DNA from: a virus
Length of the DNA: 45,209 bases
Reading direction: 5' to 3' (one strand)
Virus record (IMG/VR): IMGVR_UViG_3300029787_000080
Span: 5,901 to 51,109 of that record
Shown here: in pieces, positions 1-45,209 of the stretch
How positions within the stretch are numbered: position 1 is the first letter of the stretch
Layout of the letters: the number at the start of each line of letters is the position of its first letter
The notes under the pieces: model-generated
Told to the model about the DNA's origin: nothing
The model's database searches: none
The model's input: only the letters and a program-made list of their open reading frames with translations
Position numbers and translations under genes: made by a program

Positions 1-2
1 TC

Positions 3-122
3 CCGCAGTTCAACTACACCAGACAAAAACAGACACTGTATATCGGACCAATTCTATTCAAAATGTTTCGTATACTTTTGGTTGCTGGGTTCTTGGCCGG
101 CGCAGCATACATGATGACTTAG
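3..122 (+). CDS. C-terminal end of a small membrane protein (5' truncated by window edge)
   Basis: The frame is open from the first bases and ends at TAG 120-122. The visible tail is polar (PQFNYTRQKQTLYIGP), followed by one hydrophobic helix (FRILLVAGFLAGAAYMM), so it looks like a small membrane-anchored protein. An internal ATG at 63 could start a 19-residue peptide, but the upstream residues look protein-like, so I read it as truncated. The stop lies 2 bases before the next gene. If the window is circular, its N-terminus may be the signal-like start at 45159, but the frames then disagree by one base. No family is recognised. Confidence 0.5.
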   Translation, partial: PQFNYTRQKQTLYIGPILFKMFRILLVAGFLAGAAYMMT

Positions 123-124
123 CC

Positions 125-691
125 ATGAGTTTGACAAAAGTTGACTGGTCCAAACTGCCAGTCCCAGAGGATGATGGCGCAGCCAAGCACCTAGTCGGCC
201 TGCGGCTGCCGGACATCTCTTTACCATCCACAGACGGCGAAACGGTAAACGTTACCGGCATTCGAGGCGTCGGGCTAAAGGTCTTGTTCTGCTATCCCAT
301 GATGGGAGATCCACACGGACCGTTGCCTAAGGGGTGGGACGAGATCCCAGGTGCGACAGGCTGCACCCTCGAAGCGTGTTACTTCAGGGACATGCATAAC
401 CTGCTGACCATGGCGGGGGCTGACCATGTGTGGGGCATCTCCACTCAGGACACAGAGTTTCAAGAGAAGGCCGTGGAGCGGCTGCACCTATCGTATCCGC
501 TGCTGTCCGACGAGGACTTGTCGTTTACCAGGAAGTTGAACCTGCCGACCATGGATGTCGAAGGCAAGACGATGATCCGTCGGATCACCCTGGTGATGAA
601 GGGTAACGTGATAAGGAAGGTCTTCTACCCAATCTTTCCTCCGCATTTGCATGCAGAAGAAGTCCTCGAATATTTGTCCTCACAAAAGTAA
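125..691 (+). CDS. Peroxiredoxin of the AhpC/TSA (BCP/PrxQ-like) family
   Basis: 188 residues with a thioredoxin-fold layout. The stretch PGATGCTLEACYFRD contains the family signature, with peroxidatic Cys80 and a resolving Cys85 five residues later, the spacing of BCP/PrxQ enzymes. These reduce hydroperoxides in the cytoplasm using thioredoxin. No signal peptide is visible, although the neighbours are exported. The start follows the upstream stop by 2 bases, so translation is probably coupled. A G+C-rich hairpin follows the stop. On a phage this is a host-like metabolic gene, plausibly protecting the infected cell from oxidative stress (inference). Family assignment is firm; the exact subfamily is less so. 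Confidence 0.88.
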   Translation: MSLTKVDWSKLPVPEDDGAAKHLVGLRLPDISLPSTDGETVNVTGIRGVGLKVLFCYPMMGDPHGPLPKGWDEIPGATGCTLEACYFRDMHNLLTMAGADHVWGISTQDTEFQEKAVERLHLSYPLLSDEDLSFTRKLNLPTMDVEGKTMIRRITLVMKGNVIRKVFYPIFPPHLHAEEVLEYLSSQK

Positions 692-694
692 AAA

Positions 695-726
695 CCCCTC
701 GAGACCGTTAGGGAGGTTTCGAGGGG
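695..726 (-). terminator. 12-bp stem hairpin with T-tract on the minus strand
   Basis: Arms 695-706 and 715-726 pair over 12 bp (one G-T), with an 8-nt loop. On the plus strand no T-run follows; instead an A-run precedes it, so read as an intrinsic terminator it faces minus-strand transcription. It sits directly behind the peroxiredoxin stop and may also protect that mRNA end. Confidence 0.6.
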
Positions 727-1029
727 CTGCAAGGCCTAACCAATATCCCGGAAGAATACTGTCATGCGTAAGGTTCAATTATTCATAACGAGGAAAGGCC
801 TCACAAAAATCAAACTAACACCGGTTCGCTTCTAATGGAATTATTTTTTACGCCTTTGCGTTGTCCATTTTGTTTGACGCGATGACCGCAGTTCAAATCC
901 TGTGATATTTATGCAACAAGTCATTGGATAAATTCACAGATTGTTGCGTATTTTCGTTGTCTGCTTGAGACTCACCGCTAGATTCGGGGAGCGATCAATC
1001 CTGATCGTAATTTTTCAAGGAGACAAAAT
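727..1029. other. Intergenic leader upstream of the porin
   Basis: About 300 bases without a convincing gene on either strand. It ends with a good ribosome binding site (AAGGAGAC, about 1018-1025) for the porin. The long leader suggests that the promoter and control of the porin lie here, but I see no clean -35/-10 pair. A stretch near 885-905 resembles a tRNA T-loop but does not pair. Confidence 0.4.
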
Positions 1030-1998
1030 ATGCGTAAGATCCTTCTTGCGACTACCGCTCTTGTGGCAGCAGGTGGCATTTCCGCGGCTTCTGCTGACAT
1101 CAGCGTTTCTGGTTCATCCTCTTTCAACTATGTCAATCAATCGGTCACTGGCGCTGGCGAGGACGCAGCCGAAGAGCGTGACATGAACACTGAGGTCGAT
1201 TTCTCGATCAAAGCATCGAAGATGCTCGACAACGGCATGCTCGCTGCAAGCCAACTGGACCTTCACGAGTCTGGAGATGAAACAGTCGATGATTTCGGCT
1301 TCACCTTGGGCGGTGAGTTCGGAACTTTTGGTTTTGGTGGCCTAGCTAACGACGCTCACGGTAAGATCGAAACCGATATTACTGCGGACGAAGACACCAC
1401 TATCGACAAAGATATATATGGCATCAACGAAGTAACAGATAGCCAGGTCCCACATTCTGACATGTCCTTCACATCGAACAACATTGCTGGCTTCCAGTTT
1501 GCTCTTGGTATGAGCGACGGTGGTGCAGGCAGTGGAGAGGTCGAAGAGTCTGACAATGATGGTACGCAGGTCGGCCTTACTTACACGTTCGATCTTGGCG
1601 AAAACATGACAGCCACTTTTGGTTACAACAAGCACTCAGTTGGTACTGAGACAGGCGACGCTTCTTCCACGGGCGCGTCTGTGACTTTTGGTGACCTGAA
1701 TGTCAAAGTTGCTTCGCATGTAAAAACAGTTAAGGACCATGGCGACGTTACGTCCACCACTGTTGGCGCAAGCTACGCAGTCTCTGATGCTCTGAGCGTA
1801 CAGGCTTATACCGGCAACGCCGAAGCCAGCGATAATGAAGATTACGACATGAGCGATACTGCTTATGGCCTGACATACACCATCACGCCAGGCCTGTCCG
1901 TGTCGGTCACACACAACGATTACAGCGCCGAGAATGGCACTGAGGCCGACGCTGTGAGCGGCGACCGGACAGCTGTTGCATTGGACGTATCTTTCTAA
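1030..1998 (+). CDS. Gram-negative outer-membrane porin
   Basis: 322 residues. The N-terminus is a textbook signal peptide (MRKILLATTALVAAGG...SAASA, cleavage near residue 22), followed by DISVSGSSSF, the usual first strand of alphaproteobacterial porins. The body alternates short amphipathic strands with acidic Asp/Glu-rich loops and ends in LDVSF, the terminal Phe being the BAM recognition signal. Porins form trimeric 16-strand channels for small solutes; this one is at the short end of the range. It has its own leader and a strong terminator. Lambdoid phages are known to carry a porin (Lc of phage PA-2) that replaces host porins and alters phage sensitivity; a similar role here is inference. 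Confidence 0.85.
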   Translation: MRKILLATTALVAAGGISAASADISVSGSSSFNYVNQSVTGAGEDAAEERDMNTEVDFSIKASKMLDNGMLAASQLDLHESGDETVDDFGFTLGGEFGTFGFGGLANDAHGKIETDITADEDTTIDKDIYGINEVTDSQVPHSDMSFTSNNIAGFQFALGMSDGGAGSGEVEESDNDGTQVGLTYTFDLGENMTATFGYNKHSVGTETGDASSTGASVTFGDLNVKVASHVKTVKDHGDVTSTTVGASYAVSDALSVQAYTGNAEASDNEDYDMSDTAYGLTYTITPGLSVSVTHNDYSAENGTEADAVSGDRTAVALDVSF

Positions 1999-2059
1999 TA
2001 GGCTGATACGCGAACAACAAAACTGAGCATAGTTTTTTAGTTCTTCCAGGCAAAACTCC

Positions 2060-2092
2060 AAACGGGGCGATTTTCGGATCGCCCCGTTTTCT
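2060..2092 (+). terminator. Intrinsic terminator after the porin
   Basis: Perfect 12-bp stem (2060-2071 / 2078-2089) with loop TTTCGG and a T-tract, 60 bases after the porin stop. Confidence 0.9.
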
Positions 2093-2157
2093 GTTATGGA
2101 TATAGAGCGGGGGTGGAACACCCCCGCACCTTCAACGTTTACATAGGAGCCTAACGA

Positions 2158-2745
2158 ATGAGAGAAGTATTCAAAATCTTTTTTGCATCCGTTTCACTTG
2201 TTGCATGTTCTTTTACTGTCGCGCACGCGCAAGAAGACACATATGTGTCCTTTTCAAGCGGTGTTGGATTATTTGATTTGAGCGATGCAGATAAAGAATT
2301 AAAAGGGGATCTTGAGGATGATACGGGCAGCACCGCTACAGTCAACTCAGATGAGTCCGCTTTTATAGCTCGTGCCGCGATCGGAACAAAAGAGTCCGAT
2401 AATTTCAGCGTCGAAATTGGCTTTTTTGCGTCAAGCGAATTGGACACAGAATTTAACACTAAATTAGGATTTAACAGAACAATATCTTCATTCGCCCATG
2501 GTTTCGACTTAGTCGGAAAATATCATTTAGCTAATAGCAATATGGCGTTCAAAGCAGGTCTACATAGATCAAAAATTGAAATGAGTTCAGGGGGCTTTGA
2601 AGCGTCTCACACTGGCACAGGGCTTTTGTTCGGCGGAGAAGTTGATGTCTCTAAAGACACATTCATTGGTTATGATTATTACCAAGACGTCGGCGGAGAA
2701 AGTGACGGAAGCTTTTCATTCTTCTATTTTGGAAAGAGATTCTAA
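2158..2745 (+). CDS. Small outer-membrane beta-barrel protein
   Basis: 195 residues. Signal peptide with cleavage after AHA (residue 24); an LVAC lipobox-like tetrad at 14-17 leaves a lipoprotein as the alternative. The mature part is a series of amphipathic strands (VSFSSGVGLFDL, FIARAAIGTK, FSVEIGFFASS, FDLVGKYHL, GTGLLFGGEV, FIGYDYYQDV) ending in FFYFGKRF with terminal Phe, as in OmpA/OmpX-like barrels of about eight strands. It has its own ribosome site (ATAGGAGCC) and terminator, so it is a stand-alone unit after the porin. The A+T-rich codons differ from the porin and suggest a separate acquisition. OmpX/Ail-type barrels act in adhesion or resistance; the role here is unknown. Confidence 0.72.
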   Translation: MREVFKIFFASVSLVACSFTVAHAQEDTYVSFSSGVGLFDLSDADKELKGDLEDDTGSTATVNSDESAFIARAAIGTKESDNFSVEIGFFASSELDTEFNTKLGFNRTISSFAHGFDLVGKYHLANSNMAFKAGLHRSKIEMSSGGFEASHTGTGLLFGGEVDVSKDTFIGYDYYQDVGGESDGSFSFFYFGKRF

Positions 2746-2749
2746 AAGC

Positions 2750-2776
2750 AAAAGGGTGCCTTTGAGGCGCCCTTTT
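2750..2776 (+). terminator. Intrinsic terminator after the small barrel gene
   Basis: 11-bp stem (2750-2760 / 2766-2776) with loop TTTGA; the 3' arm ends in TTTT. It starts 4 bases after the stop codon. Confidence 0.85.
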
Positions 2777-2797
2777 AAAATCCAAGGAGCGAGAGCT

Positions 2798-3052
2798 ATG
2801 TTCATCAAAACCGTGATCCGTAAATTTATGCTGCCACATGATTGCCGAGATGAAGATTTATCTCATCTCGAAATCATCAGTAAATTTGATGAGGATGTTA
2901 ACAAGGCTGTGCGAGAGCTAAAAGCTCCTAATAACAATGGCACCTTTGTAAAAGACACCTACGTTCAATCACACGTTGCGGGGCTCACCGTCACCTTGAT
3001 CGCAACGATAAACTACACAAAGCGAGACTATTTGACGGATCAAGAACGATAG
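2798..3052 (+). CDS. Hypothetical protein, 84 residues
   Basis: The frame is open further upstream, but ATG 2798 has a good ribosome site (CCAAGGAGC) and begins after the terminator of the previous gene, so I take that start. The product is soluble and mixed-charge (MFIKTVIRKFMLPHDC...), with no signal peptide, membrane segment or recognised motif. It sits alone between the barrel gene and the next hypothetical gene, in the same A+T-rich composition. Confidence 0.55.
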   Translation: MFIKTVIRKFMLPHDCRDEDLSHLEIISKFDEDVNKAVRELKAPNNNGTFVKDTYVQSHVAGLTVTLIATINYTKRDYLTDQER

Positions 3053-3111
3053 CTAAATAACCTAAATTCGTATATCATGCTTTATCACCAACAATCCTAT
3101 GGGAGGGGATT

Positions 3112-3429
3112 ATGGCAGCGCATGAAGCTATTACCGTAGAATACATTGCGTTGGACGCGGGAACAAAAGCAGTCTGTGATTTTTTATATGAAAAGTTTGA
3201 CGAACCAAGCGCCGCTCCACCACCAGAAAAAGATGAAAATTTAGATAGCTGGTTATCTTTGGAGCAAATAAAAAGATACATGCCTTCAACGGCTAATCTG
3301 ACAACAGGAGACATCAGACTCGCCCTGCATGATCTAACAGACTATCTGTACGTTGAACAAAAAACCGACAAATACTCTTGCACCATGGAAGGTTTTAGAA
3401 CGGTGCGAACCTATAAAGACAAACAATAA
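3112..3429 (+). CDS. Hypothetical protein, 105 residues, possible winged-helix fold
   Basis: Begins behind a strong ribosome site (GGGAGGGG) and is followed by a terminator. A Pro-rich acidic linker (PSAAPPPEKDEN, about 38-49) separates a helical N-terminus from a C-terminal half (LSLEQIKRYMPS...GDIRLALHDLTDYLYVEQ) whose helix-helix-strand pattern is reminiscent of a winged helix-turn-helix. That reading is inference from the pattern of hydrophobic residues; no family is recognised. Confidence 0.6.
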   Translation: MAAHEAITVEYIALDAGTKAVCDFLYEKFDEPSAAPPPEKDENLDSWLSLEQIKRYMPSTANLTTGDIRLALHDLTDYLYVEQKTDKYSCTMEGFRTVRTYKDKQ

Positions 3430-3431
3430 AA

Positions 3432-3470
3432 AAGGGGCACCCCAGGCAAGAATGGAGGTGCCCCTTATTA
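3432..3470 (+). terminator. Intrinsic terminator
   Basis: 10-bp stem (3432-3441 / 3457-3466), starting 2 bases after the 105-residue gene and followed by a short A/T-rich tail. Confidence 0.75.
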
Positions 3471-3570
3471 AAGGTTGGGAGCTATCATCCAACGCTCTAA
3501 CAAATTTTGTATAGTTTTTATCTGTCTAATGTTCAAGTCTTATCAAGTCTCAACTCACACAGGAGATATC

Positions 3571-3654
3571 TTGGTAAAAGTCACCGAAGACGTAATTGGT
3601 AGACTTCAAGATCTAGAGGACAAACACGAAAACTTGTGTAAAAAGTGTGGGTGA
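3571..3654 (+). CDS. Possible 27-residue protein with a CxxC end (TTG start)
   Basis: A TTG codon lies 5 bases after AGGAG (3561-3565). It opens a short frame VKVTEDVIGRLQDLEDKHE ending in NLCKKCG, a helix followed by a CxxC pair that could bind zinc. The stop lies 17 bases before the signal-peptide gene at 3672, so it could also be a translated leader. The good ribosome site is the main support. Confidence 0.4.
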   Translation: MVKVTEDVIGRLQDLEDKHENLCKKCG

Positions 3655-3671
3655 ACCTCGGAGCCCGAACC

Positions 3672-4043
3672 ATGAAACGTGTAGCTATCTTCTTGGCCCT
3701 GGCCATGCTGGCGCAGCCGGCGTGGGCCATGTCTACGGAAAGTTTGATAGGCCTTTGTACCAAGTGGAAAGATGTGGGGTATGATGACACTTTAAGTTTT
3801 GATACGGATGGCGTTAGTGCTGTTGAGTGTGCAGCTTACATGAATGCGATGAGCACCGTCGGGGCGCAAAATTGCGTGTTTTCCGAACAGTCGGCGTCTA
3901 ATTATCAATGGGATGCAAGCTCTAAACAGTTAGCTCAGTTTCTTCTTAACAATGCTCACCAATATCCAGAAAAATGGAAATATGCAGGCTATTCGTTTTT
4001 TTTATCGCACGGAGTGCATGAGGCTTTTCCTTGCGAGGAATAA
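3672..4043 (+). CDS. Exported Rap1a/Tai-like protein
   Basis: 123 residues from ATG 3672, chosen because it gives a clean signal peptide (MKRVAIFLALAMLAQPAWA) behind GGAGCC; an in-frame GTG lies 27 bases upstream. The mature part follows the Rap1a/Tai pattern: SLIGLC near the N-terminus, CAAYMNAM in the middle, then a helical C-terminal half with YPEKW, ending HEAFPC. The four cysteines could form two disulphides. Rap1a/Tai proteins are periplasmic; several are immunity proteins against type VI amidase effectors (Ssp/Tae4). On a phage it might neutralise a periplasmic enzyme or protect the wall, but many family members have no known role. Confidence 0.68.
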   Translation: MKRVAIFLALAMLAQPAWAMSTESLIGLCTKWKDVGYDDTLSFDTDGVSAVECAAYMNAMSTVGAQNCVFSEQSASNYQWDASSKQLAQFLLNNAHQYPEKWKYAGYSFFLSHGVHEAFPCEE

Positions 4044-4111
4044 TCTAGAACCCAGGAGCGAGAACCAAGAATAAACTTGCTCCTAAATAAGACTCATCCT
4101 AGTATCAAAAA

Positions 4112-4139
4112 GAGCCCGAGGATGGCCTTCCTCGAGCTC
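4112..4139 (-). terminator. Minus-strand intrinsic terminator of the small antisense gene
   Basis: Arms 4112-4122 / 4129-4139 pair with one mismatch and loop TGGCCT. On the minus strand a TTTTT run follows directly. It lies 6 bases beyond the stop of the minus-strand peptide gene 4146-4229, which explains its direction. Confidence 0.65.
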
Positions 4140-4145
4140 CACTCA

Positions 4146-4229
4146 TTACAAGATAATGAGTATTAGAATTGTGATGAGAATTAGCCGGTCTAATAAGCCG
4201 GCTATTTCTTTGATATCAACACTTCTCAT
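4146..4229 (-). CDS. 27-residue hydrophobic membrane peptide, possible type I toxin-like product
   Basis: A minus-strand frame, antisense to its neighbours: ATG at 4229 sits 5 bases behind a perfect AGGAGG (4240-4235). It encodes a charged N-terminus (MRSVDIKEIAGLLDR) and a very hydrophobic end (LILITILILIIL), and a T-tract terminator follows. Ribosome site, single membrane helix and terminator all fit together, so I think it is real although it is tiny. Upstream on the minus strand lies a leader of over 100 bases with hairpins, for example TCCGG/CCGGA near 4242-4260. Short hydrophobic peptides with structured leaders are typical of type I toxins; a holin-like or regulatory peptide is the alternative. 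Confidence 0.5.
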   Translation of the reverse strand: MRSVDIKEIAGLLDRLILITILILIIL

Positions 4230-4400
4230 ATCGTCCTCCTCACTCCGGTAGCACCGGACAGAGCTGTGTGGCAGCGCGACCTGGTCACACCCGACGAGAC
4301 AATCCCCTCGGATCTCCCGCCTTTCGGAGAACGATTGATTCACAATAGTGATAGAAGCTAGGCTCGAGCAACAAGATTCGCGAACCAAGGAGGGTGGATC

Positions 4401-5075
4401 ATGTTTGAACTTTTTAAGAAAAAGAATCGCGAAGAGGAACTTTTAGAAAATTTAAAATCCTTGGCTTACGAATTTGCAGAGGCCTTGGTTTACGAATTTA
4501 CAGAGGCAAGAGATTTTGTCCTAACATCGATAACTGAACAAGAAGTAGTAGGATGTTACTTACTTAACTCTCGTTTAAATCACATGAAAAACTCAACGGA
4601 TCCAGAACATGTACAAAGGATAAAAGATTTTCCTTATCTTTGTTATGCGTTTCACAACACAGCAGCGTTTTGGACTCTAGAACCAATTCGAGAAAAAGTT
4701 CCCGACGAAGTCTTTTTTTGGAGCATTGCACTTCTTCGAAGTTCTTTTCTTAATCTCATAGAGTCGCAAGTAGAAATACCTCAACTGAAAACAGGCCATG
4801 AAATTTACTTTTTTGCGCCTGAAACCATTGAAGATAAGGAAAAGTACGATTCTAGTTTAAGCGATCCAAACCCCCAAAACCCCCTGTTTTTTGAATGGTT
4901 TGAAAACCCCGAAAACGAGGAAAAAATAACAAAATTAATTACAGAACATAAACGGATAATCATAAGTATCAAAAATGATCAAAAGATAAATGCCGAACAC
5001 AGAAAAAGCGTAGCCCTCATAAATCACTTTTCTGATGTTACTCTCTTGGATTCAATCAACGCAGTTTACAGATAA
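4401..5075 (+). CDS. Hypothetical protein, 224 residues
   Basis: Starts behind AAGGAGGG. It is a soluble, highly charged, Lys/Glu/Phe-rich and largely helical protein with no signal peptide. Near the N-terminus a short stretch is duplicated (AYEFAEAL then VYEFTEAR, about residues 22-37). The C-terminal third (KITKLITEHKRIIISI...) is rich in Lys and Ile. It is markedly more A+T-rich than the virion genes, which suggests acquisition. No family is recognised, and the context of isolated cargo genes gives no further clue. Confidence 0.65.
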   Translation: MFELFKKKNREEELLENLKSLAYEFAEALVYEFTEARDFVLTSITEQEVVGCYLLNSRLNHMKNSTDPEHVQRIKDFPYLCYAFHNTAAFWTLEPIREKVPDEVFFWSIALLRSSFLNLIESQVEIPQLKTGHEIYFFAPETIEDKEKYDSSLSDPNPQNPLFFEWFENPENEEKITKLITEHKRIIISIKNDQKINAEHRKSVALINHFSDVTLLDSINAVYR

Positions 5076-5094
5076 AAACCCCGGAGCGCGGACC

Positions 5095-5151
5095 GTGGAC
5101 CGCGAAGAAATATTCATATATAAATACACAGAACAGAGGAGGGTCTTATGA
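5095..5151 (+). CDS. Possible 18-residue leader peptide coupled to the DYFGN-repeat gene
   Basis: GTG at 5095 behind GGAG (5083-5086) opens a short frame (MDREEIFIYKYTEQRRVL) whose TGA overlaps the ATG of the next gene (ATGA at 5148-5151). The overlap suggests translational coupling. The 14-nt string around this start (5088-5101) recurs exactly at the GTG start of the gene at 5571. It could equally be an untranslated leader. Confidence 0.35.
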   Translation: MDREEIFIYKYTEQRRVL

Positions 5152-5393
5152 AAAAGCTCTATACGACTACCCTTGCGGCAGCAGCAATTATGCTGACTGC
5201 GCAAGTAGCGAATGCTGGAATGCGTTGCAGTAAGGATTACTTTGGTAATGTAACTTGCTATGGAACCGGCGAAGACTCCGGTTATAGCTCTCGAACAACC
5301 GAAGACTACTTCGGCAACACCACAACCCGAGACAATCGAGGGAATACAACGCGCTGTCGGAAGGACTATTTCGGCAATGTCACTTGCCACTGA
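5148..5393 (+). CDS. Secreted microprotein with DYFGN repeats
   Basis: 81 residues. The signal peptide ends at ANA (residue 23), leaving a 58-residue mature protein. DYFGN occurs three times (30-34, 53-57, 73-77), plus a degenerate RGNTT at 64-68. The first and last copies lie in near-identical frames, C-(S/R)-K-D-Y-F-G-N-V-T-C, with cysteines 27/37 and 70/80 each ten apart, suggesting two small disulphide loops. It is likely periplasmic or extracellular. Ribosome site AGAGGAGGG; a strong terminator follows. No function is known to me; repeat-bearing exported peptides like this may bind glycans or the cell surface, which is only a guess. Confidence 0.7.
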   Translation: MKKLYTTTLAAAAIMLTAQVANAGMRCSKDYFGNVTCYGTGEDSGYSSRTTEDYFGNTTTRDNRGNTTRCRKDYFGNVTCH

Positions 5394-5423
5394 TAGATCA
5401 AGCCGATAAAGACAGCAGCTAAC

Positions 5424-5452
5424 AAAAGGGCGTCCCGAGGGACGCCCTTTTT
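5424..5452 (+). terminator. Strong intrinsic terminator
   Basis: Stem GGGCGTCCC / GGGACGCCC (5428-5436 / 5439-5447), extended by AAAA/TTTT, with a T-tract to 5452. Confidence 0.92.
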
Positions 5453-5570
5453 CATAATCACTAATCCAGCATGTGGAAGTAATCCCACACCTTAAACAAA
5501 AATTGTAGACAGGTCCCATACCATCCTATATGACTATCTACAAATATCACGTTGATTAGGAGGGCGGACC

Positions 5571-5777
5571 GTGGACCATGGCTTAAAGATATATTTCCGC
5601 GTCATTCAGACGATAGCTGCGACTATCTTATCCCTGACGTTTTGGTTTCGTCACAATGAAATTTGGACTTGGCTTCTTAAGGTTTGGGAAGGCGTATATC
5701 ATAACTTCGACTTGGTAGTGTTTATCACTTTACAGAATCTAACTCATTTGTGTTTCAAGATATATTCATGCAATTGA
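5571..5777 (+). CDS. Small membrane protein, 68 residues (GTG start)
   Basis: GTG 5571 lies 6 bases behind AGGAGGG; the nearby ATG (5578) is out of frame and stops at once, so GTG is the start. It encodes a hydrophobic helix (YFRVIQTIAATILSLTFWF, about 8-26) and a second amphipathic or hydrophobic stretch (FDLVVFITL). Its aromatic content is high. It is the last plus-strand gene before the convergent virion operon. A holin-like or membrane-modifying role is possible but not shown. Confidence 0.5.
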   Translation: MDHGLKIYFRVIQTIAATILSLTFWFRHNEIWTWLLKVWEGVYHNFDLVVFITLQNLTHLCFKIYSCN

Positions 5778-5818
5778 TTGTTGTTTTGTTATGGGTCGGC
5801 CGATCCTAACAAATGTCG

Positions 5819-5841
5819 CATAACGTTCATTATGTTTTTTT
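5819..5841 (+). terminator. Weak hairpin plus T-run between convergent operons
   Basis: CATAA (5819-5823) pairs with TTATG (5830-5834), followed by seven T. The stem is short and A+T-rich. A separate near-palindrome GGGTCGGCCGATCC lies at 5793-5806. Together they are the only candidates for ending the convergent transcripts in 5778-5935. Confidence 0.4.
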
Positions 5842-5935
5842 GGAATTGATTCTTTTCAATGACTTAGCGGGTTCTGTTTTTTGCCGCACAAAAATGTCGT
5901 GTTCAGAACACCGTGTATTCAATGTTTTCAACCAC

Positions 5936-6190
5936 TTACGATGATACGCAATTTCCGTTGAAGCATGGGTTGATCAAGAAGAATTTCGGCCTGCCACCCG
6001 CATCCCAAATGTTCTTGTCCACGCAGCTCATACCCCACGCTATCGCGTCCTGAACGCCCTGGTAAACAAAATTCCTGCACCAGACCGCGGCCGCCTGATA
6101 ATTCTCATGAGCAAACTGGCCGGCGACCTCCATGGAGCCGTCGGGGAAATGCACGATTAGATAAATGATGTGCCAGGTCGTCTCATTCAT
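5936..6190 (-). CDS. Hypothetical protein, 84 residues, last gene of the virion operon
   Basis: Begins at an ATGA overlap with the stop of the 1294-residue gene, so it is translationally coupled. The sequence has an alternating N-terminal strand (TWHIIYLIVHFPDGS), then a helical middle (NYQAAAVWCRNFVYQGV) and a C-terminal NPCFNGNC. No family is recognised. Its position at the very end of the structural operon suggests a minor virion or assembly role. Confidence 0.6.
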   Translation of the reverse strand: MNETTWHIIYLIVHFPDGSMEVAGQFAHENYQAAAVWCRNFVYQGVQDAIAWGMSCVDKNIWDAGGRPKFFLINPCFNGNCVSS

Positions 6191-9100
6191 TGGTTCCTCT
6201 GCAATATCTGCGCATTTCTAGCAACAGATATGGGGTCTGAACCAAGTAATGCGGCCCTAGCCTGGGGCTGTAAAACTGGTGTCGAACCCGTCGGAGCCAC
6301 TCTAACAGGCCCGACACCAGCTAGTGAGGGATTTGTCGCAACCTGACCGGTCAAAGGTACGGTCTGGCGGTTACTACCTGCCGACGTCACAGGCTCACTT
6401 AAAGTGAACTTAGACGCACCCCTTTCATCCTCTATTATAGCACCTAATTTACGGTTTCGGAAATCTCTTTCTATCTCTCTAAGTTCTGCAAGAGGCAGGG
6501 TATTTCCGTTTTCTCGAACGGCCTTCCTTGTGTTGCGGCTGATCTTGAGCGGCACAAATTCACCGCGCATTAGCTTGCCGACATCTGCAATGTTGTACTT
6601 TTTTAGTGCCCTGCGGATATCTGTGTCTGACTGTCCAAGAGCGCGCATGTCCTGAACCACCTGATACATCTTGTTTTGTGTGCGTAAGAGTGCTTCATTT
6701 GCTGAGCGGTAGGTTTCAACTGCATCCTCCTGGTCAAGATTACCCCTCGTCTTGACTGCAGTATTAAAGATCTGCCGCGCGCCCGTCACGTTGTCGCGAT
6801 AGTCGAAAGACGAATACATGACGATGTTGTCGGGCTTAACTTCGACCTCGCCGATACCGGAAAAGGCTCGCACAAACTCTCCAGCGGCCTGTCTTTCGTT
6901 GCCGGCGGGGTCTTTACCCATGTTGAAAGTACCACGGATGAAGCGCCCCACTTCGACGTCGGGCATCTGAGTTTCTTTCTTCTGAGCCTTCAGTGTGACC
7001 GGGCTGATGCCTGGATTGAAGGACTCGGCGATGTGGAACATGCTTTTATACATCTTCGTTCCAAGCGTATCGACGTCGCGGAATACGCGCGCGCCGGTCC
7101 GTGTCTGTCCGCCCCTGATCGTTGTGTCTGCCAGACGCTCGGTGATGATGGATTCATCGAGGAACGGCGAGAAGAATTCCTTGAGCACGTCAGCAGAAGC
7201 GTTAGCCATAATTTGACCGGTATCCTGCCCGAGCTGTTTACCGTCCAGAACAGAATTGTAGATGGCCTGAAACGGTTTCTGCAAAAAGTCATACGGGTTG
7301 GTGTACGAGTAATCGACATAGCCCGTCAGATTGCCCTCATCATCCGTGCTGATTGGGATCAGACGATTGTTCTTGGACCATGGCGGACCGGAACGCCGAG
7401 CCGCGTCGAGCTGCTCTTGGCTCACGCCGGTCAGGTTCATGGCAAGCTGCTGAAGTGCAACAGGCGCAACCACGGTCGTGCCGACCAGACCCGTCATCCG
7501 GCGAAGCCCGATCTCACGAATCTTAGCGTTCGGGTTAGCTATCTCTTTGAGAGCCAAGTCCATGGTATTGAAGGAGGTGCGTAGGATCTCGGCCGGGAAC
7601 GCGACAAAGTTACCGACCGGCAGTTTTCTTCCAGCAGCAACAATCTGCGGCACACGCTCGTAGTTTGGCACCACATTCTTAATAATGTTGGCCGCATACT
7701 CGTCGAGATCTCCGACGGCTGCGCGAGCGGCTGCCTCGTCGCCATCAAAGGCAGACAGGATTTTGCTGCGCTCAAACTCAAAGTTGTAGATCTTCCAGAC
7801 GTCGTCACCGCCTTGGTAGAAAGAACGCGCCAGATTGTTTGCCTTGGCACCGACTCCTATGAAATTACCTATCTTGCCTTGAGCAAACTTCATCCCTGCG
7901 GTGCCGCCAACCCGAACGCCGCCAACAACCTCGTCAGCTTCGCGTGTTGTACCAAGGCCTTCTTTCATCAGGCGATCAACTTCTCGAAGCTGCGCTTGCG
8001 TGCCGACAACGCCCAGTCTTTGCATCTTGCCGTAGAACTTGTCCTTGTCCGGACGTTTCAAAATACTGTCCCAGACAGTGCCCAGAGATTCGAACAGGTT
8101 AGCCCCTGATCCAACATTGCCCTGAGCCAAAGCAAACAAGCCGGCCGAGGTCACGTTACGGACCTGGGTGATCGGTGACAAAACAGTTTTCGTGTATTGA
8201 GAAAAACCCTTTGCCTTGAGCAGACCCGAATAACCGCCCCTGATGATATTCATCATGGCCTCGTCGTCGCCCTGAACCTGGCGCGTCAAGTCTTTGTAAA
8301 TCGGGTTCGACACAGCGATGTTTTTGGCTGAGCCCCAGTAGTCCTCGTTCAACAGAGTGTAACGGTTTGCGATTGCCGGCGGCAGCCGATCATAGACTTC
8401 CTTTGTCAGGATTTCACCCGTGCCCCCTGCCCGACCAGCCATGTAGCCAAGGAAATCATCGACTGCAGAAAATTCTGCAAGGTCGGCAACGGTAGAGATG
8501 AACGCCTCTTCGGGATCCTTGATCTCACCAAGCATGCGGCGGATTGCAGGGTTTTGCACGGTCCGGGCCTTGAACATATCCGTCTTGATCTTGTTGACGG
8601 CTGTCCTGGTGGCGCCCTTCATAGGGTTCTTGTACTTCTTGCGGTTGCCGGCAATCTCGATGAAGTCTTCGACCAGGGTTTCTGCGTTCTCGCGGATCGT
8701 CTTGCGTGACGAGCCGACGCCCATAAAGTGATCGTCTGGTGCCGTGATCGGCAAGTCCTTGGTATAGACGCGCTCGTAGAACGTCTCATATGTTTTGGGG
8801 CTATTCTGGAAGAGCTGAATAACGCCCTCCTTAGCCTCTGCAAACTCGTCCGTGTTCTTCCAAGCCCCGTCCTCGAAGAGCTTGTACTTGCGCCTCAGGT
8901 AGCTACCGATGTTGCCCTTGATCTGCTCGACAAGCTCTTCGGAATCCGCTTGGTTCAAGAAGTTGGAATCGAGAACCTTCTCTGACAGATCATCTACCTG
9001 CTTACGCATCTTTGCAGCCGCACTCTGAATAGCCACGGGCAGAGTCTCAAGAGTCGTCTCACCTGTCAGGTAAGAGTACAGCTCATTGTTTGTCTCAGCT

Positions 9101-10071
9101 CGGGTGAGTTTGGTATTGCCATCACCCGCCATGATCGTTTCGACTTTTTTGTATGAAGAGTCGAGATTTTGCTTCAGTTCTCTCAGGCCGCGCGCAGCTT
9201 CAAGGGCCTCTGCCTCAACTGTGCCCGTGATCCTCGAACGGGTTTCAAACACGTCTTGAGGTAAGGCTCCTCGAGCACGGAAAACGGACGCCACAACCTC
9301 AGTGTTATCATCACCAAGAAGATTGCGGGTTAACTTGCCTGCGCCACTGCTGATTGCAGTGCCGGCGGAGAGCGCAGCTCGGGCCGCTTCTCTTGCAACT
9401 GGGCCTTTTGCTGCTGTTCGCAAAGCAGCCTGCCCGGTTATTCCCAAAGCCTTGAATGTGGGTTCGAGGGCCGCGGTGGCACCTGCTGCTTCAAGCCCTA
9501 TTTTGAGTTTGTTACCCATAAGGGCGAGCGCGCGCTCGCGGCCCTCGAGACCGATAAGATCAGTAGTCTGTGTAGGACCACCACCAAAAAAGTCACCTAT
9601 GGAGGTGTTACCTGAAGTTGTTACGACCGCATCAGTGGCACCGGCCGCGCCAATCTGCTGCAGGCCCTTGATAAGCTTTGGTGCTTTGGAGACTTTGCTG
9701 ACGACACTAGCTGCGCCAAGACCCGGCACGGCGTATTGCGAGATAACCTCTGCAAGCTCACCCGCCGTTCCTTCAGGATCAATACCGGCGTAGTCCCGCA
9801 CCCCTTCAAAGAAGTTCGTGACAGCCTTCGATGTAGAAGCCCCAGTTACGAGATCTACGCCGGCAGCACCAAGTTCGCCTATTCCTTGCGGAATTGCAAG
9901 CAAGCCAGAAGCGATACCCTCGCCGATTTCCTGCAGAGTGCCCTCTTTTTCGGGCTCCTCCACGGGAGTTAACCTAAAGTTACCAATCCGAGGCTCATCT
10001 TCTTGAACCGGAGAAAGCCTGAATCCTCCAACCTGCTGCTGAGCTACCGGCGTAAGAGAGAACTTAGCCAT
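6187..10071 (-). CDS. Very large internal virion (DNA-ejection type) protein, 1294 residues
   Basis: The longest gene. The N-terminus repeats a short tag three times (FSLTPV at 4, FRLSPV at 17, FRLTPV at 32) with acidic linkers. A small-residue-rich, weakly hydrophobic region follows (about 45-230: GLLAIPQGIGELGAAGVDLV), then long helical segments. The C-terminus is polar and Pro-rich. No lytic transglycosylase or peptidase motif is visible. Length, helicity, glycine-rich membrane-active stretches and position behind the tail genes fit ejected inner-core proteins such as T7 gp16 (inference, not homology). Similar large proteins are common in marine podovirus-like contigs. Three bases separate it from the upstream gene. 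Confidence 0.65.
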   Translation of the reverse strand: MAKFSLTPVAQQQVGGFRLSPVQEDEPRIGNFRLTPVEEPEKEGTLQEIGEGIASGLLAIPQGIGELGAAGVDLVTGASTSKAVTNFFEGVRDYAGIDPEGTAGELAEVISQYAVPGLGAASVVSKVSKAPKLIKGLQQIGAAGATDAVVTTSGNTSIGDFFGGGPTQTTDLIGLEGRERALALMGNKLKIGLEAAGATAALEPTFKALGITGQAALRTAAKGPVAREAARAALSAGTAISSGAGKLTRNLLGDDNTEVVASVFRARGALPQDVFETRSRITGTVEAEALEAARGLRELKQNLDSSYKKVETIMAGDGNTKLTRAETNNELYSYLTGETTLETLPVAIQSAAAKMRKQVDDLSEKVLDSNFLNQADSEELVEQIKGNIGSYLRRKYKLFEDGAWKNTDEFAEAKEGVIQLFQNSPKTYETFYERVYTKDLPITAPDDHFMGVGSSRKTIRENAETLVEDFIEIAGNRKKYKNPMKGATRTAVNKIKTDMFKARTVQNPAIRRMLGEIKDPEEAFISTVADLAEFSAVDDFLGYMAGRAGGTGEILTKEVYDRLPPAIANRYTLLNEDYWGSAKNIAVSNPIYKDLTRQVQGDDEAMMNIIRGGYSGLLKAKGFSQYTKTVLSPITQVRNVTSAGLFALAQGNVGSGANLFESLGTVWDSILKRPDKDKFYGKMQRLGVVGTQAQLREVDRLMKEGLGTTREADEVVGGVRVGGTAGMKFAQGKIGNFIGVGAKANNLARSFYQGGDDVWKIYNFEFERSKILSAFDGDEAAARAAVGDLDEYAANIIKNVVPNYERVPQIVAAGRKLPVGNFVAFPAEILRTSFNTMDLALKEIANPNAKIREIGLRRMTGLVGTTVVAPVALQQLAMNLTGVSQEQLDAARRSGPPWSKNNRLIPISTDDEGNLTGYVDYSYTNPYDFLQKPFQAIYNSVLDGKQLGQDTGQIMANASADVLKEFFSPFLDESIITERLADTTIRGGQTRTGARVFRDVDTLGTKMYKSMFHIAESFNPGISPVTLKAQKKETQMPDVEVGRFIRGTFNMGKDPAGNERQAAGEFVRAFSGIGEVEVKPDNIVMYSSFDYRDNVTGARQIFNTAVKTRGNLDQEDAVETYRSANEALLRTQNKMYQVVQDMRALGQSDTDIRRALKKYNIADVGKLMRGEFVPLKISRNTRKAVRENGNTLPLAELREIERDFRNRKLGAIIEDERGASKFTLSEPVTSAGSNRQTVPLTGQVATNPSLAGVGPVRVAPTGSTPVLQPQARAALLGSDPISVARNAQILQRNQ

Positions 10072-10074
10072 AGC

Positions 10075-11991
10075 TTACCCCTGAGGCGTGATATTCTGTA
10101 ACTGACCACCGACTCTAATTTGTGATGTACCGCTCGTAACAAGGCGCTCGAGTTCTGCATCACTAGGTGCTTCAGAGTACTCAGGGATTGCTGTGTCTCT
10201 TTTGGTGAGCTTGGTGTTCAACAATTCGTTGAATCCGTCCACGCCAAGGTCACTAATCATGGCACTAACAGCCGAGCTGTTCGAGAAGATGACCGCGTCA
10301 GCCTCACTCATGCCCTGCTTTGTCAGGCGATTGTAGGCGTACTGCGTATCCGTCGGGATTTTCTTTTTGTCTTCACTCGCCGTTAGGATAGTTGGGATTT
10401 CATCCGCCGGTACATACTTCTCAATGAGTTGCGCAGTCGTCGTCGGTATCTTCGCAAGCTCGCGCCTAAGGTCCGCCGCTGAGAGGTCTTGCTCTTCTGC
10501 AGCTTTGAGTGTGATAGCCAGCTTGTCTGCATCAAATTTAAAGCCCATCTCTGCGAGCTCGACCTGGAGGCGTCCGCGCTCCTGGATAGCCAGGATTTCA
10601 TTGGCGTTATTGGCATTTGCAATCTCCGCATCAAATTTCTGCCGCTGATCAGTAAGAAATACTTGTGTGTCTGTGCCGAGCTGAGCGATTGACTCGTTGC
10701 TCTCGATCTGACGGAGCTGCAGGTTCTCTCTTAGTGCACGCTCCTTTGCGTTCTCAAGTGCACTAAACTTTTGAGTTTGCTCTCGTTCAGATGTCTGGAA
10801 TTCACGCGCTTCTTCGGTTGCAATGTCAGACTCGACACCAGCAATAGCCGCAAGTTTCGCCTCTCTATCGAGCTGAGCTTTTGTCTTTCTTTCTTCACCG
10901 ACAGCCTCCGCAAACATGCTCACACCTTGGGCGGTTCCATCCGCAATGTTCTTGACGGCGTTCGGATCTGTGCCGCCTGCAATAAGCAAGCCGGTCATAA
11001 AGGTCGCGTAAGCTTTATCAGTCCGCAGATCGTTGACCTTTTCCTCGCCAAGGATGTCTTTGTACAGCTCCAAGCGCTTTTCTACACGCTCTTTTCGTGA
11101 CAGCTTGGGGTCAATTTTGTTAACCGCATCAAAGTTCTTGGCGATGTCGCCCGGCTTAGTGTCGGGGCCAGCCTTCTTGTCTGCACCAGCAGGCTTTTGA
11201 GCTCTTTTCAGCTTGGGCGCCTCGCCGCCCTCTGGCGCTGTAACTCTTTGAAGTCCGTCCATTGCCGAACCTGCATTGACGGAAGAGTCATCTCCTCTTC
11301 CATATTTAACAGACAGGTTCTGTGCCATCTGCGCTGCCGTAGGCACGGGCGGTCCTTGGACCTCGGATTGGGTTGGCGGTTCGGTCACCTCTGGCTCGCC
11401 GGCACGAGGCGTGCCCTCCGCGGTTTCTTTGACTGCCCGGCCAACCTCTGTGTCCAAGATGCCGTCACCGGTCGGCACGCGCGTTTCGGCGGTTGGTAAC
11501 GCCACTCTTGGGCGCGCTACTCGATCAGCCATGAAGCCCTGCGGCCCTGCCTGCGGCAGGCCAGAGGCTTCTCTGAGCAAACTGAAGGGACCGCCAGCAC
11601 CAATTTGCGAAGTAAGAGCGTCCTGAACTGCTGCTTGCTGACGTCTCTCGAGAGCTTCCAACTCTAGCCTGCTGGCAAGCCTAGGTGCCGGCCGCACTGC
11701 GCCAACAGCTTCGCCAATCGTGTCATAAATACGAGCCTGTGCGCCGGCCGCCTGCGGACCACGACGTGCGTCTGCAATCTGCCCCTGAACAAGTTGCACC
11801 AATTGCTCGTTGCTCAAGCTACGCGGATTCATGTTCACAGACACACCAGTCTGCGCGCGAACAGGCCGCTTCTTTGCCTTGGCGCGTTGCACGGCTGTCA
11901 TCAACTCGGGGCCGGATGCCATGATGCCTTGTGGTCCAGCCTGTTCCATGGCCTTCTTACGAAACATTGACCGGTTCAGTGGGTTGTTCAT
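10075..11991 (-). CDS. Putative internal virion protein with long coiled coil, 638 residues
   Basis: Its first half is Pro/Ala/Gln-rich and disordered, and carries two copies of a tag: AGPQGIMAS near residue 18 and AGPQGFMAD about 130 residues later. About residues 360-500 form a long Glu/Gln/Ala-rich coiled coil (EREQTQKFSALENAKERA...). The C-terminus ends in a short strand-rich piece (TSGTSQIRVGGQLQNI). The start overlaps the previous stop by one base (TAATG). Together with the 460- and 1294-residue neighbours it forms a cassette of three, the number of ejection proteins in T7- and P22-like phages. No direct family match is recognised. Confidence 0.6.
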   Translation of the reverse strand: MNNPLNRSMFRKKAMEQAGPQGIMASGPELMTAVQRAKAKKRPVRAQTGVSVNMNPRSLSNEQLVQLVQGQIADARRGPQAAGAQARIYDTIGEAVGAVRPAPRLASRLELEALERRQQAAVQDALTSQIGAGGPFSLLREASGLPQAGPQGFMADRVARPRVALPTAETRVPTGDGILDTEVGRAVKETAEGTPRAGEPEVTEPPTQSEVQGPPVPTAAQMAQNLSVKYGRGDDSSVNAGSAMDGLQRVTAPEGGEAPKLKRAQKPAGADKKAGPDTKPGDIAKNFDAVNKIDPKLSRKERVEKRLELYKDILGEEKVNDLRTDKAYATFMTGLLIAGGTDPNAVKNIADGTAQGVSMFAEAVGEERKTKAQLDREAKLAAIAGVESDIATEEAREFQTSEREQTQKFSALENAKERALRENLQLRQIESNESIAQLGTDTQVFLTDQRQKFDAEIANANNANEILAIQERGRLQVELAEMGFKFDADKLAITLKAAEEQDLSAADLRRELAKIPTTTAQLIEKYVPADEIPTILTASEDKKKIPTDTQYAYNRLTKQGMSEADAVIFSNSSAVSAMISDLGVDGFNELLNTKLTKRDTAIPEYSEAPSDAELERLVTSGTSQIRVGGQLQNITPQG

Positions 11992-13373
11992 TACGGCCTC
12001 CCGAACAAGTTACCAAAGCCGCCGGCCATGCCAGCAGCTCCAAGACCCGCGATACCAAGACCAAGTATCTGCGATGAGGTGCTTGGATCTGGCGTCTGTG
12101 TCGTGGTTGCCTGCTGCTGCAGGGCCGGAACGCCACGGAAAATGTCAGATTGATAGCTGATCTGCTGAAACGGAATCTGCTGACGAGCCAGTTCGTTCTG
12201 CCTCGCGATGTTGAATTCCTGCTGCGCCTGCTGCTGTTGTAAGCCGCCAAGACCAAGCAAAGTATTGATGTCCTGAACACCAGCTTGCTGACCCTGGAAA
12301 CCAAGACTCGCAATCCCCTGACCAAGCTGCGCCTGTTGTCCGCCAAGAGCGCCGACTGTAGCACCCGTGCGGCTTTGATCTTCACCGATCTGAGCTTCCT
12401 GTCCTGCAAGCGCACCAAGAAGTTGAGCCTCTTGCCCACCAAGCGCGCCTACGGATCTAGCTCTTTGAAGATCAAGCTCACCAAGACCAAGTCCGAGCTG
12501 ACCTTGTGTGGCCTGAGCTCGAGCTTCTTGTGCTCCGCCTTGAACGCCAAGCTGACCAGCCGTTGCCTCCGCTTGCTGCGCACGACGTTGTGCTGATTCA
12601 AAGGATGACAATGCCGCTTGTTGTGCCTGCTGGAAACCTTGCTGGCGCAGACGTCCTGCCTCTCTGGCCTGAGCCTCAAGAATACTCTCGCTTATTTTGG
12701 CACGCTCCACACCTTCGCGAGCTCCACCCAAAGCACCAAGTTGCGCGGCTCGCTGACCTAGCTGTGAGCGTTGTTGTTCACCTTGCTTTGCGATGTCGCG
12801 CAGCACCTGCTCAACTACTTGATCCTCGAACGGGCTTTGAAAGCGCGCGATATCTGCTGGATCAAACTGTCCAGTTGTGTCTCGAAGTCCTCGTTGTGCT
12901 TCGGTAACGGCGCCGCGAATACCGCCGACCGTATCGCCCAAAGCATCTCTGGTTTGCGCAACGTTCTGGAAATCAAGATCGCCAATCTGAGAACGTGCAT
13001 CAGCAAGCGCACCAAGGCCGCCCCCAGGCGCTGCTGCGCGGCCCAGGGTCTCGAGTGCACCTGCCTGCGTTTCTGCGCCTAGGAGCGTCTGTCCGACGCC
13101 GGCATCAGTGGTGAGCTGGCCTGAACGAATACCTGCAAGGCCTTCGTCCATGAACTGTTCAAATCCGCCAATACCCTGTCCAGCAAGCTCGAGCGCGCGA
13201 AGTTGCTCGGGGCTAAGCCCTGCGAGCTGCTGCGCTGCAAAGGGCATTGTCAGGCCCTGACCACCCTCGCTAACCGGTTTGAATAAGTTCTCTGCAGACG
13301 TGAAAATGTCTGTCAGAAACTCTTCCTGAAAGGGAGCAAGCCTGGTGGTTGTTTCTACGGTTTGTGTGGCCAT
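11991..13373 (-). CDS. Gln/Ala/Gly-rich putative internal virion protein, 460 residues
   Basis: Starts MATQTVETTTRLAPFQEEFL and overlaps its neighbours by one base at each end. It is low in complexity: about residues 200-400 are helical, with many GQ, AQ and QQ pairs and repeated LGALGGQEAQL-like units. A glycine-rich hydrophobic C-terminus follows (LGIAGLGAAGMAGGFG). Such alanine/glutamine-rich helical proteins with small-residue tails resemble the injection proteins of podoviruses in composition. The assignment rests on composition and position. Confidence 0.6.
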   Translation of the reverse strand: MATQTVETTTRLAPFQEEFLTDIFTSAENLFKPVSEGGQGLTMPFAAQQLAGLSPEQLRALELAGQGIGGFEQFMDEGLAGIRSGQLTTDAGVGQTLLGAETQAGALETLGRAAAPGGGLGALADARSQIGDLDFQNVAQTRDALGDTVGGIRGAVTEAQRGLRDTTGQFDPADIARFQSPFEDQVVEQVLRDIAKQGEQQRSQLGQRAAQLGALGGAREGVERAKISESILEAQAREAGRLRQQGFQQAQQAALSSFESAQRRAQQAEATAGQLGVQGGAQEARAQATQGQLGLGLGELDLQRARSVGALGGQEAQLLGALAGQEAQIGEDQSRTGATVGALGGQQAQLGQGIASLGFQGQQAGVQDINTLLGLGGLQQQQAQQEFNIARQNELARQQIPFQQISYQSDIFRGVPALQQQATTTQTPDPSTSSQILGLGIAGLGAAGMAGGFGNLFGRP

Positions 13374-14254
13374 TATCCTACCGCCTCAAGATCCGCCATC
13401 ATGTCGTACATGCGAGCTGCACCGATATCTCGGTCCCCTCCTCCCGCGCCTCGGACGGCCTTTGCTGTTAACACGAACTCACCATCAGAAAGCCGCGCCG
13501 GAACAGAGTCCGAGGTGCCTGTGCCTGGACCCACAACTTCACCACCTGCAGCGCGCCTAGTTGCTTTTTCAAGAGATTCTCTGTAGCGCCGAGCATCGTC
13601 CGCATCTGCGAGATTCAAAATTTCCCCGTCTTCACCCACGACGTTGATGTCTAACTGCTCGCCTATCGGAAATGGACGCGATGTAGTACCTTCAAACTCT
13701 TCTTGCTCTTCGTCAAAAGCACCAAGTGCCCCCAAACCCGTTAAACCCAGATTTGCTGACGTGAGCGGGTTCTCTGCGATAAAACCCATGATTCCAGGAG
13801 ATTGACTAGCAGCGGCGACGTCCGCGGACACCGTTGAGGCAGCAGCCCCTGGGTCCAAAATAAAACCTTGAGACGTTTGAACTAACGGCGCAGATTGTAC
13901 ACCCGCCGCCGATGTGGTCGCGCTGCTGAGCGGTGCAGACGCCGCCGCTTGAGTCGCTCCTGTCGCTGCCGGAGCCGCCCCTGTCGCTGCCGGAGCCGCC
14001 CCTGATTTCAAAAATCCGGGTGCAAATTGCGTGTTTCCAGCAAACTTGCCGACACCATAACCTGCAATTCCCGAAATAGCGGCGGTCCTTAATGCTTCGT
14101 CAACATCCTGACCCGCAACAAGGCCGCCAATTCCGCCACCTATAGCACTAAACAGCGCGCCGCCAGCCGGACCGCCTAGGCCGTAGCCAATGGTAGCTCC
14201 GATGATCGGCGCAGCTTTCTTGATGCTCTTTGTTATACTCTTAAAAAAGCCCAT
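13373..14254 (-). CDS. Virion-associated protein with glycine zipper and SDSVPARLSDGEFV motif, 293 residues
   Basis: The N-terminus (MGFFKSITKSIKKAAP) is basic and amphipathic, followed by a glycine-zipper stretch (IGATIGYGLGGPAGGALF...) that could insert in a membrane. An Ala/Thr/Ser-rich linker contains a perfect short repeat (GAAPAAT twice). The C-terminal domain has GPGTGTSDSVPARLSDGEF, a motif widespread in tail-associated proteins of marine phages. It opens the cassette of putative ejection proteins. A decayed partial copy lies just upstream (14365-14618). Confidence 0.62.
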   Translation of the reverse strand: MGFFKSITKSIKKAAPIIGATIGYGLGGPAGGALFSAIGGGIGGLVAGQDVDEALRTAAISGIAGYGVGKFAGNTQFAPGFLKSGAAPAATGAAPAATGATQAAASAPLSSATTSAAGVQSAPLVQTSQGFILDPGAAASTVSADVAAASQSPGIMGFIAENPLTSANLGLTGLGALGAFDEEQEEFEGTTSRPFPIGEQLDINVVGEDGEILNLADADDARRYRESLEKATRRAAGGEVVGPGTGTSDSVPARLSDGEFVLTAKAVRGAGGGDRDIGAARMYDMMADLEAVG

Positions 14255-14306
14255 ATAATCTTATACCTTAGTATGCAATGATTATCCACTACATCTAACC
14301 TATCAA

Positions 14307-14337
14307 AGTGATGTTTTAAAAGTGTTAAAACATCACT
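14307..14337. repeat. Perfect 13-bp inverted repeat upstream of the 293-residue gene
   Basis: Arms 14307-14319 and 14325-14337 (AGTGATGTTTTAA / TTAAAACATCACT) with loop AAGTG. It is the counterpart, in the duplicated unit, of the palindrome at 14677-14695. It could be an operator or an RNA hairpin; no T-tract follows on the minus strand. Confidence 0.75.
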
Positions 14338-14364
14338 GTTTGGTTGCGGTTTTTTTCCGGTACA

Positions 14365-14618
14365 TCAAGAAGATTGAGAAACGGAAGCGACGTCCTTAGC
14401 GGTCGTCTGCGAGGCTGCGCCAGGATCCCCGAAAAATCTCGGCGCGCCCTAAGCTGACGTGGTTGCGGTGCTAAGGGAAGGGAACGACGCCGCTTCCGCT
14501 CTCGCACATACACTTGCAAGCAGTGTGCCAAAACTAGGTCTGTTAGTGCCTCAACCCGCAATTCTCGAGAACAGCGCCGTTTGCTTAATGCTTTTCGTTA
14601 TACTCGCAAAAAGCTTAT
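14365..14618 (-). pseudogene. Decayed partial copy of the 293-residue virion gene
   Basis: Read on the minus strand, the start codon is ATA instead of ATG and one T is missing from the following T-run, shifting the frame. In the restored frame it reads SITKSIKQTA, against SITKSIKKAA in the intact gene. Further on, EAASFPSLSTATTSA matches QAAASAPLSSATTSA, and DPGAASQTTAKDVASVSQSS matches the intact DPGAAASTVSADVAAASQSP. Stops interrupt it, and the glycine-zipper region is mostly deleted. It is the remnant of a tandem duplication whose other end is the tail of the 63-residue zinc-ribbon gene. It is not translated as one product. Confidence 0.82.
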
Positions 14619-14671
14619 ACAGCCGTATATTTTGACATGTAATGATTGCTTACCTTATATAATAGAATACG

Positions 14672-14863
14672 TCAGTGTTTTGACAGTGTCAAAACAACGT
14701 CATCTGGCTCCGGCTCTCCCCAATACATAAGAAAAAAAGCGTTACACTCTGGGCAAGAAAAGTTCGAAACGATCGAGTGCTCTTCATCCTCGATGTCATG
14801 ATCTCCACCTTGGATGAGAGCCTCACCACAACACCAGCATTCAGGTTTTGACACAGAATCCAT
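14672..14863 (-). CDS. Small zinc-ribbon-like protein, 63 residues
   Basis: Two CxxC pairs, C9-x2-C12 (within ECWCCG) and C37-x2-C40 (SCPEC), 25 residues apart, are typical of a zinc ribbon. The middle is acidic (DHDIEDEEH) and the end is hydrophobic then acidic (FFLMYWGEPEPDDVV). Small zinc ribbons of this type are frequent in phages, but their role is mostly unknown. The last codons overlap a palindrome (14677-14695), and the 3' end of this gene is part of the duplicated segment described at 14365. Confidence 0.65.
   Translation of the reverse strand: MDSVSKPECWCCGEALIQGGDHDIEDEEHSIVSNFSCPECNAFFLMYWGEPEPDDVVLTLSKH
14677..14695. repeat. Palindrome GTTTTGAC-AGT-GTCAAAAC
   Basis: 8-bp perfect arms with a 3-base centre, inside the last codons of the zinc-ribbon gene. 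Its core TTTGACAGTGTCAAA is almost identical to the palindrome at 34683-34699 ahead of terL. The duplicate copy (within 14307-14337) has a paired A-T in place of a G-C. Confidence 0.7.
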
Positions 14864-14874
14864 CTCCCAAAAAC

Positions 14875-15126
14875 CTAACTTCCACCAAGTAGGTTTTGCC
14901 TAATCCTGTTGTTATTCTGGCTAACTCGAAAGAGTTCATGGTTCAAAGCGTTTGAAGCGCCAATCGGCATGTTCGTTACAAGCAGGCGATCACAAACAAA
15001 CAAACCCGGAGTTCTTTGTTGATCGATAGAAAACTGAAGCGCCCTAACCAAATCAGCGAAGTACCGCTGATCATACTGTGCTGGAGGAGTAGGCAATCTT
15101 GGCGGTGGAACAATAGTATTCGTCAT
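14875..15126 (-). CDS. Hypothetical virion-operon protein, 83 residues
   Basis: Starts within an ATGA overlap with the stop of the 727-residue gene. A Pro-rich N-terminus (MTNTIVPPPRLPTPPAQ) leads into a helix (YDQRYFADLVRALQFSIDQQ). Short proteins of this shape, containing YFADLVRALQ, follow the same structural gene in many marine phage contigs as I recall them; their role is unknown. Its length and coupling suggest a small tail or core component. Confidence 0.6.
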   Translation of the reverse strand: MTNTIVPPPRLPTPPAQYDQRYFADLVRALQFSIDQQRTPGLFVCDRLLVTNMPIGASNALNHELFRVSQNNNRIRQNLLGGS

Positions 15127-17306
15127 CTTCTTCCGTCCGTTTTTACATCAATTCTAGGTGAACCCAGCTTCCACTTTGTACCAAGGGAGTCAGAGTCAAC
15201 TCTGAAAGTAAAAGAGCGGCCTCTTGCTCTTAAATCGATTGTGTTAGTGAATGTCTCGACAGGCGATGTCGCAGTGCGCGAAACAGCGCCGGAGTCTGTG
15301 CTTTCGAAAGCACCGCCCGGGTAGTCTCGAGACTTGAATGTAAGCGTAGCTTGAGGAGACGACAGCGCAGTTGATCCGCTAAACGTCAGGTCCGGTATGA
15401 TCCTGCGGATATATGTGAACTGATCGCCATCTCCAATGTCCACAGCCGCAGACTCGATAAACGACGTCATGGCTTCGCCATCATCATCGTTACCGATCTC
15501 ATGGTTGTAGATATAACTGATATTGTTGTCTTTGCCGGCAGCTTGCGGAAACAACCGCGTTCCACGATCCAACCATGCCGTGCGAGCTAGTATGCCGAAA
15601 TACCAAAGATTATCAGCATAGTTGTAGACAACATACCGATCATTTTCATCTGAACCCGAGGATGGATAGAACCAGAAAACTTCTGAGAATTCAGAGTTTA
15701 AACCACCAAAAACCTTGTCGCTTTGATCGTCGTTAAAATCCAGGAACACTTTGTCGCGAACCGTGCACGGGATTTGCTGTGTCTGACCGGAATAAAGATA
15801 GAAGTTATCTTTGCCCATCCAGTAAACAATGTCTCCGGCAGAGACAGCCGCATTGGGCCCCCTGATTGTGACGTTTGGTGCAAGCGGCTGAAGGCCAAAA
15901 GTAAAAGGTGGCCCGATGAAACGCAGGGACATAAGCGCCGTGTCCGTCCACACAAGAATCTCACGTTTGGTTTCAATGGCCTGAACAAACTCGGAGCCCT
16001 GTCCCAAACGCAACGTGCCAGCCGTGTTTGTGTCTGTCGGAAACCAATCGATAATGCTTTCTTGTTCCGAAAATCTAATCAACAACGGATCTTGTATTCC
16101 GTCACCCTGAATAGCGTTTGCGTCTGCACCCAAACCGTCAGCGCCAAAACAGATTGTATGTTTGTTCTGGTCTGAAATGATGATTTGCTTGCTTATTTGT
16201 GGGACAGATTTTTTGGTGCCACTCGCAAGCCCAGTGCTCGCCCCCAAATCACCGCTAGGGCCCACTTGCTTAGCTCTACCAGTCAACGTGTCGCTAGACT
16301 TGTCCCAATAAAACAAACCAGAGTCTCGAGGATTGATAAGCAAATCCTCGCCAAAGTTGTCATGTGACCAAAGCCGCAACTCGTTAGTTATGTTAACCGC
16401 TGATGCATCACCCCAGCCTGTGAAATCATCATCAGAGTCAGTGTTGCCAACAGCCAGACGTACGGTGTCGCCGTCAGAGTGCGCTGCCGCGTCGGTGCCA
16501 CTCGTGCCACGAGTCAATCCTGTTAAATCGTTTGTCGACTTGCCCGAGTAGGTGATCAGTTCTTCGTTGATTAGAACTGTGCCGGAGTTTGGAAAATTTG
16601 TGCCAGACGTCAGAGTCAGGGTTGTCACAGAATTATTGATCGCCCCGTTCAAAGTCGTTGTAACAGCAGCATTAGTGATGCCGCCGTACAAACCGGCACC
16701 CCAGCCGTTACCGCCAATCTGCGTGTCTAGTCCAACATTAAGCTGATAACCTGCTACAACAGAACCGCCGCCGTCGCTTGTATCAGAACTATTAGCCGCG
16801 ACAGACGCAGTAATCTTGTAGCTGTTGGCGTCAATGATCTCGTCGATCTCGTACTCAATATTTAGGATAGCGGCGGTGATGTTGCCGCCTAGACTTGAAG
16901 CGCCTGAGTACTCCACAAAATCACCTGCGGCTGCGCCGTGTTCAACATCACTTACAACAATTGTTGTGGATCCATTGGTGGCCGCAAAAGCAGTGGTGCC
17001 TGAAGATCCCCCGGTAGCACGCGATCGAACCGGAGTGACATCGTTAAACTTGCCGCCCTCTTCGATGTAATATTTCTTGTGTGTCCCCACACCCAGAAAG
17101 CTGGCACCATCAAGCGCTACCCAGGAATGAAGCCCACGCGCCGTTCCTAAATAGTTATTGTTGGTTGATTTCTCCCAACCGCCTAACTTTTCTGGGTAGC
17201 CAAATCGGAAGCGGATTTTGTCACAGTCACGCCAGCCACCTTCGTTAGCATACGAGGTGATTTCTTGGTTTACTCCTGGACGAAATGTCAGCTTAGTGAA
17301 GGGCAT
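15123..17306 (-). CDS. Tail/neck structural protein with inserted adhesion-like modules, 727 residues
   Basis: Begins FTKLTFRPGVNQEITSYANEGGW...KIRFRFGYPEKLGGW, a start I know from many marine phage structural proteins, probably functioning like the packaged-DNA stabilisation (P22 gp10-type) or tail-hub protein. Inserted in the first third are two modules. One (about 105-175: TTIVVSDVEHGAAAGDFVEY...ANSYKITAS) is shared with the 171-residue protein; the other (about 210-285: VTTLTLTSGTNFPNSGTVLI...RGTSGTDAAAHSDG) is shared with the 303-residue protein. The C-terminal half is a strand-rich fold. GP10-type function is inference; virion location is well supported by context. Confidence 0.68.
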   Translation of the reverse strand: MPFTKLTFRPGVNQEITSYANEGGWRDCDKIRFRFGYPEKLGGWEKSTNNNYLGTARGLHSWVALDGASFLGVGTHKKYYIEEGGKFNDVTPVRSRATGGSSGTTAFAATNGSTTIVVSDVEHGAAAGDFVEYSGASSLGGNITAAILNIEYEIDEIIDANSYKITASVAANSSDTSDGGGSVVAGYQLNVGLDTQIGGNGWGAGLYGGITNAAVTTTLNGAINNSVTTLTLTSGTNFPNSGTVLINEELITYSGKSTNDLTGLTRGTSGTDAAAHSDGDTVRLAVGNTDSDDDFTGWGDASAVNITNELRLWSHDNFGEDLLINPRDSGLFYWDKSSDTLTGRAKQVGPSGDLGASTGLASGTKKSVPQISKQIIISDQNKHTICFGADGLGADANAIQGDGIQDPLLIRFSEQESIIDWFPTDTNTAGTLRLGQGSEFVQAIETKREILVWTDTALMSLRFIGPPFTFGLQPLAPNVTIRGPNAAVSAGDIVYWMGKDNFYLYSGQTQQIPCTVRDKVFLDFNDDQSDKVFGGLNSEFSEVFWFYPSSGSDENDRYVVYNYADNLWYFGILARTAWLDRGTRLFPQAAGKDNNISYIYNHEIGNDDDGEAMTSFIESAAVDIGDGDQFTYIRRIIPDLTFSGSTALSSPQATLTFKSRDYPGGAFESTDSGAVSRTATSPVETFTNTIDLRARGRSFTFRVDSDSLGTKWKLGSPRIDVKTDGRR

Positions 17307-17309
17307 TTA

Positions 17310-19706
17310 TTACGCCTCCAATGCGGTTACGCGCGCCTTGAGCTCAGTCATTTCAGTTTCGAGAGTTTCAATCTTGGCAATCGCCTCTTGCAAGGCGCCG
17401 GTCAGCAACGGCACTAGCTTGGATTGGTCGATACCTTGCATGACAGGAATAGTGTTGCCGTCTCCGTCTAGCTTGTTATCGCCAGCAGAAGTGCCGTCAG
17501 GCGCATCGCCATCATCAATCTCTTGCTGTGTCCAAGTCTCAACTTCGTTGTGGGTGCCAGTGACAGCCTCCGGCACGACAGCCTGCGCCTCGTGTGCAAT
17601 GAAGCCGTCAACCGTTGTGTCGGCGTCAGCAATAAAGTTAAACCGTTTCGGTGCAAGTGCCTTCACACGGTCGATGGCACCGGTCATGTACACGACCGCT
17701 TCTTTGAGGCGGTGGTCGGAGGAGGTGTTGTAGCTAGTCGATGAGCCGCTGGTTCTAATGGTTCCGACTATACCGTTTGTATTACCAAAAACACCGTGAG
17801 TTTCGCTGCCTGTGCTAGAGCCAAAAGACGTAAAACTGCCGTCACCGGTATTAGATATGGCCGTCCCCGGCACACTACTACTCGGAAAACTTGTGCATTT
17901 CACCAGCAACCGTCCGCTGGAGTCGAGACGCATACGTTCCGTGCCACCAGACAAGCCATCTTTGAACGTCAAAACAGAAGAAGTGCCGTACTGAAATGAC
18001 AATTCGGTAGCACTACCAACAACTCTGCCAACTTCTGTGTCACTGTCTTTCAAGCTGAGTATTGAGCCGTCATCACCGTTGAGAGTTAAGCCGCCAAAGC
18101 CGCTGTTGCTTACTGGCGAAATCGTCCCGATACCGACGGAGCCATCGCTGGTGATTCGCATTTTTTCCGAGTTATCTACTGCGAAGATAATGCGGCTGTT
18201 ACTACTAGCGTTTGCAGTGTCCGCTGAAATCTGGATACTTCCAGAGGTATAATCAGCGTTAATTTCTGAGAAATTATTTGATGCGCCGGTATCAGTGAGC
18301 CGGATAATTGGCGAAGCCCCAGAAATTTCTAGGACTTGTGAAGGCGAGTTCGTCCCAATCCCAACTTTATCGTTTGTGGCGTCAACAAAAAACATGTTTG
18401 CATCGTTTTTAGATTCAATGCGCGTATTGAAAGCCTCGGCGTCCTCATTCAATACAGTTTCAGTTGGAAGAGCTTCAAGTCGACTGAACACTGAACCAGC
18501 AGTCATTGTCTTTACTCGCAAGGTTCCGTCTTCACTGCCGTCGCTGACATCATTAGCTACACAGTCAATAACGCAAGCTCGTGTCTCTTCTGCCGCGTCA
18601 TTATCGAACATAAAGCGTATGCGCCCGATAGTGTCATCATCAGCAGGACTAGCACTGTCACGTTTCAAATCAAGTCGTGGGCCGGCGCTGCTATCGTCAT
18701 CAGTTGATAACAATGTAAGTTGCGCATTGTTGTCAGCAGTAGTGATCGTCACCTGGCCGCTCACTGTGCCGCCGGTCAGCCCTAACGCACCTATGTCGGA
18801 CAGCACTTCACTGGCTGATCGACCTTCAACACTTGTGCCATCAATGCGGAGAAAATCATCATCCACCACATTTGCGTTACATTGAAGGACATTGGTATTT
18901 GAGATACCCGTGCTCAATGTCGCCGTGGTCGTGATGGCTGTGCCGTTCAAAGTCATGGCATCCGCTTCGAGAGTACCGTCGATATCGGCGTTACCACTGA
19001 CATCAAGGCTCCCCGCATCTAACTCACCTGTCAAAGTGATGTTACGGAAACTGGCGACGTCTTTGTTTGAATCTACTGTGACGACCTTGTCTGCCACAAC
19101 TACGCCAGTGGAAGCACCTGTATCGCTATAGTTAAGCTCGGCGGCCGTGGCCGTGACGCCGTCCATAATGTTCAACTCGGACGTCGTGGCTGTGACGCCG
19201 TCCATAATGTTCAACTCGGACGTCGTGGCTGTGACACCATCCATGATGTTCAGCTCGGCGGCCGTGGCCGTGAGGTCGGTTATTTGTGAGACAAGAAGAG
19301 ATGCTTTCTTGACTGCGGCTGAAGCGCCGGCGCCGTCAGCAAAAATCCAAGCTATCTCACCGTTAACAAGCGTGTCATTTCCGCCTGAGCCTTGTGTGAA
19401 GATGACAGATTGACCCGACCTATTGTCTACCAGATACACTTTGTCCTGGTCGTTCGGAGAGATAGTAATTGTGTTTGTGCCGGAGGGTGAGCCGCCAAGA
19501 ACGAGCACTCGAAACCCTCCGTCGGATAGCACACCATCAGTTGTGGACAGAGTGTGCGAAGTGCTCGATAGAGTGATCGCCCCAACTCCGGCGATAGCCC
19601 GGTCGAAAATGTCGAAGTTATTGTTTGTCGTAGTGCCCCAGGTGCCGGCCTGATCGCCACTGCCAGGCTTTTCTACTCCAAGGTTACCGGTATAGGTTGA
19701 GACCAC
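17310..19706 (-). CDS. Tail fibre with C-terminal S74 intramolecular chaperone, 798 residues
   Basis: GTG start behind AAGGAG. The shaft carries tandem ELNIMDGVTATTS repeats (about residues 145-195) and long Gly/Asn/Asp-rich trimeric beta structure (KVGIGTNSPSQVLEISG). From about residue 660 it has the S74 signature SSDHRLKEAV, then DGFIAHEAQAVVPEAVTG, and ends in a trimeric coiled coil (ETLETEMTELKARVTALEA). In this family the chaperone helps the shaft trimerise, then cuts itself off at the Ser of the SDxRLK motif (Ser663 here). The fibre probably determines host attachment. Confidence is high for a fibre with S74. Confidence 0.92.
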   Translation of the reverse strand: MVSTYTGNLGVEKPGSGDQAGTWGTTTNNNFDIFDRAIAGVGAITLSSTSHTLSTTDGVLSDGGFRVLVLGGSPSGTNTITISPNDQDKVYLVDNRSGQSVIFTQGSGGNDTLVNGEIAWIFADGAGASAAVKKASLLVSQITDLTATAAELNIMDGVTATTSELNIMDGVTATTSELNIMDGVTATAAELNYSDTGASTGVVVADKVVTVDSNKDVASFRNITLTGELDAGSLDVSGNADIDGTLEADAMTLNGTAITTTATLSTGISNTNVLQCNANVVDDDFLRIDGTSVEGRSASEVLSDIGALGLTGGTVSGQVTITTADNNAQLTLLSTDDDSSAGPRLDLKRDSASPADDDTIGRIRFMFDNDAAEETRACVIDCVANDVSDGSEDGTLRVKTMTAGSVFSRLEALPTETVLNEDAEAFNTRIESKNDANMFFVDATNDKVGIGTNSPSQVLEISGASPIIRLTDTGASNNFSEINADYTSGSIQISADTANASSNSRIIFAVDNSEKMRITSDGSVGIGTISPVSNSGFGGLTLNGDDGSILSLKDSDTEVGRVVGSATELSFQYGTSSVLTFKDGLSGGTERMRLDSSGRLLVKCTSFPSSSVPGTAISNTGDGSFTSFGSSTGSETHGVFGNTNGIVGTIRTSGSSTSYNTSSDHRLKEAVVYMTGAIDRVKALAPKRFNFIADADTTVDGFIAHEAQAVVPEAVTGTHNEVETWTQQEIDDGDAPDGTSAGDNKLDGDGNTIPVMQGIDQSKLVPLLTGALQEAIAKIETLETEMTELKARVTALEA
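19135..19272. repeat. 39-bp tandem repeat in the tail fibre
   Basis: Three consecutive 39-base units (19147, 19186, 19225) plus partial flanking units encode ELNIMDGVTATTS thirteen-residue repeats. The two central units are nearly identical at DNA level, so slippage could change fibre length. Confidence 0.9.
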
Positions 19707-19765
19707 GGTATGGCTCCTTAAAAAATATTATTGTTGCCTAAAGTAGCATACCATATCTGATTATT

Positions 19766-20614
19766 CTATGTCCTCATTTGATCAGGCCGACCTCGTCTGA
19801 ATGCGTCATTCTGCTCTCTCGCATTACCGAGTTCCTTCAAGCGAGATACTTGCTGCTGATACCTATTCTCATAGAGATTAATCAGGTCTGGCTCGCCCTT
19901 CATGTAGGTGTAGGCTTCAACAAGAGAGGCATACAGCACTGCGTTCGGATAGTTATCCGACAGCCAGGTTTTCGTGGTGTCTGCGCTGACCGATGACACA
20001 ACGCCGGTTGCGCCACTCGTCGCGCCTGTCACTGTTTCGCCTACGGTGAAAGCAGTGATGGGCACAACAACCGTTATATTGTTTGCGTCTACACGGGCGT
20101 TGATTGTGGTGCTTGCGCCACTCGTCGCACCTGTCACTGTCTCGGCAGCTTGGAAGGTTCCGCTGACAGACGTCATGGTTACCGTCACAAGGCTGGCGGT
20201 CAGACTGGCTGGACGGTAGTAGTAAGAAAGCTCAATGGTGTAGTTGGCGTCCGGGGTAGGAGCGAGAACAAAAGTATCTATGTCTCTGCGCGCATAAACG
20301 TTTGGTGTTCCCGAAGCAAGACCTCGGAACATACGCACATAATTATTCTCTTTCTGCTGCAAGAAACTCTCACTTCCAGCAGTTGTGATGGAAAGAGAAT
20401 TAGACGAAATAAAATCCGTAGGGACAGATAGTTCAGCATTGCCCAATGTCATCGAGCCTGTGTGGATTTTTGTAAAGAACTCAAGGTTTGCTTCTGTGAA
20501 AATCCGTTGCTCAGCATTTGTAATGAACAGGTTCAGGTTGCTCACAAAGCTGGTCTCAGTGTAGTCCGTGAACTCTTTGATTGCTGTGCGTAATGTCGTG
20601 CTCGTGTAACTCAT
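19766..20614 (-). CDS. Neck/adaptor protein (T7 gp11 tail-tubular-A-like), 282 residues
   Basis: The N-terminus (LRTAIKEFTDYTETSFVSNLNLFITNAEQRIF) and the closing helical part (YPNAVLYASLVEAYTYMKGEPDLINLYENRYQQ) are those of phage adaptor proteins forming the ring between portal and tail. An inserted region (about 155-215) holds two copies of an ETVTGATSGA module in tandem. The base sequence of the two copies is also close, so this duplication looks recent. Adaptor function is inferred from pattern and position next to the 303-residue gp4-like protein. Confidence 0.72.
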   Translation of the reverse strand: MSYTSTTLRTAIKEFTDYTETSFVSNLNLFITNAEQRIFTEANLEFFTKIHTGSMTLGNAELSVPTDFISSNSLSITTAGSESFLQQKENNYVRMFRGLASGTPNVYARRDIDTFVLAPTPDANYTIELSYYYRPASLTASLVTVTMTSVSGTFQAAETVTGATSGASTTINARVDANNITVVVPITAFTVGETVTGATSGATGVVSSVSADTTKTWLSDNYPNAVLYASLVEAYTYMKGEPDLINLYENRYQQQVSRLKELGNAREQNDAFRRGRPDQMRT

Positions 20615-21130
20615 TTACGGCTCCAACGTGACAGGCCCGACAGTCGCAGCCGCACCACCTCCAACCCGATTACCTAAAACTGCGGCGCCAGATGACGCTG
20701 TGAAGAGATAACTGTCGTCATCGATAACAGTGATCGAATAGCCTGTAGCCTGCTGAATAGCCGCAGAAGAAAATCCATCAAACCCTACAACCTTACGAAA
20801 TCGAACTATGTCACCGGATGACCGGCCATGAGACCGCTCAGTGACAGTGATTGTGTTCGTGCCCTGAGCTGCTGAACGAAAAGGGTTCAAGAAAAGAAGT
20901 CGTGCAGGGGGAATATCTTGTTCCACCCGAGAATCCGGTCTTGGATCATGCAAAGCAATCGCGTCACCGGAATGTTTGACTGGCTCGAGCTGCGGGTGTT
21001 TGGGCTCATACTCATCAAACCCGACCTTCAGACCGTTCCATTCGGTGATCATGTCATCGAGATCATAACGGAAACCGGAACGATCGGAAAAACCGAAAGC
21101 CTTTCTTCCTCGTGCGTAGTGCTTACTCAT
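20615..21130 (-). CDS. Small virion protein with FCCH-like HGxxxGD module, 171 residues
   Basis: The N-terminal part is charged (ARGRKAFGFSDRSGFRYDLDDM). The C-terminal half (TITVTERSHGRSSGDIVRF...YSITVIDDDSYLFTASSGA) is a strand-rich module of the kind called FCCH-like in phage tail proteins; the 727-residue protein carries a recognisable relative. It overlaps the previous gene by one base and abuts the next. Probably a tail or neck decoration; its exact place in the virion is unknown. Confidence 0.6.
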   Translation of the reverse strand: MSKHYARGRKAFGFSDRSGFRYDLDDMITEWNGLKVGFDEYEPKHPQLEPVKHSGDAIALHDPRPDSRVEQDIPPARLLFLNPFRSAAQGTNTITVTERSHGRSSGDIVRFRKVVGFDGFSSAAIQQATGYSITVIDDDSYLFTASSGAAVLGNRVGGGAAATVGPVTLEP

Positions 21131-22041
21131 CAGATCACCCGTAGATATCGTGAGTCAGGGCGAAGCTTTAAAGACGCTCTGTCGGTGTCTTCATTGGCTG
21201 CTCTGTTGAACTCGTCCTCATACAGAGGCTTGAGGAGCTGCACTCGGTTGGGCGCTTTCTTGAGCGCGATATAGTATGCTAGGCCTGCCACCAGACACGG
21301 TAAAAAGCGATAGGGAAGATCAGACGTATTAACGAGCGTATCATAGTCAAGGATCCTTCTTGAGTAACGATACACTATGAAGTCACGACCTGTCGTGTTC
21401 TTGGACACAGGCCACAGATTCAACACCGGCGTAATCTGCCGGTCATAGTAAAACTGCACAGGATCACCGACGGATTTCTTCGTCGGAATATTCATGTATT
21501 CGTCTCGGGACAACCGAGTCATTTGTATGTCAGAAGTGACGTCTGTGGTGGTCACAGACTCCATCAAGAAGATCTTGGCTGCATCACTATGCGCGGCAGC
21601 CGTGGTGCCGTTCTGTGCCCGTGTGACGCCGATTGTGGTGGTGCTCACACTGGTCACCAGCATGTCTTCACTGTCGATACGGATGATGTCATTCACAGCA
21701 AGCGTGGTGACTGCAGTCGTCGTCAAAGAGGTGACAGCATCGTTAATGCCACCACTAAGCACTCCGTTTTGAGATACACGTCGCCGCACGACCTCAAGAA
21801 TATCGTTGTGATCGGCAACAAGCGTGTACTGATGTTGATTGGGGATAAGGGTCAGCGTACGTTCCTGGATCGTCCAAAGGTTTAAGCCTCTGTTCGCCCA
21901 TTCGGCAAGCATCAGGTTCAACGATCGTATGCCCGTTTCGAGATCGTAACCGACACGGGTTTCAAGACCCGCGCGCTCGAAGGCCTCTTCAATGATCTCT
22001 TGAACTTTGAGATCGAAGTCTCTCGTTGAACCTGTTGCCAT
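21130..22041 (-). CDS. Neck protein, P22 gp4 / head-completion-like, 303 residues
   Basis: Residues about 5-75 (VQEIIEEAFERAGLETRVGYDLETGIRSLNLMLAEWANRGLNLWTI) match the pattern of gp4-like tail accessory factors that bind the portal. The C-terminal helices (LPYRFLPCLVAGLAYYIALKKAP) are equally typical. Between them lies an insertion (about 95-165: VTTLAVNDIIRIDSEDMLV...RAQNGTTAAAHSDAA) shared with the 727-residue protein. Role: seals the portal and connects it to the tail. Confidence 0.75.
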   Translation of the reverse strand: MATGSTRDFDLKVQEIIEEAFERAGLETRVGYDLETGIRSLNLMLAEWANRGLNLWTIQERTLTLIPNQHQYTLVADHNDILEVVRRRVSQNGVLSGGINDAVTSLTTTAVTTLAVNDIIRIDSEDMLVTSVSTTTIGVTRAQNGTTAAAHSDAAKIFLMESVTTTDVTSDIQMTRLSRDEYMNIPTKKSVGDPVQFYYDRQITPVLNLWPVSKNTTGRDFIVYRYSRRILDYDTLVNTSDLPYRFLPCLVAGLAYYIALKKAPNRVQLLKPLYEDEFNRAANEDTDRASLKLRPDSRYLRVI

Positions 22042-22200
22042 TTACTTCTTCTTTTTCTTCGTCCTCATGGCTTTGCCTGCTTTAGCCATGACGGGCTTTT
22101 TCATTGCGCCGCCACCACGCATCATTTTTTTCTTGGCGCCCATACCGCCCATGCGCTTACGCATCATGCCCATTTCGTTTTTCATTTTGCCTGGCATCAT
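22042..22200 (-). CDS. Very basic Met/Lys/Gly-rich small protein, 52 residues
   Basis: ATG at 22200 opens a short frame, MMPGKMKNEMGMMRKRMGG..., ending MRTKKKKK. It contains about ten methionines, over a dozen lysines and several glycines, and no aromatic residue. It overlaps the upstream gene by 44 bases and ends one base before the neck gene start region, so spacing fits a real gene. Small Met/Lys/Gly-rich proteins like this recur between neck and capsid genes of marine phages; DNA or RNA binding inside the capsid is a guess. Confidence 0.55.
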   Translation of the reverse strand: MMPGKMKNEMGMMRKRMGGMGAKKKMMRGGGAMKKPVMAKAGKAMRTKKKKK

Positions 22201-22672
22201 TATGCTCCCTTGCTCTGTGCCTATTGCTGATCAGCTCTTCATAGCGATCTGGATCGTAATTGTCGTAATACCCGAGCTTACATAAGCACATAGAGGCATC
22301 ATCCAAATCATCTAATCTCTGTATAAATACCATGACTTCTTCTCCAAGGTAAGCAAGAAGCCATATGTTTTTTGATATGTGGGAAAACCAATGGTTTAGG
22401 GCCATGCATCGAGCCTCGTGCTCGATGTAGTTTGTATCGCCAGCCTCGGCTGCGACGATGATCACACGATAGTCATCGTTGAAACGCAGAACCTGCTTGT
22501 GGACCTCGTCCCACATATCGGGCTGATCCACCTCAACAAGCTTCACCTGGCCTCTGTCCCAAGCTTGTTTGGCATAGGGACAGACAGGCACGTCGTTACC
22601 AAGATCTGGATCAGGGAACGACAGTTCGTTGTAGATCCAGTCACGCAGTTCTTGTTTTAGCTTTCTTTCCAT
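22157..22672 (-). CDS. Hypothetical protein, 171 residues
   Basis: Soluble, acidic, with a fairly conserved-looking core (DVPVCPYAKQAWDRGQVKLVEV) and a long helical middle (HEARCMALNHWFSHISKNIWLLAYLG). The CP-Y/W pattern resembles a short conserved domain of unknown function seen in marine phages. It overlaps the small basic gene at its 3' end and the EF-hand-like gene at its 5' end. Function unknown; not obviously a virion protein. Confidence 0.6.
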   Translation of the reverse strand: MERKLKQELRDWIYNELSFPDPDLGNDVPVCPYAKQAWDRGQVKLVEVDQPDMWDEVHKQVLRFNDDYRVIIVAAEAGDTNYIEHEARCMALNHWFSHISKNIWLLAYLGEEVMVFIQRLDDLDDASMCLCKLGYYDNYDPDRYEELISNRHRAREHNDARQNEKRNGHDA

Positions 22673-22826
22673 TCTTCCGTGTCGGCATTTGATTGGCGCC
22701 GGCCATCATCTTCCGTGGAGAACACATGATGCCTCCATGTTCGAAGCCTGGAACACCGCGGCCCTTCAAAATGTCGGCCTGCGTAACCTTGCCGTCCTTG
22801 TTAAGATCGGGAAATTTCTTCTTCAT
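22641..22826 (-). CDS. Small protein with an EF-hand/dockerin-like calcium loop, 61 residues
   Basis: Residues 7-18 (DLNKDGKVTQAD) have Asp/Asn at loop positions 1, 3, 5 and 12, Gly at 6 and Val at 8, the layout of a calcium-binding EF-hand or dockerin half. The rest is basic (PRKMMAGANQMPTRKNGKKAKTRTA). Only one loop is present, so binding might need a dimer. It overlaps both neighbours. Short proteins with this motif followed by a basic tail are frequent beside phage capsid genes. Confidence 0.62.
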   Translation of the reverse strand: MKKKFPDLNKDGKVTQADILKGRGVPGFEHGGIMCSPRKMMAGANQMPTRKNGKKAKTRTA

Positions 22827-23110
22827 TTCTTCTTCCTCGGTTTTCGACGAACCGCCGCCACTCGTCTTGGCTTACCGGCCGGTTGCCCGAGCCGTTTCTT
22901 CTGTCGAATTCGTTTTGCCTTCTCACTCTTCGACATCTCACTTCCAGTCTTAGGAGTCTTTGAAGAGATGCGTTTCGAAGGGCGGCAGTATGGCGTGCCA
23001 CGTTTCTCACCTTTTTGACGACCACATTTCTTGCCAGTCCTCTGGTCTTTCCAGTCCTCTTTGAACCACCTTTTGAGTGCGAGGCCCTCTTTGGTCTTGC
23101 GGACGGCCAT
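22823..23110 (-). CDS. Basic phage protein, DUF5872-like, 95 residues
   Basis: Starts in a TGATG overlap. The central part (LKRWFKEDWKDQRTGKKCGRQKGEKRGTPYC) with two cysteines, then SKSEKAKRIRQKKR, follows the pattern of DUF5872 proteins of marine viruses, and the tail is almost pure Lys/Arg (RRVAAVRRKPRKKK). Very high positive charge suggests nucleic-acid contact, perhaps in the capsid (inference). The family name is from memory and should be confirmed. Confidence 0.65.
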   Translation of the reverse strand: MAVRKTKEGLALKRWFKEDWKDQRTGKKCGRQKGEKRGTPYCRPSKRISSKTPKTGSEMSKSEKAKRIRQKKRLGQPAGKPRRVAAVRRKPRKKK

Positions 23111-23394
23111 CAGGCCCTAGCTCCTTTTGTGAACTTGCGACGATTGCTCATCACCTTGCCGCAGCCGCGAGCCACAGCCGCTCCGTCCTTCGCCCTGATC
23201 GGCGGACGCGGACGCTTTGCGGGGGTCACTTGCACACCGCCGTCGGCTCGCTTGTTTTTGGATTTCTTTTTGCCGCCTTTGCCGTAATTGGCTGCCCCAA
23301 CCTTTCGACATTTAGCGATCGCCCCTGAGGCATAAGCGCTCGGGAAAACCCGGTAGCGCGCTTTTACCTTGTGATAACACGCATCTTTTGGCAT
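23110..23394 (-). CDS. Basic phage protein with CYHKVKARY motif, 94 residues
   Basis: Two conserved-looking blocks: DACYHKVKARYRVFPSAYASGAIAKCRK at the start and ARGCGKVMSNRRKFTKGA at the end, joined by a Lys-rich linker. Both recur in small proteins of marine myo- and podoviruses. The paired cysteines (6 and 29) could bind a metal. It belongs to the same run of tiny basic proteins as its neighbours. Confidence 0.65.
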   Translation of the reverse strand: MPKDACYHKVKARYRVFPSAYASGAIAKCRKVGAANYGKGGKKKSKNKRADGGVQVTPAKRPRPPIRAKDGAAVARGCGKVMSNRRKFTKGARA

Positions 23395-23423
23395 TTTCGC
23401 TCCACTTGCTCTGCGCTCATGCG

Positions 23424-23543
23424 CTAGTTCCTAGGCCGGCCACTCGACTTCCTCTGGAGTGGTCGGCCTCTTTTTTTCCTCTTCTTTTTCTTTGATGGCG
23501 GCGTCGATATCTGCTTTGACATCTGTGCTCTGGAGATCGCCAT
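23424..23543 (-). CDS. Possible 39-residue basic protein with AT-hook-like RGRP (alternative frame exists)
   Basis: ATG 23543 overlaps the previous stop (TGATG) and encodes MAISRAQMSKQISTPPSKK, a Lys/Arg run containing KKRGRPLQ and an end SGRPRN. Its first seven residues equal those of the major capsid protein. RGRP is the AT-hook core for minor-groove DNA binding. However, the neighbouring frame of the same bases reads ...STDVKADIDAAIKEKEEE...TPEEVEWPA, stops at 23431 and has the more typical codon ends, though only a TTG start. One of the two is probably real. Confidence 0.4.
   Translation of the reverse strand: MAISRAQMSKQISTPPSKKKKRKKRGRPLQRKSSGRPRN
23433..23477 (+). terminator. Plus-strand intrinsic terminator inside the minus-strand operon
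   Basis: Arms 23434-23445 / 23457-23468 pair over 12 bp (one G-T) and are followed on the plus strand by CTTTTTTT. It faces against the direction of all surrounding genes, so it would stop antisense transcription. Confidence 0.65.
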
Positions 23544-23785
23544 CAAAAGTCCCAGAAGTTATTCGCCACGGCGGCAGCAATGATTAGGATTGCTATCCCC
23601 CATAAGCGTTGATCCAACCGATCGAGCTTTTTCTCTATCAATGTTTCGAGACGCTTGATCCGTCCGTCTACACGGCCAAATTTTTCGTCCACCTCTTGCT
23701 CGAGCTCTTTGAGTTCGGCTGCTACTTGTTTGATTGTCATTCTCGGAGCTCCCACCCGAGTAACCCTCTCATTGTCGTGTGTCAT
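23543..23785 (-). CDS. Coiled-coil protein with C-terminal membrane helix, 80 residues
   Basis: Residues about 18-60 form a coiled coil (VAAELKELEQEVDEKFGRVDGRIKRLETLIEK), followed by a single membrane helix (LWGIAILIIAAAVANNF). An internal ATG (MTIKQVAA, residue 16) could be the true start. The layout resembles haemolysin XhlA-type proteins, which work with a holin at lysis, and also tail-anchored membrane proteins in general. It sits far from the three-helix holin at 29621. Confidence 0.6.
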   Translation of the reverse strand: MTHDNERVTRVGAPRMTIKQVAAELKELEQEVDEKFGRVDGRIKRLETLIEKKLDRLDQRLWGIAILIIAAAVANNFWDF

Positions 23786-23788
23786 GTG

Positions 23789-24073
23789 TCAGCACTTCCA
23801 TCTTTTCCGTGCCTGTCGCAAACGAGAATTCGGGTCTCTTGCTGCTTTAGGAAACTTTTTCATTTGACCGGCAGAACGCGCGCAAAATGATTTGCGCCGC
23901 TTTGCGTCCTTGCTTCCCTTCTTCACTTTGCCGGTAACGGCGGTCTTCAATTTTGACCCAGGATTGGCGCGGCGATATGCAGCCACGCCAGCCTTTGTCA
24001 TTCCCGCCCCGGCCTTTGTGGGGCGAAAATTCTTCTTGTTTCTGGCTGGCATCTTGTCTTGTTTGCGAGCCAT
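23789..24073 (-). CDS. Basic phage protein, DUF6321-like, 94 residues
   Basis: Start taken at ATG 24073; a TTG upstream is also in frame. The C-terminal two thirds (GAGMTKAGVAAYRRANPGSKLKTA...KRRKSFCARSAGQMKKF...DPNSRLRQARKRWKC) follow a motif widespread in marine phages and some large viruses, which I believe is DUF6321. Two cysteines are conserved in the motif (SFCAR and the final WKC). Net charge is strongly positive. Role unknown; perhaps a DNA-associated virion protein. Confidence 0.68.
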   Translation of the reverse strand: MARKQDKMPARNKKNFRPTKAGAGMTKAGVAAYRRANPGSKLKTAVTGKVKKGSKDAKRRKSFCARSAGQMKKFPKAARDPNSRLRQARKRWKC

Positions 24074-24080
24074 GGATCGC

Positions 24081-24353
24081 CTACCCAAAGAAGCAGGTGA
24101 TCGACGTGAGGTTCGTCAGTGTGCAGTGACACTCACTTTCGAAAAGAATGCCGGTGTCGGGGATGTAGATTTGCTCGTCGACGTTGTCGGCGGCAAAATC
24201 CATATCAAACAAAGTGGCGCCGCCAGACCCGTTCGCGAGAACGAGTCGGGCATTCGCACCACTTGTCGAAACCGTGACAGCCTTGAGGCGGAGACGGCCA
24301 CTTCTGACCGTCCCCGTCGAAGCTCTGCGCACAGCAATAATTGGGCCTGACAT
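24081..24353 (-). CDS. Hypothetical virion protein, 90 residues
   Basis: Strand-rich and neutral: IIAVRRASTGTVRSGRLRLKAVTVSTS, then LFDMDFAADNVDEQIYIPDTGILF and CHCTLTNLTSITCFFG. It lacks a signal peptide. The pattern suggests a small beta-sandwich such as a capsid decoration or tail-tip domain. It follows the 175-residue structural gene closely, with the same direction and base composition. Confidence 0.55.
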   Translation of the reverse strand: MSGPIIAVRRASTGTVRSGRLRLKAVTVSTSGANARLVLANGSGGATLFDMDFAADNVDEQIYIPDTGILFESECHCTLTNLTSITCFFG

Positions 24354-24365
24354 GGTGCCCTCCTA

Positions 24366-24893
24366 TTACTGATCAGCAAATGCTGGAGCAGTTGCAGAGA
24401 CGACGCTGCCCCAGATGTACCAGTTGGTAGCGTCCTTCGCCAAAACGTTGATCTCAAAGAAGCCGGGCAGGTTGAGCTGGAGCTTCGAGTTCGAGCTGCG
24501 GTTCGGTACGACTGTCACGTTATCGGCATTGGTGTCGAGGTGCGCGACCGAACCCAGGAAGAACCGTGTGTTCGAGCCGGAGCTGATGATGACATCATGA
24601 CCGTCGGCGGTAACGCCGCTGTCTGAGATAAATGTGAACTGAGTGCCTGCAGTGAACGTAGTAGGCAACGTGATGATGCGGTCGCCAGATACGTTAGCAA
24701 CAGCCATAACACGGCCGGCATGATCAGCCAGGGTCAAAGCATGTGCAGAGTCGCCAAGGGCTACTGGTGTGTATTGAACGCCGCTTGTGCCTACGAGGAT
24801 GCCGTTAGTGATGGCGCCAGTCGTGGCATTTTTGGTAATGACCCGAAAGCCATTCTCGGATCGTACTGGACCCGAAAAAGTAGTGTTAGCCAT
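24366..24893 (-). CDS. Virion structural protein, 175 residues
   Basis: Starts MANTTFSGPVRSENGFRVI, a beginning shared by many proteins encoded next to capsid genes in marine phages. The body is all-beta (AGTQFTFISDSG, HDVIISSGSNTRFFLG, NSKLQLNLPGFFEINV, WYIWGSVV), consistent with a decoration or head-fibre protein. It lies just beyond the terminator that follows the major capsid gene, so it can be expressed at a lower level. Confidence 0.62.
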   Translation of the reverse strand: MANTTFSGPVRSENGFRVITKNATTGAITNGILVGTSGVQYTPVALGDSAHALTLADHAGRVMAVANVSGDRIITLPTTFTAGTQFTFISDSGVTADGHDVIISSGSNTRFFLGSVAHLDTNADNVTVVPNRSSNSKLQLNLPGFFEINVLAKDATNWYIWGSVVSATAPAFADQ

Positions 24894-24995
24894 TTCATAC
24901 TCCTGTCGTGGCCAGTGTCGGAAAATCCGTCAGGATATGACACAGCATACAAGAATATCTGGAAACCTACAAGTTATAGCGTAAGACATAAAAAA

Positions 24996-25023
24996 CGAGG
25001 GGCGATCCGAAGACCGCCCCTCG
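24996..25023 (-). terminator. Intrinsic terminator behind the major capsid gene
   Basis: On the minus strand the arms CGAGGGGCG / CGCCCCTCG pair around a loop region containing TTCG and are followed by TTTTT. It splits the structural operon: capsid genes upstream, small basic, neck and tail genes downstream. Confidence 0.88.
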
Positions 25024-25066
25024 CAGGTTCTTAGGGAAAACGCGCATGTTGCTAACACGTTAATCC

Positions 25067-25981
25067 TTATGCTGCACCAGGTGATCCGAAAACGCAACGA
25101 GGATCTGAGAATCCGAAGCTATAACGCTCACGAGCCTTATAGCGCATGTTGCCAGTATCAAAATCACCGTCCATGCCGGTCTGCATAGCAAGACGCTCGA
25201 AGTGCTTAAAGCCGTTCGGGCTGTCTGTCTTGATGAAGAACGCATCCGTGTCAGTCAGGAAGTCGTTGACGACATAACCATCAGGCAGCATGCCCATGGA
25301 CTTCAGTGCGTTGACATCATTGTCAGCAGTTCCGACACGAAGGTTGGACACAAGCAGACGCTCTGCAACGAATTGCAGTTGACGTGGGATGATCAGCTTG
25401 CGGCCGGTCAAAGCCACAATCATGCCACGCTCGTCCACGAAACCTGCGATGCTGATCAGAGCGTCTTCGAGAGAAGTCTCGTTGAGGTCTGCTGCAACAG
25501 AAGGTTCGTTCGCGAAAACGTCACCGGTGGTCAGCGGGTGATCGGTAGCACACAGAGCAACGCCGTCACCGCCAGCAGAAGCGCCGGCTGTAAATGCGTT
25601 GTTCAGAATGGTTGCTGCCTTGACCTGCTTGGTGTGCGCCATAGACCGGGCAAGTGCCTTCGTATAGCGAGCGCCAAGGCGGTCATACAAGTTGTCTTCA
25701 ACACTTTCTTCCGTCAGCGCGAAGCCCATGGCGATAGTTTCGTGGTTATACCGTGAGGTATATGCCTCGACTGCGTCGTCATAGGTAATGCTGGCGCCTT
25801 CCTGCTTTGTTGGAGCAGCTCCGAAACCGGATAACATGACTTCTTCTTCGAATGCTCGATCCGAAGTTTCAGTGTCGAAGATTTCTGCGTGCTGGTTTTC
25901 GTAGCGCGCATACTCGAGTCCAAAGAGAGCGTTGAGACCAGGCTCAAGTTCTTTGGCTAGTTGTGCTCTAGATATAGCCAT
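25067..25981 (-). CDS. Major capsid protein, Mu gpT-like HK97 fold
   Basis: 304 residues. The central stretch (RSMAHTKQVKAATILNNAF...GGDGVALCATDHPLTTGD) is the hallmark of Mu gpT-like major head proteins, and DERGMIVALTGRKLIIPRQLQFVAERLL is typical of the HK97-type P domain. An N-terminal helix replaces a long scaffolding domain, consistent with the separate scaffold gene upstream. It assembles the icosahedral shell. A strong terminator follows, and a decoration-like gene precedes it. Confidence 0.88.
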   Translation of the reverse strand: MAISRAQLAKELEPGLNALFGLEYARYENQHAEIFDTETSDRAFEEEVMLSGFGAAPTKQEGASITYDDAVEAYTSRYNHETIAMGFALTEESVEDNLYDRLGARYTKALARSMAHTKQVKAATILNNAFTAGASAGGDGVALCATDHPLTTGDVFANEPSVAADLNETSLEDALISIAGFVDERGMIVALTGRKLIIPRQLQFVAERLLVSNLRVGTADNDVNALKSMGMLPDGYVVNDFLTDTDAFFIKTDSPNGFKHFERLAMQTGMDGDFDTGNMRYKARERYSFGFSDPRCVFGSPGAA

Positions 25982-25994
25982 TTATCACTCTCCC

Positions 25995-26660
25995 TTAGAT
26001 ACCGAGGTTAATCTTGCCAATACCACTCGAGGTTGCATCGCCGTCACCGCCGAAGTTACCAACCGCATTGAAGTGGTTATTGAAACGAACAATCAGGGGA
26101 ATGCCCCCTGCGGTGAAGTCGCTGTTCTCAACGTCTTCTTGCCAGCCCATGATACGAAGTGGCAGCGTCTGCGTCGTTGCGATACTGCCCACGGCCAGTT
26201 TTGCCGAAGAGATGCCAGTGGTATCGCTTCCGCTTTGAGCCTCGCCAAAAGGTGCGTTTGCAAAAACTGCTGCACGCGCGCCTGCTTCGTTCGTGAGGGT
26301 TGCGTCAGATGTGATTGCGAACAACTGATGAGGATCGTCATAGACGAACGCCTTGATCGGGAAGTTCGAATCTGCACCTGATCCTTGCCAAGTGTTGGAA
26401 AACTTAGGTTTTCCGTCTACCGATGAGATAAACTCACAGCCGTAGAAGACGCCAACAAAAGGAACAATTCCACCATTCGCATTGCCTGGACGGTCAATAA
26501 ACCCTGTAGAAAGAGGGATAACCGGCATGCCTTGGTAGATTTTGTTCGTATTTCCATTGGCAATCTCGTACTTAGTATAAGTTCCCACACCGTGATTCAT
26601 GGGCGCGCCGCTCATCTTGGCGATCGGACGCATCCCAAAAGCGACATTTGTATTCGCCAT
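25995..26660 (-). CDS. Capsid-associated virion protein, 221 residues
   Basis: Begins MANTNVAFGMRPIAKMSGAP and is all-beta (GMPVIPLSTGFID, FVGVFYGCEFIS, FPIKAFVYDDP). Proteins with this start are encoded directly before the gpT-like capsid gene in many marine phages, which suggests a decoration protein or a second shell component. The spacing to the capsid gene is 13 bases, so the two are likely made together. Confidence 0.66.
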   Translation of the reverse strand: MANTNVAFGMRPIAKMSGAPMNHGVGTYTKYEIANGNTNKIYQGMPVIPLSTGFIDRPGNANGGIVPFVGVFYGCEFISSVDGKPKFSNTWQGSGADSNFPIKAFVYDDPHQLFAITSDATLTNEAGARAAVFANAPFGEAQSGSDTTGISSAKLAVGSIATTQTLPLRIMGWQEDVENSDFTAGGIPLIVRFNNHFNAVGNFGGDGDATSSGIGKINLGI

Positions 26661-26689
26661 GGTGTTATCACTCCAATTTTACTCGGAGG

Positions 26690-27151
26690 CTACTTGTTGC
26701 CGCCCCCGAAAGTTACACGAGACTGCCTATCGTTGAAGATAGGCATTGAGGGGTGCTGTTCCCTCATAAGATTTTCATCAACGGCTTTGAGTTGTTGGCG
26801 GGACTGCTCCCGGTAGTGTTCAGTTCTTTCCTCGACCGTCTCTACTGGCATGCGACACAGGATCAGCCCCCCTACGCCAATGCAGCCAGCATATTTACCC
26901 TCTTCGAGAGTAGGATAACGACCTACCATCTCAGGATACTCGTCGGCCCTGACGGGCTCCCAACCTTCACGCAGTTTGGCAAACACGTTGGATTTATCGT
27001 CCTCGCCGCGAATAGCGGTTCGGATCCACCTGTGCTTGTAACCCTCTGGCGGTTCAGGTGCGTCCAAAGAAGATGGTGGTGCCCAAGGCTTCCGGCGTTG
27101 GGTCTTTGCGCGAGATTCGCTCTCACGAGGCGTTCTAGGAGAAGCTGTCAT
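26690..27151 (-). CDS. Conserved phage protein of unknown role, 153 residues
   Basis: N-terminal third basic and disordered (ESRAKTQRRKPWAPPSSLDAPEPPEGY). A compact core follows (HRWIRTAIRGEDDKSNVFAKLREGWEPVRADEYPEM), then a helical tail. I recall similar proteins between scaffold and capsid genes of other marine phages. It may assist capsid assembly, but nothing in the sequence names a function. Confidence 0.6.
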   Translation of the reverse strand: MTASPRTPRESESRAKTQRRKPWAPPSSLDAPEPPEGYKHRWIRTAIRGEDDKSNVFAKLREGWEPVRADEYPEMVGRYPTLEEGKYAGCIGVGGLILCRMPVETVEERTEHYREQSRQQLKAVDENLMREQHPSMPIFNDRQSRVTFGGGNK

Positions 27152-27155
27152 GACT

Positions 27156-28055
27156 CTAGTCCTTTACATGTGCTGCGTATTGCTCTGGGGTTACTCCCAG
27201 ACGTTTTGCAATGGCGAGCTGTGAGGCGTTGAGTTTCACAGTTCTGCGCCCCTTTTTGGCTCCAGCTCTTGAAGCTGATGCCCCAGCAGAAGCGACACTG
27301 GGTGCTGCGGCCGTCGGTTTTGCTTCTTCAAACTTATGAGGAAACGCTTCACGAACGGCCTTATCCAATGCAGTATAATAATCCTCTGTTTTTGGATCAA
27401 GTCCCATCTTTTTGGTTAAGGTGTTATGAATGCCATAAGCTGCATATGTCATGGCGTCATCTTCACCAAACCAGGTGTTTTCTTCTGCCCACCTGCGAGC
27501 TCGAGGATCGACCGGCTGTGGGGCGGTTTGCTGCTGTGGAGCCACAGGCGCTTCCTCTGGTGCCGCCTGTCGTTCCTTGTTGTGCTTGACCGCTTCTTCA
27601 TGCCGAGCCTGATCGAGTGATAGACGTGAGATCTTCTGCGTTGCCGCCATCAAGGCTTCAGCGTCACCATCCTCGTGAGCTTTTTCGAACTCCTTCTTTG
27701 CGGCTTCCATGGCAGATTCAACACGACTGCCAAACTCGCCGACAAAACTCTCATCGAGCTTCTCGACTTTGGCACGCAGTTTGTCGTTCTGCTTCTTTAC
27801 GGATTCTGCGAAAGTGATCGCCTCGTTCTTCTGGCGCTCTTCTTCACGCATGCGGCTCGTCAGCTCGTTGATGCGCGTCTGGACGCCCTTAGAGTACTCC
27901 TCAAGCTCGTCCTTGGACTTTTCTGCCGGTTGCGTTTCTTCTGCGGCGGCCTCTTCTGGAGAGGCTTCTACTTGCTCTTCGCCTGCATCCAGTTCGATCT
28001 CTTGAACGCCGTCGTCCTCAACGACCTCTTCGGCCTTCTTCTGTGCTTCAGCCAT
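27156..28055 (-). CDS. Scaffold-like protein, 299 residues
   Basis: An acidic N-terminus (EEVVEDDGVQEIELDAGEEQ) leads into a long coiled coil (about 45-160), a Pro/Gln linker, a short folded region (RRWAEENTWFGEDDAMTYAAYGIHNTL) and a basic C-terminus (GAKKGRRTVKLNASQLAIAKRLG). This acid-helix-basic layout, together with position between portal and capsid genes, is that of internal scaffolding proteins that guide procapsid assembly and leave afterwards. The basic tail is the usual capsid-binding end. Confidence 0.78.
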   Translation of the reverse strand: MAEAQKKAEEVVEDDGVQEIELDAGEEQVEASPEEAAAEETQPAEKSKDELEEYSKGVQTRINELTSRMREEERQKNEAITFAESVKKQNDKLRAKVEKLDESFVGEFGSRVESAMEAAKKEFEKAHEDGDAEALMAATQKISRLSLDQARHEEAVKHNKERQAAPEEAPVAPQQQTAPQPVDPRARRWAEENTWFGEDDAMTYAAYGIHNTLTKKMGLDPKTEDYYTALDKAVREAFPHKFEEAKPTAAAPSVASAGASASRAGAKKGRRTVKLNASQLAIAKRLGVTPEQYAAHVKD

Positions 28056-28057
28056 GG

Positions 28058-28504
28058 TTATCCACCTATTGCTTTGACGTCATCTGGATCGATGATCGTT
28101 GCGATGATCTCGTCATCGTTGATGATGCGAACCTCCCCGCCCTCGATCTGGAATCTCGAACCGGCATACCGACCAATGCAAACCCAGTCGCCCTCCTTGC
28201 ACCAGGCAGGAGGCCGGAGATTCGCGTCTAGTGATTCACTGAACTTTTCGCGATCCAGGTAGGCCAGTGGCCCTACCTTCAGCACATATGCGACCACGGT
28301 CGCGCGTCCCTCGCGCTCTCGAACGGCGTCAGGGACGTAAACACCACCATCAGTCTTGTCCTTGCCTTGATACGGCATGACAAGAATGCGCCATCCAGTG
28401 GGCTGGGGTAGTCGATCTTTTAGGGATTCGTTTTTGGCCTGTTTTTCGGCAGCTTTCTTGGCCGCGTGCTGCTTAGCAAGATATTCAGGTACTATCAGGC
28501 TCAT
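28058..28504 (-). CDS. GroES-like co-chaperonin
   Basis: 148 residues: an N-terminal helical extension of about 30 residues (EYLAKQHAAKKAAEKQAKN), then a Cpn10 fold (GWRILVMPYQGKDKTDGGVYVPDAV, VVAYVLKVGPLAYL, CKEGDWVCIGRYAGSRFQIEGGEVRIINDDEIIATI). Phage co-chaperonins such as T4 gp31 cap host GroEL so that the large capsid protein folds. The mobile loop region (GGVYVPDAVREREGRA) is present. Its place beside the scaffold and capsid genes supports that role. The start overlaps the 70-residue gene by 20 bases. Confidence 0.85.
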   Translation of the reverse strand: MSLIVPEYLAKQHAAKKAAEKQAKNESLKDRLPQPTGWRILVMPYQGKDKTDGGVYVPDAVREREGRATVVAYVLKVGPLAYLDREKFSESLDANLRPPAWCKEGDWVCIGRYAGSRFQIEGGEVRIINDDEIIATIIDPDDVKAIGG

Positions 28505-28697
28505 CGTCTGATGTGTTTCCTTTTTTCAGCAGGGCCTGAAACTCGTCATATGCGTACCTGAGACCCTGTACTTCAGCCACGCGAGCGCGATAATCTTCGA
28601 AGTCCTTGCAACCACCAGAAGCTATCGAATTACCTACATCTGTCATACGTTGATGTAGAATTTTCCTATAATTGTCCACAAAATGTACAAAGTCCAC
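28485..28697 (-). CDS. Conserved small phage protein, 70 residues
   Basis: Helical: MDFVHFVDNYRKILHQRMTDVGNSI, then GGCKDFEDYRARVAEVQGLRYAYDEFQALLKK, ending in a short acidic tail. The second block resembles a recurrent small protein of marine phages. It is coupled to the GroES-like gene by a 20-base overlap. Function unknown; a small assembly factor is possible. Confidence 0.6.
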   Translation of the reverse strand: MDFVHFVDNYRKILHQRMTDVGNSIASGGCKDFEDYRARVAEVQGLRYAYDEFQALLKKGNTSDDEPDST

Positions 28698-28703
28698 TGT
28701 TTT

Positions 28704-29396
28704 TTACCTTAAAATATCATCTGATTGTAGAAAAAGGTCAGTTGAATCCTCGTCTGGCTGAAGCTGCAGGTCTGGATCAATGCCAAATTCCGGGATTACG
28801 GCCGGTTCTGCGCCCAAGAAGGTCTGCGCTATGCCTATACCGGGCAAAAAACCCAGTGCTTTCTCCGTCAAACCAGCAATCCCCCCTGAAACGTTAGATG
28901 GAGGGGCTTCTGCCACGCCAAAACGAGTCAACATGCCTGGCTCAACACCAAATCTGGTGACTCCTGTGGTCATGTCGCCTCCTACGCGACGTCCGCGCAT
29001 GTCAGTTTCAGCAAACGGACGCATATATCTGTCATATGCCAGTTCATTTAGGCGATTGATCTGACCCGGCGTGTTCGCAAATTGATCTGTGTAGCTCACA
29101 GAGCTAGGATCGAGGCCGAGCACCCTCGTGAAAAAGCCCTCGTTGCCATAAGGATTGGTCTCGGTACGTCCTGTGCGCGCCAAAAAATCGTTAAAAGACA
29201 GAGCTTCGCCGCCGCCGGCTATGTTTCCTTGCTTGTCATAACCCAGACTATCTGATTTTGAGGCATACTGGCCTAGGCCCGTCGCCCTTTCAAATTCGTC
29301 TTGAGTCATACCAGCAAGTTCGTCGCGAACTCGCGTGCGTTCTGAGATTACCGTAGGTGAGCCAGGACCCCCCGAGCTTCTGAATGTAACTGGCAT
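28704..29396 (-). CDS. Hypothetical virion-operon protein, 230 residues
   Basis: Low in hydrophobic clusters and rich in Gly, Pro, Thr and Asp. One recognisable segment (QFANTPGQINRLNELAYDRYMRPFAETDM, about 125-155) is helical; a small-residue stretch (GLTEKALGFLPGIGIAQTFLG) follows, and an acidic end. The start overlaps the stop of the 54-residue gene (TAATG). No family is recognised; probably a minor structural or ejected protein. Confidence 0.55.
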   Translation of the reverse strand: MPVTFRSSGGPGSPTVISERTRVRDELAGMTQDEFERATGLGQYASKSDSLGYDKQGNIAGGGEALSFNDFLARTGRTETNPYGNEGFFTRVLGLDPSSVSYTDQFANTPGQINRLNELAYDRYMRPFAETDMRGRRVGGDMTTGVTRFGVEPGMLTRFGVAEAPPSNVSGGIAGLTEKALGFLPGIGIAQTFLGAEPAVIPEFGIDPDLQLQPDEDSTDLFLQSDDILR

Positions 29397-29560
29397 TATT
29401 TTTTCCTCATTGCCTTACCGGCTCTGGCCTTTTGAACGGCGCGTCCAAGTCTCGCGGATCCGGCGTCCTTCTTCTTGCGCCCTGTCTTGATCAGGTTGGT
29501 GGCCTTCTTCTTTGATATGCCGAGATCTTTGGCGAACTGGGCTATTCTTGGTCTGGCCAT
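29396..29560 (-). CDS. Small basic helix-turn-helix-like protein, 54 residues
   Basis: ATG 29560 behind AGGAGA. The N-terminal half RIAQFAKDLGISKKKATNLI looks like the small helical domain at the N-terminus of translation factor IF2, or a helix-turn-helix; the remainder is Lys/Arg-rich (TGRKKKDAGSARLG..., ending MRKK). Proteins beginning MARPRI and continuing this way recur in marine phages. It overlaps the next start (TAATG). Nucleic-acid binding is likely; whether it regulates or is packaged is unknown. Confidence 0.62.
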   Translation of the reverse strand: MARPRIAQFAKDLGISKKKATNLIKTGRKKKDAGSARLGRAVQKARAGKAMRKK

Positions 29561-29620
29561 ATTTCTTTCTCCTGTTCTCGGCTACTTGCTCGGACGTAGT
29601 CCGATTGTGCATGTCCCACA

Positions 29621-30046
29621 TCATTTTTTCGTCACCATGTTAGAAATCTTCGTCACCAGAGCTGGCGACTTCTCCACAGTGCGTAACGTCCCGAGACCAA
29701 GTAATCCACCCAAAACGGTAAGCAAATGATCCATGTCGAAATCCGGCATGGGAGGTATCGGCTTGCCAGCTATAGCCATACCGAACTCGGTCATGGGCTG
29801 ACCTACGAAATGCCAGGCAAATGCTAATGCACATGTCCAGCCAACCGCAGGGCGCCACCCTCCCTTGAAGACGGAGTTGGATGTTGCTTCCGCCTTGTTG
29901 ATTTCTAACTGCTTAATTGCTAATTCATGGGCCTGATTAGTTGCTAATGTGGCAACTTCGTGGGCGATTTTTGCCTTTTCGTCAGCATCAGGAATGGCTT
30001 TATCTAACAGATTGGTAATCGGCCCGATTAGAGATAGCAGGCTCAT
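29621..30046 (-). CDS. Holin of the three-TM / gene-transfer-release type
   Basis: 141 residues: an N-terminal amphipathic helix (LLSLIGPITNLLDKAI), a coiled region with DEKAKIAHEVATLATNQAHELAIKQLEINKAEA, then FKGGWRPAVGWTCALAFAWHFVGQP and DHLLTVLGGLLGLGTLRTVEK. This matches the holin family first described in gene transfer agents, in which GWRP precedes two membrane helices. It would permeabilise the inner membrane at lysis. No endolysin was recognised next to it. The start overlaps the portal stop (ATGA). Confidence 0.82.
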   Translation of the reverse strand: MSLLSLIGPITNLLDKAIPDADEKAKIAHEVATLATNQAHELAIKQLEINKAEATSNSVFKGGWRPAVGWTCALAFAWHFVGQPMTEFGMAIAGKPIPPMPDFDMDHLLTVLGGLLGLGTLRTVEKSPALVTKISNMVTKK

Positions 30047-32427
30047 CTATTACTCCTGTTTGCAGCCATGGCCGTCTGAGAATTGATGCGATACAAGTTT
30101 ACATCCGCCCGATCGTCAGCAATCTCCTTTTGCAGAGCGATGCGCTCTCTAGCCAAATCGAAGGACTGCTGGAGTTTTGCTTGGTCAATCTGGAATGACA
30201 TCTTATCATTCTCGATCTTACGCTGCAATTCCATAGAGTCGTTCATCAGCTCCTGCTGCCGAATACCGACAAGCGGATCTTCCTGCTGCGCCGGTTGAAT
30301 CAGGCCCATGACGTCTTTGGAAATCTCGACGATCTGTTCTGCGATCGCAGCTTCAACGGCAGCCGGATCAATTTGTGGCATGACGCCCTCGATACGCAGG
30401 GCTTCTTGCTGAGCCTTTTGGAAGAAGACGCTGACCTGATCACGCGCCAGAAGCGAGATATGTTCCTGCAAGTGCGCTTGCAGCAAAAGGTAACCTTGCG
30501 GATTTGCCGTTGCCATGGGGCTGGACAGGAACTGAGCGTGCGCGGTGATGTGCTGCTCGTGTGATTGCTGCGGAAACGCCTGCATAGGCACGCCGCGGAA
30601 CGCATCCGCGTTCTCGATTGCCGGGTCCTTTGGAGTCGGCGGCTGCGGCACAGGCAGGATCGCATCGATGTTCTTCACATCGAGAGCATCATACATCCGC
30701 CGGAAGGCTTCATACTGATTATGAAGTTGGGGAGCCTGCTGCGCGAGCTGCAACTGTGTCTGAGCCAGTGTCACGCGCTGAGCCATAGAGAAGATAGACG
30801 GATCAGACACTGGGAGGATATCTACCCGCCCGTCAAAATCTTGCATCATGATCTCAGCAGGCACCCCACCTCCGATGTTATATGGATAAGGAACGGGATT
30901 TTCACCAAAAACCTCTGCAAGAATTCTAAATTCCTGCTTCTGCGCATAATGCAGGCGCTTGTGGATGCCGGAAATAATCTTCGAGCCTTGCTCGAGCAGT
31001 GCAACCGTGGTGCCCACAGGCGCGTTTGCATTGGCATCAGAGATCTTCGCATCCGTCACGGCCGCGAACCGGCGACCGCCGTCCACGATCACACCAAGCA
31101 AACGCTCGAGCGTGGCACTTGGTTCTTTATATGGCAGAGGGATGATGGCGTCACGCAGGCTGCCGCCCGGTACATCTATTGCTCGGAATTCTCCAGGGGC
31201 AATGGGCTCATCATCTTTTCTGTCTCGAATACCTCGGGCTTTGAACCCCCCAGGCAGATTTGACAAAGTTCCTGCATCGATGAGTTGTCTAAGGATAGAA
31301 GTGGCAGCTTGAGACAAACCACCAATTGTGTGCAGCAGGCCAAAGCCGTAGAAACCGAATCCTGGCAAAAAGCGGTAATGGACGAAATAATCACGCTTGC
31401 GTTTTAGCGGGTCATCTTCACGCCAGTTACGAACTACTGACAGGACCTCGCCGCTCCCTTCATCTATCGTTACTATATAAGGTAGGCCTACGCCAGTAGG
31501 TTGACCCAAAGCATCAAGGTCCTCGAACCCCTCAATGTCCATATCGACATGACATTCTAGGATCGTATGCACGTCGTCATTGTAGTTTGGCCTGATACCC
31601 TGCAGCTCGTCGCCGGTCGAACGGATCGAGTCCATGTCTGAATCGTCCGAGCTGGGTGACAGCTCAATATCACGATAGACGCCGGCAACCTGCAGCTTGC
31701 GCAGCTCGTTCGAGTTCATGCGCACCACATGCGTGATCCGCTCGGCCGTGCGCAAATCTGTGGCAGCATACGGAACAACCAGATCCTCGGCCGGCACGAA
31801 CTGCGACACCGCACGCTTCTTGGCCTGATCGAAATACACCTTCTTAAAGGTCGAGCCCGTAAGCGGCAGATAATAAAGCATCTGATCTAGATCAGGGTCA
31901 TACTCATCCATGATCTCTGTGATCTGAAAATTCATGTAGTCTTTTACGCGCTGCGCCTGATCTTCAAGAACCTTGTTGGGAGCGCCGAGGACCTGTGTTT
32001 TCACAGGGCCGCCGGCAGGCAACATTTCTTTGTAGGCAGCAGCCTGAAACTGAGTAACAGCCTCTGACAGCATGGGGTGGTGAACACCGGACGCACCCAA
32101 GAACGGTTCAGACCGCTCTTCATAGTTCACTCCGAGTAGCTTCAATCCTTTCGCGATTGCCTGCTCCCAGTCGTCGCGAGACTCCTTGTCATCCGAGTAT
32201 GACGATCGCAGATCCGAAGATAGCTGAGACAAGGCCCCAGAATCGAGAACCTCGGCTAGATTTGCTGTGTGGTTATAAGCCGGCGCCTCAACCTCCATCA
32301 TTTCATCTTGAGCCAAGATCCCCGGTTCGAGAGCCTCTTCTATGAGAACCTCAAGTTCTTGTGGGATTTGTTCGGCTGCACCACCAGGGCCCATGGCCGC
32401 AGCAGTGAGTTGTGGAGGTAGTGCCAT
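30043..32427 (-). CDS. Portal protein, P22-like, 794 residues
   Basis: Large, acidic at the start. A core typical of podovirus portals: GVHHPMLSEAVTQFQAAAYKEMLPAGGPVKT, DLDQMLYYLPLTGSTFKKVYFD, and RFLPGFGFYGFGLLHTIGGLSQAATSILRQLIDAG. A helical C-terminal barrel (about 600-780) is rich in Gln. Twelve copies form the ring through which DNA enters and leaves the head. Located between terL (with one gene between) and the holin. Confidence 0.88.
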   Translation of the reverse strand: MALPPQLTAAAMGPGGAAEQIPQELEVLIEEALEPGILAQDEMMEVEAPAYNHTANLAEVLDSGALSQLSSDLRSSYSDDKESRDDWEQAIAKGLKLLGVNYEERSEPFLGASGVHHPMLSEAVTQFQAAAYKEMLPAGGPVKTQVLGAPNKVLEDQAQRVKDYMNFQITEIMDEYDPDLDQMLYYLPLTGSTFKKVYFDQAKKRAVSQFVPAEDLVVPYAATDLRTAERITHVVRMNSNELRKLQVAGVYRDIELSPSSDDSDMDSIRSTGDELQGIRPNYNDDVHTILECHVDMDIEGFEDLDALGQPTGVGLPYIVTIDEGSGEVLSVVRNWREDDPLKRKRDYFVHYRFLPGFGFYGFGLLHTIGGLSQAATSILRQLIDAGTLSNLPGGFKARGIRDRKDDEPIAPGEFRAIDVPGGSLRDAIIPLPYKEPSATLERLLGVIVDGGRRFAAVTDAKISDANANAPVGTTVALLEQGSKIISGIHKRLHYAQKQEFRILAEVFGENPVPYPYNIGGGVPAEIMMQDFDGRVDILPVSDPSIFSMAQRVTLAQTQLQLAQQAPQLHNQYEAFRRMYDALDVKNIDAILPVPQPPTPKDPAIENADAFRGVPMQAFPQQSHEQHITAHAQFLSSPMATANPQGYLLLQAHLQEHISLLARDQVSVFFQKAQQEALRIEGVMPQIDPAAVEAAIAEQIVEISKDVMGLIQPAQQEDPLVGIRQQELMNDSMELQRKIENDKMSFQIDQAKLQQSFDLARERIALQKEIADDRADVNLYRINSQTAMAANRSNR

Positions 32428-32437
32428 AATATTGTCC

Positions 32438-33157
32438 TTACGTCGTTACGACCCTCTCCAGAAGTGAAGCCAGGCCTCCGTACTTGCGTTCTTCTAGTTC
32501 TTTCTTGAATGCCGTTTTGACATCCTTGGCGTCGGTATCTACCAGCCGGTAGATCATCTTCGCCTGTTCCTTCTTGCTCAGACCTGAATCGAGTATTTTG
32601 TCGGCGATGGTTTTTGCAATGTCAGGCTGCATACTTCCCTCTTTGGCGGCCGCCTCTATTGTGTTGACAAACTCATCGACAATCGAAGTTTCAAAATCCA
32701 TGCCGGCAAATGCTTCTGCCTCTTCCGGAGTTAACTTGCGGCTGCCCTCTTCAAGCTTTTTTGTGGCGTTGCTTAACGCTGATTTAGCCGCCCGTTGCAC
32801 GGCCGGGGCGTTATCGCCAATAGCTTCGAGAAGCTCGGTTCCAAGTCCTTTGACGCTGCCTACCCCCGTGGCCAATGAGCCCAGTAACCTGCCCCCGTTT
32901 TCTGCAGGGCTGTCTGTTGGTTTTCGAAACCCGCTTCCAATGCCTTTCGCCAAATCTGCATATCGATTGATCAAGTAATCAGACCCTAGAAAAGGTTCCG
33001 GATGATCCAAGCCGACAACTCCGAGAGCCGCGTTCGCCAGGTCAACTGGTCCACCAACTAAATCAAAGGGGGCAAATTTCGCTCCGTGTAAAAAATCCCC
33101 CGCGTATTCTTTTTTCGTCTTTCGCTCCTGAGACACCTTTTCCGGTGCCTTGGGCAT
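32438..33157 (-). CDS. Hypothetical protein between terL and portal, 239 residues
   Basis: Basic N-terminus, then a small-residue region (FDLVGGPVDLANAALGVVGLDHPEPFLGSDYLI) and a helical C-terminal half (DFETSIVDEFVNTIEAAAKEG...KKEQAKMIYRLVDTDAKDVKTAFKKEL). The GGPVDLANAALG style recalls the start of the 1294-residue protein (IGELGAAGVDLVTG), hinting at a virion-associated or ejected protein. No family is assigned. Confidence 0.58.
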   Translation of the reverse strand: MPKAPEKVSQERKTKKEYAGDFLHGAKFAPFDLVGGPVDLANAALGVVGLDHPEPFLGSDYLINRYADLAKGIGSGFRKPTDSPAENGGRLLGSLATGVGSVKGLGTELLEAIGDNAPAVQRAAKSALSNATKKLEEGSRKLTPEEAEAFAGMDFETSIVDEFVNTIEAAAKEGSMQPDIAKTIADKILDSGLSKKEQAKMIYRLVDTDAKDVKTAFKKELEERKYGGLASLLERVVTT

Positions 33158-33166
33158 GCTTGTCTC

Positions 33167-34654
33167 CTAGTAATAATCTCTCAACTTCGCCGGCAACGGC
33201 TCGTCATCGTCCTCTTCGCCTCGAAGGGTGATGAACCCGCCCTGCCTGAAGCGCATAACTGCCATGGTCATCGAGTCCACCAAATCGTCATTGTCCCCGT
33301 TCGGGAACGAAGCGACTTCCTCAATCACTTCGTCTGCAAATTTCTTTCCTTTTGGATACCATACTTTCTCATTCTCGAAAATAGCGGAACACATATGAAG
33401 GCGGGTTGTTTTGTCCAAACCTCCTCCTTTGCGCCGCCCTGGAGCAAAAGTGACGACGGGGAGGTTCAGTAACCTCAGTTCATCAGCAAGGGGCTGACCT
33501 GAAGCCTTCGCCTCGATCAGCATCATGTCGGGTTCCCAATAATCGTTTTGCTCGATCGCCACTTCTTTCAGCTCAGGGAAGGACCAACGGCCGCGCTTCG
33601 CGTCCAGCAGGATGATGTGCTGCGCGCCGTTGCTGAAAGGCTCGAAGATCCCCCAAGTGGTGATCGCCGAATAGTCGGCCGTCTCTTTCTTGGAGTACGC
33701 GGTATCGTATGACTGAATGATGTAGTCGAGCTGCGGGATCTCATCGTGTTTCCACTCGCGCCACCACTCGCGTTTGATGATGGCAGTTTCCTCAGATGTA
33801 GGATTCTGCTGCCACTGCGCATTCCACTTGCTGGGGGACAGGTTTGCCTTGACCCGGATCAGCTCGTCCTTCTTCCAGAACTCAGGCCACAGTGGTTCCC
33901 CCGATGGCATGATTGCCGGGAACTCTACGATCTCCCACTGATCAGCCAATGTATCGCTTGCTTGTGCCTGCAACAGGCGCCCGGTCAGGTCCTTCTTGGA
34001 CCACCTGGTCTGAACAATAATGATCTTGCCGCCAGGCTGGAGTCTCTGCCGGGGACCCGAGGTGTACCACTCCCAGGTATTGTCATATGCAGTCGAAGAA
34101 AGTGCGTCCTGCTCGGAGTGCGGATCGTCAATGATCAAGAGGTCCGCACCCCGGCCGGTCATAGCGGCGCCCACCCCAGCCGCGAAATATTCCCCCCCGG
34201 CGCTGGTTTCCCACCTACCTGCAGCCTGGGAATCCTGTTTGAGGTCCGTTTCGGGAAAGATCTCGCCGTATTTGGGGTCAGCTATGAGATCACGGACCTT
34301 CCTACCAAAGCGGGTAGCAAGCTCTGTGTTCATGGTCGCCTGGATGATCTTTAGCTTGGGATCCTGCCCCAAGAACCAAGACGGCATCAAATACGAAGCA
34401 AACTCCGATTTGGAGTGTCGCGGCGGCATGTTGACGATCAATCGAGTCAGATCGCCCGAGACTATCCTCTCGAGCTTTTCAGCAATGATCTCGTGATGCC
34501 TGCCGACAATGAATCCATCATAGACATGATTGACATACGCCATAAAGGATTCTTTAGCGGCGTCTCTAAGATCGCGGCGCTGAAGCTCTTCCTGGATAGA
34601 GATAAGCTCAATTAGCTGATCTTTGGTCAGCGTCGCGTGATCGATAGCGTTCAT
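33167..34654 (-). CDS. terL: Terminase large subunit
   Basis: 495 residues from ATG 34654; an in-frame ATG at 34672 is also possible, and neither has a ribosome site. The ATPase half has NMPPRHSKSE as the Walker A-like loop, a Walker B at LLIIDDP, and IIIVQTRWSKKDLTG. The nuclease half carries SYDTAYSKKETADYSAITTW, MLIEAKASGQPL and the closing acidic NDDLVDSM. It translocates DNA into the procapsid and cuts it. Downstream on the same strand come portal and holin. A TATAAT (34661-34666) lies so close to the ATG that a leaderless message is conceivable. Confidence 0.93.
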   Translation of the reverse strand: MNAIDHATLTKDQLIELISIQEELQRRDLRDAAKESFMAYVNHVYDGFIVGRHHEIIAEKLERIVSGDLTRLIVNMPPRHSKSEFASYLMPSWFLGQDPKLKIIQATMNTELATRFGRKVRDLIADPKYGEIFPETDLKQDSQAAGRWETSAGGEYFAAGVGAAMTGRGADLLIIDDPHSEQDALSSTAYDNTWEWYTSGPRQRLQPGGKIIIVQTRWSKKDLTGRLLQAQASDTLADQWEIVEFPAIMPSGEPLWPEFWKKDELIRVKANLSPSKWNAQWQQNPTSEETAIIKREWWREWKHDEIPQLDYIIQSYDTAYSKKETADYSAITTWGIFEPFSNGAQHIILLDAKRGRWSFPELKEVAIEQNDYWEPDMMLIEAKASGQPLADELRLLNLPVVTFAPGRRKGGGLDKTTRLHMCSAIFENEKVWYPKGKKFADEVIEEVASFPNGDNDDLVDSMTMAVMRFRQGGFITLRGEEDDDEPLPAKLRDYY

Positions 34655-34660
34655 ACAAAA

Positions 34661-34666
34661 ATTATA
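34661..34666 (-). promoter_or_regulatory. Possible -10 element ahead of terL
   Basis: TATAAT read on the minus strand, within GTGATATATAAT. No -35 is obvious at 17 bases, but the palindrome 34683-34699 covers that place, as expected of an operator controlling this promoter. Confidence 0.35.
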
Positions 34667-34682
34667 TATCACACCGTCCTTT

Positions 34683-34699
34683 ATTTGACAGTATCAAAT
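34683..34699. promoter_or_regulatory. Palindrome ATTTGA-CAGTA-TCAAAT, candidate operator
   Basis: Six-base arms, located where a -35 box for terL would be. The 15-base core differs at one position from the palindrome at 14677-14695, so a shared DNA-binding protein is possible. Confidence 0.5.
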
Positions 34700-34943
34700 T
34701 TTCATACCCGAACGAAATTACACGCCAATGAATTTATAAACCCAGCACGCGCACGCGCAGCTGGCCGGGCCGGGCCCCAAAATATGTGGGGTGGGGGTCC
34801 GCGGTCCTCGAACCTGAGGCCCGATCGACCAGAGTAACCCCGGTGCGAAGACCGAAAAAAAACTTTATATAATCTCATATAATGGTTGCATGACATTCTA
34901 TGTCCGTGTTAAGACAGCGTTGTCTTAAACAAAGGAGCTAGAC
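34700..34943. promoter_or_regulatory. Divergent control region between virion operon and plus-strand block
   Basis: No gene seen. It holds a G+C-rich stretch around 34741-34820, then two TATAAT boxes on the plus strand (34868-34873, 34878-34883) ten bases apart without clear -35 boxes, and a palindrome at 34909-34928. The ribosome site AAAGGAG precedes the gene at 34944. Confidence 0.45.
34909..34928. promoter_or_regulatory. Palindrome TTAAGACA-GCGT-TGTCTTAA, candidate operator
   Basis: Perfect 8-bp arms between the putative -10 boxes and the first gene of the plus-strand block. Position fits a repressor site, or a hairpin in the message leader. Confidence 0.6.
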
Positions 34944-35246
34944 ATGAGCAAATTCAACACCAACCTGACCGCCGATCTCGACGCCATCTTCGCCAACCTG
35001 AGCAAGGAGGACCGCGTCCGCCAGTACCAGAAGATCAAGGCTGCTCAGGCCTATCTCGATCTGAAGATGAAGGCCCTGAAGGGCAAGGTCCTCGAGCAGC
35101 AGGACGACCGGTTCGAGATCGTCACTGGCTCGACCCGGACGACTGCCCCGAGCAAGGCTCGCTACATCGAGCTGCACGGTCAGGCTGCGTGGGAGCGCGA
35201 CTGCAAGGTCAGCGAGATCGCCCCATTCGTTCGAGGCCTCAAGTAA
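34944..35246 (+). CDS. Hypothetical protein, 100 residues
   Basis: Behind AAAGGAGC. Soluble and helical: LTADLDAIFANLSKEDRVRQYQKIKAAQAYLDLKMKAL, then a basic strand-like part (TRTTAPSKARYIELHG) and a short end. Codons are strongly G/C-ending, unlike the A+T-rich left arm. First gene of the early-looking plus-strand block next to the divergent control region. No family is recognised. Confidence 0.62.
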   Translation: MSKFNTNLTADLDAIFANLSKEDRVRQYQKIKAAQAYLDLKMKALKGKVLEQQDDRFEIVTGSTRTTAPSKARYIELHGQAAWERDCKVSEIAPFVRGLK

Positions 35247-35252
35247 GCGGCA

Positions 35253-35272
35253 GGCGGGGCTGCGGCCCCGCC
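35253..35272 (+). other. Intercistronic hairpin with TGCG loop
   Basis: GGCGGGGC / GCCCCGCC, 8 perfect base pairs closing a TGCG loop, 6 bases after the stop. No T-tract. The same loop and inner stem recur at 35578-35595, so it is probably an mRNA-processing or stability element rather than a classical terminator. Confidence 0.6.
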
Positions 35273-35348
35273 GACTGTCCGCCGGTCACTGCCGGCGCTG
35301 ATGAGACCACAAGGTCGAAACAGTCACTCAATGCCAAGGAGGTTCACC

Positions 35349-35570
35349 ATGGCAAACATCGCTTCCACAATCGTGCTGCTCAACGCGGCTGCTCCCAAGA
35401 TCGACGACGCGCTCGCGGTCCTCGAGGAGGCCTACAATCAGCTCGACAACAGCTCGCGCAGCGAGAGCGAGCAGGACGTGCTCATGGAGGTCGGCTCGCT
35501 GCTCGACACCATCACGTCGCTGCAGGGCGACATGCAGGACGTCATCGACACCTACGGTGACGACGAGTAA
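35349..35570 (+). CDS. Small acidic helical protein, 73 residues
   Basis: Start at ATG 35349, behind AAGGAGGTTCACC; the frame is open upstream, but this ribosome site decides it. A helical-hairpin pattern (PKIDDALAVLEEAYNQLDN, then EQDVLMEVGSLLDTITSLQGDMQDVIDTY) is strongly acidic. It resembles the 64-residue protein at 36196 in style (a helix with EEAYNQLD versus DEAYQALD), so the two may be distant paralogs. Function unknown. Confidence 0.62.
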   Translation: MANIASTIVLLNAAAPKIDDALAVLEEAYNQLDNSSRSESEQDVLMEVGSLLDTITSLQGDMQDVIDTYGDDE

Positions 35571-35577
35571 TTCAACC

Positions 35578-35595
35578 GGGGGGCTGCGGCCCCCC
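35578..35595 (+). other. Second intercistronic hairpin with TGCG loop
   Basis: GGGGGGC / GCCCCCC around TGCG, 7 bases after the stop of the 73-residue gene. Its inner 14 bases GGGGCTGCGGCCCC equal those of the hairpin at 35253-35272. Confidence 0.6.
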
Positions 35596-35616
35596 ACAAC
35601 CCCAGGGAGGTTCACC

Positions 35617-35913
35617 ATGGGTTATCACGCTATCCAATCTGGTTTTAACAAGGCACGCGCTGCCGAGGCACGCAAGGCGGGGCGCTCGGGCGTCGAAGGT
35701 CTCAAGGAGATCATCTATCCCGTGAAGGGCACGCTGCGCGAGCTTAGCGCCACGATCGTCCGCGAGCGCGAGGCCTTTGCCGAGCGGCGCAAGGCTGTCG
35801 GCGACGTCTTCAAATACGATAGCTTCATCGTGTTTAAGGGCTCGAAGATGCATGGGCGCTACACCCTAGTCGAGGGGCAGCTCAAGAAGACGGAGGCCTT
35901 GATGCCATTCTAG
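35617..35913 (+). CDS. Basic hypothetical protein, 98 residues
   Basis: ATG 35617 behind GGGAGGTTCACC, the same leader string as the gene before it. N-terminal half helical and basic (GFNKARAAEARKAGRSGVEGLKEI), then SATIVREREAFAERRKAVGDVF and a strand-rich end (FIVFKGSKMHGRYTLVEGQLKK). A terminator follows after 21 bases, closing this three-gene unit. No family is recognised. Confidence 0.6.
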   Translation: MGYHAIQSGFNKARAAEARKAGRSGVEGLKEIIYPVKGTLRELSATIVREREAFAERRKAVGDVFKYDSFIVFKGSKMHGRYTLVEGQLKKTEALMPF

Positions 35914-35934
35914 CATCGAGCTACAACCACCACG

Positions 35935-35964
35935 AAAGGGCGCTGCACGGAGCGCCCTTTTTTT
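35935..35964 (+). terminator. Intrinsic terminator
   Basis: Stem AAAGGGCGCT / AGCGCCCTTT with loop GCACGG and a run of seven T at the end. Confidence 0.93.
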
Positions 35965-35980
35965 GTGCGCGCTGCTCTCT

Positions 35981-36084
35981 TCTATATGGCGCAGGGCGCA
36001 GGCAAGCCTGCAAGTTTTAGTATGGCGCCCTTGGACCAGGGCGCAGGGCTCTCGATCCTTCTATCTGGGACAGGGCGCAGGGCC
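35981..36084. repeat. First group of GCGCAGG heptamer repeats
   Basis: GGCGCAGG occurs at 35988, 35995, 36040 and 36074, twice following a TATAT or TATCT stretch. A larger array of the same unit lies at 37139-37255 beyond the two intervening genes. Candidate iterons or recombination remnants. Confidence 0.7.
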
Positions 36085-36124
36085 AGCAGCACGCAGGATT
36101 TATTTCTGTAAATCTCCTCTAATG

Positions 36125-36161
36125 TTGTTGATCACATAGGATAATTCTATATACTCCTATG
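36125..36161 (+). promoter_or_regulatory. Promoter with embedded palindrome
   Basis: TTGTTG (36125-36130), 17 bases, TATATA (36148-36153). The arms CATAGGA (36135-36141) and TCCTATG (36155-36161) bracket the -10, a good place for a repressor. The gene at 36196 follows with GAAGGAGATA. Confidence 0.55.
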
Positions 36162-36195
36162 TATCGGATAACCCCAACTCGAAGGAGATACTTTT

Positions 36196-36390
36196 ATGAA
36201 TCCGAAAGCAATGATCCAATCCGCAAATGGCCGCCTCTCAGCCGCCGTGTCCGAGCTAGACGAAGCTTATCAGGCTTTGGATGATTACGGCATGATTGCG
36301 CACGAGAAGCTCGAGGAGCTCAACGAGCTGGTAGGCTATCTCGAAGAGATCGAATACCGTCTCGAGCAACTCGCACCGAGCAACGACTAA
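36196..36390 (+). CDS. Small acidic helical protein, 64 residues
   Basis: Strong ribosome site GAAGGAGATA. Two predicted helices (SANGRLSAAVSELDEAYQALDD and HEKLEELNELVGYLEEIEYRLEQL), heptad-like, so it is likely a coiled-coil dimer. The stop overlaps the next start (TAATG), so it is co-translated with the GP88-like protein and may act with it. It resembles the 73-residue protein at 35349 in pattern. Confidence 0.62.
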   Translation: MNPKAMIQSANGRLSAAVSELDEAYQALDDYGMIAHEKLEELNELVGYLEEIEYRLEQLAPSND

Positions 36391-37010
36391 TGGGCGCGCC
36401 AGTACGCGACGACAAGCGTCTCTTGTCGAACGTTTCCAAAATGCCAGGCTCTAGCATCTCTCGGGATGCTAGGCTTTGCCATGTCGGCTCGAAGCTGCGC
36501 AATGTGCCAGGCTCGACGTGCTCGAAGTGCTATGCGCTCAAAGGCATGTACAACATGCCAAACGTCCGGGCATCGATGGCCATGCGGGAAGATTTCTTCC
36601 ACGCTATCGATTTCGTGCCGCGCATGATCAAAGTGCTTAACCGCCTGCGCAAGCCCGAGTTTCGCTGGTTCGATAGCGGCGACGTCGACTCCGAGCTTAT
36701 GGCTGAGAACATCCTGGACGTTTGCGAAGCCACGCCGAACAAGCGCCACTGGATACCCACGCGCGAATACAAAATCTGGCGCGCGGTACTCCGGCGCAGG
36801 AGCCTACCCGACAACGTCACGTTGCGCGCCTCGGCAGCCATGATCGACGGTCCGGCACCCGAGGGCTTCGAGAACACGTCGACGGTAGCAGGCAAGGCAG
36901 ACAAGCTTGTCGGTCATGTCTGCCCGGCACCGAAGCAAGAAGGCAAATGTGGCTCGTGCCGCGCTTGCTGGTCTCGTGACGTGAAGAACGTCACCTACTA
37001 TCAACACTAG
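36390..37010 (+). CDS. GP88-like cysteine-rich phage protein, 206 residues
   Basis: Motifs in order: MPGSSISRDARLCHVG, CSKCYALKGMY (about 44-54), FRWFDSGDVDSELM, HWIPTREYKIW, NVTLRASAAMIDG, TSTV, and a closing cluster VCPAPKQEGKCGSCRACW. This matches the phage 'gene product 88' family as I remember it. The many cysteines suggest an iron-sulphur or zinc centre; CxxCYA with later RxSA-type motifs recalls radical-SAM-related phage proteins (DUF5131), but that is inference. It stands between two heptamer-repeat arrays and is followed by a strong hairpin. Confidence 0.7.
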   Translation: MGAPVRDDKRLLSNVSKMPGSSISRDARLCHVGSKLRNVPGSTCSKCYALKGMYNMPNVRASMAMREDFFHAIDFVPRMIKVLNRLRKPEFRWFDSGDVDSELMAENILDVCEATPNKRHWIPTREYKIWRAVLRRRSLPDNVTLRASAAMIDGPAPEGFENTSTVAGKADKLVGHVCPAPKQEGKCGSCRACWSRDVKNVTYYQH

Positions 37011-37050
37011 AGAAGGAGACAAACGACAGTCCAAACTATCGACACACTCC

Positions 37051-37081
37051 TCGAGCCCGGCCCTACCCCGGCCGGGCTCGA
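37051..37081. terminator. Perfect 12-bp hairpin between convergent genes
   Basis: TCGAGCCCGGCC / GGCCGGGCTCGA with loop CTACCCC. No long T-run, but its place 40 bases after the GP88-like gene and its strength suggest a terminator or 3'-end stabiliser. Confidence 0.6.
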
Positions 37082-37138
37082 TCTCTTCTCGGCTCGAGGC
37101 CCAGGCATCGAGGATCGAGCACCACCCGCGCCGGTTCT

Positions 37139-37255
37139 CGGGCGCAGGGCGCAGGGCGCAGGATCGAGCGCCACATATATCGGGCGCGGGGCGCAGGGCG
37201 CAGGGCGCAGCAACTCTTTCTATATATCGGGGGCGCAGGGCGCAGGGCGCAGGCC
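37139..37255. repeat. Array of GCGCAGG heptamers with TATATATCGG spacers
   Basis: Three clusters of about three units each: 37141-37162, 37183-37210 (first unit variant) and 37232-37253. The second and third clusters are each preceded by ATATATCGG. Regular 7-base spacing within clusters plus A+T-rich spacers is the look of replication iterons. Confidence 0.85.
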
Positions 37256-37681
37256 CTAGCTTCGCGGTGCGAGAACCGTGGTCCGCAGCCCCTCAACCAC
37301 GTCCCTCAACTCTCCCTCCCAGATCGGTAGGCTCGGATCGCGGTCCGTGGAACTCGAAACGTGGTTTTTTTGCAACTCGCTAGGAAGCCCATACAGCGCG
37401 CTGAATAAAAATAGGCATGAGGTCGAGGGATCGCGGAGCAAGAACGCTGAGCGGCCTCCTGAGAGCGAATGAGAGGCATTCCAAGCGAGTTGCGACGGCC
37501 TCGGTCGAAATTGGCTAACTTTTCCTACCTTCAACTCTAAAAAAAGCGACTGCCTGTCGAGCACCAGATAGACATCAGGGACTCCCGCTCCTGCTCTGTT
37601 TTCCATCCTCTGGCAAAAAGTTCCTCTCGGTAGAGTTGCCTTCAATGACTTCCACAGGTTTTGCTCCGGCCCCGCTGCCAT
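37256..37681 (-). CDS. VRR-NUC-like PD-(D/E)xK nuclease, 141 residues
   Basis: Core motif: E27 (MENRAG), GVPD (D36), then LFLELKVGK with E49-x-K51, and QLAWN after a short gap. This is the VRR-NUC / small resolvase-type arrangement that cuts branched or flapped DNA. The length suits a stand-alone phage nuclease. It overlaps terS by 107 bases in another frame, so both come from one message. It might trim or resolve replicating DNA before packaging (inference). The C-terminal third looks unrelated to the core and is not conserved-looking. Confidence 0.78.
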   Translation of the reverse strand: MAAGPEQNLWKSLKATLPRGTFCQRMENRAGAGVPDVYLVLDRQSLFLELKVGKVSQFRPRPSQLAWNASHSLSGGRSAFLLRDPSTSCLFLFSALYGLPSELQKNHVSSSTDRDPSLPIWEGELRDVVEGLRTTVLAPRS

Positions 37682-38123
37682 TCAATTTCTCCAGTCTATA
37701 CATAAGCTCCTCGCGAGAGAGTTGATCAAGCTCGTGCGTGTGGTGTGTTTCGCGCTTATCAATCGCGATGCCACCCATGGCGGCACGAATTTTTTCAGCG
37801 TTGATCGCCGCGGAAAATTGACCGGCATCTTCTGCTTCGAGCGAGAGTTCCCGAAGCCGCTTCAATTGGCCTTCCAGTGTGACGCCGTATTTACGCTGCC
37901 GCTCCTCTCGGAGTTCGGCAATGGCAGCAACCACGATCGGGTAGTCGCGCCCATTTAATAGCTTTGTCGCCATGACATCGGCTGTCTTGGCTGAATATCC
38001 GGCTGCAATGGCGCAGCCTTTGCGTGTTGATTCACCGTCAACAAATTTCTGAACGAAGATCACCTGCTTGTCGGTAAGCCCTCCATTCCGTTCTTTTTGG
38101 CTCTTAAACTTCTTGTCTGCCAT
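37575..38123 (-). CDS. terS: Terminase small subunit
   Basis: 182 residues. LTDKQVIFVQKFVDGE...GCAIAAGYS at 16-45 is the DNA-binding helix-turn-helix signature of Terminase_2-type small subunits, followed by ATKLLN and a helical oligomerisation part (VTLEGQLKRLRELSLEAEDAG). It recognises phage DNA and loads TerL. It is unusual that about 2.9 kb, including a plus-strand gene block, separate it from terL. The C-terminal 35 residues overlap the nuclease gene. Confidence 0.86.
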   Translation of the reverse strand: MADKKFKSQKERNGGLTDKQVIFVQKFVDGESTRKGCAIAAGYSAKTADVMATKLLNGRDYPIVVAAIAELREERQRKYGVTLEGQLKRLRELSLEAEDAGQFSAAINAEKIRAAMGGIAIDKRETHHTHELDQLSREELMYRLEKLNGSGAGAKPVEVIEGNSTERNFLPEDGKQSRSGSP

Positions 38124-38229
38124 CTGTTTTTCCTTTCGTGAGGCACGGTGAGCCAGTCTGGCGATCGTGCATAGGCTCGGCGAACAGGCCGACCTGAATT
38201 ATCTGCATGGACCAATATTGATACGTCAT
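38104..38229 (-). CDS. Possible 41-residue protein upstream of terS
   Basis: ATG 38229 behind AAGAAGAG opens a frame MTYQYWSMQIIQVGLFAEPM..., which overlaps the terS start by 20 bases. Amphipathic start, polar end. The overlap and direction fit an operon leader gene, but composition gives little support. It could equally be the untranslated leader of terS. Confidence 0.35.
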   Translation of the reverse strand: MTYQYWSMQIIQVGLFAEPMHDRQTGSPCLTKGKTDGRQEV

Positions 38230-38365
38230 GGGCTCTTCTTTCGGGTTGAGACAGGCTGAGACAGCCTTGGACAGGGTTGAGACAAATTCCTGTGAACAGC
38301 TCCGAAAATAACAGGAAATCGTATCATTTGACAAATGGCGTGTAATTTTCCGCGTCTCGGGCTCG

Positions 38366-38702
38366 TTTTTGTCTCAGGAGGGGTGGCGACGAGAAGTTTC
38401 AATAAAATCAGTAGGATCACATCTTAAAACCGAACTCTGACTAATAGCTCAGGGCAAAATTTGAACGGATTTTGTTGAGTTTTTTGTCTCAGGTTTTTCT
38501 TTTTTGTCTCAGATGAGGCGAGACATACAAACCGGACTTCGCTTCATTGGCATGAAAAATTCTGGGAGAACAATAACTTACCTATATTTGTGAAAATACG
38601 TTCTCAAATTTTGCCCTGAGCTATTAGTCAGAGTTCGGTTTTAAAATATCAAACCATTGAAAACTCTACATATTCTCGTCGCCACCCCTCCTGAGACAAA
38701 AA
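38366..38702. repeat. Large two-part inverted repeat (30 + 41 perfect base pairs per arm)
   Basis: Outer arms 38366-38395 / 38673-38702 (30 bp, perfect) and inner arms 38424-38464 / 38604-38644 (41 bp, perfect), with 28 diverged bases between outer and inner parts on both sides and a 139-base centre. The equal spacing lets both parts pair in one long cruciform. TCG flanks both ends (38363-38365, 38703-38705), which could be a chance match or a 3-base target duplication. Confidence 0.95.
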
Positions 38703-38811
38703 TCGAAAATCCATCTAATAGCATGTGCGAAGCATAAAATTTTTTCATATCATTGCATTTTATTGTAGACAGTCAGCGTTTTTCCTGAAATAACCTACCT
38801 CATACACAAAT

Positions 38812-38825
38812 TGTCGTATACGACA
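38812..38825. promoter_or_regulatory. Perfect palindrome TGTCGTATACGACA, candidate operator
   Basis: 14-base perfect palindrome 21 bases ahead of the first gene of the small-gene operon (38847). Position and symmetry suit a repressor site. Confidence 0.6.
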
Positions 38826-38846
38826 TCGAACGAACGGAGCAAGCAA

Positions 38847-39224
38847 ATGAACAAGCAAGACCAGATCATCAAGAACCTCGTTGCACGGACCGAGGCCCTC
38901 GGCGGCACCCATCACCGCACCGACTACACCTACAGCGGCGTCGTCTCGCTGAGTCTGGAGATCGGCAAGTCGCACGCCATGGTGGTTATCGGTAAGCGCG
39001 GCGCGATCCAGTATGCCTCGACATGGTTCGAGGATCAGTACGGCGACTGGATCAGCGTGCCTGACAAGAAGAGCCGCCCGAGCTGGGCTCGTGCCGGTGA
39101 GCTACGCGCGTGGTTCTGGCAGGTCAGCCGCGACATGCACGGCGACGAGGAAGCCATGCGCCGCGTCCACCAGTTTCACAACACCGCTTCAATCAACTTC
39201 AACGACAAGATGGTGGCGGCCTAA
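38847..39224 (+). CDS. Hypothetical protein, 125 residues, first of the small-gene operon
   Basis: Start at ATG 38847 behind CGGAGC, after the palindrome. Mixed alpha/beta: a helical start (QDQIIKNLVARTEAL), a strand pair (YSGVVSLSLEIGKSHAMVVIG, GAIQYASTWF), then a helical end (RAGELRAWFWQVSRDMHGDEEAM). Soluble. No family is recognised. Likely made early because it follows a regulated promoter region at the head of a dozen tiny genes. Confidence 0.65.
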   Translation: MNKQDQIIKNLVARTEALGGTHHRTDYTYSGVVSLSLEIGKSHAMVVIGKRGAIQYASTWFEDQYGDWISVPDKKSRPSWARAGELRAWFWQVSRDMHGDEEAMRRVHQFHNTASINFNDKMVAA

Positions 39225-39251
39225 CGGCCCCACCCCGAGGAGGATTTTGTC

Positions 39252-39611
39252 ATGTTTGTATTCGCGAACAAGAACTGCCCCATCATCGCCAACGACACTC
39301 TCGTCACCTACCCGGGGCACGGCGGCTACCGCTACTTGGTCCGCTCGGTCGGATCGAAGGGCGAGTTCTACTGCGTCACGGACGACCGTGGAACGGTCGT
39401 TGCACATCAGATCAACAAGGCCGGTGACGGCGGCTCCTACGACTACGCGCGTGGCGTGCAGTTGGTCGAGGACGCCATCAAGCGTGCTGCTGCCGATCGC
39501 AACGTGATCGAGGCCGCCGAGCGGCTCGCGTTGTACGAGAACGACGAGTTCCTTGCCATGGACTACGACGACGACGTTGCCGCCTACGACGCGGCTCACG
39601 GCATCAGCTAA
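39252..39611 (+). CDS. Hypothetical acidic protein, 119 residues
   Basis: Ribosome site GAGGAGGATT. The N-terminal half is beta (FVFANKNCPIIANDTLVTY, YRYLVRSVGSKGEFYCVTD), perhaps an SH3-like small barrel; the C-terminal half is helical and acidic (DAIKRAAADRNVIEAAERLALYENDEF, ending DYDDDVAAYDAAHG). The leader GGAGGATTTTG before the ATG recurs before the next gene. Confidence 0.62.
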   Translation: MFVFANKNCPIIANDTLVTYPGHGGYRYLVRSVGSKGEFYCVTDDRGTVVAHQINKAGDGGSYDYARGVQLVEDAIKRAAADRNVIEAAERLALYENDEFLAMDYDDDVAAYDAAHGIS

Positions 39612-39625
39612 GGGAGGATTTTGCC

Positions 39626-39973
39626 ATGACCACAATCAATCAATTGAGATGGAGTGCTGGCGTTGTCAACGAGCAGTTGAAGCGCTCGGGCTCCGAGCTT
39701 GTCTACTTCGTCAACGACGCGCGCGAACAGACCGGCAAGATCGTGCTGTACACCGAGCAGTATGGGCACGAGCATTCGTTCAAGACGCCGAAAGAGTGCG
39801 CCATGTTCCTGCGCGGGATGCTGGCCGGCATCTACAACACGCGGCCGAACGCGAACTTCATGCGCGATCCTGCCACCAGCCGCGTCCTCGATGACGACGC
39901 TGCCGAACTGCAAAGGCGGCGTCAGCTAGTCGAGACCGCCTACGCAAAGGCCAACGAGGAGGCCAGCCAGTGA
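39626..39973 (+). CDS. Hypothetical protein, 115 residues
   Basis: Ribosome site GGGAGGATT. Begins TINQLRWSAGVVNEQLKRSG, then strands (ELVYFVNDAREQTGKIVLYTEQY), a Lys/Arg-containing helix (KTPKECAMFLRGMLAGIYN) and a final helix (AAELQRRRQLVETAYAKANEEA). The alpha-beta-beta-alpha order recalls small phage regulators, but no family is recognised. The stop overlaps the next start. Confidence 0.6.
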   Translation: MTTINQLRWSAGVVNEQLKRSGSELVYFVNDAREQTGKIVLYTEQYGHEHSFKTPKECAMFLRGMLAGIYNTRPNANFMRDPATSRVLDDDAAELQRRRQLVETAYAKANEEASQ

Positions 39974-40212
39974 CCATCATTCACCTGACCCCGAACCAGT
40001 CGAAGCTGGTTGAGAAGATGGAAGCCGGATACCGCGACTTCCACTCGTTCTACCAATCCGAGGACCGCGATGAGGCGGCCTACCGGATCGTCAAGGCGAA
40101 GCTCGAACTGGGCTTTGGCAAGGCGGACATCGACGACAAGCAATGGACCGGTGCACGCAAGCACCATAAGCGGCTGCGGGTTGCAGCCGACAAGAAGGGA
40201 GCCACCCAATGA
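39970..40212 (+). CDS. Hypothetical protein, 80 residues (GTG start)
   Basis: GTG within a GTGA overlap with the previous stop. Helical: LTPNQSKLVEKMEAGYRDFHSFYQ, DRDEAAYRIVKAKLELGFGKADID, with a basic end (ARKHHKRLRVAADKKG). The basic tail contrasts with the acidic neighbours and may bind nucleic acid. No family is recognised. Confidence 0.58.
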   Translation: MTIIHLTPNQSKLVEKMEAGYRDFHSFYQSEDRDEAAYRIVKAKLELGFGKADIDDKQWTGARKHHKRLRVAADKKGATQ

Positions 40213-40679
40213 ACATCGAATATTCCCCCGCGACTGGGGCACCACGAATCCTGATCCAAGCCAATCCCTGTTGGGAGCAATGGGCCGAGCTTGCCGAGGC
40301 CGTGTGGGTCACGGCACTGGAGGGTGGCTGCAATTACTGGATGGACCACATCCACATCCGCCATCTGGAAACGACTGCTCCGTACGCGAAGCTGCCGGAG
40401 GGCCGCCACTGGAGCCTAAAAAATGGTGGTGACATCATCAAGAACTTCAGCCTCGTGGTTCACCACAACGCTGGCGGTCATGACTATTGGATAAAGGGCA
40501 GCATCGAGAATGCCGAGGTCACCGAGGCCAAGTCATTCGATGTGGTCGCGCGTGGCATCAATAACCTGCCGCCCGATGTGAAGATGTCGGTCATGTTCTC
40601 CGAGACCTGCGACATCGACGCTGAGATCGCGGATCAGATCATCCAGTGCGGCCTGTTCGGGAGTGCGGTCTATGGATGA
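40209..40679 (+). CDS. Hypothetical protein, 156 residues
   Basis: Largest of this operon. Its N-terminal half is rich in Trp and His (CWEQWAELAEAVWVTALEGGCNYWMDHIHIRHLE). A compact C-terminal core follows (DYWIKGSIENAEVTEAKSFDVVARGINNLP...IADQIIQCGLFG). The pattern VTALEGGxxYW occurs in small phage proteins I have seen annotated only as hypothetical. ATGA overlap with the previous gene. Confidence 0.6.
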   Translation: MNIEYSPATGAPRILIQANPCWEQWAELAEAVWVTALEGGCNYWMDHIHIRHLETTAPYAKLPEGRHWSLKNGGDIIKNFSLVVHHNAGGHDYWIKGSIENAEVTEAKSFDVVARGINNLPPDVKMSVMFSETCDIDAEIADQIIQCGLFGSAVYG

Positions 40680-40845
40680 CGAGCAGCTGATCTGTGTGGA
40701 CGAGAAAGTCCGAGAGAACCTGCGTCAGTTTGGTGATCTCATCTTTGATGAGGCACCCCAGAAAGAGATCGATGCAGCGTGGCGCGCTTACAAGCGCATG
40801 AAGGACCTACAAAGGGAGGGCGTTGAGTATGTCCCAACATTCTGA
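40672..40845 (+). CDS. Hypothetical acidic protein, 57 residues
   Basis: Start at ATG 40672, 8 bases inside the previous gene, behind CGGGAG; a GTG nine bases earlier is also possible. Helical (DEKVRENLRQFGDLIFDE, QKEIDAAWRAYKRMKDLQREG). Too short for family assignment. It overlaps the next start as well, so this is tight translational coupling. Confidence 0.5.
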   Translation: MDDEQLICVDEKVRENLRQFGDLIFDEAPQKEIDAAWRAYKRMKDLQREGVEYVPTF

Positions 40846-41095
40846 AGACAGGTGGGTGATCGTGGTGCCCACCCTATGCGAGGGCGACATGGCGTGGGGC
40901 GAGTCCTCCGGCGTGATCGAACTCTACGAGACAGAGGCTATGGCCGAGGCGGAGATACAGGACTGCTTCGAGTGCATGGTCGAGTCCCAAATCGAAAGCG
41001 GGTTCGAGCCGGACGAAGAGCCGAGCGCATTCCCGCTCCCCTACTCCGAATACGTCAAAGGCAGGAAGGCAATCTGGCATGCAACAAATCATTGA
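40829..41095 (+). CDS. Strongly acidic protein, 88 residues
   Basis: Start at ATG 40829 behind AGGGAGGG. A beta-like beginning (DRWVIVVPTLCEGDMAWGESSGVIELYE), then a dense run of acidic residues (TEAMAEAEIQDCFECMVESQIESGFEPDEEP). Net charge is clearly negative, as in DNA-mimic anti-restriction proteins, but that role is a guess. No family is recognised. Confidence 0.58.
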   Translation: MSQHSEDRWVIVVPTLCEGDMAWGESSGVIELYETEAMAEAEIQDCFECMVESQIESGFEPDEEPSAFPLPYSEYVKGRKAIWHATNH

Positions 41096-41372
41096 AGCTG
41101 ATTTCTCGGTGACCTGCTCCGCAATGTGGGAACCGAAACTACTGGACAACTGGCCGGAGGATGAGAACGGCCGTCTCCTGACGCTCGACGACGCGGCTGA
41201 GTGGTTCATCAAGTGGGGTGTGCTGTGTGTCGCGTGGAAGGACCAAGGAACGTGGATCGAGTACGAACCAACCTCGGCCGAGACCGGTGATGCGGATCTC
41301 AAGTATCCCGACCGCGTCTACCGCTCCGGCAAGGAGATCGTGAACGGAGGGCATGGCGTTGAAGAGGTTTGA
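41079..41372 (+). CDS. Acidic protein, 97 residues
   Basis: Overlaps its neighbours on both sides. Trp- and acid-rich: CSAMWEPKLLDNWPEDENGRLLTLDDAAEWFIKWGVLCVAWKD, then strand-rich (TWIEYEPTSAETGDADL). A helix with alternating Trp and acidic residues could bury a hydrophobic face against a partner. No family is recognised. Confidence 0.57.
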   Translation: MQQIIEADFSVTCSAMWEPKLLDNWPEDENGRLLTLDDAAEWFIKWGVLCVAWKDQGTWIEYEPTSAETGDADLKYPDRVYRSGKEIVNGGHGVEEV

Positions 41373-41535
41373 AGTAACGATCGTGGCAAAGAACATCGTG
41401 GTGATCGATGCAGCTAGCGAAGCCGAGGCGTACGACAAGGCTCTGTCCTTGGGCGTCTGGGACACACTGGATGGTGCTGACTACGAGATCAGCACCATTA
41501 TCCCCGATCCATACAACGAGGAGAACGATCAATGA
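41353..41535 (+). CDS. Hypothetical protein, 60 residues, beta-alpha-beta
   Basis: A clear small fold: strand FEVTIVAKNIVVIDA, helix SEAEAYDKALSLG, strand ADYEISTIIPD. This matches the short DpnD/PcfM-like pattern (FxVxxxxxxxVxxxAxxxxEAxxxA), a family of small phage and plasmid proteins of unclear role. It overlaps both neighbours. Confidence 0.55.
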   Translation: MALKRFEVTIVAKNIVVIDAASEAEAYDKALSLGVWDTLDGADYEISTIIPDPYNEENDQ

Positions 41536-41804
41536 GTGTTGTCGAAAACTGGGAGTCGCTGATGGCGGCCCGAGATGCGGCAGAAAAGGATCACTGGTCC
41601 ATGCCGCTTTACAACGAATTCTATCAGGCCGTCCTCGATGACGAAGAGGGCTCGAAGAATTTCAACCGCCTATTAGAGCGGTACATGTTGGCATCAACTG
41701 AAGCGCGCGCAGCCATGGACGACGTCCTAGTCGCGGTGTGCGGATGGAACATGCCTAGTCTGGCCCATAAGGCCTACCCACAAGAGGCCGAGAAGGCCCA
41801 CTAA
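41532..41804 (+). CDS. Hypothetical protein, 90 residues
   Basis: ATGA overlap with the previous gene. Helical and acidic: VVENWESLMAARDAAEKDHWSMPLYNEFYQAVLDDEEG, NFNRLLERYMLASTEARAAMDDVLVAVCGWNMP. No motif. Composition and coupling place it with the rest of this operon. Confidence 0.55.
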   Translation: MSVVENWESLMAARDAAEKDHWSMPLYNEFYQAVLDDEEGSKNFNRLLERYMLASTEARAAMDDVLVAVCGWNMPSLAHKAYPQEAEKAH

Positions 41805-41824
41805 CAAGAGAAGGAGAACGATGA

Positions 41825-42088
41825 ATGAGCAAGACAGGACAATGGGTCCTCGGCATGCAGGAGGACGCGACGTGGATGTCGCGAGATTCGTGGGCCGCGA
41901 AGCACGGTGCGAGCAACTTGTCTGTCTATGACGAGGTGCAGGAGGGCGACACCGCCTTCGAGCCTTACGCGGTCAAAGTCGAAGCTGCCAATCGGTCAGA
42001 GGAAGTGGCAGCTACCGACGATGACCTTTTCAACAAGGTGGTCGAGCTGATCGGCCGGACCTTCGAGGACAAGGAGGCGCGGCAGTGA
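41825..42088 (+). CDS. Acidic hypothetical protein, 87 residues
   Basis: Behind AGAAGGAGAACG. Trp-containing N-terminus (TGQWVLGMQEDATWMSRDSWAAKHG), then YDEVQEGDTAFEPYAVKVEA and an acidic helical end (ATDDDLFNKVVELIGRTFEDKEA). No family is recognised. The stop overlaps the next GTG. Confidence 0.55.
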   Translation: MSKTGQWVLGMQEDATWMSRDSWAAKHGASNLSVYDEVQEGDTAFEPYAVKVEAANRSEEVAATDDDLFNKVVELIGRTFEDKEARQ

Positions 42089-42393
42089 ACCAGTACTATA
42101 CCGATCTGTCGCTGCCGGCAGGTCCCCCGCTCTCCAAGCACTACACCGACCAAGGGAGGCCCAGAACTGGGTCTCCCGAGGACCGAGGCTCAGCCGACCG
42201 GTACTACGGTCGAGGCTACAAGCCTCATTGGTATCGCCCTACGCCGGAGGGCCCTCACGCAGTAGTGAGGGTTGAGGCGCAGGACATGACTTCGTCAGAG
42301 CTGGCTGCATACGACTACGGCTACGGCCGGGAGACCGGCGAAAAAGAATGGCGCGGTGAGCCGTGCCCAGTGCAGGAAACTATCGAATGGTAA
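42085..42393 (+). CDS. Tyr/Gly/Pro-rich hypothetical protein, 102 residues (GTG start)
   Basis: GTG start in a GTGA overlap. Unusual composition: many Tyr, Pro, Gly and Arg (YYTDLSLPAGPPLSKHYTDQGRP, RYYGRGYKPHWYRPTPEGPH), then a folded end (AQDMTSSELAAYDYGYGRETGEKEW). Largely disordered by composition. Function unknown. Confidence 0.52.
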   Translation: MNQYYTDLSLPAGPPLSKHYTDQGRPRTGSPEDRGSADRYYGRGYKPHWYRPTPEGPHAVVRVEAQDMTSSELAAYDYGYGRETGEKEWRGEPCPVQETIEW

Positions 42394-42656
42394 TGCGAGT
42401 ATCAGACTATCCGCAAGTGCCACCCAAGCTGGTGGTATCACGCAACAAGCTGCGCAAGGAGCTCGAGGCCGACGGCGCAGGACAGCTCGAACACTATAAG
42501 TCTAGGGTCAAAGCATGTTGGCTACAGCGCTACGGCTTTCATATGATTGGTGTTCAGAACATCCATGATGAGCTGCGTCTCGCCATGATTGGCAAGGTAA
42601 AGGCAGCAGACTTTGTCGAGCGTCTAGGCTCGGCTCTCTACATCCCAAAGGAGTAA
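42393..42656 (+). CDS. Hypothetical protein, 87 residues
   Basis: ATG 42393 overlaps the previous stop (TAATG); ATG 42387 is an alternative. Basic and helical (KLVVSRNKLRKELEADGAGQLEHYKSRVKACWLQRYGFHMI), then NIHDELRLAMIGKVKAADFVERLG. It resembles small nucleic-acid-binding proteins in charge only. Last gene of the overlapping cluster. Confidence 0.52.
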   Translation: MRVSDYPQVPPKLVVSRNKLRKELEADGAGQLEHYKSRVKACWLQRYGFHMIGVQNIHDELRLAMIGKVKAADFVERLGSALYIPKE

Positions 42657-42659
42657 TAA

Positions 42660-43001
42660 ATGAAACAGTCCATCATCCTTCTTGCGGTGCTGGTCGCAGC
42701 CAGCACGCAAGCTGCCGCTCACCCGGCTGATAATCATACAGACGCGGATCACTATCACACCGAACCTCCGATTAGATACAGCCTAGTCGCGTCATCGGTC
42801 GTGGTGTGTGACGCTTCAAAAGGCGTGCTCAAAGTTGAATATGATCCCATCTACGAAGGATGCATGTATGCACATCGCGACGAGTGGTTGAGAAGTGCGA
42901 AAAAAGGCACCGCTGGGAGTCAAGTTCGTAAACTCATTAGTCAGAAATGCGAGCGCACCGCGTGCAATCCCTCGTGGCTAGATGAACTCAGATATAAGTG
43001 A
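42660..43001 (+). CDS. Exported His-rich protein, 113 residues
   Basis: Signal peptide MKQSIILLAVLVAASTQAAA, behind AAGGAG. The mature N-terminus (HPADNHTDADHYHTEPP) is rich in His and Asp and may bind metal ions. Three later cysteines (VVVCDAS, EGCMYA, KCERTAC) suggest disulphides in the periplasm. The opening MKQSII also begins the truncated gene at 45159. The function is unknown; the metal-binding idea is inference from composition. Confidence 0.6.
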   Translation: MKQSIILLAVLVAASTQAAAHPADNHTDADHYHTEPPIRYSLVASSVVVCDASKGVLKVEYDPIYEGCMYAHRDEWLRSAKKGTAGSQVRKLISQKCERTACNPSWLDELRYK

Positions 43002-43079
43002 ATAGAGTTGCCCAACTCTCAACCCTAGTGTTTACTTAAAGAAAAACCCAATGCCGAGAAGAAAAAAGGGAGAAGTATC

Positions 43080-44828
43080 GTGAACTACAAAAAGAGTCTT
43101 GTACCTCCAATCCTGATCGCAACTGCATTGAGCGGCGTGACCGTTTTCTCCGCTCATGCTTCTTGCGAGAACACCTCGCCCTCTTCTCGGCTTAACCCGA
43201 CGGAGTTGTCTGATCACGGAAAGTGCTGGCTAAAAAAGCACCGTCCCGAGGAACAGTCTGGCTTGGCAGGAGAATTGTTTTTTGTACAGGCCCCGAACGG
43301 TGACTACTTCTCCATGCCTGTCAAAACCCTGGCTCAAATGCCCGAGGAAAAAGCCATTGATCTGGTTTCAAAAGGCGTTGTCGGGATGATCAAGGAAGAT
43401 GTTCAAGAGATCGGAAAGGTGGCTGCTGCTTCGCAGGAGCTTGAAGACCTGCGTATCAAAATTAATCGGAAGCAGGAGAGATTGAAAGTTCTCAGACAAC
43501 AGAGCTCAGATTTGCAGGAAAAGAGGGACTCACTTCAAGCGGAGCGCGATGCATTGACAGCTATTGTCACTAATGAGAACGTGGCTCAAACTCCTCAACT
43601 CGTCACACCCAATGACGCGGAGATAGACGATCCCACTTCACCTTCTATTTTCGAATTACCGCTTATCGATGCGCCAATTGTTCTTTCTGAAGAGCTTCCA
43701 GAACAAGCCAATCTGTCGATAGAGACGTTAGGAGACAGCGCGACTGAGAGAGCTGATCAGGCTGAAGAAGACAGTGCGGCGGCCAAGGAAAGGCAAATCG
43801 CAGCGCTTGATGCGTTGTCTTCAAACGAAGATGCGTTGAAGTCTGAACAAATCGAGGCACTTGAACGATCTCTTGGAGATAAGGAAGGCGTGATTGCTTT
43901 GCTGCGGGATAGGCAAGATGAGTTGTTGAATATGATGTCAGAAACTAAAGCACAACTTAATGCGGAGATCGATAAACTGAACCAGGACGTCAAAGATCTT
44001 AAAAAGAAATTGGCAGGAGTGCGTAAAGAGCAAAAGAAACTGATCGAAGGTCTTGTTGAAAGCGATCTAACTTTTACCTCCTCCGTTCACAAATCGGATG
44101 ATGAGATTCGTAGAGACAAAGGTCTTCCTTCAAAAGACTATTTCGAAGCAAGGAGAAACAAAAACTACGAATCTGTCGGCGAAAATTTGTTCGACATAAC
44201 AACACAAGAGACGATCACTACAGAGGTGGCAGTGCTTGAGACGCCTGCGTATGCGTCTGAAGCAATCACTGACGTTGTCACAGCAACTCCGATAGAGGAA
44301 GAAAATTCAAACGTTGCGATTAAAGAAGAGCTGAAACTGACGTTGAGAGAATGCGATTGTGAGTTGGTTGGTCATAACGCAGCCGAGGCGCTGAGCGGTA
44401 TAGACGCCGATGATTTTCTAAACGGCGAATTTGAAAATGCGGTTCTAACAAACAATCCTAGTTTTTCGTCGCTCGATGATGAGGGAGCATCGCAAAAACC
44501 GTCAAATTTGTTGACCTCAGCAATGGGTTTTACGAAAAACTCAAAAGGTGAGTATGACATACAAAATTTGGTGCCTTCCAACGATACCAGTAACAAGGTC
44601 AAGCTCAGGACAGAACATGATATAGATATCATCTTCAAGAGCGAGAAGGAGGCCAACACCTTTTTCGCGGCGGTCGAAGCTTCTGTCGAGGAATCTGTTA
44701 CAACAGCAGTATCGAAAGCACGCGAAGCCTACAAGCAAGGCTACAGAGACGGCTACGATGCCGGATACGCTCAAGGGTTTGTAGATGGATACCGTCAAGC
44801 TGAACAAGATTATGGTGTCGGCCAGTAA
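43080..44828 (+). CDS. Exported coiled-coil protein with GY-repeat tail, 582 residues (GTG start)
   Basis: GTG 43080 behind GGGAGAAG gives a signal peptide (NYKKSLVPPILIATALSGVTVFSAHA). A small domain follows (CENTSPSS...GKCWLKKHRPEE, then GELFFVQAPNGDYFSMPV). Two coiled coils flank an acidic linker (about 115-165 and 240-325). The C-terminus has a Tyr/Gly repeat (QGYRDGYDAGYAQGFVDGY) that makes a tight GxxxG-like helix. Long periplasmic coiled coils like this may bridge membranes or bind the envelope. No family is recognised. More A+T-rich than the operon before it. Confidence 0.7.
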   Translation: MNYKKSLVPPILIATALSGVTVFSAHASCENTSPSSRLNPTELSDHGKCWLKKHRPEEQSGLAGELFFVQAPNGDYFSMPVKTLAQMPEEKAIDLVSKGVVGMIKEDVQEIGKVAAASQELEDLRIKINRKQERLKVLRQQSSDLQEKRDSLQAERDALTAIVTNENVAQTPQLVTPNDAEIDDPTSPSIFELPLIDAPIVLSEELPEQANLSIETLGDSATERADQAEEDSAAAKERQIAALDALSSNEDALKSEQIEALERSLGDKEGVIALLRDRQDELLNMMSETKAQLNAEIDKLNQDVKDLKKKLAGVRKEQKKLIEGLVESDLTFTSSVHKSDDEIRRDKGLPSKDYFEARRNKNYESVGENLFDITTQETITTEVAVLETPAYASEAITDVVTATPIEEENSNVAIKEELKLTLRECDCELVGHNAAEALSGIDADDFLNGEFENAVLTNNPSFSSLDDEGASQKPSNLLTSAMGFTKNSKGEYDIQNLVPSNDTSNKVKLRTEHDIDIIFKSEKEANTFFAAVEASVEESVTTAVSKAREAYKQGYRDGYDAGYAQGFVDGYRQAEQDYGVGQ

Positions 44829-44877
44829 ATAAAGTTTCCCCACCACCAACCAAACTCAAACATCAAGGAGATGAGTA

Positions 44878-45162
44878 ATGAAGAGTTTTTTCCTCCACCC
44901 CACAGTCAATAAGATTTTCTATGTCGTGGGACTAATAACCGTTGCCGTATGGCTGCTCGGCCTTGCCGGGAAAGGCATCTATTACAGTGCCTATCACGGC
45001 GGTCTCATACCGGAAAAATATCAGCATCATAAGTGGGACGACCATCATGATGGCGACAAGTGGCATAAACAATATCGGCGCATGAACAGAGCGTGTGAGA
45101 AGTTCATGGAAGAAAGCGCCGAGGACCAAGAAGCAACAATCACCAAGGAAATCACTGAATGA
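44878..45162 (+). CDS. Small membrane protein with His/Asp-rich cytoplasmic or periplasmic part, 94 residues
   Basis: Behind AAGGAGATG. One membrane helix (IFYVVGLITVAVWLLGLAG, about 13-31), then a His/Asp/Lys-rich segment (EKYQHHKWDDHHDGDKWHKQYRR) and an acidic helical end. The histidine-rich part may bind metal, as may the exported protein at 42660. The stop overlaps the next start (ATGA), so the genes form one operon. Confidence 0.62.
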   Translation: MKSFFLHPTVNKIFYVVGLITVAVWLLGLAGKGIYYSAYHGGLIPEKYQHHKWDDHHDGDKWHKQYRRMNRACEKFMEESAEDQEATITKEITE

Positions 45163-45209
45163 AACAATCCATCATTACGGCTGCTATCATGGCAGCCGCA
45201 TCCCTCCCC
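45159..45209 (+). CDS. Start of an exported or membrane protein (3' truncated by window edge)
   Basis: The first 17 codons (MKQSIITAAIMAAASLP) form a signal-peptide-like start, in an ATGA overlap with the previous stop. It runs off the window. If the sequence is circular, the tail could be the frame at 3-122, but only if one extra base lies at the C-rich junction. Confidence 0.6.
   Translation, partial: MKQSIITAAIMAAASLP

Follow-up and report, generated by a model that had tools for sequence, protein, structure and literature searches.

The junction between the small terminase gene and the early genes

The window analyzed here, i.e., the whole 45,209-nucleotide stretch, is part of a 51,109-bp IMG/VR virus record and represents a contig of a tailed marine phage. 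It carries genes for the large and small terminase subunits (TerL and TerS), portal, major head protein, SU10-type adaptors and a DNA ejection protein, and DNA polymerase and helicase genes were recognized by inspection upstream of it. The nearest named phages based on TerL are 023Pt_psg01, DSL-LC04 and the Pelagibacter phages HTVC027P and HTVC023P (52-60% identity), and a DNA similarity search against a phage collection gave no match. Three genes placed between the replication and the structural genes of this contig matched Redoxin (125-691; PF08534), Gram-negative porin (1030-1998; PF13609) and, weakly, an outer-membrane beta-barrel (2158-2745), respectively; the porin was detected in none of 12 related records searched, and the genes of this region could be phage-borne or represent a join with host DNA.

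Near the other end of the window, TerS (37575-38123, minus strand), a member of the Terminase_2 family (PF03592, E 1.2e-7, above the curated cut-off; phrog_51, E 5.8e-15), and the first early ORF (38847-39224, plus strand; 125 aa, no named family) diverge from a 723-bp intergenic region. The early ORF had no PHROG or Pfam match, and using it as query for nearer relatives of the phage found none, but homologues were found in two related contigs (L065, 40% identical, and L038, 27%), in both cases on the opposite strand, upstream of TerS. The intergenic region is filled by a 337-bp inverted repeat (38366-38702), which was thus correctly predicted to be gene-free; an Rfam search returned nothing.

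The anatomy of the repeat is exactly as originally described, with each side consisting of a 30-bp and a 41-bp block separated by a 28-bp gap (i.e., 71 perfect pairs per side) around a 139-bp centre. Outer arm A (38366-38395, plus strand) starts with TTTTTGTCTCAGG, has an iteron at 38370 and is complementary at 30/30 positions to outer arm A' (38673-38702, minus strand), which ends with TGAGACA (38692) followed by AAAA. Inner arm B (38424-38464, plus strand) pairs at 41/41 positions with B' (38604-38644, minus strand), and the left half of the centre between them (38465-38603) is T-rich and contains TGTCTCA (38485 and 38505) and CGAGACA (38519). The trinucleotide TCG flanks the repeat on both outer sides. 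Since the runner-up among perfect inverted pairs in the 45 kb is only 14 bp long (spans up to 1 kb), the repeat is far beyond chance expectation, and its predicted single-strand fold reaches -100.3 kcal/mol vs. a mean of -33.4 for shuffled sequences (z -17). The left and right gaps (38396-38423 and 38645-38672) share 11/28 bases in inverted register, a value reached by 9% of random pairs drawn from the same intergenic region and hence not significant; that is, the gaps are equal in length, with no relatedness detectable beyond the background.

The repeat is embedded in a cluster of short motifs, and those in the centre and the left flank had not been part of the original prediction. The TGTCTCA/TGAGACA motif occurs 13 times in the window vs. 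6.6 expected, and 7/13 copies are located within 452 bp (38247-38698), compared to at most one in any other 460-bp stretch. TGTCTCA represents the iteron type of the window, with one copy at each outer arm end. On the TerS side, an array on the plus strand (38247-38284) has TGAGACA at 38247, 38257 and 38278 (spacing of 10 and 21 bp) and a degenerate copy between them; direct repeats are thus present both in this array and in the TGTCTCA pair at 38485/38505. The iterons adjoin an A/T-rich tract, an arrangement that is clearer in the relatives described below. Altogether, the array and the repeat (38247-38702) occupy the positions 124-579 bp upstream of the TerS start (38123).

An iteron site at the same junction in related phages

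To place the repeat in context, we fetched 80 contigs whose TerL is 76-84% identical to that of the window. Among the loci searched, homologues were found for TerS in 53, for the nuclease-like gene after TerS in 57 and for the GP88 gene in 31, and several early genes had homologues upstream of TerS on the opposite strand. Most loci for which the region upstream of TerS was available carry tandem 9-bp iterons, usually three, that conform or nearly conform to TGnnnCA; two or three copies in the opposed orientation come next, ~30-60 bp further on, and a T-rich tract is located on the side of the early genes. Exact tandem triples were found at one place per locus. The iteron type is phage-specific and common to the direct and the opposed arrays: in a permutation test with 32 non-redundant loci, the best downstream reverse-complement match to a phage's own iteron averaged 6.34/7, compared to 5.02 (sd 0.125) when iterons were permuted among phages, and the automatically assigned register of the repeat unit, which is a few bases off in some loci, works against this result. 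One of the relatives (L046) has GTGTCTCAG as its iteron, i.e., the type of the window.

Near-identical phages allowed the site to be compared over short evolutionary distances. In the pairs L042/L043, L063/L068, L085/L086 and L046/L040, TerS is 93-100% identical and the iterons differ in all copies at once. Phage pairs with 98-100% identity in TerS (163/163 residues, 175/176 twice, and 172/176) have different iterons, with the changes being concerted and located inside conserved flanks. The early module of one of these phages also encodes a 376-aa protein that appears HNH endonuclease-like by eye (L063:1174-2304), for which tblastn gave no match in the near-identical partner phage, whose iterons differ.

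In many relatives, the iterons are additionally flanked by two inverted elements of ~20-25 bp, with an outward consensus of about ACCCGTAGAAAACACTATAGG and, where the pair is recognizable, a spacing of mostly 180-207 bp (227 bp in one case). The two flanking arms resemble each other more within a phage (19.8/33) than between phages (16.9/33; permutation p = 5e-5), in a hand-picked set of 12 that is not fully corrected for shared ancestry. The window's B and B' enclose the T-rich iteron centre at a distance of 180 bp from each other; their likeness to the relatives' flanking pair is positional only. The best match to the flanking CACTATAGG motif in the window's intergenic region, located at 38651 in the right gap, scored 7.5 bits vs. 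16-36 bits for the members and is not significant. The possibility that block B represents the relatives' core sequence in diverged form was rejected by a PWM scan. Further, none of the relatives has long perfect arms near TerS comparable to those of the window, and the iteron arrangement and spacing in the window are unlike theirs. The proposed equivalence of the repeat with the relatives' site is based on its location, the iteron cluster and the spacing of B and B', as opposed to sequence homology of the arms. Among the named phages, HTVC023P and DSL-LC04 have a recognizable TerS and, by eye, repeats (ACTAGGAAA) and inverted TATAG-bearing elements near it but, unlike the window, are without long perfect arms; HTVC027P has no comparable array just upstream of TerS.

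Packaging, replication or regulation

Collectively, these data suggest that the repeat is probably an enlarged start site at which this phage packages or copies its DNA, as opposed to a jumping element. More specifically, and tentatively, we favor the hypothesis that it is part of an enlarged cis-acting site between TerS and the early genes, most likely an SPP1-like pac site, a hypothesis supported by the position of the repeat at the very junction where the relatives have a dedicated, repeat-built site beside TerS. Under this hypothesis, the lineage would keep, between TerS and the early genes, a site that combines opposed arrays of iterons with a T-rich tract and flanking inverted elements, and where the terminase complex would first engage the concatemeric phage DNA, as it does at SPP1 pac. 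A ring of TerS DNA-binding domains may wrap the repeat-phased, bent DNA with little base specificity, and the inverted part of the site would have grown, in the window phage, to 71 perfect pairs per side. A replication origin and a site used by a DNA-processing enzyme, both named in the original prediction, remain the best class of explanation, to which the adjacency of TerS and the iteron site of the relatives can now be added.

The closest described design is the pac site of SPP1 and its relative SF6. The SPP1 site covers promoters and the beginning of the small terminase gene, and its direct repeats form three sets, whose conservation in SF6 is only moderate; SF6 TerS can substitute for SPP1 TerS, its DNA-binding domain has little base specificity, and bent DNA has been proposed as the pac signal of these phages (PMC4737164). 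The site of the window resembles this design in its placement where the small terminase gene begins and in having direct repeats that vary between related phages; it differs in that the SPP1/SF6 sites are built of direct repeats, without opposed iteron arrays or an inverted repeat with 71 bp per side, and in that the packaging start and TerS binding have been demonstrated for SPP1/SF6 (PMC4737164), whereas both are predicted for the window phage. The predicted curvature of the window, with a strong peak near 38488 and the peaks of the region ranking third to fifth in the window, may fit the SPP1-like model, bearing in mind that the wedge table was provisional and that the region is T-rich. The change of iteron type while TerS stays constant is as expected if TerS reads the shape of the DNA, and it is also expected if another protein reads the iterons. 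That TerS recognizes the iteron type by its bases is argued against by pairs of phages that differ in their iterons but have the same or nearly the same TerS.

A second known design offers a resemblance only. T7 processes its concatemers through a hairpin end, and the window, which stems from a podovirus-like phage, likewise has an inverted repeat close to its packaging region; unlike for T7, neither a genome end nor a terminal repeat was found for the window phage. We also considered whether contig breaks near TerS and TerL mark genome ends, but their positions scatter instead of falling on one base, and we read them as assembly breaks.

The main rival, and a close one, is that the repeat is a replication origin, a possibility that we consider somewhat less likely: an initiator would bind the iterons and melt the T-rich tract, and the arms would either adopt a cruciform shape or indicate the two directions in which replication proceeds. 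Iterons beside an A/T-rich tract are a hallmark of iteron origins, and it is the occurrence of such an arrangement here that makes an origin the main rival. The restriction of exact tandem triples to one place per locus and the concerted changes of iteron type, as if matched to a cognate protein, would also be accounted for, as would the minimum of the cumulative GC skew at ~40 kb, next to the site, although the latter is confounded by the change of gene direction that coincides with the change in skew. Known iteron origins (e.g., lambda ori and those of iteron plasmids) similarly have short phased repeats beside an A/T-rich tract, of a type that differs between relatives. However, such origins do not usually include a giant inverted repeat, the iterons at our site are opposed, no initiator was recognized among the tested genes adjoining the site (a subset of the early genes), and the constant neighbour of the site is TerS. 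Alternatively, the site could be a divergent promoter or operator, where a phage regulator would bind the iterons and control both the early genes and TerS through a symmetrical operator. This appears rather unlikely to us. While the genes do diverge on both sides and the outward CACTATAGG elements of the relatives flank the iterons close to where TerS and the early genes start, 71 perfect pairs are more than an operator requires and no regulator was identified. Moreover, CACTATAGG is rare outside the site in the loci scanned and not recognizable in the window, and no single-subunit RNA polymerase that could explain it was found, in a search whose control was also silent.

The packaging and replication start sites of many abundant marine phages are unknown, and a site that can be recognized across relatives by opposed iterons beside TerS provides something concrete to aim at. 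The finding that iteron types change in concert while TerS does not change poses, in turn, a testable question, that is, whether another protein reads the iteron type or TerS reads the shape of the DNA, as proposed for SPP1-like phages.

Perfection of the arms and other repeats

It was originally predicted that arms this perfect indicate either active maintenance or recent mobility. Of these, maintenance stays within the class of explanations that we favor, and mobility, including the suggestion of a MITE-like element, is unsupported. A 337-bp MITE bounded by terminal inverted repeats of 30 bp and flanked by a duplicated TCG target would account for the perfect ends and the matching flanks, but a 3-bp flank is a coincidence at the 1/64 level, and the terminal motif TGTCTCA also forms an array beyond the boundary of the element (38247-38284) and is thereby linked to the local site. 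Further, we searched for other copies of the arms, and no second copy exists in the record, no exact arm string was found in IMG/VR, and exact strings gave a single, unrelated 20-mer match by chance in GTDB genomes. Based on this lack of copies (of exact strings in the case of IMG/VR and the GTDB genomes), we consider a mobile element very unlikely. An assembly artefact, i.e., a fold-back or chimeric join, is conceivable for any metagenomic contig such as this one; nonetheless, a fold-back chimera would not be expected to have two perfect blocks interrupted by equally long, non-matching gaps around a unique centre, and the genes on either side of the repeat, TerS and the early genes, have counterparts on either side of the site in the relatives, which makes this the least probable explanation. 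A protelomerase-type telomere was set aside since the palindrome is interrupted by the 139-bp centre.

How the perfection might be maintained is suggested by the two-block structure. Perfect blocks around unrelated gaps of equal length would be hard to obtain from one recent duplication, and the 71 invariant bases seem to exceed what the nearby, degenerate iterons need. Perfection is probably kept by intrastrand template switching or by conversion between the arms, through a hairpin or cruciform, which would correct stretches independently and leave the 28-bp gaps untouched. Template switching is known to homogenize imperfect inverted arms in yeast, where the arms are shorter (PMC8604942). It is intriguing, if doubtful, to hypothesize a family-wide site in which the iteron type repeatedly switches in all direct and opposed copies at once while TerS stays constant, with the opposed, complementary architecture being conserved and not the bases themselves; the repeat of the window would then be an extreme product of homogenization, possibly extruded as a hairpin for terminase or replication enzymes. 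More generally, the giant repeat suggests that arm homogenization acts on iteron sites of this kind.

Other repeats were also observed. In related phages, identical perfect palindromes of 22-26 bp (e.g., AAAACCTGCGTACGCAGGTTTT) occur in pairs, 320-510 bp apart and ~0.7-2 kb upstream of TerL (L008:3345-3712, L010, L013, L028, L029, L053:920-1478 and L056:3275-3635). In the window, two G/C-rich clusters of GGGCGCA-type repeats with TATAT tracts (35979-36083 and 37132-37255) flank the GP88 gene on both sides, between the large and small terminase genes. Finally, four tandem 39-bp repeats (19131-19286) are located near the end of the gene for a 798-aa protein (17310-19706), which has a Peptidase_S74 chaperone domain and is probably a tail fibre.
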